38,863 nucleotides of DNA from Micavibrio sp. (GTDB lineage: Bacteria > Pseudomonadota > Alphaproteobacteria > Micavibrionales > Micavibrionaceae): the NCBI GenBank assembly GCA_002687495.1, contig NZAJ01000046.1:1-38863 (forward strand), written 5' to 3'. The position numbers and the translations under genes are program-made. Below the pieces are notes generated by a model. It saw only the letters and a list, made by a program, of their open reading frames with translations, searched no databases and was not told the origin of the DNA. Positions 1 through 38,863 of this stretch are shown here, in pieces; the stretch's first letter is position 1; the number at the start of each line of letters is the position of its first letter.

Positions 1-47
1 AGTGGCCGAGTTAAGGCCGTCCGCTCCTCGCGGTCTCGATTTAAAAA

Positions 48-839
48 CTAGGCTCTAACTGCCATCAATTTCTTGATTTCCGCAACAGCCTTTGCCGGGT
101 TCAAGCCTTTTGGACATGTATTTGTACAGTTCATGATCGTGTGACAACGATAAAGACGGAATGGATCTTCGAGTGCATCCAAACGCTCACCTGTTGCTTC
201 ATCACGTGTATCGGCAATCCAGCGATATGCTTGCAGCAAGATTGCAGGGCCTAAGAAGCGATCACTGTTCCACCAATATGATGGGCAGCTTGTTGAACAA
301 CAAAAACATAAGATACAGCCAGATGGGCCGCGACCATCATTACCGTTAAGAAGGTTTGCATCTTCTGGAGTTTGCAAACGCTCACGGTCAGGTGCTGGGC
401 TATCTGCCTTCAGCCAAGGCTCAATCGAAGTATATTGCGCATAAACATGATTCAGATCAGGCACAAGGTCTTTTACAACTGGCATATGCGGTAGAGGAGA
501 TACTTTCACATCACCCTTCACCTCATCGATTGCTTTAGTACATGCTAGAGTATTTGTACCATCGATATTCATCGCACATGAGCCGCAAATACCTTCACGG
601 CATGAACGACGTAGCGTTAAAGACTGATCTACGTTATTTTTAATATAAAGCAGAGCATCCAATACCATAGGGCCGCATTTATCGAGATCGATTGTAATTT
701 CATCCTGACGAGGGTTTTGATCATCATCCGGAGACCAGCGGTATACCTTAAAGGTTTTCGTACGCTTAGCGCCTTCAGAAGCGTCGATCTTTTTGCCTGG
801 GATTACTTTTGAATTTTGCGGTAATGTAAATTCTGCCAT
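48..839 (-). CDS. sdhB: Succinate dehydrogenase iron-sulfur subunit
   Basis: This is the electron-transfer subunit of respiratory complex II, passing electrons from the flavoprotein SdhA to ubiquinone at the inner membrane. The 263 residues fit the family. The N-terminal ferredoxin domain has [2Fe-2S] ligands C80, C85, C88 and C100 (CREGICGSC). The C-terminal domain has [12 protein letters not shown] at 175-186 and C232, C238 and C242, which supply the [4Fe-4S] and [3Fe-4S] ligands. The PSYWWN segment that follows carries the Trp that lies near the quinone site in relatives. The gene is complete. Unusually, the gene just upstream is manC rather than sdhA, so sdhB stands apart from any sdhCDA operon here. 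Confidence 0.97.
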
Positions 840-930
840 GATTTTATCGTCTTTTAATTTTCACACATATAGAAGATAAGTCGTTATGCGCCAAATGTGA
901 AGGGGAATCAAGGCAGGTAGATCATTTTTT

Positions 931-2112
931 TTAGGCCATGCGCACAATATCGTCTTCGCTTAAGTTTTGACCTATTTGCACCTCTAAAATACGTAAGATT
1001 TTAGCCGTTTCATTTTGCAAGCGGTGCGGCTCGGCGACAGAAATATACACAGATTCTCCTGTATGCAATTGAGCGTGCTGTTCATTTTTAAGCAGCGATA
1101 ACACTCCTTCCAAAACGAACCAAAATTCAGAGCGCTCATTATGATATTGCAGGGAGGTTTTTTGCGCTGGCTTAATCACAAGCTCTTTAATCAGATAACC
1201 CTGCCCTTTTGATAAAATACGGTAATGCCCCCAAGCTCGGCTTATTTTTTCCGCGCCCTCATTACATCGGCAAAGATGCTCAGCCAAAGCCTGCCAAGTG
1301 CCTAGATCACTCCAGCGCGTTTTTAAAGCAAAGACCATGACATTATCGGCTTGCTCCATCAAAGCATAATCAATGGAAATCGGCTCGAAATCCTGCCCTT
1401 GCTCGGGCTCAGTGAAAAATATTGCACCATCTCTTTTGCACGCGCCTTGCCAAGTTTTAAGCGCTTGCAGATATATAGCTTGCGCATATATTTTCATGTC
1501 ATTCACTAACCGCGCAGCGGGAAATAGGAAAATACCAGCATTCCAATAATAACCACCTTGGGCGATAAATTCTTTAGCTTTTTCAGAATCAGGCTTTTCC
1601 GTGAAGTTTAAAACCTTATTATTTTGAGCCTTAATATAGCCATAGCCAGTATGTGCATGTGTCGGCTCGATACCAAAAGTTGCAAAGGCATTGGTTTGCT
1701 GAAGTGTTTTAGAAGCCTTTTTTATCACTTCAATAAAAACATCATTATCTTCTATGTAATGATCTGATGGCATTATCAAAATTTGCGCTTGCGGATCTTT
1801 ATCCAGCGCTGCAAAAGCGGCTATTAAAATTGAATAAGCCGTCCCCTTTGCTTGGCTCTCAAAGATAAAGGAAGGGTTTTCATTTTTCAGCTGTGCTTTA
1901 GCAAGCGCTTCATGAGCCGCACTGCAGATGATAGATGCAGGGTGAAAGCCCGCGGAGTTTAAGCGCTGTAACGTTTGCTGCAAAATGCTTTGATCGTTAT
2001 TTAAGGAAAGAAACGGCTTTGGACATTCAGGCGTTGATAAAGGCCATAACCTTGCCCCTATACCCCCAGCCAAAATAAACGGATAAATTTTTGAATTTAT
2101 GATAGCCCCCAT
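931..2112 (-). CDS. manC: Mannose-1-phosphate guanylyltransferase / mannose-6-phosphate isomerase, compact variant
   Basis: The enzyme makes GDP-mannose from mannose-1-phosphate and GTP; two-domain relatives also interconvert Man-6-P and Fru-6-P. The N-terminal nucleotidyltransferase signature GGIGARLWPLS starts at residue 16 and is followed by PKPFL; EKPD and YYWNAGIFLF further on are also typical. A C-terminal cupin begins near residue 300. At 393 residues it is well below the usual ~470: the linker carrying DGDVLL-type repeats between the domains is missing. The cupin motif at 322-331 reads QYHNERSEFW where bifunctional enzymes usually have QxHHHRxEHW, so two His positions are replaced and the isomerase half may be inactive. 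It lies 91 bases upstream of sdhB and diverges from the GT4 gene. Confidence 0.88.
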   Translation of the reverse strand: MGAIINSKIYPFILAGGIGARLWPLSTPECPKPFLSLNNDQSILQQTLQRLNSAGFHPASIICSAAHEALAKAQLKNENPSFIFESQAKGTAYSILIAAFAALDKDPQAQILIMPSDHYIEDNDVFIEVIKKASKTLQQTNAFATFGIEPTHAHTGYGYIKAQNNKVLNFTEKPDSEKAKEFIAQGGYYWNAGIFLFPAARLVNDMKIYAQAIYLQALKTWQGACKRDGAIFFTEPEQGQDFEPISIDYALMEQADNVMVFALKTRWSDLGTWQALAEHLCRCNEGAEKISRAWGHYRILSKGQGYLIKELVIKPAQKTSLQYHNERSEFWFVLEGVLSLLKNEQHAQLHTGESVYISVAEPHRLQNETAKILRILEVQIGQNLSEDDIVRMA

Positions 2113-2239
2113 AGATTTTAGAGATAACCTATAATAGCATGTTTACAAAGCAAGAATTGCCCCTTGCAAACAGCTCTTTTTCCTGTTCAATATTGAGAAG
2201 TTTTATTTAAACCCTTCAAGCCCCGTTATAGATTTGCCA

Positions 2240-3388
2240 ATGCCCGACAATACGAGACATGTCGTATTATTCTTTACGCAAGATATTTCCCTCTCGCTTT
2301 GGAAGGATACAGGCCTTTACGAGCGTGAAGTCCTGCCCTATCTAGCTTTAGCGAAAGAAAAAGGCTATCGCGTTTCGTTTTTGACCTATGGTGATGAGAG
2401 CGATCTTGACTTTCAAGAGGCCCTTGCCCCTATAGAGATCATCCCTTTATGGAGCGGAGATGCGCCAAAGAGCAGGCTTATGAAGGTGCTCAAAGCACCT
2501 TTCGCCCTTATGAAACACAAAGATAAGCTCCAAGAGGCTAATATCTATAAAACAAATCAGTTTTGGGGTGGATGGAATGCGATTTTTGCTAAATGGCTTT
2601 GGGGCGGTAAAGTAATCGCACGTCAAGGCTATGAGTATTTTCAATTCGCAAAAGCGCAAGAAAAGCCGCCACATCAGCTATTTATCGCCTATATTTTAGA
2701 GTGGTTTATTTATAAATTCTCTGACCGCATTGTCTTGGCCACGCAGAGCGACGCTGATTTTGCACGCTCGCACTTTCATTTTCTAGACAAAGCGCAAATC
2801 GATATTCAACCAAACTGGATTGATACTGAGCGCTTTAAGCCTAGTGCTGATCATGAAGACTACAAAGCGGATTTGGTTTTTATAGGCCGGCTGAATGCGC
2901 AGAAAAACCTTCCCTCATTGATAAAGGCTTGCGCCGATCATGGATATAGCCTTGATATTTATGGTGATGGTGAGCTTAAAAATGTTTTACAAATCCATGT
3001 TAGTGAGCTTGGCTCCAACGCCATACGCTTTATGGGGCGCGTTCCTAATGACGAAATCCCTTCGCTTTTAAAGCATTATAAGGCTTTTATTTTGCCATCC
3101 CTTTTTGAAGGCAACCCCAAAGCGCTCTTGGAAGCTATGGCTTGCGGAAAGGCTGTTATAGCTTGCGATGTAGCGGGCAGTCGCGACGTGCTCAAAGATG
3201 GTGAGACTGGCGCGCTTTGCGATATTGACGATAAGTCTATAGCTGAAACTATTGAGAAGATCATCAATGACCCTTCATTAAGAAAAGCGCTTGGCAAGGC
3301 TGCGCGTAAAGTTATAGAAGAGCGCTATAGTTTAGAGCGTTTTATCGAAGATGAGGAGGAGCGTTATGAGCAAATCCTTAAACGATAA
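2240..3388 (+). CDS. Glycosyltransferase family 4 (GT-B fold)
   Basis: Probably a retaining glycosyltransferase adding a sugar to a lipid-linked or surface glycan at the cytoplasmic membrane face; donor and acceptor cannot be read from sequence. The C-terminal donor domain contains FIGRLNAQKN, YGDGELK, FMGRVPNDEI and the GT4 EX7E-type motif FEGNPKALLEAMACG near residue 290. The open frame can begin at a TTG at 2234, but the ATG at 2240 (MPDNTRH) is the likelier start; no clear Shine-Dalgarno supports either. It overlaps the next glycosyltransferase by 23 bases, so the two are probably one operon. It is transcribed divergently from manC. Confidence 0.88.
   Translation: MPDNTRHVVLFFTQDISLSLWKDTGLYEREVLPYLALAKEKGYRVSFLTYGDESDLDFQEALAPIEIIPLWSGDAPKSRLMKVLKAPFALMKHKDKLQEANIYKTNQFWGGWNAIFAKWLWGGKVIARQGYEYFQFAKAQEKPPHQLFIAYILEWFIYKFSDRIVLATQSDADFARSHFHFLDKAQIDIQPNWIDTERFKPSADHEDYKADLVFIGRLNAQKNLPSLIKACADHGYSLDIYGDGELKNVLQIHVSELGSNAIRFMGRVPNDEIPSLLKHYKAFILPSLFEGNPKALLEAMACGKAVIACDVAGSRDVLKDGETGALCDIDDKSIAETIEKIINDPSLRKALGKAARKVIEERYSLERFIEDEEERYEQILKR
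3354..3360 (+). promoter_or_regulatory. Strong ribosome binding site fixing the GT2 start
   Basis: AGGAGGA lies five bases before the ATG at 3366, inside the 3' end of the upstream glycosyltransferase gene. It decides for the ATG at 3366 over the in-frame ATG at 3351, which overlaps the motif itself, and implies translational coupling of the two genes. Confidence 0.8.
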
Positions 3389-4175
3389 GTCCCCTAAAAT
3401 TAGCGTCATTATGGGGGTCTATAATGGCCAAGATTGTATAGAAAGAGCCGTACACAGCATTTTAGAGCAAAGCTTTACAGATTTTGAGCTCATCATCATT
3501 GATGATGGGTCAAGCGATGAAACGCCGAGATTATTAAAAGCGCTCGCTGATAAAGATGCGCGCATTAAACTTATCCGTCATGACAATAAAGGACTCACTA
3601 AAAGCCTTAATATCGGGGTTAATGCAGCAAGGGGTGAATATATAGCCCGCCAAGATGCAGATGATTACGCGCTAACAAACCGCTTTGAAATTCAAATAGC
3701 ACGCTTTGAAGCGGAGCCAGATTTGCAGCTTTTAGGCGGAAATGCGATCGATAAGCATTGCGATGGCAACATATGTGAATGGGGCTATTTTGATGATGAG
3801 ACTATCATGAAGCGCGCTCAGCTATGCACACCGTTCCCCCACTCAACCGTTATGATGCGTGCAAATGCCTTAAAAAAACTAGGCGGATATGATGAGCGCT
3901 TCATCACCTCACAAGATACAGAGCTATGGATGCGTTTTGTCAAAATAGGACGCATATCCATGACGCAAGAAGCATTAATTGAGCGCGGCGTGCATAAAGG
4001 CTCGATCAGTAACAAGCGCAAATGGCGACAATTTCGAGATGTTTTGCGTGCTCGCCTAGAGCACTATCCAGGCTCAAAATTCTATGCCTTATATTTCTCT
4101 TTACGCGGGCTTATATTGGCCTACATGCCACAGTGTATGATTGAAAAATTAAAGGGATTACTTAAGAAGAGGTGA
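3366..4175 (+). CDS. Glycosyltransferase family 2 (GT-A fold)
   Basis: An inverting GT2-type glycosyltransferase of 269 residues, probably elongating the same glycan as the overlapping GT4 enzyme. The N-terminal GT-A domain is clear: ISVIMGVYNGQDCIERAV, then LIIIDDGSSDET for nucleotide binding, and GEYIARQDADDYA, whose DADD supplies the metal-binding DxD. PHSTVMMR and the later DTELWMR segment fit the acceptor side of the family. The start was chosen from the AGGAGGA just upstream. The C-terminus ends with a hydrophobic stretch near LYFSLRGLILAYM that could touch the membrane. It is convergent with the methyltransferase at 4188. Substrate unknown. Confidence 0.9.
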   Translation: MSKSLNDKSPKISVIMGVYNGQDCIERAVHSILEQSFTDFELIIIDDGSSDETPRLLKALADKDARIKLIRHDNKGLTKSLNIGVNAARGEYIARQDADDYALTNRFEIQIARFEAEPDLQLLGGNAIDKHCDGNICEWGYFDDETIMKRAQLCTPFPHSTVMMRANALKKLGGYDERFITSQDTELWMRFVKIGRISMTQEALIERGVHKGSISNKRKWRQFRDVLRARLEHYPGSKFYALYFSLRGLILAYMPQCMIEKLKGLLKKR

Positions 4176-4196
4176 TAAGCGCATCATCTAATTTTT
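4171..4196 (+). terminator. Weak candidate terminator after the GT2 gene
   Basis: GGTGAT (4171-4176) can pair with ATCATC (4183-4188), including one G-T pair, across a six-base loop. The stem is followed by TAATTTTT. It overlaps the stop codons of both convergent genes. The stem is short and AT-rich, so confidence is low. Confidence 0.35.
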
Positions 4197-4859
4197 CTGA
4201 ATCACAGACCAGTGCGTTTTATAATAAAGATCTGAGGCCTCGACGCACATGAATTTTGACGCTATTTGAAGCGCAGATCTTTTCAAGAAACTTTTTAATG
4301 TTTTCGGCTTGCCAGAACAATCGCTATCGATCTGTACGATATCCATATTATTCATCTTCGCTTTAGTGCGAACATAGTTATCTGCATCAGAGTTTGAGAA
4401 AAACCACTTATGACGATCATCAGGCCGAACGGCTGGAATGCCATAATATTTAAAGTTTAAGGCCTTATCGTCTTTACTACCAAATAACATGCCAAGAAAG
4501 TCCCGATATGAATTTGGCAGCGATATAATCACATGACCACCTGGTTTTGTTACACGGCACAACTCATCAAAAACATCTTGAGTATTATCTACATGCTCGA
4601 GAACATCTAAACACAAGACAACATCAAAGCAATTATCATCAAAAGGTATTGTCTGTTTTTCGAGATTGACCTCTATATCAGGATTTCCACCAATACCAAT
4701 ACCCGTATACTTTGCAACATCTCCCAATAAATCACGTAGATAACAGTTATCAGCCCCTACATCCAAAACTTTACCCTTCAATATCTCTCCATACTTATCA
4801 TGAACGTAAGCGGCTTTTGTTGGGCGATCGGTGTAATCTTTGCATGTAGTGTAAAGCAT
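4188..4859 (-). CDS. Class I SAM-dependent methyltransferase (Methyltransf_11-like)
   Basis: Predicted to move a methyl group from S-adenosylmethionine to an unknown acceptor, likely a sugar or glycan given the neighbours. Motif I is VLDVGADNCYLRDLL, lacking the usual second glycine of the GxG loop. It is followed by TIPFDDNCFDVVLCLDVLEHV (motifs II-III) and CRVTKPGGHVIISLPN. Length of 223 residues is normal. It lies 112 bases downstream of the ABC transporter gene on the same strand, and that gap is AT-rich with no obvious terminator. The surrounding 4-8 kb region is notably AT-rich compared with the legI/legG genes. Confidence 0.85.
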   Translation of the reverse strand: MLYTTCKDYTDRPTKAAYVHDKYGEILKGKVLDVGADNCYLRDLLGDVAKYTGIGIGGNPDIEVNLEKQTIPFDDNCFDVVLCLDVLEHVDNTQDVFDELCRVTKPGGHVIISLPNSYRDFLGMLFGSKDDKALNFKYYGIPAVRPDDRHKWFFSNSDADNYVRTKAKMNNMDIVQIDSDCSGKPKTLKSFLKRSALQIASKFMCVEASDLYYKTHWSVIQKN

Positions 4860-4971
4860 TATTTATCTCTAATTATTATATTATAACCTAATTGTTACCC
4901 TCATTATTAGCGAGTGTCTAGATTATGCTCAAAAAAATCCCCCAAGAAAAGGCCGCCCTAGCACCAACGAC

Positions 4972-6654
4972 CTACCCCTCATCGTTAAGATCAATAATAT
5001 AATCGGCATAATTATCAAACCCCATGCTATGAGAAACAACAATAACGCTCATCTTTTCAGAGAGCCCCTTTAATGTTTGAAATATTTTCATTTCAGACTC
5101 ATGATCGAGGGCACTTGTTGGCTCATCTAAAATCAAATATTCAGGCTTATTTAAAATTGCGCGAGCAATTGCCAAACGTTGGCGTTGCCCTCCAGAAATA
5201 TTTTCACCACCCTCATTCAATTCATAATCCAAACCTTTAGACAGTCCATCTATGAAGCCCTTAAGGTTGCAATCTGCTAAGCAATCTAGAATCTCACTAT
5301 CTTTATAATCATTCACCCTATCTAGCATGATATTTTCACGAATAGTTCCCTTAAATAAAAACGGAAATTGGTCAACATAGCCAATCTTATGCCTCCATTT
5401 TTGATTATCTATTTCCTGCAAACTTACATCACCAACAAACACCCTCCCCTCTTGAGGCCTTACAAGCATACAAATCATATCAATAATGGTTGTTTTACCC
5501 CTACCAGACTCTCCTTTAATCACCGTCAACGCATTAGCAGGGATTCTAGCTGAGAAATTAGAGAAAACTTCCTTTTCACCATATTGATGCAAAACATTAT
5601 CAAATAAAATATCATGCACCCCCTCTGGCGGTAGCACCCCATTATTGATCAATTCCTTCTTTTGTTTAGCCTGCTCCGTTGAATTCAATATTGACCATAA
5701 TGCAGATTCTTGCCCAATGAACTTTTGGTAATCGGCTTGTAATGTATTTACGGATCCCATCAATCTATAATAAATCGCTAAAACAAAAATTATATAACCA
5801 GCCTCCATCAACAATACATTTTTGAACAGCAGCACACACAGCAATGCCGATGCGACCAATACTGGATCCTGGATATTCCTTAAAGTCTGCCCAGCCACAA
5901 TATTTATCTGGTGTGCCTGCCGCAATTTATTAGAATCGTTTAACAATCTATCATACACAAAACGCTCTTCTCCCATAGCCTTAGCCGCCTTAACTCCCCG
6001 CAAGGCTGCCCCCATATTTTTCGATATATCGTGCATATATTTTGTTGTTGTACGACCTGCAGTTCGTGTTTTCCCGAGCGTCCTTTTCACACTTACGACC
6101 AATAAGCACATTGCTACCGCAGATAGCGCCATAGCATAAAAAGAGAGCCACAGCGCATATGCAGCATATAAAACACATTGCAACACGCCTGCAAAAACCC
6201 GCGCAGCCGATATATATGCCGCCGCAGCTCGCACAGAATCGTTTGTAAGAACCGATAGATTTTCACCCAATGCCTTCGATTGAATAAAATGAATATTCGC
6301 ACCAATCATTGCCTCAATGAATAAGTAGCGTAACCTATGAGAATACCCTGAAACATTCTTAGCTATAATCGTATATGCAAGCTGCAAAATCAGTGACTTA
6401 ACAATAAAAGCACCAATAATAAGCGCAACCAACCAGTAAATACCCACCGACTTCATAGACTGTATCAAATCTGCTAACCACGAATCTGGCAGTTCAGCTT
6501 CAAAATCAAGCATAAAGGATAGTACTGGAAAAATCGCAGAAACACCGATTGCTTCAACTAAACTAGCAATCACCAAGCACATACAGACGAGCAGAACCTC
6601 AAGCGGGCTCTCTTTATAGATTAACGCTAGCAGCCTTATAGTTTCTTTAAACAC
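4972..6654 (-). CDS. ABC transporter, fused permease and ATPase; candidate lipid-linked glycan flippase (PglK-like)
   Basis: A half-size ABC exporter of 560 residues. About 300 N-terminal residues hold the membrane helices (for example LVALIIGAFIVKSLILQLAY). The ATPase domain follows from about residue 345, with Walker A GESGRGKTT, signature ISGGQRQRLAIARA, Walker B YLILDEPTSAL and an H-loop VVSH. Its length and N-terminal layout resemble PglK of Campylobacter, which flips lipid-linked oligosaccharide; with glycan genes on both sides a flippase role is inferred. Other ABC exporters look alike. The start is GTG, sharing a base with the upstream stop (TAGTG), and is supported by a strong ribosome binding site. 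Confidence 0.88.
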   Translation of the reverse strand: MFKETIRLLALIYKESPLEVLLVCMCLVIASLVEAIGVSAIFPVLSFMLDFEAELPDSWLADLIQSMKSVGIYWLVALIIGAFIVKSLILQLAYTIIAKNVSGYSHRLRYLFIEAMIGANIHFIQSKALGENLSVLTNDSVRAAAAYISAARVFAGVLQCVLYAAYALWLSFYAMALSAVAMCLLVVSVKRTLGKTRTAGRTTTKYMHDISKNMGAALRGVKAAKAMGEERFVYDRLLNDSNKLRQAHQINIVAGQTLRNIQDPVLVASALLCVLLFKNVLLMEAGYIIFVLAIYYRLMGSVNTLQADYQKFIGQESALWSILNSTEQAKQKKELINNGVLPPEGVHDILFDNVLHQYGEKEVFSNFSARIPANALTVIKGESGRGKTTIIDMICMLVRPQEGRVFVGDVSLQEIDNQKWRHKIGYVDQFPFLFKGTIRENIMLDRVNDYKDSEILDCLADCNLKGFIDGLSKGLDYELNEGGENISGGQRQRLAIARAILNKPEYLILDEPTSALDHESEMKIFQTLKGLSEKMSVIVVSHSMGFDNYADYIIDLNDEG

Positions 6655-7529
6655 TACTCTTCCTTCCTATAAATCCATATCTCATTTTCGCCCGCCCCTA
6701 TTTCCAAACAGTGTTCAGAATAAATATTTTTCATCATTTGATCTAAATTATCATCACCAGCATAGAACTTCCCTACATTCAAATCGCCAACTATTCTTTT
6801 AGGTTCTGTGCGGTAGATACCCGTTGCAAATATTGCTTTTATATTGCCGTTAGGGATATCTATGAGTTTATGTATTATTTTGTGTTTTGGTCCTATAGCT
6901 AAGAAAAAAACAGCATTCTTGATATTGGCGCTCAAATCCGAGAGTGTTTTTAATAGCTCAGCTGACGTCGAAGTTTCCCCGTAATGGTCCCTTGTTGGTG
7001 CACCATTCGATAAAATAGTAATTTCCACCCCGCTCTTACTTGCATGCACCACTCCTTTTTTAGGCCTTAGATAAGGACATATCAGCTGCAAAAACAATCC
7101 AAGTAGCTGACATAAAAAACTGAAAAATTTTAGTAGACAAACGCTTTTCACACGAACATGCACAAAATCATATACTCGCCTCAATGGCCCCATCATATAT
7201 TGGGCCTGCCATTCTGATAGCCTAGACACATCTTTTTCATATAATGGATTATGCCCCCTCCCTTCAAAGCCACTCTTAATAGTACAGAAGCTAATTAATT
7301 CTTTATACGCCCAAGGTTTTTCAGAGACATTTTCCACATTTAAATTACCGCAATCTGGCAATGTCTCTGTCAAAAAAAATAGTCGCTTAGGAGGCTCATC
7401 GAGAGCCAGCATATACTCCAAATACCCATAAAAACGAGACACACGGTCTAACACAACAAACTCTTCTGGAGAGATTTGTTTTAGGGTTTTCAAAACCTTC
7501 GTTCTATTATTCGAGCTTAAACGCAACAT
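6654..7529 (-). CDS. Unrecognised protein with one central membrane segment
   Basis: No family was recognised. The 291 residues show a soluble N-terminal part (1-129), one strongly hydrophobic stretch at about 130-153 (CLLKFFSFLCQLLGLFLQLI), then a basic turn and a C-terminal part beginning VEITILSNGAPTRDHYGETS. The C-terminal half ends in alternating beta/alpha-like segments (AVFFLAIGPKHKIIHKLI, NGNIKAIFATGIYR) and could be a small Rossmann-like or degenerate transferase domain, but that is a guess. Its stop codon overlaps the ABC transporter start by one base, so the two are co-translated and may work together. It faces the plus-strand TylF-like gene across a shared 98-base promoter region. 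Confidence 0.75.
   Translation of the reverse strand: MLRLSSNNRTKVLKTLKQISPEEFVVLDRVSRFYGYLEYMLALDEPPKRLFFLTETLPDCGNLNVENVSEKPWAYKELISFCTIKSGFEGRGHNPLYEKDVSRLSEWQAQYMMGPLRRVYDFVHVRVKSVCLLKFFSFLCQLLGLFLQLICPYLRPKKGVVHASKSGVEITILSNGAPTRDHYGETSTSAELLKTLSDLSANIKNAVFFLAIGPKHKIIHKLIDIPNGNIKAIFATGIYRTEPKRIVGDLNVGKFYAGDDNLDQMMKNIYSEHCLEIGAGENEIWIYRKEE
6658..6668 (-). promoter_or_regulatory. Ribosome binding site for the GTG-started ABC gene
   Basis: On the minus strand AGGAAGGAAGA precedes the GTG at 6654 by a few bases, within the last codons of the upstream gene. It supports the GTG start and translational coupling. Confidence 0.6.
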
Positions 7530-7547
7530 GCCCCAAAACTTTTCCTA

Positions 7548-7576
7548 TTGAATATACCTGCGCTTCTTTATACATT
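7548..7576 (+). promoter_or_regulatory. Candidate sigma-70 promoter for the TylF-like gene
   Basis: TTGAAT (7548-7553) and TACATT (7571-7576) are separated by 17 bases, about 50 bases upstream of the ATG at 7628, within the divergent intergenic region. Both boxes match the consensus only partly. Confidence 0.3.
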
Positions 7577-7627
7577 TAACGCGAAATTATAAAAATATTA
7601 AATCCAACAAACTTTAGGCTTATTCAG

Positions 7628-8302
7628 ATGCTAGCAAAATTAAAATCTCTTACTGAACGCAAAATTAATAACGTAGTCAGAAAAAGTCTATTCGATTGGC
7701 CACTTGATTTTGGGCTTGAAACCGCTGTAATGAACAATGTTGAAGGTGACTATCATGAGTTTGGTGTTTTTGAGGGGCGTTCATTTATCAAAGCACATAA
7801 CTCCTTTAAGAACCTTCTGCCAAGATCAGAGTTTAATAAAATGAAATTTTGGGCCTACGATTCTTTTGAAGGGCTTCCTGAGACCAATGATCCATACGCG
7901 CCAAAACACTTTAAGAAGGGCGCTTACAGCGCTCCTGAAGACTTATTTACAAGCAACTTAAAAAAAGCTGGGATAGACCTCAACCAACTTCAAATTGTGC
8001 CAGGATTCTATGATAAAAGTCTTACTACAGAACAAAGCAAAAAAAGCTTTAGTGAGCGCAAGTTAGCTATGACTTACATAGATTGCGATATATACGAGTC
8101 ATGTGTTCCAATATTTGATTTCATCACACCAGGACTTCAGGTTGGCAGCGTTATTGTTATTGACGATTGGGTAAGACACCACACACATCCTAATTACGGT
8201 ATGCAGAGAGCTTATAATGAATGGCTTGAACGCAACCCATCAATAAAAATGAACCAGATTGCATTATCTAAACGCATTATGTTTGTTGTATACGAAGTGT
8301 AG
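7628..8302 (+). CDS. TylF/MycF-type methyltransferase
   Basis: Resembles the TylF/macrocin O-methyltransferase family, which uses SAM and a divalent metal to methylate sugar hydroxyls. Visible family landmarks: DYHEFGVFEGRSFIKA (SAM-binding entry), AYDSFEGLPE, MTYIDCDIYESCVPI and VIVIDDW, whose acidic residues bind metal and SAM in TylF-like enzymes. 224 residues is typical. It stands alone on the plus strand inside the minus-strand cluster, converging on the ptmE-like gene with a gap of only 36 bases and no evident terminator. Its Shine-Dalgarno is weak. The likely substrate is a sugar of the surface glycan. Confidence 0.8.
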   Translation: MLAKLKSLTERKINNVVRKSLFDWPLDFGLETAVMNNVEGDYHEFGVFEGRSFIKAHNSFKNLLPRSEFNKMKFWAYDSFEGLPETNDPYAPKHFKKGAYSAPEDLFTSNLKKAGIDLNQLQIVPGFYDKSLTTEQSKKSFSERKLAMTYIDCDIYESCVPIFDFITPGLQVGSVIVIDDWVRHHTHPNYGMQRAYNEWLERNPSIKMNQIALSKRIMFVVYEV

Positions 8303-8338
8303 AAAAATATAGAATTAAAAACTCGAAGGCCCAAATCG

Positions 8339-9445
8339 CTAGCGTACAAACACAGATTCGTACTCTGCTCGTGCGCGCTCTAGGTCTTCGACTTTACCTA
8401 TATCCCTCCAATATTCGTGTATAGGAAACACGCCTGCAGCACCTCCCGTTTCTCTAATCTTTTCAAAAAGCTGAGGCATATCAAAATATTGATTTTGAGG
8501 AATTAGCGATAAAACCTCAGGTTCAAGCACATAAATCCCAGCATTTATAAAATGGCTTTGCGCAGGCTTTTCTATAATGGAGCTCAACTGCACCCCATCA
8601 TTTTCAACAATTCCATATGGTATATTATATACATATTCCCTAACGCACATTGTCGCGAGAGCACTATTTTGACTATGAAAATCCAAAACATTCGCAAAAT
8701 TTACATTTGTAAGCAAATCGCCATTCATAACAATCATCGGCGCCTCTATTCTCTCAGGCAACAAGCCAAGAGAACCAGCAGTTCCCATCTTATTCACTTC
8801 ATCTATATATGAGATTTTAGCTCCAACTTTTTCACCATCACCGAAGAAATTTTTAATTACATCTGCTTTGTAATTGATAGAAAAATAAAACTCTTCAAAA
8901 CCTTGATCAACAAAGTTACTAACTATAGTCTCCAGTAAAGGTTTTCCACCAACAGGTAGCATTGGCTTTGGTGTCTTTTCAGTCAACGGCCTTAAACGCT
9001 TACCCTCTCCCCCTAGCATTAAAAAAACCTTGGTTTTATCTACACTAAGACTTCGCTTCTGTATATTGCTTACCCTGCCGTTAGAATCAATCACAACTTG
9101 ACTAATATTCTTAAGATCTAAGACTTTGCCTTCAATATTTACGACTGGAATTTGATGCACTTTTTTTTCAGCCATCAAACTAAGCACATCCTCTCCCAAA
9201 GTATTCTCACCCAAGGTAACAGGAGATTTATTCATAACCTCAGTAACACTTGTATTAAGTGTTTTACCAGCTAAGATGGCACGGCGGATATCACCATCAG
9301 TGATCGTTCCTAATAATTTCTCATCAGCGTCCACTATCAACACGATTTGCATTGCAGCCTGATCAATTACCCTAAGCGCATCAACAATATTAGCGTCCAT
9401 TTTTAAAAAAGTATCTTTAAATGTCTTCAAAGGCATAATCACCAC
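8339..9445 (-). CDS. ptmE: CBS-domain sugar-1-phosphate nucleotidyltransferase, PtmE-like (GlcN-1-P guanylyltransferase)
   Basis: In Campylobacter, PtmE activates glucosamine-1-phosphate with GTP, the entry into CMP-legionaminic acid made through GDP-sugars. The same architecture is seen here. Two N-terminal CBS repeats (about 10-125, with VDADEKLLGTITDGDIRRAI and PVVNIEGKV) precede a nucleotidyltransferase domain. That domain has FLMLGGEGKRLRPLTEKTPKPMLPV-type residues from about 140, then the metal-binding VMNGDLL and EYWRDIGKVEDLERA near the end. The frame opens with GTG at 9445; an ATG at 9436 (MPLKTF) is an equally good start and neither has a clear ribosome binding site. Presence with legB and legC supports the PtmE call over a generic GDP-mannose enzyme. 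Confidence 0.8.
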   Translation of the reverse strand: MVIMPLKTFKDTFLKMDANIVDALRVIDQAAMQIVLIVDADEKLLGTITDGDIRRAILAGKTLNTSVTEVMNKSPVTLGENTLGEDVLSLMAEKKVHQIPVVNIEGKVLDLKNISQVVIDSNGRVSNIQKRSLSVDKTKVFLMLGGEGKRLRPLTEKTPKPMLPVGGKPLLETIVSNFVDQGFEEFYFSINYKADVIKNFFGDGEKVGAKISYIDEVNKMGTAGSLGLLPERIEAPMIVMNGDLLTNVNFANVLDFHSQNSALATMCVREYVYNIPYGIVENDGVQLSSIIEKPAQSHFINAGIYVLEPEVLSLIPQNQYFDMPQLFEKIRETGGAAGVFPIHEYWRDIGKVEDLERARAEYESVFVR

Positions 9446-9452
9446 AAGCTCT

Positions 9453-9478
9453 GCGCATCTTAGCTCCCGAAGATGCGT
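9453..9478 (-). other. Stem-loop in the leader of the ptmE-like gene
   Basis: CGCATCTT (9454-9461) pairs perfectly with AAGATGCG (9470-9477), extended by a G-T pair, around an eight-base loop. It begins about eight bases upstream of the GTG and 17 upstream of the ATG start of the minus-strand gene. No T-run follows on either strand, so it is not a standard terminator. It could affect translation or mark a processed transcript end. Confidence 0.5.
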
Positions 9479-9564
9479 CTTATTAAAATTACATTAGCAA
9501 CGTTTTTAACAGAGATTATTTTTATCATTCACAACCCAAAGTACCAAGTATTAAGTTCCGAACC

Positions 9565-10968
9565 TCATTTGCTAATAACAAAAACCTGCTCTTTAAGTTC
9601 ATACATATTGAGTGTCTTCATTTTTTTCAGCTGAGATATAACATCTAATACATTTCTTGTATGTTTAAAATTCATCCCGCTGGCCTTAGCCTTCCCATAC
9701 AATAAACTTCCAGCCCTATTTCTGGCGCGCTTAGGAAAATATTTGGCCCATACTGTTTCATTTAGGCTTAATACAAGCTCGTCGATTTTTTTATTTATCT
9801 TTCTTTTTAGTGAGAGAGGAGGAACAGCCAATAACCTTGTAGGCAAAGGCGCAACTAGATCCATTTCTTTTAGAATCGACTCAGCCGACGTGCATTCAGT
9901 ATTTTCGTATACCCACATCTTTAAAACACCGTCGATTACACCTGGTTCTTTAGTTTTCTTTCCACGTACAACATTATCTAAAATTTCGATCAACTCCTCG
10001 CGGCTATTCGCTATTTCTGAGACAGCAAGCGGCTGTTCCAGAGTGTATTTTTTAAGATAATGCGGCATTGGTGGCATATACGTCATAACAGGACGCCCCA
10101 TTAAATGCGCTTCAATACTTGTGGTGCTTTTAAAGTGATATATACCCTCTGATGCTAAAATCCATGGTGTAACAGCCCCCTCATATACAAAATGTAAATT
10201 GTCGAGTTTCTCCTCCATCTTTTTCCAAATATCATGAGATTCAGATGGATGAGGCCTTATTATAAAATTTATATCAGGCTGACTAGCAACCATTTCAGGA
10301 AGAAAATCTATATATTCTTTAAAAGCAATCAAATTTTGCTCAGCTTGACCAACCATAAACTCCACCATATCCTCAGAGAGGTTAGATGCACTATGTTTTT
10401 TTGTTAATTCAAGCCCCATGTGAGCCCCAAGAACATTGTTAGCAATACCAAAGCTCGAAGGGATAAGAATAAAACGCCCATACTTACGTCTCAGCGCATC
10501 CGCCTGATCTTTATAAACCTCATGAGCAAAATCACGCCAGAACTCTAATCTCGGGCTACCGCTTTTCACTCCATACTGGGCAAATTCAGGAAAAGTCTCT
10601 TCAAATATTCTTTTCTGCTCATCACCCCAGAAAAACACACGCTCAATAATGTTTAAATTATCTCTATTAAAGCGAACATTATCCCCTAGAAACTCTTTAA
10701 AAGTAACAACACCTTCTTCATCCAACGAACAGATTTTGTGACCACTTTCATGCAGCATTTTGATTTGCGCATGCTCTAGCGGTGTAGCACTTTTAATCAT
10801 CACCACACCTTGAGGCAGTGTATCAATCATTGCATATAGTATAGCCTTCGGCGCAATTAATACCACCCACCCTTGCATGGCCGCCTCATGCGCTAATGTC
10901 ACTTTTCCATCATGCTCGCGCACCACAATTTCCAGAGGAAGATATAAAAACTTACTGCTATTACTCAC
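9565..10968 (-). CDS. Surface carbohydrate biosynthesis protein, GT-B/CDP-glycerophosphotransferase-like
   Basis: A 467-residue cytoplasmic protein that looks like a 'surface carbohydrate biosynthesis' transferase of GT-B type. NFIIRPHPSES near residue 237 matches the RPHP element of capsule and CDP-glycerol transferases, and STTSIEAHLMGRPVMTYMPP near 284 fits the donor-binding helix. The N-terminus (FLYLPLEIVVREHDGKVTLA) fits such proteins. Donor is unknown; because CMP-nonulosonate genes surround it and no classical sialyltransferase is present, it is a candidate nonulosonate transferase (inference). The start is GTG, preceded by AAGG seven bases upstream, nine bases after the stop of the methyltransferase gene before it. 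Confidence 0.72.
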   Translation of the reverse strand: MSNSSKFLYLPLEIVVREHDGKVTLAHEAAMQGWVVLIAPKAILYAMIDTLPQGVVMIKSATPLEHAQIKMLHESGHKICSLDEEGVVTFKEFLGDNVRFNRDNLNIIERVFFWGDEQKRIFEETFPEFAQYGVKSGSPRLEFWRDFAHEVYKDQADALRRKYGRFILIPSSFGIANNVLGAHMGLELTKKHSASNLSEDMVEFMVGQAEQNLIAFKEYIDFLPEMVASQPDINFIIRPHPSESHDIWKKMEEKLDNLHFVYEGAVTPWILASEGIYHFKSTTSIEAHLMGRPVMTYMPPMPHYLKKYTLEQPLAVSEIANSREELIEILDNVVRGKKTKEPGVIDGVLKMWVYENTECTSAESILKEMDLVAPLPTRLLAVPPLSLKRKINKKIDELVLSLNETVWAKYFPKRARNRAGSLLYGKAKASGMNFKHTRNVLDVISQLKKMKTLNMYELKEQVFVISK

Positions 10969-10977
10969 TTCTTCGCC

Positions 10978-11709
10978 TTACTTCTTTTTATGTTTAAGCT
11001 TATAAAATAGCTGACCTTTATATGGAGACTTAGAAACACCTCCATTTTCATAATTTATAGACAACCGTTCAACCACCATTAAATCTGCTTGTATAAATAG
11101 ATCCTCTATCTCTTGAGGTGTGAACAAATGCCCAAAACCCGGAAAAGTTCTGTCACCAATTTTCCATTCATAGTGGGCATCACCTCTTTTTTCATCAAAT
11201 GCAATACCATCCAGAATTACCCGCCCAAAAACCTTCATCGATCCATAAGCGACTGCGTTATGACGATTATTCACATCCATAATAAACAAGCCGTCCGGCT
11301 TTAGCTTTGACGCTATAGCGCGCAAAGCTAAAACGCGTTTTTCTTTAGAATTTATATGACCAAAAACATTCCAAAGCGCCGTAATGACATCAAATGTACC
11401 AATATCCTGCTCAGCTAACTCCTCCGCAAAAACCTCCAGAACTTTACAGTTTGCTGCTGCACGACATATTTTGGCCATCTCACTACTTGGTTCAACTGCA
11501 ACACACTCTGTTAGGCTCATAGATTTTTGTATTTTAGATAACCTGCGACCATCTCCAGCACCAACATCTAAAACTCGAGCGTCACTAGAAATTTCATTAA
11601 TCACAAGCTCATCTACAGCGTCCAAATATGGAAGTTTGGCATTCGAATAATCTTCATAAACAGGCGCTATTGCATCATAAGCTTCCATTGTATCTGATAT
11701 TTTAGGCAT
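10978..11709 (-). CDS. Class I SAM-dependent methyltransferase
   Basis: A 243-residue methyltransferase. It opens with an EAYDAIAPVYEDYSN segment typical of small-molecule methyltransferases. Motif I is ARVLDVGAGDGRRLSKI, followed by AVEPSSEM (acidic residue for SAM ribose), FDVITALWNVFGHI and LKPDGLFIMDVNNRHN. It sits 12 bases after legF and nine before the GT-B-like gene, so it belongs to the legI-legF operon. A glycan or nonulosonate O- or N-methyl transfer is plausible from context, but the acceptor is not visible in the sequence. Confidence 0.85.
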   Translation of the reverse strand: MPKISDTMEAYDAIAPVYEDYSNAKLPYLDAVDELVINEISSDARVLDVGAGDGRRLSKIQKSMSLTECVAVEPSSEMAKICRAAANCKVLEVFAEELAEQDIGTFDVITALWNVFGHINSKEKRVLALRAIASKLKPDGLFIMDVNNRHNAVAYGSMKVFGRVILDGIAFDEKRGDAHYEWKIGDRTFPGFGHLFTPQEIEDLFIQADLMVVERLSINYENGGVSKSPYKGQLFYKLKHKKK

Positions 11710-11721
11710 AATAATTATGGG

Positions 11722-12426
11722 TCACACTTTTTCAAAAGGATATCTTAACATTAAATCAGCAATGTACAGATCATATTCAGTATCTATATCTACAGATCTT
11801 TCTTCTGGAATCACAATATACCCCAGACGTCCATCTACTAAACGCTCACAGTTTCTAATATAATCAGGGCTTGTTACGTATATACTTCCAGTAATATCGA
11901 ACACTTCTGGCACATCTTGGCGTCGATACGCTTTAGATCCACCTATAACCACCTCGATTTCATCATCAGCATTTATTTTAACCATACTAAGATAAGGACT
12001 TGCAGAGCTTGGGGTAATTGTAAAAACTATATCATTATCCGCTGAAAAAAATTTACGAACAGCACTATCTATGTCTGATGGAGCCCTAAAAGGTGAGGTA
12101 GCTGGCAAGGATATAAACACACCCTGCTGTGAAAAAAGATCATGTTTTTCTTCTAGAGCATGTCGCCACGCCATAATTTCAGGCGTCTGGTCCTGCGCTA
12201 ATTTGCTAGGGCGCATCAATATCTCCGCCCCAAAGCTCGCCGCGACCTCTGCGATTTCAGTATCATCCGTAGACACTAAAACAGACGATATCACCTCACT
12301 TGCCAAGGCACTTTCTATTGAATAAGCAATCAGAGGCTTGCCCGCAACTTCACGTATATTTTTTCTTGCTACCCCTTTCGATCCCCCTCTAGCGAAAATA
12401 CATGCTGTAAGACTTCCCTTCTTCAT
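11722..12426 (-). CDS. legF: CMP-nonulosonate (legionaminate) cytidylyltransferase, NeuA/LegF family
   Basis: Activates a nine-carbon sugar acid with CTP to give the CMP-sugar donor. The N-terminal CTP-binding motif is FARGGSKGVARKNI, followed by PLIAYSIESALAS, VLVSTDDTEIAEVA and PATSPFR. The C-terminal VDIDTEYDLYIADLM carries the metal-binding Asp residues. Length 234 is typical for the family. The legI-like gene overlaps it by four bases (ATGA). NeuA, PseF and LegF cannot be told apart from motifs alone; legionaminate is inferred from the neighbouring legB, legC, legG and ptmE types. Sampled lines here are more AT-rich than legI and legG. Confidence 0.87.
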   Translation of the reverse strand: MKKGSLTACIFARGGSKGVARKNIREVAGKPLIAYSIESALASEVISSVLVSTDDTEIAEVAASFGAEILMRPSKLAQDQTPEIMAWRHALEEKHDLFSQQGVFISLPATSPFRAPSDIDSAVRKFFSADNDIVFTITPSSASPYLSMVKINADDEIEVVIGGSKAYRRQDVPEVFDITGSIYVTSPDYIRNCERLVDGRLGYIVIPEERSVDIDTEYDLYIADLMLRYPFEKV

Positions 12427-13499
12427 CCCCCAAAATCCTTCATTGAAAGCGGTTCATCATGACCTTTATCAACATTAAGCGTTTTACCGATGAGTGTGTC
12501 AAATTCTTCTGGTTTAATCGCTTCTGGGTCATATGGGCGCTTGACGCCAATCACGTGTTTTTCAATCATATCAGCTGTAATCTCAGTGCCCTTTGTCAAA
12601 TTCTCCGCGTTAACATAAAGGCTCTTGCGAATTTTTGGGCGTGTTTCACCTTCTGTCGCGGCTGGCACTTTCACACCGTCCCCCAAGGATGCAGAGGCGT
12701 CACGCACTGCTTTCACAAGCGTTTTAAGCTCTGGGATATCAACGGATGCCTGATGATCAGGGCCAACCATATTCTTATCCAGCGTATAGTGTTTCTCTAC
12801 CATAGCCCCGCCCATACCGGCGCAAACTATAGCCGCGACATGGCCTTTGGTGTGATCAGAATATCCTACCGGCAAATTGAACTGCTCACGCATAGACAAA
12901 ATAACCTTCATATTACATTGCTCAATCGGCGCGGGGTACTGTGATGTACAATGCATGAGCGCAAGCTCGATATCAGGTTTAACCTCACGCACCCAGTTAA
13001 TAGCTTGCGCGACCTCTTCCATGTAGCTTGCGCCGCTAGATATCATCATAGAATCAAAACGCTTGGCCATATATTGAAGGAGCGGCTTATTGCTAATTTC
13101 AGGAGACGGCACTTTCACCGCGCTAACGCCTAACGTATCGGCTAAGAAATCCACGCTTTCATGCTCAAAGGCTGTGCAGAGGAAACCGACGCCCTTTTGC
13201 TTACAATATTCAAACGCTTCAATCAAAAGGTCATCAGGCAGCTCTAAAGCTTTGGCCATTTCAAGCTGGTTTTCAACCATACCTGCTTCGGCCTGATAAT
13301 CCGCGAGCGCTGCATGCGAAGAGATTTCGAGCGCAGTGTTAAAGCGCTGCAGCTTAATAATATCAAGCCCGGCCTCAACACCTTTATCAATGAGCTTAAA
13401 AAGAATTTCGCGATCGCAATTATGATTCACGCCGATCTCGCCAATTACAACGCAGCGATCACCGTCTTTAAAATCAAAACTCTTAGAAACAAAATCCAT
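12423..13499 (-). CDS. legI: Nonulosonic acid synthase, NeuB/LegI family
   Basis: Condenses a 6-deoxy-2,4-diacetamido mannose-type sugar with phosphoenolpyruvate to give the nonulosonic acid. The TIM-barrel part shows EIGVNHNCDRE, IIKLQRFN, MISSGAS, LMHCTSQYPAP, VGYSDHTKG and EKHYTLDKNMVGPDHQAS. The C-terminal SAF (antifreeze-like) domain starts near IRKSLYVNAENL and includes ITADMIEKHVIGVKRP. The frame extends to a GTG at 13505, but GGGGAG at 13507-13512 is seven bases from the ATG at 13499 and only one from the GTG, so the ATG is chosen (358 residues). It overlaps legF by four bases. Confidence 0.92.
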   Translation of the reverse strand: MDFVSKSFDFKDGDRCVVIGEIGVNHNCDREILFKLIDKGVEAGLDIIKLQRFNTALEISSHAALADYQAEAGMVENQLEMAKALELPDDLLIEAFEYCKQKGVGFLCTAFEHESVDFLADTLGVSAVKVPSPEISNKPLLQYMAKRFDSMMISSGASYMEEVAQAINWVREVKPDIELALMHCTSQYPAPIEQCNMKVILSMREQFNLPVGYSDHTKGHVAAIVCAGMGGAMVEKHYTLDKNMVGPDHQASVDIPELKTLVKAVRDASASLGDGVKVPAATEGETRPKIRKSLYVNAENLTKGTEITADMIEKHVIGVKRPYDPEAIKPEEFDTLIGKTLNVDKGHDEPLSMKDFGG

Positions 13500-13506
13500 G
13501 CTCACA

Positions 13507-13512
13507 CTCCCC
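13507..13512 (-). promoter_or_regulatory. Ribosome binding site fixing the legI start
   Basis: GGGGAG on the minus strand ends seven bases before the ATG at 13499. It also includes the last base of the upstream stop codon. It rules against the GTG at 13505. Confidence 0.65.
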
Positions 13513-14588
13513 TATCTATAAAATATTATATTCTGGGTGTTTGGGCTTTCCCCGTAGATATCACGCCATATATCAATTACGCGTCCATAGCCTTCAGAGT
13601 CAATAACCCTCTTACCAATATAATAATCATCCACGCCAATCGCGTTGCTTTTTTTAAAACGGAAGAGCGGATCATCCTCGGCCGTGGTGCGCCCGCCGCC
13701 GACAAGCAGGAACTCAACACCGCTATTCAGCAGCGCTTTGCTCATCTCGCACATAGAGGCGTTGCTTGCGCCGAGCTTCATATATTCAGTTAGCCCCGCG
13801 CCCAAATGATAGAGCGCGCCTTTTTCATGAACCAGCGCCATTGAGGCCGCAACCATCTTATCACCGTCAAAGCTGGCAAAAAGCCGCACGCCGCCCTCGG
13901 GCAGCTTTAGTAAATCATGGTAATATTCATCCGTGTACATAAAGAAATCCGGCGCCTCATTGCGGCGCATAGTCTCATCATACAGAGCGCGGAAAGCAGC
14001 TATATTCTCCGCCAAATCCAGCTCTCTTGCCACCAACCCTTCTTTGCCGGCCTTACGAATCATATTGCGGGTTTTCTTACCCAGCGCGGCAAACAGCTCC
14101 TCTTCCGTTCTCGGCATATGGGTTGTGGCTTGCGGGCGGTTTTTCAGGATTTCAGTATTAGGATGAGCATTTTCTTTCGTGCTTGCATAGATACTGAAAC
14201 GCAGGAATTCGGCGATCACTTTTTCATCTGCACAATACTGCCCAAACGCAGCCCACGCCCTTTGCAGAAACGCCGCGTCTTTCGTTGTTGAAAGCGGGCC
14301 GGAATAGCCATAGATCGCGCTGATATCCTTATAGCCTGTATCATGCTCTTTTCCGTCTTCATCCGTAATAACCGCAGGGGTAAGAAGAAACGGATAAGCG
14401 AAATACTCAGCGCCTTCTTCGAAGCACCACATAAGCGGGGTCGATCCTTTCATACGCTTGGCATAAGTGGTGTGATATTCAGGCGTTTGGCACACATCAA
14501 CGCGCTGGAATTTATCCAGCACCGCGCGCCAATCGTCAATTTTAGATGAATTTATAACTTTACTAATCATGCTCTGATTTTCTAGCAC
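13512..14588 (-). CDS. FemAB/GNAT-like (Acetyltransf_6) protein
   Basis: Predicted acyl- or aminoacyl-transferase with a duplicated GNAT fold. The central FAALGKKTRNMIRKAGKEGL and AAFRALYDETMRRNEAPDFF, then KMVAASMALVHEKGALYHLG and EFLLVGGGRT, are the pattern of FemAB-related and BioF2-like proteins. GTG at 14588 opens the frame; the ATG at 14570 (MISKV) is an alternative start. It is the first gene of the run into legI and legF, 12 bases away from legI. The legionaminate pathway needs an N-acetyltransferase (LegH) that is not otherwise present, so this protein might supply that step (inference). It could equally modify the finished glycan. Confidence 0.75.
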   Translation of the reverse strand: MLENQSMISKVINSSKIDDWRAVLDKFQRVDVCQTPEYHTTYAKRMKGSTPLMWCFEEGAEYFAYPFLLTPAVITDEDGKEHDTGYKDISAIYGYSGPLSTTKDAAFLQRAWAAFGQYCADEKVIAEFLRFSIYASTKENAHPNTEILKNRPQATTHMPRTEEELFAALGKKTRNMIRKAGKEGLVARELDLAENIAAFRALYDETMRRNEAPDFFMYTDEYYHDLLKLPEGGVRLFASFDGDKMVAASMALVHEKGALYHLGAGLTEYMKLGASNASMCEMSKALLNSGVEFLLVGGGRTTAEDDPLFRFKKSNAIGVDDYYIGKRVIDSEGYGRVIDIWRDIYGESPNTQNIIFYR

Positions 14589-14669
14589 ATAGTGTATGTA
14601 TAGGAAAAGTAGTAGACAGCTAAATATTTTACATTATGGCAACTAAAATTCTAACAAGGTATAGTAGAT

Positions 14670-14843
14670 ATGCACGCAGATCCAAAACGCATGAATGAGA
14701 ATATTCCAGAGCATGTCTTACCTAACTTAGAGCGCCATGGCAGCCTTTTGTTAGAAAACCACGCAAAAATGGACGCATTACCTAAAGTGCAAAATACAGC
14801 CCTTACAGCAGCTGTCCCAAAAGCACCGGATGAGCCCTTCTAA
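14670..14843 (+). CDS. Candidate small protein, 57 residues
   Basis: An open frame runs from ATG at 14670 to TAA at 14841-14843. It encodes MHADPKRMNENIPEHV and ends KAPDEPF. An AAGG lies ten bases before the ATG, a plausible ribosome binding site. The product is hydrophilic, Pro- and Ala-rich at its C-terminus, with no membrane segment or Cys; no family was recognised. It sits in the 250-base gap between the FemAB-like gene (divergent) and legG, and its stop overlaps the legG stop by three bases. Real status is uncertain, but it fills almost the whole gap and uses codons like its neighbours. Confidence 0.4.
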   Translation: MHADPKRMNENIPEHVLPNLERHGSLLLENHAKMDALPKVQNTALTAAVPKAPDEPF

Positions 14844-15997
14844 ACTTTAAGCGGATCAACAAAGGTTTTAGAGAGAAGCTTAGCTTTGTCATGCCCAACT
14901 TTGAGCGGACCAAGGATAAGCTCTAGCGCGTTCTCTTGGATATACGGATTTTCTTTACCCTGAATTGAAGCAATGAAGGCTGGGTCTTGGACCTTATCCA
15001 TTGCAGCTTTAATCTCCTCCAGCGCGAAACCGCAATCAACAACATTATTGCCACGTACGCGCCCGCCTTGACGTGAACCCATATTGATCACAGGCAGCGC
15101 GAAGCTCGGCGCCTCCCACAAGCCACTGGATGAGTTGCCGATCATGTATTTAGCCTTATCCATCGCGGCAAAATAGCGCTCAGTACCCAACGCTTCGAAC
15201 ATATAGATATTATCTTTAGCTCCCGCAAAAGCATGCAGCTTTTCAAAGACCGCATTACTACCCGGATCAGGGTTAGGCGCTGTAAGGACAATCGTTTCCT
15301 CGATCTCATCCAATGCCGCGATAAAATGCTCTACCTGCGCTTCGAATGATAGATCGTCATAAGACGTTGGGTGGAACGTCGCAAGCACAAAATCGCCTTG
15401 CGGGATATCAAGCGCGGCATGAATATCAGGCATTTTGTCAGCGAAATCTTGTAGGGATAGCAGCACTGGCTCGCCCGTAGCTGTCACGCGCCAGCTTTCC
15501 TCCCCCATCTTTCTCAAGCGCTCACTATGCTCCTCCAGCGCGGTGAAATGCAGATGAGATAGCGTAGTCAGGACATAGCGGGTCTGATTATCAGCTGAGC
15601 CTTGTGTAATATCACCGCCAGAGTGGTGCGCAATCGGTAAACCGAGCATAGAGGCTGCCGTGGCCACCGCGATCATCTCCCAGCGATCACCAACGATAAA
15701 GACAAAGTCAGGCTGATCTTTAGTGAAAATCTCAACAAACTCCGCCACAGCACGTGCATAGGCCGCCGCGATATCAGCCTCACTATTATCCTCATCTCTT
15801 AGAAAAGCAGGCTGGTAATCAACAGATAAGCCATCGGCCTTTACCGCTTCAATCGTTTTACCGAAACGCGCAAGCAAATGAGAGCCACCTGCGCTCACAA
15901 CCACCTCGATTTCACAGTCTTTTTGCGCAGCAAGGGCAATGGGCCTCGTTGTGGCATAATCTGATCGGCTTAATGTAACGAAATGGACTTTTGGCAT
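14840..15997 (-). CDS. legG: Hydrolysing sugar-nucleotide 2-epimerase, NeuC/LegG family
   Basis: Releases NDP and inverts C2 of an NDP-2,4-diacetamido-6-deoxyglucose to give the sugar used by LegI. The GT-B-like epimerase fold shows VTLSRSDYATTRPI at the N-terminus, IVGDRWEMIAVA, AHHSGGDITQGSADNQTRY, LSHLHFTA, ATFHPTSYDD and IGNSSSGLWEAPSFALPVI. Length 385 fits NeuC. The start codon directly follows the stop of the upstream methyltransferase (TAAATG) and has AAAGG eight bases before it. Its translation may therefore depend on read-through of the phase-variable upstream gene. Sampled lines are about 60% GC, much higher than the flavoprotein gene nearby. Confidence 0.9.
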   Translation of the reverse strand: MPKVHFVTLSRSDYATTRPIALAAQKDCEIEVVVSAGGSHLLARFGKTIEAVKADGLSVDYQPAFLRDEDNSEADIAAAYARAVAEFVEIFTKDQPDFVFIVGDRWEMIAVATAASMLGLPIAHHSGGDITQGSADNQTRYVLTTLSHLHFTALEEHSERLRKMGEESWRVTATGEPVLLSLQDFADKMPDIHAALDIPQGDFVLATFHPTSYDDLSFEAQVEHFIAALDEIEETIVLTAPNPDPGSNAVFEKLHAFAGAKDNIYMFEALGTERYFAAMDKAKYMIGNSSSGLWEAPSFALPVINMGSRQGGRVRGNNVVDCGFALEEIKAAMDKVQDPAFIASIQGKENPYIQENALELILGPLKVGHDKAKLLSKTFVDPLKV

Positions 15998-16693
15998 TTA
16001 AACGCCTTTCGTAAACTGGCAAAGATACTCCTCGATCACGCTACCTGAGTGTCCATCCACGCGTAGTACATTATCAATCGCATCGATCTGAAAATTAGAA
16101 AAAACCCCTCTAATTTCTGCTTCATCAAAGAAGTGCGATACGCCCATATTAGCGCAGGGACCAGTCGGAATTTCATCGTAAGTACCTGGCTCCAATTCAA
16201 TACCTTCGCCATACCCCGTACATTTGCGCCCCCAAAGCTTAGCATAGAAACGACCACCAGGCTTGAGCACGCGATATACTTCAGATAATGTCTTGGCAAT
16301 CACCTCATTGGTATTGGCATAGATGGCGAATATATCAACAACCACATCAAAGCTCCCCCCCCCCCAAGGTAAATCTTTAAAATCGCCAACTTTAAGGTCA
16401 GGCACTATCGGATTAAGGCCTTGATTTTCACTTTCGAGACGCTCGCTCGCTATTTCAATAGCCGCTGGCGATCCATCGATCCCAGACACAGCGTAGCCTT
16501 CACGGTGTAAAAACCATAAATTAGCGCCCGGACCGCATCCAACCTCTAATATCTTTAGAGCTTGCCTATCGCAATTTTTATAATTACGCCCGATGAAACG
16601 CACAAAATCTTCCGGCGGATAACGCCCCCAGCTTTGCGACTTGAACTTGTCATCCCAGTGCTGCTTGTAATCTTGTGTCATTGTTTTCTTCAT
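15998..16693 (-). CDS. Class I SAM methyltransferase with an in-frame poly-G tract (phase-variable candidate)
   Basis: A 231-residue methyltransferase. ILEVGCGPGANLWFLHREG is motif I, AVSGIDGSPAAIEIA binds the SAM ribose, and VYRVLKPGGRFYAKLWG follows motif III. Where relatives have a residue run like DLPFxDxSFD, this protein has DLPWGGGSFD, encoded by TGG and three GGG codons (11 consecutive G, 16355-16365). With 11 G the frame is open. With 10 G translation would stop after about 130 residues, with 12 G after about 115. It starts within the 3' end of the flavoprotein gene (44-base overlap; a second ATG is at 16681) and abuts legG. Confidence 0.88.
   Translation of the reverse strand: MKKTMTQDYKQHWDDKFKSQSWGRYPPEDFVRFIGRNYKNCDRQALKILEVGCGPGANLWFLHREGYAVSGIDGSPAAIEIASERLESENQGLNPIVPDLKVGDFKDLPWGGGSFDVVVDIFAIYANTNEVIAKTLSEVYRVLKPGGRFYAKLWGRKCTGYGEGIELEPGTYDEIPTGPCANMGVSHFFDEAEIRGVFSNFQIDAIDNVLRVDGHSGSVIEEYLCQFTKGV
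16355..16365 (-). repeat. Homopolymeric tract of 11 G (coding strand), slipped-strand contingency site
   Basis: Eleven consecutive C on the plus strand, read as G11 in the methyltransferase gene at codons 110-113. It is the longest G/C homopolymer I found in the window; the next, of seven, is at the 3' end of legC. Mononucleotide G tracts of this length are prone to slipped-strand mispairing and drive phase variation of surface-glycan genes in Campylobacter and other bacteria. Confidence 0.9.
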
Positions 16694-18035
16694 CTAATAG
16701 CTCTGTGAGTTTTAGTGATTCATTATAAATTGTACGTCTAAAGAATGGCCTTACATCGCGCAGCAAAACGCGTGATGAGTATTTTGGAAGCTCCTCATAA
16801 AACTCATCCACACGCTCTTGGTAACCAATTTTAGGTGGTTTAAATGTCGAGGGGATTCTTACGATTTCATAGTCATGAAGCTCCGCATTTGAAGCCACCA
16901 CACCCAAATCTTTCATTTCTTTCCACAAATCATCTATAATAGATTCAGGCTTTTCCCAATCTTCGCTACCAATAACCGCTGGACACTCACATGTAATAAA
17001 AGAATGCCCCTGCTCATTTACTTGCCCACTATAAAGTCCAGCTGAAGCACTTCTAAATGTTAAGCGTTCAAGATTAAAATTCTGCACGTAAGTAAAATCT
17101 TTGATCTTATCAACATCTGTAATCATCGTAGCAAATAGCATTGGAGTGCCGTACTGATATGACTTTATATCAAACTCAAACCCAAGAGCAGATGCCAACC
17201 CTTCAATGTTATCATTGGCCCATATAACCTGATCCACTTCATAAGTGCCCTTATCAGTATGAACCTCAACACTATTATCCTTATCTTTTATAGAAATAAT
17301 TTTTTCACCTAAAGATATTTTAGCACCTTTCTTTTCTAGCCATGGCACAGCTCGATCACACCATCCTTTCATGGCCTTTCCATCACTGGGATACAACGAA
17401 ACCAAGTCATCCAAAGGCGCCATCGATTTTCTTCTAGCGGCTAAAACTGTATCCAGCCATGGATCTTTTTTCAGCTCAACCATTTCTGCATCATCTAAGA
17501 ATTTCAGACGGTGCAACGACGTCACCGACATACCTGAAGGTTCTATTTCCTCAGGGCTGATACTGTATGTCTTTTCAAAAATTTGAGAAAAAATAGCGCC
17601 CGCAGTATCTCCGAATTTCGTATAGAATACTTCTTTCAAGTTTTGTGCCTGGTCTTCTTTTGAGCCTTCTTTAGCAATTTGCAAAAGCTCTCGTTTAATC
17701 TGCTCTTTTGTACTTTCATTCAAAGACGATAAATCAGGCAATGAAAAACCTTCAGTTACCTGACCGTTAAAAGCGCTTGCAGAAACAAACTCAATCTCTT
17801 TTGTTTGGCCATCCATAATCTCATTTACAATCTCCCCCAAATCCTTAGGGATCGAGTCAAAAACGTGTACACCCTTATCGACATAAAACCCCTTCACCTC
17901 GCGCGAATAAGCTATGCCCCCAAAAAATGGAGCTGACTCAATTATATGCACTTCATTCTCAGGATTTTTCAGCAATTCCAGTGCATCACAAAATCCACGA
18001 AATCCAGCGCCTGATATAATATATTTTTTTCCCAT
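16650..18035 (-). CDS. FAD-dependent oxidoreductase of amine-oxidase/mutase type
   Basis: A 461-residue flavoprotein. The N-terminal dinucleotide-binding motif is ISGAGFRGFCDALELL (GAGFRG at 9-14) with E33 at the end of strand 2, followed by PFFGGIAYSREV, as in protoporphyrinogen-oxidase, phytoene-desaturase and UDP-galactopyranose-mutase-like proteins. A middle substrate domain contains EKTYSISPEEIEPSGMSV. QVIWANDNIEGLASALG closes the FAD half. It has AAGGAAA a few bases before the ATG. The reaction is unknown; sugar oxidation or isomerisation is possible from context. Sampled lines are strongly AT-rich compared with legG. Confidence 0.8.
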   Translation of the reverse strand: MGKKYIISGAGFRGFCDALELLKNPENEVHIIESAPFFGGIAYSREVKGFYVDKGVHVFDSIPKDLGEIVNEIMDGQTKEIEFVSASAFNGQVTEGFSLPDLSSLNESTKEQIKRELLQIAKEGSKEDQAQNLKEVFYTKFGDTAGAIFSQIFEKTYSISPEEIEPSGMSVTSLHRLKFLDDAEMVELKKDPWLDTVLAARRKSMAPLDDLVSLYPSDGKAMKGWCDRAVPWLEKKGAKISLGEKIISIKDKDNSVEVHTDKGTYEVDQVIWANDNIEGLASALGFEFDIKSYQYGTPMLFATMITDVDKIKDFTYVQNFNLERLTFRSASAGLYSGQVNEQGHSFITCECPAVIGSEDWEKPESIIDDLWKEMKDLGVVASNAELHDYEIVRIPSTFKPPKIGYQERVDEFYEELPKYSSRVLLRDVRPFFRRTIYNESLKLTELLDEENNDTRLQAALG

Positions 18036-18114
18036 AGGTTTTTCCTTACTTTGCCCGCATCCGTTTTTGACAAGAAACGAGTATAGTTATGCATTTATGT
18101 CACATCAAGATCTA

Positions 18115-19281
18115 TTACTTTAGAGCCCCCCCGAGTTTTACGCTCGATGGGATAGAGATAACAGTGCGCTCTAATTTTTCAGCGCATGATAGATCCATAT
18201 GCGGGCAGCTTTTATACATGTCTAATTCATGCATAAGCTTCCACAGAGGTCTACTCATATAGCCTGCGTCATTTAGTGCCTTTAGTATTTGATCACGATC
18301 AAGACCATCTTCAATTCTAATTGCGCAAAGCCAGTAATTACTTCTCGTCCCTTCTGGCTCGCGGACAAACTCAACGCCATTAAGTCCTTCAAAAGCAAGC
18401 TTATAACGCTCGGCCAGATCCCGCTTCGCTTTCAAGAATGCATCAAGTTGCTCTAGCTGCGCGCAGCCCAGCGCGGCGTTAATATTCGGCATACGGTAAT
18501 TATAGCCAATCTCATCATGGATAAACTCCCATGGATGAGGCTGCTTTGCTGTTGTCGTCAAGTGCTTAGCGCGTTTAGCTAGCTCAGCATCATTGGTGAG
18601 GATTGCGCCACCACCGCCTGTCGTCATGATTTTGTTACCGTTAAAAGATAGCGTTGAAATAAGGCCAAAAGCCTCCACGGGCTTATCATGATAAAGGCTG
18701 CCCAGACTTTCCGCGCAATCTGCAATAATTGGCAGATCATATTTTTGCGCTAGAGCTTCAAGCCCATTCATGTCCACTGGATGCCCCAGAGTATGCATCG
18801 GGACGAGCGCAGCAATACGGCGCCCAGTTAGCTTATTATAAGAGCCGTCATCTTTTACGTCTATTATTGCGGATAAATAGCTATCCAGCTTAGGCACATC
18901 AACACCCAATGACTGCTCTTCGCTATCAATAAAATGCGGGATCGCGCCGATATAGCTAATGGCGTTAGCCGTCGCTATAAAGGTTAAGGCCGGGCATAAC
19001 ACTTCTTCATCGCGCTTTACGCCAGCAAGCATAAGAGCAATATGAAGAGCGGCCGTGCCATTGACAGTAGGAATTGCATATTTCACGCCACAGCGCTTTG
19101 CAAGATCATCCGAGAAACGATCAACATACGCACCGACAGAGGACACCCACCCTGTATCGATACAGTCTTTTAAATATTCATTTTCACGGCCCTGAAATAA
19201 TGGCTCATGCAGCGCTATGAAGTCGTCTTTGTCACCCAAAACGGTTTTTACGGCTTCTACGATTTGGCTGACATTGCTCAT
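18115..19281 (-). CDS. legC: PLP-dependent sugar aminotransferase, LegC-like (DegT/DnrJ/EryC1/StrS)
   Basis: Transfers an amino group, usually from glutamate, to C4 of an NDP-4-keto-6-deoxy-HexNAc. Family landmarks: GTAALHIAL, CPALTFIATANAI, the PLP-ring Asp in IIADCAESLGS, and the Schiff-base lysine K217 in SFNGNKIMTTGGGG. The LegC-type N-terminus (ALHEPLFQGRENEYLKDCIDTGWVSSVG) is characteristic. 388 residues is normal. Its start shares one base with the legB stop (TAATG), so the dehydratase and aminotransferase are coupled. A seven-G run at 18126-18132 lies at the very 3' end, where slippage would alter only the last few residues. Confidence 0.92.
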   Translation of the reverse strand: MSNVSQIVEAVKTVLGDKDDFIALHEPLFQGRENEYLKDCIDTGWVSSVGAYVDRFSDDLAKRCGVKYAIPTVNGTAALHIALMLAGVKRDEEVLCPALTFIATANAISYIGAIPHFIDSEEQSLGVDVPKLDSYLSAIIDVKDDGSYNKLTGRRIAALVPMHTLGHPVDMNGLEALAQKYDLPIIADCAESLGSLYHDKPVEAFGLISTLSFNGNKIMTTGGGGAILTNDAELAKRAKHLTTTAKQPHPWEFIHDEIGYNYRMPNINAALGCAQLEQLDAFLKAKRDLAERYKLAFEGLNGVEFVREPEGTRSNYWLCAIRIEDGLDRDQILKALNDAGYMSRPLWKLMHELDMYKSCPHMDLSCAEKLERTVISIPSSVKLGGALK

Positions 19282-20291
19282 TAGATATTATAGCGATCCG
19301 TTTTATATAGTTTGAGATTCTCTGGGTTCTGGAACCATTTCGCCGTTTCTTCTATCCCGCGTTTAAAGCCGTCTAGCCCACCATATTCTGGTGCCCAGTC
19401 AAAGAGTGCGTCGGCTTTTTCAGTATCGGCAAGCAAGCGCTCCACCTCGCTTTTATCTGGGCGCAGACGCTGTTCATCACAAACAATCTCAATTTCCGCG
19501 CCCATAACATCGGCGATCAGCTCTGCGAGGTCACCGATAGAAATTTCAAAATTTGAACCTACATTAACAGTTTGCCCAATAAGAGCATCACATTCCATTG
19601 CTGCTATAAAGCCTTTTGCGGTGTCTTTCACAAATGTGAAATCGCGCGTTGGAGTTAGAGAGCCAAGTTTAATTGTCCGCTCACCGCTCGCGATCTGACC
19701 GATAATCGTTGGAATAACAGCGCGCGCAGATTGACGTGGGCCATAAGTATTAAACGGCCTTAAAATCGTTACTGGCGTTTCAAAGGCGTTATAGAATGAC
19801 ATCGCGATAGCATCTGCACCAATTTTTGTAGCACTATAAGGGGATTGTGGCTGAAGCGGATGCTCTTCAGTAATCGGCGCAAATTGCGCTGTGCCATAAA
19901 CCTCAGAGGTTGAAGTACACACAACTTTGGAAACACCTAACTCTTTGGCGGCCTGCACAACATTGAGCGTACCTTTAATGTTGGTGTCCACATAGGTGTC
20001 AGGTGAGTGATAAGAGTATGGAATAGCGATTAATGCTGCTAGATGCAGAACAGCTTCACAGCCCTGCATTGCGTTTTTAACGCCATAAGGATCACGAATA
20101 TCACCTGAGAAAATATCCAAGCTATTCTGAATATCTTTAGGTGCGTGATCAAGCCAGCCCCAGCTTCCAAAGGAGTTATAATATGTGAAGGCACGCACAT
20201 CATACCCTTCACGCACGAGCGCTTCAGTGAGGTGAGAACCAATAAACCCATCAGAGCCGGTAACAAGTATTTTGCCTTTAGTCTTTGTCAT
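19281..20291 (-). CDS. legB: NDP-HexNAc 4,6-dehydratase, LegB-like extended SDR
   Basis: Converts NDP-GlcNAc (GDP-linked in Campylobacter) to the 4-keto-6-deoxy sugar, the first committed legionaminate step. NAD-binding TGSDGFIGSH sits at 11-20, STSEVYG at 127-133 holds the catalytic Ser/Thr, and the catalytic Y152-K156 pair is in SPYSATK. RAFTYYNSFGSWGWLDH near 33-49 is typical of the LegB branch rather than of RmlB or PseB. ILRPFNTYGPRQSARAVIP and PTRDFTFVKDTAKGF complete the substrate side. Length 336 is normal. It is followed immediately by legC. Confidence 0.92.
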   Translation of the reverse strand: MTKTKGKILVTGSDGFIGSHLTEALVREGYDVRAFTYYNSFGSWGWLDHAPKDIQNSLDIFSGDIRDPYGVKNAMQGCEAVLHLAALIAIPYSYHSPDTYVDTNIKGTLNVVQAAKELGVSKVVCTSTSEVYGTAQFAPITEEHPLQPQSPYSATKIGADAIAMSFYNAFETPVTILRPFNTYGPRQSARAVIPTIIGQIASGERTIKLGSLTPTRDFTFVKDTAKGFIAAMECDALIGQTVNVGSNFEISIGDLAELIADVMGAEIEIVCDEQRLRPDKSEVERLLADTEKADALFDWAPEYGGLDGFKRGIEETAKWFQNPENLKLYKTDRYNI

Positions 20292-20334
20292 AGGTTCTTT
20301 TTAGCGTGCAAGTATCTGTTTGTCTATGAGCAGC

Positions 20335-21702
20335 TTATGAGACTTTGCGTTGATGTGGATTTTTTAGCACTTTTAAATCACCTAAATATAGATCCTTATA
20401 ATGCTGAGCAGTTAGACCACTTTCTAGACCACCATGAATATTATCAGCCTGCCATTTATGGCGCGCCTTTAATGTTTCGGCGTCAACTTCAGGCTCACCA
20501 TTATCGCGCCAATTTTCTAAAAATGCTTGAAGTTGCTCGTTGGTATCAAACTTATCGCAAGATAGTCCATCATCAAAAATTGTCGGGATATATTGTGCAT
20601 TTTGCAAGAAGCCTACACGCTTATTTAAGATCATCGCATGAAAGGCAATAGAAGATCCTGTAAAGAGCAAAATATCAGCCCATTCAATCAACAAAGCAGA
20701 TGGAATATCTGGCACTATAACAGTGTCCGAAAGTTGCTTTGGGTCCATAAAATCAAATTTCATGCCACGTGTATGGGGTTTGATTGCGCAAGACACACCA
20801 GGCATATCTGCGACCAACTTAATTGAATCTTTCAGCTCATCCACCTTAATGCCATAACCAAGCTTGGAGAGCATAAACACCACTTTAGGACCTTTACCTT
20901 GCGGCAATTTGTCCATATACGCTTTTTTATTCATATAAGGCGGAACCAAAATTTCTTCGTGCAAGCGCTTGATCCAACTGCGATCCATACGAAGATTACC
21001 ATGAACCTCTGGTTTCAAATTAGGAGATCGCTCACGGACCACATCGCTATCAAGCTTTGCTGGAACTGTAAAACGATGCACACAACCTTTCAAACACTGC
21101 AATGTCTTCATATTTTCCGAGACTTCTATTGAAGCCTTGTTTGGTGAAGCATCATAATAAGCTGTCTGACCAGTTTGTATTGCATATACATGAACTCCTC
21201 GAGCACTCATAGAGCTTACATATTTATCTAATATATAGGCACGCCCTTTTTGTAAAACAGCCTCATCACAATTTATAAAAACAGGGTCCCAAGATTCGGC
21301 TATTTTATCTAACCAAGGTAGTTCGCCCTTTAGCATTTTACGCATGGGCACCAAAACAGCCAAATGTAATGTCTTTAAAACACTTCCAACGACTATGTTA
21401 TCAGCCCAGGATTTATGACGTAGTGGAGCAATAAAGCGCTCAAACTTATACATTAGGCGGAGGTGAAACGGTGCTGGTGCTTTATCAAGAACGGTTTCAA
21501 AGCTCACCCCATATTTATCATACATATAGCGCGCAGCTTCATGCGATTGTGGTGAGCCCATATCTCCGTCACAAGGATAACCGATTACACGAATATTAAA
21601 CCGTTCATCTTTTGCAAATTCATGCACCAATGACATTTGAATATCCATGTCATTATAAGCACGGATCAAGAAAATGATTTCAGACTTATCTGGCGGAGCC
21701 AT
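20335..21702 (-). CDS. Capsule-type GT-B-like transferase, substrate unknown
   Basis: A 455-residue protein resembling surface polysaccharide transferases. It has a Rossmann-like N-terminus (EIIFLIRAYNDMDIQMSLVH), then KVVFMLSKLGYGIKVDELKD, SCAIKPHTRGMKFDFMD near 305 (a KPH variant of the RPHP element) and ILLFTGSSIAFHAMILNKRVGF near 347, the usual nucleotide-sugar helix. The frame extends 16 residues further upstream, but AGAGG lies five bases before the ATG at 21702 (MAPPDKSE), eight bases after the upstream methyltransferase stop, so this start is preferred. Inference: it could transfer one of the CMP-activated sugar acids made by the flanking genes. Confidence 0.68.
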   Translation of the reverse strand: MAPPDKSEIIFLIRAYNDMDIQMSLVHEFAKDERFNIRVIGYPCDGDMGSPQSHEAARYMYDKYGVSFETVLDKAPAPFHLRLMYKFERFIAPLRHKSWADNIVVGSVLKTLHLAVLVPMRKMLKGELPWLDKIAESWDPVFINCDEAVLQKGRAYILDKYVSSMSARGVHVYAIQTGQTAYYDASPNKASIEVSENMKTLQCLKGCVHRFTVPAKLDSDVVRERSPNLKPEVHGNLRMDRSWIKRLHEEILVPPYMNKKAYMDKLPQGKGPKVVFMLSKLGYGIKVDELKDSIKLVADMPGVSCAIKPHTRGMKFDFMDPKQLSDTVIVPDIPSALLIEWADILLFTGSSIAFHAMILNKRVGFLQNAQYIPTIFDDGLSCDKFDTNEQLQAFLENWRDNGEPEVDAETLKARHKWQADNIHGGLESGLTAQHYKDLYLGDLKVLKNPHQRKVS

Positions 21703-21710
21703 ACAAACCT

Positions 21711-22718
21711 CTACCTTTCGCAAACAATCCAAACATGTGAGCTCAGACAATGATCGGCAAGAAATTTTTGGAAAGCCGCGAGCGTTTCTTCACCCCTAGA
21801 AAGCAGCAATTCTTCAAAGCGACTTAACTCTGGCACCACGCCACGCTCAATAGATTTTTGCACAATCTGCACATCCAATCGCCCTGGCGTGAAGATCGAC
21901 ACCTCTTTAAAACCTGCCTTTGAAAATAGTTCCGTCATTCCTTTATGTGACAAGAAATTCAAATGATATGGCGGCTGAAGAGAACGTGACTTCTCCCATA
22001 GCAGCTGAATATCAAAACCGTCCGCACCCAAACATGACATGATTGCCACGCCGCCAGGCGCCGTCACTTTATAGACTGCTTTTGCAAAAAGTTCAGGATC
22101 TTGAACATGCTCTATCACCTCAAAACATGTAACTAAATCCCCTTGGGCATCACCTTGTTCTGCTTCATCCTCAACCGAAGATTCATAGACTTCAATCCCC
22201 AATTCACGGCACTGACGCGCTGCATCCTGGCCCGGCTCTATACCATGGAGCTCAGCCTCAGGATGGCGTTTTTTCCACTCAGTCAAAAATGCGCCATTAG
22301 CACTACCAATATCCAATACACGTTTCGGCTTATGGCCAGTTTTTTCAATAACCTCTTCTATACGCGTTATATTGGGCAACATAATCGACTCTTTGCGTTT
22401 TTCGCCAGTCTTTTTAAGCACCTCTTCCGCCCAAAAACTCTGAGATTTGCCGACAGAATAATAACGAATTAGCTCACTCAAATCTGGACGCGGTGAAACA
22501 TATATTGAGCCGCACTCTTCGCAATTATTGTATGTGAATGTATTTTTTTTAAACTTACTCTTAATTTCAGAAGATGCGCAGCCTGGGCAATTCACTTCTA
22601 CAAATTTAGACTTATCAAAAAAATTTTCCGCATCATGTGCACTTAGACGCATAAACTCACTAAACACATCTTCAGGGCGGATTTCTTCTTCTTTTATAGC
22701 AGCATTTTGTTTACTCAT
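21711..22718 (-). CDS. Zinc-ribbon SAM-dependent methyltransferase
   Basis: A two-part protein. An N-terminal zinc ribbon has CPGC and CEEC pairs (VNCPGCASSEIK and YNNCEECGSIYVSPRP), as in sugar C-methyltransferase-like and Methyltransf_23 proteins. A class I methyltransferase domain follows, with RVLDIGSANGAFLTEW, LHGIEPGQDAARQC, DLVTCFEVIEHVQDPELFA and APGGVAIMSCLG. The frame reaches 22769, but GGAG seven bases before the ATG at 22718 (MSKQNAAI) and an ATGAGTAA overlap with the upstream SDR stop favour the shorter form of 335 residues. Its partner genes suggest a sugar acid or nucleotide sugar as acceptor. Confidence 0.83.
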   Translation of the reverse strand: MSKQNAAIKEEEIRPEDVFSEFMRLSAHDAENFFDKSKFVEVNCPGCASSEIKSKFKKNTFTYNNCEECGSIYVSPRPDLSELIRYYSVGKSQSFWAEEVLKKTGEKRKESIMLPNITRIEEVIEKTGHKPKRVLDIGSANGAFLTEWKKRHPEAELHGIEPGQDAARQCRELGIEVYESSVEDEAEQGDAQGDLVTCFEVIEHVQDPELFAKAVYKVTAPGGVAIMSCLGADGFDIQLLWEKSRSLQPPYHLNFLSHKGMTELFSKAGFKEVSIFTPGRLDVQIVQKSIERGVVPELSRFEELLLSRGEETLAAFQKFLADHCLSSHVWIVCER

Positions 22719-23625
22719 ATCTATCTCCAACACGCTTTTCACCCGATAATTCATGTGCGATTTCATCAATACAATCCAGTATGCCTTGCCCTAGCTCGAT
22801 ATGATCAGGTTTGACCAGCTTTTGCCCTAACCTTGGATTATAGTTATATGGTGTCATCACATAATGCCCTGCCATCACTTCTTCACCAAATTTCAGTGCT
22901 GGTTTATTCGGCAGCATTTCAGCAATCATGCGCATAATATCTGTAACGCGCATACGCTCATTCCCTGTTAAGATGATGTGTCTATTCTCATATTCAGGTG
23001 CTAAGATATCGACAGAAAGCTGCGCTGCATCGCTAATATGGATATATTCACGCATAGCATTTTCATCGCCGTAATAAACAATTTCACCCTTTTCCATGGC
23101 AGAGGTGATGAGCTTGTGTATGCCGTTAGTCTCTGGCGCGCGGCGACCATAAAGCGATCCATAGCGAAGAATTGTAAAAGGCAGTGCATGAACAGATTTA
23201 TAAGTTTCGATATAGTTTTCGCAAGCTTGCTTAGAGGCGCGATAAAATGATCCACGCTCTGAATAGACATAGACTGTAGAAGCAAAGACAAAGCGCTTTA
23301 TATTATGCGCAACCGCCGCTTCTAAAGCATTGAGTGTGCCCATTAAATTTACGCGCCCTGTATCTAACGGTCTGGTTTTGCACTCCTCGATATCGGCAAT
23401 ACCGGCCATGTGATAAATGTAATCGCAATCTTGAGCAGCCGCCTTAACAGCTTCCAGATCGGTAATGTCACCAATGATCATTTCCTGATCTGCACAGAGA
23501 TAAGGTGATTCTACGCGGTCAAAAAGTTTTACATGATAGCCAGCTTGTGTCAGCGCTTCTGCTGTGTAGCTGCCTAAGAACCCGCTCGCGCCAGTGAGTA
23601 GAACTGTTTCATTTTTACGTGCCAT
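22711..23625 (-). CDS. NAD(P)-dependent sugar epimerase/dehydratase (extended SDR)
   Basis: An extended short-chain dehydrogenase of 304 residues acting on a nucleotide sugar or sugar acid. The NAD motif LLTGASGFLGSYTAEAL is at the N-terminus, followed by GDITDLEAV and YHMAGIADIEECK. ASTVYVYSERGSFYRASKQA holds the catalytic S/T and the Y-x3-K pair. ILRYGSLYGRRAPETNG and YGDENAMREYIHISDAA are substrate-side features. It lies 10 bases after the 2-hydroxyacid dehydrogenase and overlaps the zinc-ribbon methyltransferase by eight bases. The specific reaction (4-epimerase, 4,6-dehydratase or reductase) cannot be read from these motifs. Confidence 0.87.
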   Translation of the reverse strand: MARKNETVLLTGASGFLGSYTAEALTQAGYHVKLFDRVESPYLCADQEMIIGDITDLEAVKAAAQDCDYIYHMAGIADIEECKTRPLDTGRVNLMGTLNALEAAVAHNIKRFVFASTVYVYSERGSFYRASKQACENYIETYKSVHALPFTILRYGSLYGRRAPETNGIHKLITSAMEKGEIVYYGDENAMREYIHISDAAQLSVDILAPEYENRHIILTGNERMRVTDIMRMIAEMLPNKPALKFGEEVMAGHYVMTPYNYNPRLGQKLVKPDHIELGQGILDCIDEIAHELSGEKRVGDRYE

Positions 23626-23635
23626 AGATATAGCC

Positions 23636-24547
23636 TTAAGCGTTTTTGTTTAACGATTCCAGCAAATTTTTTGCTGCTAATGTTTCTTGCTCAATGCGTG
23701 ATTCTTTTGCATATGAGCCAACATGAGCCGTTAAAATCACATTTTCAATTTCGCATAGAGCGCCTTTATAAGGCTCTTGCTCGAACACATCAAGCGCAGC
23801 GGCTGATAAATGCTCGGATTTCAGGGCAGATAGCAAAGCCTGCTCATCAACAAGTCCGCCGCGAGCCGTATTAATCAGCACCGCGCCTTTTTTCATTTTA
23901 GAGAGCGCTTTTTCATCAATCAGATGCTTATTCTCATCGCTATATGGGATATGCAGACTGATTATATCGGCTTGTTCTAAAAGCTCATCAAAGCTTACCA
24001 ATTCTTCAGCACCACTCGCATAAGGATCATAAGCGATTACTTTAGCGCCAAAGCCGCGGACATATTCGGCAACCTTGCGCCCAATACGGCCAAAGCCGAT
24101 AAGCCCAACTGTGCGCGCACCAAGCAAGCCGCCCATAGGCCGCACCCACTCACCTGCGCGAATAGAGCGATCTTGAAGCGGTGCAAAGCGCAAGCAATCA
24201 AGCATCAAGCCAACAGCCAGCTCGGCAACGGCCTTAGTCGGTGCGTCAGGCGTATTGGTCACAGCAATGTTATTCGCATTCGCCGCTTCAATATCAACGC
24301 TATCCATACCGATGCCGCATCGTGCTATGGCTCTTAAATTTTGCGCGCCATCCAACACTGATTTCGTTAATGGCTCAACGCCCGCAATCATCCCGACAAT
24401 TTCAGGTGTTAAAAGCTCTGCAACCTCGTCTTCTGTCAGACGGCGTTTATGCGGGTTTAATACCGGCTCATATCCTGCCGCCTCAAGTGCTTTTATTTCA
24501 GGCGTCTCAAGATTGAAGCTTGAAGTCGTAATTAAAAATTTAGACAT
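23636..24547 (-). CDS. D-2-hydroxyacid dehydrogenase (phosphoglycerate dehydrogenase-like, no ACT domain)
   Basis: Member of the D-isomer 2-hydroxyacid dehydrogenase family. The NAD-binding GFGRIG is at 151-156. The catalytic triad is R229 (INTARGGLV), E258 (DVFEQEP) and H275 (TAHVGSYA). At 303 residues it lacks the C-terminal ACT and ASB domains of true SerA, so it is unlikely to be feedback-regulated phosphoglycerate dehydrogenase. It sits between a KdsB-like gene and an SDR in a tight operon, which suggests it oxidises or reduces a sugar-derived hydroxy acid or makes the aldolase's substrate (inference). Confidence 0.87.
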   Translation of the reverse strand: MSKFLITTSSFNLETPEIKALEAAGYEPVLNPHKRRLTEDEVAELLTPEIVGMIAGVEPLTKSVLDGAQNLRAIARCGIGMDSVDIEAANANNIAVTNTPDAPTKAVAELAVGLMLDCLRFAPLQDRSIRAGEWVRPMGGLLGARTVGLIGFGRIGRKVAEYVRGFGAKVIAYDPYASGAEELVSFDELLEQADIISLHIPYSDENKHLIDEKALSKMKKGAVLINTARGGLVDEQALLSALKSEHLSAAALDVFEQEPYKGALCEIENVILTAHVGSYAKESRIEQETLAAKNLLESLNKNA

Positions 24548-24586
24548 GATGTTTCCTTTAGTCAGGCTACTCGATTTTAAACGGCT

Positions 24587-25390
24587 TTAAGCAGCCACCT
24601 TAGCTTTTTCAGCATAAAGCGGATAAAGCGTATCATTTTCCATCACACTTTCCGCATAATCACGGTCTTGCGGTGTATCGACACTCACAGCGATATCTGG
24701 ACACATTGCCATTTGCACGGGGTGTGCATTTTCTAAACAGCGGTTAAGATCGATGCTTTCTGCGATTTCTAATGGGCTTGGCGGTGTTTCATTAAATTTC
24801 AGTAAGTAATCACGCGTATAGGGAATAGTGCAGATTTGCTTTAGCCAACGAATACCATCTTTACCTTTTTCACCGCCTTTACACATAGTCGGGATTGGTT
24901 CGCGAGACATAAACATCGCACGGTCATTCACATCCACGATCACTTTAATGGAGTGCGGTGATTTAAACTCGGTTTCATCTTTAATTTCGCCCATCAAGCA
25001 AGCAACACCTACATCAGAATCTGCATTTTGAAGCGCTTGAGCTGCCGTATCGATTGTTGCTGGTGTTACAAGAGGCTCATCCCCTTGCGCCATCACAACG
25101 ATGTCGATTTTCTTACCTGTCATTTCTTCGATCTTTAGCATTGCTTCCGCGCAACGATCAGAGCAACGCTCATGAGTATCTGCAGTCATAACAGCCTTAC
25201 CACCGATAGATTCGATATAATCGAATATTTCCTGATCACAGGTTGCCACCCATGTATCATCCAAGCTCTCAGCCATGACTACGCGCATATAAACATGTCC
25301 GATCATTGGAATGCCTTTAATTTTTGCCATAGGCTTGCCCGGAAAGCGAGAAGAGCCCATACGCGCTGGAATGATTGCAACAGTGTTCAT
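24587..25390 (-). CDS. KdsB-like CMP-sugar acid cytidylyltransferase
   Basis: Resembles 3-deoxy-manno-octulosonate cytidylyltransferase, which couples CTP to Kdo. IIPARMGSSRFPGKPM (residues 6-21) is the CTP-binding loop with R10 and K19, and PMIGHVYMRV follows. MTADTHERCSDRCAEAM takes the place of the SGTERLAE segment of KdsB, and MAQGDEPLVTP carries the metal-binding QGDEP. SVDTPQDRDYAESVM closes the fold. The altered HERCSDR stretch suggests a substrate other than standard Kdo. It is 26 bases after the aldolase gene and co-oriented with a hydroxyacid dehydrogenase. Lipid A Kdo biosynthesis genes (kdsA, kdsC, kdtA) are not nearby. Confidence 0.83.
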   Translation of the reverse strand: MNTVAIIPARMGSSRFPGKPMAKIKGIPMIGHVYMRVVMAESLDDTWVATCDQEIFDYIESIGGKAVMTADTHERCSDRCAEAMLKIEEMTGKKIDIVVMAQGDEPLVTPATIDTAAQALQNADSDVGVACLMGEIKDETEFKSPHSIKVIVDVNDRAMFMSREPIPTMCKGGEKGKDGIRWLKQICTIPYTRDYLLKFNETPPSPLEIAESIDLNRCLENAHPVQMAMCPDIAVSVDTPQDRDYAESVMENDTLYPLYAEKAKVAA

Positions 25391-25416
25391 GATTTTTACC
25401 CCTTACTTAAACGATA

Positions 25417-26193
25417 TTACTTTACGAATTCTTTTACGACATCCATACCCGCTCTACAGGCTGCATCAATAATTCTTGTATCAATGCTGTAGGCTATGAA
25501 TGTAAAGCCTTGCTCTAAAGAGCTTTTCAACTTAGCTAAGTCTGCCTCAACAATATGAAGGCCGCCCGGCTTACCCATAGCTTTCGCCGTCTCGCAGACC
25601 TTATTCATGGCGGCTTGAACATCGGGGTGATCAATTTGCCCAGCAAGGCCCATAGAAGCTGAGAGGTCATATGGTCCGAGGAAATATCCATCGACGCCTT
25701 TGACGCTTAGAATATCTTCCAAATTATTCACTGCATCAATATGTTCGATTTGAGCGATGCAGACCGCTTCATTATTGAGCTTTTCGATATAGCCATTTAA
25801 GCCGATGCCACCGCCATATTCCTGCGCACGCGCAAGACCTACACCCCGCATACCGACTGGTGGGTAGTACATTGCATCAACAGCACGCTGCATCTCAGCA
25901 CCCGTCTTTACCATAGGCACGATCAAGCCACCTGCTCCACTATCCATGACGCGTTTAATGAGGTTTTCATCATTATTGGTGATACGAATAAGCGGGGTTG
26001 AGCCGCCATATTGAATAGCGCGTATCAGATTTTCCGCTGCGCCAAAATCCGTTGCTGTATGTTCTAAATCTATACAAACCCAATCAAAACCACTGCGCGC
26101 TTGTATCTCGGCACTTGCCGGATGGCCGATCATGACCCAGCCGCCAATACAGGCTTCTAAATTTTGTAGTTTTTGCTTAAGCGTTTTTGTCAT
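25417..26193 (-). CDS. HpcH/HpaI-family class II aldolase
   Basis: Metal-dependent pyruvate aldolase of the HpcH/HpaI family, making or breaking 2-keto-3-deoxy acids from pyruvate plus an aldehyde. Key residues fall at the positions known from HpcH: D42 and H45 (CIDLEHTATD), R70 (TPLIRI), metal ligands E150 (AQIEHID) and D176 (LGPYDLSASMG). VPMVKTGAEM and PPVGMRGVG are also family features. 258 residues is normal. Relatives work in aromatic and glucarate catabolism, but here it is upstream of a KdsB-like cytidylyltransferase, so a biosynthetic role in making a ulosonic acid is inferred. Only two bases separate it from pgl. Confidence 0.88.
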   Translation of the reverse strand: MTKTLKQKLQNLEACIGGWVMIGHPASAEIQARSGFDWVCIDLEHTATDFGAAENLIRAIQYGGSTPLIRITNNDENLIKRVMDSGAGGLIVPMVKTGAEMQRAVDAMYYPPVGMRGVGLARAQEYGGGIGLNGYIEKLNNEAVCIAQIEHIDAVNNLEDILSVKGVDGYFLGPYDLSASMGLAGQIDHPDVQAAMNKVCETAKAMGKPGGLHIVEADLAKLKSSLEQGFTFIAYSIDTRIIDAACRAGMDVVKEFVK

Positions 26194-26195
26194 GT

Positions 26196-26840
26196 CTAAT
26201 CACAAATATAAATATTTAACTTATCGCCTGCAGCACGTATTAAATGCGTGATCGGCAAGCTTTCATCGCCCTGTAAAGCGCGCTCATATACTGCCCTTTT
26301 CTCAAGCCCATTGACAAGCAGAAAGAGGTTTTTTGTGCCTAAGAGTTGTGGGAGGGTATAGCTAACACGCTTTTGGGGCTCTTGGGGCGCTACGCCCTCA
26401 ATGAGCATCGTCTCACCCTGCATGACTTGATGAGGAAAAAGTGAGGCAAAATGCCCATCAGGCCCCATCCCTAATATAATTGCGCTTGCCGGCCATATAT
26501 GGCTTTGCGCATCCTTCTCGCACATCACGCCCTTAACATCATCCCAGAGCTGAACAGGTTTAACGCCTAGCGCGCGCTCTATCATTTTCGCGTTACAATC
26601 CGCACTCTCACATGGCACGCAGCGTTCATCAGTAAGGCTCAGCGTGATTTTATCCCAAGACAAGTTCGAGGCTTTCAGTGCTTCAAAAAGCTTTTTAGGA
26701 CTAGAGCCTCCTGGCACTAGCAAAAGCGCACGCCCACGCTGCGCGATATCTTCCTTTAATATTTCCACGATCCTGCCGCACAGCTCTTGGGCTTGTACGT
26801 AAGCATCCTCATATTCATAAAGCCTCATGGCGGCCATCAT
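26196..26840 (-). CDS. pgl: 6-phosphogluconolactonase
   Basis: Hydrolyses 6-phosphogluconolactone in the oxidative pentose phosphate or Entner-Doudoroff route. The DevB-type protein shows LLLVPGGSSPKKLFEAL, LSLTDERCVPCESADCNAKM and LGMGPDGHFASLFPH, the three hallmark motifs. The frame continues upstream to 26990, but that would overlap the promoter and start of the plus-strand gene, and the extra residues look unlike the family; a start at 26840 (MMAAMRLYEYE, 214 residues) or 26828 fits. No strong ribosome binding site. Neither zwf nor edd is adjacent; instead it heads the aldolase/KdsB-like operon, which is unusual. Confidence 0.87.
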   Translation of the reverse strand: MMAAMRLYEYEDAYVQAQELCGRIVEILKEDIAQRGRALLLVPGGSSPKKLFEALKASNLSWDKITLSLTDERCVPCESADCNAKMIERALGVKPVQLWDDVKGVMCEKDAQSHIWPASAIILGMGPDGHFASLFPHQVMQGETMLIEGVAPQEPQKRVSYTLPQLLGTKNLFLLVNGLEKRAVYERALQGDESLPITHLIRAAGDKLNIYICD

Positions 26841-26870
26841 ACAGGTTGAGAACTTTTTGCATATATAAAT

Positions 26871-26899
26871 TTGACAAAAAAACGCAGCGGTTATATTAA
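26871..26899 (+). promoter_or_regulatory. Sigma-70-type promoter for the unknown plus-strand gene
   Basis: A perfect TTGACA (26871-26876) is followed by overlapping -10 candidates: TATATT (26892-26897, 15-base spacer) or TATTAA (26894-26899, 17-base spacer). AAGGAA at 26915-26920 then lies eight bases before the ATG at 26929. Confidence 0.6.
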
Positions 26900-26928
26900 C
26901 CACACATTTAACATAAGGAATTCTAAAT

Positions 26929-27945
26929 ATGGCAGTATTTTTTAATTTTGATGACGAGCAACTGATCTCAAAGGACTCTGCATTCAACACTCATCAATCA
27001 ACTTACGATGTAATTAAAAATAAGAAAACTGCCGCTTTAAACGGAATTCAGGATCTTTTTATTGCTGGCCCTTCTACTGCAGATATTCCGCTCACAGACA
27101 ATCTCATCATTGTAGCCGCGGCAGGTGATTTGGCAGGCGAGCGCATGGAAGCCTTAAATGCGAAACTTCAAGCTATGCAAGATGCGGGAGAAGCGTTTTG
27201 CTGTATCCTCGCAGGTGCAGGCCACTACGCGCTACCTCCCGCAGGCACACCAGAAGATGAAATTGATTTTTCCACTCATATTAATCCTAAGTTTGTGCAC
27301 GCGGCTTTGACAAACATGTCAGCGGGGAATTCACACACAAAATCCTATTTGCGCAATCCTCAGGACAACCTCACCTATATTGCGGCATCCCATTGCCTTA
27401 CAGAGGATTTTGGGGGCGGCGCGGAACCAACAATTCCATTCTTAGCCAACAGCAATATTATCCCTAATGATAATGTCTTTATATACGACGCAGTTCGTTA
27501 CAAAGGGCAACTTGCCGAAAAAGACCAAACAATTGTCGGCACAGGGACTGGCGCACCTCCTGCAGCCTTGTCGGTCTATGATGCTTTGCGTCAGCAAGCA
27601 GGTATTGATACGCCGCTAAACGTGCATATTGCCGGCATGGACGGCACGGCAGATATAATTCACTGCCCTGTAAGCGAAATTCCTGCAGAGCGTTTAGAAG
27701 GGCGCGCCGCTGATAAGCTTATTCAACTTGAGAACGGGCAGAGCGCTTTTATTGATCCCGTATATGAAGCGCAGATGAGTGAAATTGCGTTTATTGCAAC
27801 AGCTTATCCTGAGCGTACAATCAGCCTCAACGTAGATTCACCCGACAACACGCTTTCGGCACAAATATTCAATACGCCAGATGGTAAACCAAATACTAGC
27901 TTCAAAATTGGTCATTTAGAAAATTTCAAACCAGGGCATCCATAA
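26929..27945 (+). CDS. Unrecognised soluble protein of 338 residues
   Basis: No family was recognised. The protein has no signal peptide or membrane segment and is acidic. It contains LIIVAAAGDLAGERMEAL, CCILAGAGHYALPPAG, YIAASHCLTEDFGGGAEP and a glycine-rich VGTGTGAPPAALS stretch, which look like a mixed alpha/beta fold. Gene signals are good: a consensus-like promoter and AAGGAA eight bases from the ATG. It interrupts the minus-strand glycan operon, diverging from pgl and converging on the HAD gene, whose 3' end it overlaps by 20 bases. A stand-alone cargo gene or a lineage-specific cytoplasmic protein is possible. Confidence 0.8.
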   Translation: MAVFFNFDDEQLISKDSAFNTHQSTYDVIKNKKTAALNGIQDLFIAGPSTADIPLTDNLIIVAAAGDLAGERMEALNAKLQAMQDAGEAFCCILAGAGHYALPPAGTPEDEIDFSTHINPKFVHAALTNMSAGNSHTKSYLRNPQDNLTYIAASHCLTEDFGGGAEPTIPFLANSNIIPNDNVFIYDAVRYKGQLAEKDQTIVGTGTGAPPAALSVYDALRQQAGIDTPLNVHIAGMDGTADIIHCPVSEIPAERLEGRAADKLIQLENGQSAFIDPVYEAQMSEIAFIATAYPERTISLNVDSPDNTLSAQIFNTPDGKPNTSFKIGHLENFKPGHP

Positions 27946-28567
27946 AACCACTCATATCAGGGATGGTTTTAGTACCTTCGGGGAATGGGTTTTGGTTTGG
28001 ATCAATGAGGCGGCCGAGAAAATCCGTACCAGCCGCTTTAGCCGCATTATAATCGGTAATAGCATCGCCTACCATGAGCATAGCGCTTAAATCATAGCCA
28101 TTTTTAGCCGATATAGACCTTATATGCTGGTCTTTTTTTGTTGGTGCACCAAATATGCCTTTAAAATAATACTCCATACCGCGCGCAGTAATTATGCGCT
28201 CTAATTCGGCTTGCGGCGTGGCTGAAGCAACATAGAGCGGCGTATCTTTTTCTTTCAAAGCTTCAAGCATCTCCTTAGCGCCATTAACCCACGCGCTTTG
28301 CACAACTAATTGCTCGACTATATCAGAGAATTTTTGCGCTAGCTCTTGTACGCGCTCTTCGGTACAGACGCGTGCGCAGAGCTCAGTTTCGTAATAGCGA
28401 ATTTTATCATAGCGCGTTACGCCACCATTTTCGTTATGATAGCGCAGGACTTTATCTTGTATCTCTGGGGTTTCATCTTCATAGAGCTTAACAAATGCAT
28501 CGCCTTTAATACTTACGCTCTCAGCCAAGACCCCATCAAAATCAAAAACTATCGCTTCATATTTCAT
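27926..28567 (-). CDS. HAD-family phosphatase
   Basis: A haloacid-dehalogenase superfamily hydrolase of 213 residues. Motif I is VFDFDGVLAES with nucleophile D9 and acid/base D11. ASATPQAELERII is the motif II region, GAPTKKDQHI the motif III Lys region, and LMVGDAITDYNAA motif IV. The helical cap after motif I is that of phosphoglycolate-phosphatase-like members. It lies 12 bases after the glycosyltransferase at 28580 and before the aldolase/KdsB-like group, where it could do the job that KdsC does for Kdo-8-phosphate (inference). Confidence 0.87.
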   Translation of the reverse strand: MKYEAIVFDFDGVLAESVSIKGDAFVKLYEDETPEIQDKVLRYHNENGGVTRYDKIRYYETELCARVCTEERVQELAQKFSDIVEQLVVQSAWVNGAKEMLEALKEKDTPLYVASATPQAELERIITARGMEYYFKGIFGAPTKKDQHIRSISAKNGYDLSAMLMVGDAITDYNAAKAAGTDFLGRLIDPNQNPFPEGTKTIPDMSGFMDALV

Positions 28568-28579
28568 TTTACGCCATCT

Positions 28580-29476
28580 CTAAAGTGAAGTTAAGCACTC
28601 AAAAACACCAGATTTATCAATCAACTCACGCCAGCGTCTATCTTCAACATTTGGCGTTGAGAATTCGTAATTCTCAAGTGCATTAAGCGTAAGATTTGAA
28701 AAATCAGGTTCTAGCCAGAAAAACTTACCATTACGGCGATTAGCAAAGCCTTCAATCCAGCGATATTTCATACTGACAATCGGCATACCCAGCGCACAAT
28801 ATTCCAGTACTTTTGTTGCTGTTTGTACATTATAAGGATATTGATCCGGCACAAGATTAAGCCCGTAACGCCCACGCGCTACATAGCTTGCAACTTTCTC
28901 ATAAGGGATACGGCCAGTAAAAGTAATATTTTTAGCGTCTTTAAAACGCTCGCGCGCCTCTTCACTCGCATCACCAATGATCAGCACAGTCGCATCACGA
29001 GCGCTTTGCGCAAAATAGTCCAATATAGCGATCACTTCAGGGCCACGATGAACTGAGCCCGCATAGACAAAATCATATTCAGGCTTCAAAGGCGCCTCAA
29101 AGAATTGAGCAGCAATACCCATATCGCGATATTGGTAAGGTACATCATCTCTAAATGGAAACCCTTTACGCACAATCTTATTTAGAAACACACGTTGATC
29201 TGGGCGTTTATTGAGCATCATTTTGACGCTGTTTTTTACAACAGGCCAGCGCCCAGCAGATAAAGAGTTATATTCATGAACGACATAACGTCCCTCGCCC
29301 GAAGCATCCAGCCCCATGAATCGCCAAATCACATCAAATTCTTTTGGGTGATAATCATCTAAATCCAGCGAATTATAAGCCTTAAAATCAGGATGCGCAG
29401 TCTCCAAATACCGCATATAAGCAGGTATTTCCGGCAAATAGGTGTGGGAAGGCCCTTCGAACAGGATAGTTTTCAT
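28580..29476 (-). CDS. Glycosyltransferase, GT-B (GT4-like)
   Basis: A 298-residue glycosyltransferase, shorter than most GT4 enzymes because the N-terminal domain is small. Recognisable segments are YDFVYAGSVHRGPEVIAI, TVLIIGDASEEARERF, ITFTGRIPYEKVASYVARG and YNVQTATKVLEYCALGMPIVS, the last being the donor-binding helix with its glutamate. The N-terminal ILFEGPSHTYLPEIPAYM and VIWRFMGLD belong to the acceptor domain. It is co-oriented with, and 12 bases from, the HAD phosphatase. Donor and acceptor are unknown. Confidence 0.82.
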   Translation of the reverse strand: MKTILFEGPSHTYLPEIPAYMRYLETAHPDFKAYNSLDLDDYHPKEFDVIWRFMGLDASGEGRYVVHEYNSLSAGRWPVVKNSVKMMLNKRPDQRVFLNKIVRKGFPFRDDVPYQYRDMGIAAQFFEAPLKPEYDFVYAGSVHRGPEVIAILDYFAQSARDATVLIIGDASEEARERFKDAKNITFTGRIPYEKVASYVARGRYGLNLVPDQYPYNVQTATKVLEYCALGMPIVSMKYRWIEGFANRRNGKFFWLEPDFSNLTLNALENYEFSTPNVEDRRWRELIDKSGVFECLTSL

Positions 29477-29552
29477 GATAGAAAATTTGTACGGAAATTA
29501 AGCTCTAAGGTCAAGCGGACAATGGCATTCATGTGCACTTTATAAGCAAATT

Positions 29553-30380
29553 TTAAGCGCCCTCAGCATTCCAATCAAAGCTGCAAGCGATAAATTCAGG
29601 GTTGAGCCACTTCTCATTTTTACCGCCATAAGTTAACTCCACGCCTTCCGTATCTGTTAGCACTCCGCCCGCAGCTCTTATAACAGCATGTGCTGCTGCC
29701 GTATCCCACTCACATGTTGGCCCAAGCCTTGGATAAATATCAGCCTTACCTGCAGCAATCACACAAATTTTTAGAGAACTTCCGTATTTTGCAACTTTAT
29801 TGAGTTTAAAACGCTCCAAGAAAGCTTCCATACGGCTTGCATCGCCATGACTTTTACTTGCCACAACCGTTAAACCCTCTTTTGGGTAATCACGTACAGA
29901 GATCGGCTTTTCTTTATCACTATCCTGAAGCCAGCGCGTAGCTGTATCTTCATAGCCAGCGTAAAGTTCGCCACGTGCAGGGGCATAAACAACACCCAAG
30001 AAAGGTTGCCCATCTTTGATAAGGGCTATATTGACGGTAAAATCCTCACCGCCACGGATAAATTCTTTTGTGCCATCCAATGGATCGACAAGCCAAAAAT
30101 ATTTTTGATCTTTTGCTAATTCAGGTGCCTTCCCAAGTGAAACGCACTCTTCACCAACCATGGGGATTTCCGGTAAAATTTCTTTGAGCTTGCCTTCAAT
30201 AAATAGCTCAGCTTCACGATCAGCTTTTGTCACAGGGCTATCATCATCTTTACTATCAACGCCCATATCTTCAATCCCATCGAAATATTTCAATGTGATA
30301 TCACCGGCCTCAATTGCAATTCTTTTCAGGATATTACACAGCGCGCCAGGATTTTGCAGAAGCTTACTTTCACTACTCAT
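29553..30380 (-). CDS. cysQ: 3'(2'),5'-bisphosphate nucleotidase
   Basis: Removes the 3'-phosphate of PAP, the by-product of PAPS-dependent sulfation or reduction, or of PAPS itself. The inositol-monophosphatase fold is clear: DSPVTKADREAE, MVGEE for metal binding, WLVDPLDGTKEFIRG (residues 96-110), FTVNIALI and CEWDTAAAHAVI with the C-terminal metal Asp. Length 275 is right. Its start overlaps the cysNC stop by one base (TAATG), so PAPS synthesis and PAP recycling are expressed together. Confidence 0.92.
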   Translation of the reverse strand: MSSESKLLQNPGALCNILKRIAIEAGDITLKYFDGIEDMGVDSKDDDSPVTKADREAELFIEGKLKEILPEIPMVGEECVSLGKAPELAKDQKYFWLVDPLDGTKEFIRGGEDFTVNIALIKDGQPFLGVVYAPARGELYAGYEDTATRWLQDSDKEKPISVRDYPKEGLTVVASKSHGDASRMEAFLERFKLNKVAKYGSSLKICVIAAGKADIYPRLGPTCEWDTAAAHAVIRAAGGVLTDTEGVELTYGGKNEKWLNPEFIACSFDWNAEGA

Positions 30381-32296
30381 TAAGCGATCGCCTTTTCTTT
30401 TAGGGATACATTTTGCCCATCTGACAAACTTACATCTTCTTCGATATATTTAAGAATTTGCTCAACGCAGGTCTCAATATCATTTTTGTGAGAATTCACG
30501 ACAAGCTCAGGGTTATCTGGTGCTTCATACGGGCTATCAATCCCTGTGAATTCCTTAATATCACCTGCACGGGCTTTTTTATAAAGTCCTTTAGGGTCGC
30601 GCGTTTCACATGTTTCCAAATCAGCCGCAACATGGATTTCATTGAAAAGCTCAGGCGCTGCAGCGCGAGCCTTATCGCGGTCTGTGCGGTATGGAGAGAT
30701 AAAGGCCGTTAATACGATTAACCCTGCATCTGCCATAAGCGCTGCTACTTCACCAACGCGGCGAATATTTTCTGCTCTATCTTCTGGTGAGAAACCTAAA
30801 TCTGAGTTCAAACCATGGCGTACATTATCGCCATCAAGCACATATGAGTGATAGCCTTTTTCAAAAAGCGCCTTTTCTACCGCCATCGCAAGTGTTGATT
30901 TCCCTGCGCCAGAAAGTCCGGTAAACCAGAAAATACCACCCTTATGGCCTTTATTGACTGCACGACGCTCATCACTAATGAGGTGATCAACCATATAGAT
31001 ATTTTTAGATTTAGGTGCTGAAGCGCGTTGATCTGCATAGCCATCCATATTGATCGCACCGCCGCCTGCAATATCATAGCCGTCATAAATCACCATACGG
31101 CCAAGCTTTTGATTATCGGAATATGGATCAAGTGCGAGCATATCCTTTGCGCGCAGCGTAACCTCCGCAACGGCATTCTTGCCCACTTCGCCTGCATTTT
31201 CATACTGCTCAAGATCATCTGTATCAATCACACGATCAATCGACTGAACTGTCACTGTTGCCTCATGTGTGCCGTAGCGCACTTTGTAAGCATTACCTAC
31301 TTTTAGCGGCTTTGGAGAGAGCCAGAATAAATTCGCTCTAAATACATTCGAGAGCATTGGTGGATTTTGTTCATGGGAGCCAATATGGCCGCGCTCAACA
31401 AAGATACGCTCATCAAGCGTAATACCGATACATTCACCCGCGCCTGCTTCAACTTTAGCAGCATCTTCTGGCCAAACTTTAATAGCCGTGACAGTCGCCG
31501 TCTCGTTGGTTGGTGAAAATAAGATTTTATCCCCTTTACGAACCATACCTGTTTCAATACGCCCAACGAGAATACGCTCTTCATTGAAGCGGTAAACATC
31601 TTGCACAGGAAAGCGAAGAGAGCGTGATAAAGGCGGGCTTTCAATCTCGAAACAATCGAGCGTTTCGGTTAAAGATTTACCTTTATACCACGGTAAGTTA
31701 TCGCCACGATTGGATATCATATCGCCATTACGTGCAGAAATCGGAACGATATAATTTGCCGATAAGCCAATAGATTGCAGATAGTGATCAACCTCTTTTG
31801 AGACCTCTTCAAAACGCTCGGTTGAATGCTCAACCATATCCATTTTATTAATTACAACGGCGATTTGGCGCATCCCCAAAAGATGCAGCATATAAGCATG
31901 GCGTTTTGTTTGCTCACGCACACCTTCTGTTGCATCGACAACCAAAATCGCAGCATCCGCTTGCGCTGCACCTGAAATCATATTTTTTAGAAATTCGCGG
32001 TGGCCCGGTGCGTCAATAATCACATAGTCACGTGCTTCAGTTGAAAACCAAATTTGTGTTGTATCAATCGTAATTGCCTGATCGCGCTCAGCTTGAAATG
32101 CATCCAGAACAAATGACCATTCAAGTGCATCCGTACCACGGCGCTTACAGATCGCTTGCAGCTCCTCATATTTACCGGCTGGCAAACTATCCGTATCATA
32201 GAGAAGGCGACCAATGAGGGTAGACTTACCGTGATCAACGTGACCGACAATCACGACACGGAGTTGTTGCATAGATTTTTGTGCTTGTTTGCTCAT
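30380..32296 (-). CDS. cysNC: Bifunctional sulfate adenylyltransferase subunit 1 / adenylylsulfate kinase
   Basis: The GTPase half drives APS synthesis with CysD; the kinase half phosphorylates APS to PAPS. The N-terminal CysN part (to about 440) has GHVDHGKST (18-26), [12 protein letters not shown] and VINKMDM. The C-terminal CysC part starts near 455 with [44 protein letters not shown] and [20 protein letters not shown]. 638 residues fit the fused enzyme. Unusually, cysD is not adjacent: a methyltransferase and a small membrane protein lie between them. No CysH-type reductase is present, so sulfate donation rather than assimilation is the likelier purpose here (inference). Confidence 0.95.
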
Positions 32297-32333
32297 TTTA
32301 ATACTTCTTACTTTTTCGACTTCAACTTCAATA

Positions 32334-33029
32334 TTATAACTTCTTTGCCATGCAGTAATAGATATGCCTTACAAATCCATCGAGCGTTTCTTTGACCTCA
32401 CCGGTTTTTTGTAATTCCAAGCCCGGTAAAAGATCTGCCAGCTCGTCTTTATCCCATAACGGTCTTAGCCATGTATCATTTCTAAAACCTAGGAAATCTT
32501 GCTGAATTTGTGCGTATTTATTTTCGATATGCGCATTTTGAATCAAGCTATGCTCTGCGCCCACCATAGAAAAAATGAAATATCCTCCGCTCTTTAGCAG
32601 GCGTGTACATTCTTTGATATTGGCTTCAAAACCACTTTCAAGATCATCAACATAATAAATCGCATTCACTGCTGCGAGATAATCATATTGCGCATCCGCA
32701 ACGGGGATGGAGGCGCTTTTACCTTTGTAAAAATTCAAAGTTGGGAATGTTTGTTGCAGCGCTTTAACTTGTTCATCTGTCACTTCCAGCCCATCGACTT
32801 GAAGACCTAAACTTTCAAAAAAAGGAATATGACGCCCATGCCCGCAGCCAATATCAAGAAGACGCTTCCCTTTAAAGTCATGCTCCAAACATTGCACCGG
32901 GTTTTTAGACAGAAAGATGCGCGCAATAAAATTTTCAGGAAAAAAATTCACCGGATTTTCGAGCGTTTTATAAAAACCGCCCCATGCCGAACTTGAAGTT
33001 TTATCTGAAGGGTTTAGCGCTTCACTCAT
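32334..33029 (-). CDS. Class I SAM-dependent methyltransferase
   Basis: A 231-residue methyltransferase. [20 protein letters not shown] is motif [15 protein letters not shown] binds the SAM ribose, [21 protein letters not shown] spans motif II, and [17 protein letters not shown] follows. [20 protein letters not shown] at the N-terminus resembles sugar and tellurite-type methyltransferases. It is placed between cysD and cysNC, 37 bases upstream of cysNC, which ties it to the sulfation operon. Acceptor unknown; a sulfated or carboxylated sugar is possible. Confidence 0.85.
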
Positions 33030-33198
33030 CCTACATATATCCTCTCATTCGTCCAATTTTGCCATCAGATAGAAACAATAAATTCATACTTAACCTTTAA
33101 CAATCAGCCTGAACATTCCAAACCAAACTGAGAGATATACAAAAACATCAACTTGTATAGCCCACGCAGGCTACGCTTTTCGGAACAACAATATAGCT

Positions 33199-33642
33199 TT
33201 ACAAATCCCATTCATCCGAATTCAAACGCTTATGCAAATTAGTGCAATTTACCTTACCATCCTTTATGTGCATAGATGCTACTTTATACAACCCTTTATC
33301 CAAAATATCCTTATCTTCTGAACTCAGCAGGTTATTAGCACTAAGAGCTTCAACTAAAGCCTTCATTTTACCTTCATTTCTAGAATTAAAGTTTTGAATA
33401 GCTCCAACTATCTTCGGATCATTAGGGAGCTCTTTTAAACAAAAACCCGCATACCCTATAGGCAGAAGACCATTGGTAAGTTTCTTATAATTCTCAACGC
33501 CAATTTTTTCTTCCAAATAGTCAATATTGCCCGACTGTACATACTTATAAACCCTAGGACCAACGAAAATTAATGCTACAATCGCGAATATAATTACACT
33601 AGAGACCTTGCTCGTTTTTTTAGCTATTTCATCCTTGCTCAT
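33199..33642 (-). CDS. Small single-pass membrane protein, unrecognised
   Basis: A 147-residue protein with a Lys-rich N-terminus (MSKDEIAKKTSKV), one hydrophobic helix at about 13-35 (SVIIFAIVALIFVGPRVYKY) and a mostly helical, charged C-terminal domain of about 110 residues with two Cys (GFCLKEL and VNCTNL). The positive N-terminus suggests the C-terminal domain faces the periplasm. No family was recognised. Its start lies two bases after the cysD stop, so it is translationally linked to cysD. The 169-base stretch between it and the next gene downstream holds no gene that I can support. Confidence 0.72.
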   Translation of the reverse strand: MSKDEIAKKTSKVSSVIIFAIVALIFVGPRVYKYVQSGNIDYLEEKIGVENYKKLTNGLLPIGYAGFCLKELPNDPKIVGAIQNFNSRNEGKMKALVEALSANNLLSSEDKDILDKGLYKVASMHIKDGKVNCTNLHKRLNSDEWDL

Positions 33643-33644
33643 CT

Positions 33645-34460
33645 CTACATATACCCTCGTGCGCGGAGCTTTTCGAAGCTGTCTTCGGTTTCTGTATCCA
33701 TAGAGCGACCAGCGCGTTCGGATACTTCTGTTACGCCCAACTCTTCGATAATGGCTTCAATACTATCAGCAGAGCTTTCCACCGGGAAGGTCAGGTTTTT
33801 CTCACCTAATGAGCGGTAACGCATCATCTTGCCAGTCTCTTTATCTTCGCGGGCTAGATACAGCTCGCAATATGGGATGTTCTCACGCTGATGGTAGCGC
33901 CAAATATCAATCTCAGTCCAATGCAAAATCGGATGCACACGCAGGTGCGCACCTTCAGGAAACTCTGTTTTATACTGATCCCAAAATTCTGGAGGTTGGT
34001 CTTTGAAGTCCCATGAGCCATCAAAGCTACGCGGACTAAAGACACGCTCTTTCGCGCGAAGCCCTTGCTCATCACGACGGATACCACCAAACATGCCTTT
34101 AAATTTATATTCTTCCATAAGGGTTTTAAGCCCTTCGGTTTTACGCATCGCAGAGCGCGTATTTGGCGGCAATGTTTGATCCATATCTTCTTCTGGTGGA
34201 CATTGCCAGTTAATGCAATCAAGCTCCCATTCATTGATCAAACGATCACGGAATGCATACACCTCATCCATCTCCATACCAGTATCTAGCAAAGTAACAG
34301 GGAAAGGAACACGGCCATAAAAGGCTTTACGCACCATATAAAGAAGCGCTGTTGAGTCTTTACCGATCGACCACATCATCCCTAATGGGTCGAGCTTATT
34401 ATAAGCCTCGCGAATGATGTAAATTGTTTTTGCTTCGAGTTCGTCGAGATATTTGTACAT
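33645..34460 (-). CDS. cysD: Sulfate adenylyltransferase subunit 2
   Basis: Catalytic subunit making APS from ATP and sulfate together with CysN. The PP-loop MMWSIGKDSTALLYMVRKAF (SIGKDST at 31-37) matches CysD, followed by PFPVTLLDTGMEMDEVYAFR, FGGIRRDEQGLRAKERVFS, ILHWTEIDIWRYHQREN and the C-terminal ERAGRSMDTETEDSFEKLRA. At 271 residues it is about 30 shorter than typical CysD. It is the first of the cys genes, 24 bases after the ugd gene, suggesting a common transcript from the promoter region at 35847-36084. Confidence 0.93.
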   Translation of the reverse strand: MYKYLDELEAKTIYIIREAYNKLDPLGMMWSIGKDSTALLYMVRKAFYGRVPFPVTLLDTGMEMDEVYAFRDRLINEWELDCINWQCPPEEDMDQTLPPNTRSAMRKTEGLKTLMEEYKFKGMFGGIRRDEQGLRAKERVFSPRSFDGSWDFKDQPPEFWDQYKTEFPEGAHLRVHPILHWTEIDIWRYHQRENIPYCELYLAREDKETGKMMRYRSLGEKNLTFPVESSADSIEAIIEELGVTEVSERAGRSMDTETEDSFEKLRARGYM

Positions 34461-34484
34461 ATTTCGTACTTACCTTTTTATGTT

Positions 34485-35846
34485 TTAAGAAACTTTTTTC
34501 AATGTTGCCGCCTCATCCGGCTCTACAACCTTACGACCAATAGACACATAATGGAACCCGCGCCCACGCATATCATCAAGTTTATAGATATTGCGCATAT
34601 CCACGAGCACTTTCTTTTTCATGATCTGATCCAAGCGTGCAAAATCTAGTGAACGGAACTCGTTCCACTCTGTAATGATCACCAATGCATCTGCATCTTG
34701 TGCAACATCATAAGCATTTTCACCCCATTCAATATCTTCGAAATATTTTTGAGCTTCTCCCATCGCAATTGGATCAAAGGCTGCTACTTTCGCGCCCGCC
34801 TCTTGCAAGATTGGAATAATTTGCAGAGATGGCGCTTCGCGCATATCGTCAGTGTTTGGCTTGAAAGATACGCCAAGGACACCAATCTTTTTACCCTGAA
34901 GATCGCCGCCGCACGCCTTCATCACGCGCTCTGCCATTGAACGCTGGCGCTCCGAGTTAACCCAGACAACAGTTTCCACGATATTTTGTGGGGCGTTATA
35001 TTTATGACCGATTTGCGTTAGAGCCAATGTATCTTTTGGGAAACATGAGCCACCATAGCCAGGGCCAGCATGTAAGAACTTTGAGCCTATACGCCCATCA
35101 AGGCCCATGCCTTTTGCAACTTCTTGTACATTCGCACCAGTTTGCTCACACAGATTTGCGACCTCATTAATGAAAGTAATTTTCGTCGCCAAAAATGCAT
35201 TGGCTGCATATTTAATTGTTTCGGCTGTTTCCGGTGATGTAATGACCATCGGGGTCTCATTGATATATAAAGGGCGGTATAGCTCGCGCATAATATCTTT
35301 CGCACGCTCACCTTCGACACCAATCACTACACGGTCTGGACGAAGGAAATCATTAATTGCTGCACCTTCTCGTAAAAACTCAGGATTCGAGGCTACATCA
35401 AACTCAATAGAAGAATCACCACGATTTGCCACTTCTTTTGAGACAATTTCATAAATTTCGCGGGCTGTACCAACCGGTACTGTGGATTTTGTGACAATCA
35501 ATGTATAGCCACTCATCACGCTGGCAATTTCTTTAGCGGCTTGATAAACATAGCTCATATCAGCATGGCCGTCATCCGCACGCGCTGGCGTTCCCACACC
35601 GATAAAGACAGCTGCCGACTCTTTAACAGCTTCGGCCAAATCTGTTGTAAACGACAAACGCCCTGCTTTAACTTGTTTCTCAACCAAGTCATCAAGACCC
35701 GGCTCATAAATAGGAATCTCACCGTTTTTCAAACGCTCAATTTTGCCCGTGTCTTTATCCACGCAGACGACATTAATACCGAATTCAGCGAAACAGGTTC
35801 CTGAAACCAAACCGACATAGCCAGTACCGACCATAGTAATTTTCAT
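34485..35846 (-). CDS. ugd: UDP-glucose 6-dehydrogenase
   Basis: Oxidises UDP-glucose twice to UDP-glucuronate using NAD. The N-terminal Rossmann motif VGTGYVGLVSGTCFAEFG is followed by ASNPEFLREGAAINDFLRPD. The catalytic Cys is in GPGYGGSCFPKDTLAL near residue 264. VLGVSFKPNTDDMREAPS marks the C-terminal UDP-binding domain. 453 residues is normal. AAGGAG at 35855-35860 lies eight bases before the ATG. It is the promoter-proximal gene of the minus-strand run reaching toward the cys genes and provides glucuronate or its derivatives for an acidic polysaccharide. Confidence 0.96.
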   Translation of the reverse strand: MKITMVGTGYVGLVSGTCFAEFGINVVCVDKDTGKIERLKNGEIPIYEPGLDDLVEKQVKAGRLSFTTDLAEAVKESAAVFIGVGTPARADDGHADMSYVYQAAKEIASVMSGYTLIVTKSTVPVGTAREIYEIVSKEVANRGDSSIEFDVASNPEFLREGAAINDFLRPDRVVIGVEGERAKDIMRELYRPLYINETPMVITSPETAETIKYAANAFLATKITFINEVANLCEQTGANVQEVAKGMGLDGRIGSKFLHAGPGYGGSCFPKDTLALTQIGHKYNAPQNIVETVVWVNSERQRSMAERVMKACGGDLQGKKIGVLGVSFKPNTDDMREAPSLQIIPILQEAGAKVAAFDPIAMGEAQKYFEDIEWGENAYDVAQDADALVIITEWNEFRSLDFARLDQIMKKKVLVDMRNIYKLDDMRGRGFHYVSIGRKVVEPDEAATLKKVS

Positions 35847-36024
35847 TACGCTTACTCCTTACTTCCAAGCGCTTGAGCGAATATTTACGATTATTACTGG
35901 CACTGTAGAAGTGCAAAAGCAAGCCCCACAGTTTTATTTTACCCACGATAATAGCAATTATGGCGCGTTAAATTCTGTTTTGTAAAATCCAACATAGAGC
36001 ATTGCGTTGCATAGGCATATTCGT

Positions 36025-36040
36025 TTAAAGTTCTCTTTAA
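36025..36040. other. Short inverted repeat upstream of the SapC gene
   Basis: TTAAAG (36025-36030), four bases, then CTTTAA (36035-36040), about 45 bases before the ATG. It is a possible operator or small hairpin in the 238-base divergent region between ugd and the SapC gene. Little else is readable in that gap apart from the two ribosome binding sites. Confidence 0.25.
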
Positions 36041-36084
36041 GTTTATAGAGTCATCACATTTCAATAGAGTAAAGGGATATAATC

Positions 36085-36870
36085 ATGGCGAGTAACGGTG
36101 CAGCTCCACAACAAGCAGGCGAAGGCAATATGCCTCTTTTTTACAAAGACCCGATGCCACTAGACGCAAAAAAACATTCTGAGCTAAGCCTAAAAGAGAA
36201 TTACGGCTTTAGCTATACTGAAGGTGTTAATGCTGTTCCGATCAACCTTATTGAAATGCCGCAAGTTTGCCATTTCTATCCTATCGCCTTTTCTCCGGAT
36301 GGTCGTGCAACACCAGTAGCAATTCTTGGCCTGCGCGATGGCGAAAACCTCTTTTTAGGTGAAGACAAAAAAAGCTGGGCAGCCAACACTTATATCCCTG
36401 CCTATATTCGTCGTTACCCATTTATCTTTTCAGAGCTTCAAGATAGCGACCAATTAACGCTATGCGTTGATCAAAACGAAGATATCATTGATCCATCAGG
36501 CAGCGGTCAACGTTTCTTTGATGCAGAGAGCAAGCCAACCGAACTTGCGAATAATGCTTTGGAATTTTGCAAATCCTATCACGCAGCTGCACAGCAGACA
36601 CTTGCATTCAGTGCAGCAATCGCAGAATCCGGTATTTTAATCGACAGAGAAGCACAGCTTAATATTAGCGGCAATAAACGCATTAAATTCAGCGGCTTCC
36701 AAATCATTGATGAGAAAAAACTCTCTGAAATTGATGATAAAACATTCCTAGAGTGGCGCAGCAAAGGCTATCTGCCGTTCATCTATGCTCACCTCTTCTC
36801 AGGTGCGCAGTGGCAGCATCTTTCCCAGATGCTTAATGCGCAAATTGAAGCTGGTACAGCGACAATCTAA
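36085..36870 (+). CDS. SapC family protein
   Basis: Matches the SapC family found in proteobacteria, whose biochemical role is not established. Characteristic segments: MPLFYKDPMPLDAKKHSELS near the start, FHFYPIAFSPD-like CHFYPIAFSPDGRATPVAIL, GLRDGENLF, and YIPAYIRRYPFIFSE, then CVDQNEDII. 261 residues, no signal peptide. AAAGGGA at 36071-36077 lies seven bases before the ATG. It is followed by a strong hairpin, so it is probably a single-gene transcript. Confidence 0.82.
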   Translation: MASNGAAPQQAGEGNMPLFYKDPMPLDAKKHSELSLKENYGFSYTEGVNAVPINLIEMPQVCHFYPIAFSPDGRATPVAILGLRDGENLFLGEDKKSWAANTYIPAYIRRYPFIFSELQDSDQLTLCVDQNEDIIDPSGSGQRFFDAESKPTELANNALEFCKSYHAAAQQTLAFSAAIAESGILIDREAQLNISGNKRIKFSGFQIIDEKKLSEIDDKTFLEWRSKGYLPFIYAHLFSGAQWQHLSQMLNAQIEAGTATI

Positions 36871-36887
36871 GCCGACATATCATAATC

Positions 36888-36925
36888 AATCCACACAGAG
36901 GCCCAAGCTGCTTTTTGTGTGGATT
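36888..36925 (+). terminator. Candidate rho-independent terminator after the SapC gene
   Basis: AATCCACACA (36888-36897) pairs perfectly over ten bases with TGTGTGGATT (36916-36925), around an 18-base loop, 17 bases after the stop codon. Only a short T-run (TTTT including the stem end) follows. Confidence 0.6.
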
Positions 36926-36927
36926 TT

Positions 36928-36948
36928 ATGGAATTATTGAAATTCCAT
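36928..36948. promoter_or_regulatory. Perfect 8-base inverted repeat upstream of the HTH/coiled-coil gene
   Basis: ATGGAATT, five bases, then AATTCCAT, about 70 bases before the ATG at 37017 and directly after the SapC terminator. It could be an operator, perhaps for the HTH protein itself, or a second weak hairpin; no T-run follows immediately. Confidence 0.4.
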
Positions 36949-37016
36949 CCTTGCATTCTTTTTCTAAACCATGCTAGTCATAACTCACATTTTCTAAAAA
37001 TTGGAGAGAGACCACC

Positions 37017-37577
37017 ATGGCAAAAGTAGGTGCACAAAGGGGAGCCGAACTTACAGGCAAATCGAAATCGACTATTCAGCGTGCTATGAATAGTGGCAAA
37101 TTGTCTTATGAGCTAGATGCGAATGGTCGCCGTGTTATTGATGTATCAGAATTAGAGCGCGTTTTTGGCCTTCAGAATATGTCTTCTGACAACTCATCAA
37201 ACACAGTTGAAGCTGAACTGGAAAAAGCATCTTCCATGCTTGAAATGGAGCGCATGAAAATGCGCATTCTTATGCTTGAGAAGCAAATCGAATCTATGGA
37301 AGAGCAGATGGATGATCTGAGAGCGCAGCGTGATCAGTGGCAGAAACAAGCCTCTCAAGTTCTTATCACTAGCCAGCACTCTCAAAAACAAGCGGAAGAA
37401 CTTGCCGCTGAACTTAAAGAGCGTGAGCGCCGTGCAAAAGAACGTCGCCAAAAAATGGAAGCAGCACGTCTTGAGCAGCGCATGAAAAAGCTTAAAGCTC
37501 AAAATGAAAATAGCGAAGCGGAAGAATCAAGCGCCTTTAGTTTTGGCGGTCTTTGGAAGCGTGCGAAAAACGCTTAA
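37017..37577 (+). CDS. Small HTH protein with a long coiled coil
   Basis: A 186-residue protein in two parts. Residues 1-50 (VGAQRGAELTGKSKSTIQRA, then NGRRVIDVSELERVFGL) look like a MerR- or excisionase-type winged HTH. Residues about 64-165 are a charged, Lys/Glu/Gln-rich coiled coil (MRILMLEKQIESMEEQMDDL). This layout is shared by plasmid proteins annotated as entry-exclusion or KfrA-like DNA-binding proteins; that resemblance is from memory and weak. GGAGAGAG at 37003-37010 is six bases before the ATG. The gene has its own terminator. A nucleoid, partition or regulatory role is conceivable. Confidence 0.75.
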   Translation: MAKVGAQRGAELTGKSKSTIQRAMNSGKLSYELDANGRRVIDVSELERVFGLQNMSSDNSSNTVEAELEKASSMLEMERMKMRILMLEKQIESMEEQMDDLRAQRDQWQKQASQVLITSQHSQKQAEELAAELKERERRAKERRQKMEAARLEQRMKKLKAQNENSEAEESSAFSFGGLWKRAKNA

Positions 37578-37610
37578 ACCCTTCCTTCTCCGCATAAGCA
37601 CTATAGATCA

Positions 37611-37634
37611 GGGCGCTTTTTAAGCGTCCTTTTT
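37611..37634 (+). terminator. Rho-independent terminator
   Basis: GGGCGCTT (37611-37618) pairs with AAGCGTCC (37622-37629), including one G-T pair, over a three-base loop, followed by TTTTT. It lies 33 bases after the stop of the HTH/coiled-coil gene. Confidence 0.8.
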
Positions 37635-37706
37635 ACTGCGCTAAGCGCTCTCTTTTCGCGTGATTAGCTAATGGAAATATAAATGCCAAAATGTTAGGAT
37701 GTAATT

Positions 37707-38225
37707 ATGAGAGCATTCTTTCGTCCGTTTTTAATCTTCTTAATGATCTTCAGCGTTTCGGCCACTACATTTGCGGCCGATGAGGCTGAGTACGATTTCA
37801 GCGATATGCCGGATGAGTATATTGAAGAGGTGAGTGAAGTTTATAATAGCTGTCAGGGCAATTTTACCAAGCGCATGTATTATGATTGTGAGTGTTTTGC
37901 GTTTGAATTTTTACAAAAAAGACTTGATGCTGAACCTTATGAGAGCACAGATGCGTTGGTCTTTGAACTGCGTTACATGTGTAGAGATGCTACGGAAGCG
38001 GCTGGTCAGGAATATAATTCATGCCTAACAAAGACGAATAATATGAAACCAGGTACAGACCCTGAGGCTTTTTGTGAATGTTATGCGAATAATTTCGCGA
38101 CAATGATTAATGATGCTATTCCAACACTACAATCACGCACTATTAGCCCATACAAGATACGCGCTTGGGTTATGTGCAATGACCCAAGGATGGCGCGCAA
38201 CCTATATGGTATCGCGCCACGATAA
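37707..38225 (+). CDS. Secreted Cys-rich protein with a duplicated four-Cys module
   Basis: A 172-residue exported protein. The N-terminal signal peptide is RPFLIFLMIFSVSATTFA with cleavage likely at residue 23-24. The mature part has eight Cys (49, 61, 63, 92, 106, 123, 125, 157) arranged as two repeats, each YNSC, then a CEC pair, then an MC; repeat 1 spans about 46-92 and repeat 2 about 103-157. Disulfides in the periplasm are likely. AGGA seven bases before the ATG supports the start. No family was recognised. It is convergent with the acyl-CoA dehydrogenase gene, seven bases apart. Confidence 0.82.
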   Translation: MRAFFRPFLIFLMIFSVSATTFAADEAEYDFSDMPDEYIEEVSEVYNSCQGNFTKRMYYDCECFAFEFLQKRLDAEPYESTDALVFELRYMCRDATEAAGQEYNSCLTKTNNMKPGTDPEAFCECYANNFATMINDAIPTLQSRTISPYKIRAWVMCNDPRMARNLYGIAPR

Positions 38226-38232
38226 GAAAAAA

Positions 38233-38863
38233 TCATTCCTCATTTTTGACTAGCGTTTTAGAGCCTTCAATCGCTGCATAAATATACGCCCCAGCATGTG
38301 GCAATATATTATATCTAAAGAAATCAGCTTGCTCTTGCGCATCAACGGAAAAGCGCGCACCTTTCCCAAGAAGAGAGGTCGCAACAATTATAGCGAAAGC
38401 CTTAAGATAAGGTGAGGCCATCGCCTCCACAAGATCGAGGTCTTTACTATTTCCCGCCACAATAAGCTCATCAATGCATTGAAGAAGCTGGCTTTTATAA
38501 AATTCAAGCTCCTTATCATCCCCCCACAGCATTTCACCAATGAAGGTTTTTACGCTTTTGCCGCTATCTCGCAGCGTTTTGCGGAACGCCAGATCAAGCG
38601 CCTGAATGCCGTTTGTACCTTCATATATAGGCAAAATTCTTGCATCACGGTAGAATTGCGCGGCGCCGGTTTCTTCGATAAAGCCCATCCCGCCGAAAAC
38701 CTGCACTCCAAGCGATGTAACCTCACACGCCATATCTGTACACCAGCTTTTAACTAAAGGCGTGAGGATATCCACGCGAACATCATCTCCCTCATCTAGC
38801 GCTTGCGCTGCTGCGTAGGTAAGCGCGCGCCCTGCTGCTATTTGCGATTTCATCGATTTTAGC
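38233..38863 (-). CDS. Acyl-CoA dehydrogenase, C-terminal part (gene runs off the window)
   Basis: The C-terminal third of an acyl-CoA dehydrogenase, an FAD enzyme of fatty-acid oxidation. The frame stays open through the window edge (LKS before MKSQIAAGRAL), so the Met at 38853 is internal and the 5' end lies outside. QVFGGMGFIEETGAAQFYRDARI and LPIYEGTNGIQALDLAFRKT are the hallmark C-terminal segments; YEGTN is near the catalytic base of this subfamily. The tail of about 100 residues after that matches the extra C-terminal domain of the longer DmdC/FadE-like members. Confidence 0.9.
   Translation of the reverse strand, partial: LKSMKSQIAAGRALTYAAAQALDEGDDVRVDILTPLVKSWCTDMACEVTSLGVQVFGGMGFIEETGAAQFYRDARILPIYEGTNGIQALDLAFRKTLRDSGKSVKTFIGEMLWGDDKELEFYKSQLLQCIDELIVAGNSKDLDLVEAMASPYLKAFAIIVATSLLGKGARFSVDAQEQADFFRYNILPHAGAYIYAAIEGSKTLVKNEE

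What the first reader, a model, noticed from the sequence alone, without database searches (positions are those of the whole stretch)
16355..16365. Poly-G(11) contingency tract switches a methyltransferase in a nonulosonic acid locus
The sequence shows 11 consecutive G in frame within codons 110-113 of the methyltransferase, right where the conserved motif II/post-II region begins. I translated the variants: 10 G gives a stop at about residue 130, and 12 G at about residue 115, both losing the end of the SAM fold. In Campylobacter, poly-G tracts of this kind phase-vary flagellar and LOS glycan genes. Finding one inside a Leg locus in an apparent alphaproteobacterium suggests switching of a surface methyl group, to evade phage or grazers.
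Basis: partly seen in the sequence, partly recalled or inferred. Interest (0 to 1): 0.85.

Follow-up and report, generated by a model that had tools for sequence, protein, structure and literature searches.

The report
G-run in a sugar methyltransferase gene
A run of eleven identical DNA letters sits inside a methyltransferase gene of a sugar-coat locus and could slip to break the gene, but nothing shows that it is an evolved on/off switch, and such runs turn up elsewhere in related bacteria, even in a housekeeping gene.

Summary
Observation confirmed: C11 at 16355-16365 is G11 in codons 110-113 of a 231-aa class I methyltransferase; ten G ends the frame after residue 130, twelve after 115. 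The locus is legionaminic-type: LegB, LegC and NeuC/LegG pass curated cut-offs, and the methyltransferase lies next to LegG in four other genomes.

An evolved switch is plausible but not shown. One run >=11 in this genome has a chance of about 0.13-0.20. In the family 34 of 104 genomes (this one included) have G>=11 runs; of 55 read, 22 lie outside ORFs, 15 at gaps or contig ends, 10 as poly-C and 8 as poly-G in ORFs, one of these in an aroK-aroB fusion. The window has no other G/C run of 8 or more. None of ten homologues has the tract. MutS and MutL are encoded. Length variation between cells could not be tested.

Most likely a lineage-specific, slippage-prone run, in frame in the assembly, that can inactivate an accessory gene. 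Evolved phase variation remains possible (about 0.25).

The parts
16355..16365 (-). G11 tract (C11 on +), codons 110-113 (W110-G111-G112-G113)
15998..16693 (-). MT1, class I SAM methyltransferase, 231 aa, holds the tract
   Evidence: Pfam Methyltransf_25 1.8e-19, Methyltransf_11 3.6e-18; homologues next to LegG
14840..15997 (-). NeuC/LegG-type UDP-sugar 2-epimerase; its ATG follows the MT1 stop codon directly
   Evidence: TIGR03568 350.4 bits, cut-off 235.9; junction TTTAAATG
16650..18035 (-). FAD/NAD(P)-binding amine-oxidase-like protein, overlaps the start of MT1
   Evidence: upstream of MT1 in L014, L015, L017
18115..19281 (-). LegC aminotransferase
   Evidence: TIGR04181 518.7 bits, cut-off 420
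19281..20291 (-). LegB 4,6-dehydratase
   Evidence: TIGR04180 522.5 bits, cut-off 475
13512..14588 (-). FemAB/GNAT-type acyltransferase
   Evidence: PF13480, PF02388
12423..13505 (-). NeuB-family synthase (LegI by position)
   Evidence: PF03102 5.5e-79; TIGR03569 322.9 bits, below its cut-off 399.65
11722..12426 (-). CMP-nonulosonate cytidylyltransferase (LegF by position)
   Evidence: PF02348; TIGR03584 151.8 bits, below its cut-off 205.7
10978..11709 (-). MT2, second methyltransferase of the locus
   Evidence: PF13489; homologues in L014, L015, L016, L017
8339..9445 (-). CBS + nucleotidyltransferase protein (PtmE-like, name recalled)
   Evidence: sugar nucleotidyltransferase models, below their cut-offs; homologue beside the locus in L015, partial one in L128

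Best explanation
A lineage-specific G11 run lies in loop codons of an accessory methyltransferase of a legionaminic-acid-type locus and is in the ON frame in the assembled genome. Replication slippage by one base would give a truncated protein (130 or 115 residues) without the C-terminal half of the SAM fold, and might lower translation of the directly abutting LegG. The run most likely arose by ordinary mutation and is a mutation-prone site (an 'accidental' tract), not a switch shaped by selection. Shown: sequence, frame effects, locus identity, absence from ten homologues. Inferred: slippage, loss of function, polarity, origin.
For: Frame effects. Homologues have non-repetitive codons at the site (TGG GAT GAT GAG AGC in the 65-67% ortholog of the same family); 10 of 10 distinct homologues lack the run, and all but one (L096, one residue shorter) keep the residue count. 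The run-length spectrum gives P about 0.16 for one run >=11. G>=11 in 34 of 104 family genomes, own included; of 55 of 56 runs read, 22 outside ORFs >=100 aa, 15 at gaps/contig ends, 10 poly-C in an ORF, 8 poly-G in an ORF. A G11 encodes Gly-Gly-Gly in an aroK-aroB fusion of 567 aa. One isolated tract in the glycan locus. MutS (828-aa frame at a contig start) and MutL (637 aa), both over cut-off. The review PMC11868660 (section 6 read) does not count such tracts as phase variation unless reversible high-rate switching is shown.
Against: Three runs >=10 in the genome where 0.67 are expected (P about 0.03) and three GGG codons in a row (P about 0.007) hint at something beyond chance. The tract is in a glycan-locus gene, a usual target of phase variation. 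In Bifidobacterium breve a coding G11 is highly slippery (PMC9187656, passages). My ORF classes use the present frame, so a gene that is now out of frame at its tract would be counted as 'outside ORFs'; this hides possible switches.
Confidence: 0.6

Rival explanations
1. Evolved contingency locus: G11 phase-varies the methyltransferase, switching a methyl group on a surface nonulosonic acid, or through translational coupling with LegG tuning the whole sugar.
For: Longest G/C run of the genome, in frame, in a glycan-locus gene. SAM methyltransferases with G tracts of 7-10 are listed as phase-variable in Campylobacter fetus in PMC6321876 (passages). The LegG ATG abuts the MT1 stop. The residues it encodes differ from those of the ten homologues. 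Genes now out of frame at a tract would escape my ORF count.
Against: No second G/C run >=8 in the window; Campylobacter jejuni has ten in one flagellin glycosylation locus (PMC3068675, passages), and 77% of poly-G/C tracts >=7 of the genus lie in ORFs (PMC6321876, passages), against 18 of 55 runs >=11 here, or 18 of 40 away from gaps, some of these ORFs probably spurious (a different length cut-off). The 12.7-kb orthologous stretch of the same family has no run above 7. MutS/MutL present. No population data.
Confidence: 0.25
2. Wrong tract length: the consensus of the draft genome does not give the real length, or mixes cells.
For: The genome is a 94-contig, 90.5% complete draft; 15 of 55 family runs sit at gaps or contig ends; annotated G-tract lengths can be off (PMC9187656, passages).
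Against: 11 is one of the lengths that keep the frame (8, 11, 14), and W-x-x-x-[SQ]-F-D has exactly three residues there in L014, L015 and L017.
Confidence: 0.1
3. Run grown by a T->G hotspot 3' of G runs (GnT motif), for example from GGT glycine codons, with no selection on length.
For: Hotspot described in PMC12344412 (abstract and passages); it would turn GGT codons silently into GGG. In the own-genome stretches held, T follows G runs of 5 less often (5 of 31) than runs of 4 (50 of 153).
Against: In the family stretches T shows no loss with run length (0.23 to 0.29 for lengths 3 to 6; a sample chosen for G>=11 runs); the nearest homologues have Asp, not Gly, codons.
Confidence: 0.05

Closest known systems
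Poly-G phase-variable genes of Campylobacter (flagellin glycosylation, LOS, SAM methyltransferases)
   Same: G run of similar length inside the ORF of a glycan-locus enzyme; slips of one base truncate it (PMC6321876 and PMC3068675 passages)
   Different: One isolated tract; none in ten homologues; in this family 37 of 55 G>=11 runs read are outside ORFs or at gaps; MutS/MutL present; no length variation shown
C. jejuni PtmH (Cj1325) / L. pneumophila ORF8, N-methyltransferases of legionaminic acid
   Same: SAM methyltransferase encoded in a legionaminic acid locus (PMC3766260 section 10; PMC13306086 passages)
   Different: No sequence comparison with PtmH or ORF8 was made; no WbuX-type amidotransferase (PtmG-like, name recalled) is found in the window, so the group that PtmH methylates may be lacking; substrate of MT1 unknown
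B. breve pilus G10/G11 tracts
   Same: Coding G11 (PMC9187656 passages)
   Different: There the tract is measured to slip; here it is not

Membership tests
SSR-mediated phase-variable (contingency) locus | Repeat in a single gene whose length sets the reading frame | tested here: met
SSR-mediated phase-variable (contingency) locus | Length polymorphism among cells or strains | not testable with these tools
   no reads and no second genome of the species were at hand; ten homologues lack the tract
SSR-mediated phase-variable (contingency) locus | Reversible switching above about 1e-5 without selection (PMC11868660 section 6) | not testable with these tools
   needs culture or deep sequencing
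SSR-mediated phase-variable (contingency) locus | Tracts in excess of chance / several tracts in surface loci | tested here: inconclusive
   weak excess of runs >=10 (P 0.03), not of >=11 (P 0.16); no clustering in the window
Legionaminic acid biosynthesis locus | LegB, LegC, LegG, LegI, LegF set | tested here: met
   LegB, LegC and NeuC/LegG over curated cut-offs; NeuB- and PseF-type matches strong but below the cut-offs of those Neu/Pse models
Legionaminic acid biosynthesis locus | LegH (NeuD-type) acetyltransferase | tested here: inconclusive
   a FemAB/GNAT-type protein sits in the operon; not all window ORFs were scanned
PtmH-type N-methyltransferase | Sequence kinship to PtmH and an amidinated substrate pathway | tested here: inconclusive
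   kinship not compared; of the pathway only a WbuX-type amidotransferase was sought, and none is in the window at E<=1; the rest of the genome was not searched for it

The most novel reading that the evidence does not exclude
A slippage switch in a family of small-genome, probably alphaproteobacterial species controls not just one methyl group but, through the abutting MT1 stop and LegG start, the output of a whole nonulosonic acid pathway; similar G11 runs in DotA- and DotG-like genes of relatives would make poly-G switching a habit of the family.
Probability: 0.12. Interest if true: 0.6.

Novelty: new member of a known kind. Interest (0 to 1): 0.3.

Why it matters
If it switches, it would be a contingency locus outside the pathogens in which these are mostly studied (recalled), on a sugar that phages or predators could recognise. 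As it stands it mainly warns that a long G run in a glycan gene is not by itself evidence of phase variation: the same run occurs in a shikimate-pathway gene of the same family.

Tried and rejected
Orthologs in the genus: 0 of 6 same-genus genomes match MT1 except for a weak 33% match in G002 (E 3.2e-18), which does not reach 1e-25. LegG at E<=1e-40: 4 of 93 relatives, 31-34% identity; that sample did not include G136, the family member that does carry the locus. Class search: 4 of 384 others, 33-36%. Order search: 2 of 141 others, 67% (G136) and 48% (G110); the G136 gene is the one in L014 (400 bases compared, identical). Viral contigs: 30 pattern matches, no relative. AlphaFold model of MT1: mean pLDDT 62.7, so not used for fold searches. 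Solved structures: 45 sequences at E<=0.001, best 1.1e-9, general methyltransferases; no substrate clue. GnT hotspot: mixed, weak. Promoter/terminator scan: counts below the shuffled means, not used. Literature: searches for homopolymer phase variation in Alphaproteobacteria, and for metagenomes and nonulosonic acids, were seen as listings; I saw no direct precedent in them, which is not proof of absence. PMC2831843 was seen as abstract and outline only.

Dropped or doubtful before counts: 1 of 56 listed G>=11 places (G032 C21, at a contig start) was not fetched; the other 55 lie in 50 loci, all read. L104's ORF looks spurious but is counted among the 8 poly-G ORFs; some poly-C ORFs, for example the two of L093 near a G-rich contig end, may be spurious too.

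Full report
What is there. On the - strand the methyltransferase MT1 (15998-16693, 231 aa) contains G11 in codons 110-113, TGG GGG GGG GGG AGC. A modest AlphaFold model (mean pLDDT 62.7; it starts at residue 2) places these residues, 109-112 of the model, in a loop before the strand 114-121 of the model. The truncated forms would lack most or all of the fold from there on.

Where it sits. LegB, LegC and a NeuC/LegG epimerase pass NCBIfam cut-offs; NeuB-family and PseF-type proteins, a FemAB/GNAT protein, a second methyltransferase and an FAD protein complete a tight - strand gene row. This supports a legionaminic-acid-type locus; the exact sugar is not shown. MT1 belongs to it: the order FAD protein, MT1, LegG, GNAT, LegI, LegF, MT2 is kept in L014 and L015, each with one extra ORF inside; L017 has MT2, FAD, MT1, LegG on one strand and GNAT, LegI, LegF inverted beside them; L016 has LegG, MT1, GNAT, LegI, MT2. 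L014 lies in the same family as the window (its gene is found again as G136). Within the genus the locus is accessory: 0 of 6 same-genus genomes have an MT1 ortholog, only one weak 33% match.

Is the tract conserved? Not in what was found. In ten distinct homologues (L125 is the same gene as L014 and is counted once) the site reads WDDES, WDDGQ, WPDNS, YPDEF, YAEGT, WPTSS, YPSDR, YESGY, SDDQE, or in L096 a form one residue shorter, with no run. The tract is thus special to this lineage. This fits both a young switch and an accident.

Is it more than chance? The genome's G/C run spectrum is 121, 29, 6, 2, 2, 1 for lengths 6 to 11. Extrapolation predicts 2.6 runs >=9, 0.67 >=10 and 0.17 >=11; seen 5, 3 and 1 (P 0.13, 0.03, 0.16). 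The other runs >=9 lie in a fliH-like ORF (C9), between flhA- and flhF-like genes (C10), between trxA- and infC-like genes (G10), and in an intergenic stretch (C9); these gene names are my reading of the ORFs, not a family search. G>=9 runs occur in 78 of 94 genomes, own included. In the family, 34 of 104 genomes, own included, have runs >=11, 56 places. I read 55: 22 outside ORFs >=100 aa, 15 at gaps or contig ends, 10 as poly-C and 8 as poly-G in an ORF; genes now out of frame at a tract would fall in the first class. The poly-G cases are MT1 itself, an aroK-aroB fusion, a DotA/TraY-family gene (over its subfamily cut-off), a DotG/IcmE-like gene (below the cut-off), a beta-helix protein, and three unassigned or doubtful ORFs (L070, L083, L104). 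A run in aroB shows that a G11 can sit in a gene that a free-living cell can presumably ill afford to switch off.

Mechanism. A G11 run is expected to slip more than unique sequence; this follows from established knowledge and from B. breve (passages). MutS and MutL are encoded, which should lower the rate compared with Campylobacter (that Campylobacter lacks them is recalled). A slip would remove MT1 function and, because the LegG ATG follows the MT1 stop directly, could lower LegG by loss of coupling; both are inferred. Whether cells in nature carry mixed lengths cannot be told here. By the criteria of PMC11868660 (section 6) this is at present a mutation-prone tract and not a demonstrated phase-variable gene.

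What MT1 methylates. PtmH and Legionella ORF8 are reported to N-methylate an acetimidoyl group of legionaminic acid (PMC3766260 section 10). L015 and L017 carry a WbuX-type amidotransferase over cut-off, but the window has none at E<=1 and L014 only a 19-residue chance match. So the PtmH analogy is a lead only.

Verdict. Observation confirmed; interpretation partly supported; ordinary unless reads show mixed lengths.

Noticed in passing
window 10978-18035; L014-L017: A conserved module of an FAD amine-oxidase-like protein, two methyltransferases and a FemAB/GNAT protein accompanies LegG/LegI/LegF in four other genomes titled as different groups; its product is unknown and may be an unusual nonulosonic acid.
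   Followed up: partly
L089 (DotA/TraY), L117 (DotG/IcmE-like), L083 (weak TraC match): Three of the eight poly-G-in-ORF runs of the family lie in genes that resemble type IVB secretion or conjugation parts, L083 only weakly; L117 also has a C11 in the same ORF.
   Followed up: partly
G000 C6:21542-21551 (L009 13543-13552): C10, with a C7 about 40 bases on, between flhA-like and flhF-like genes; a possible expression-level tract for flagellar genes.
   Followed up: no
G032 and G051 (family survey): Very many G>=9 runs in G032 (25 + 20), and runs up to 35 at contig ends or N gaps in G051; at least the latter are probably assembly artefacts.
   Followed up: no
window 9565-10968: Surface carbohydrate biosynthesis protein (TIGR04396, over cut-off) beside the Leg genes.
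   Followed up: no
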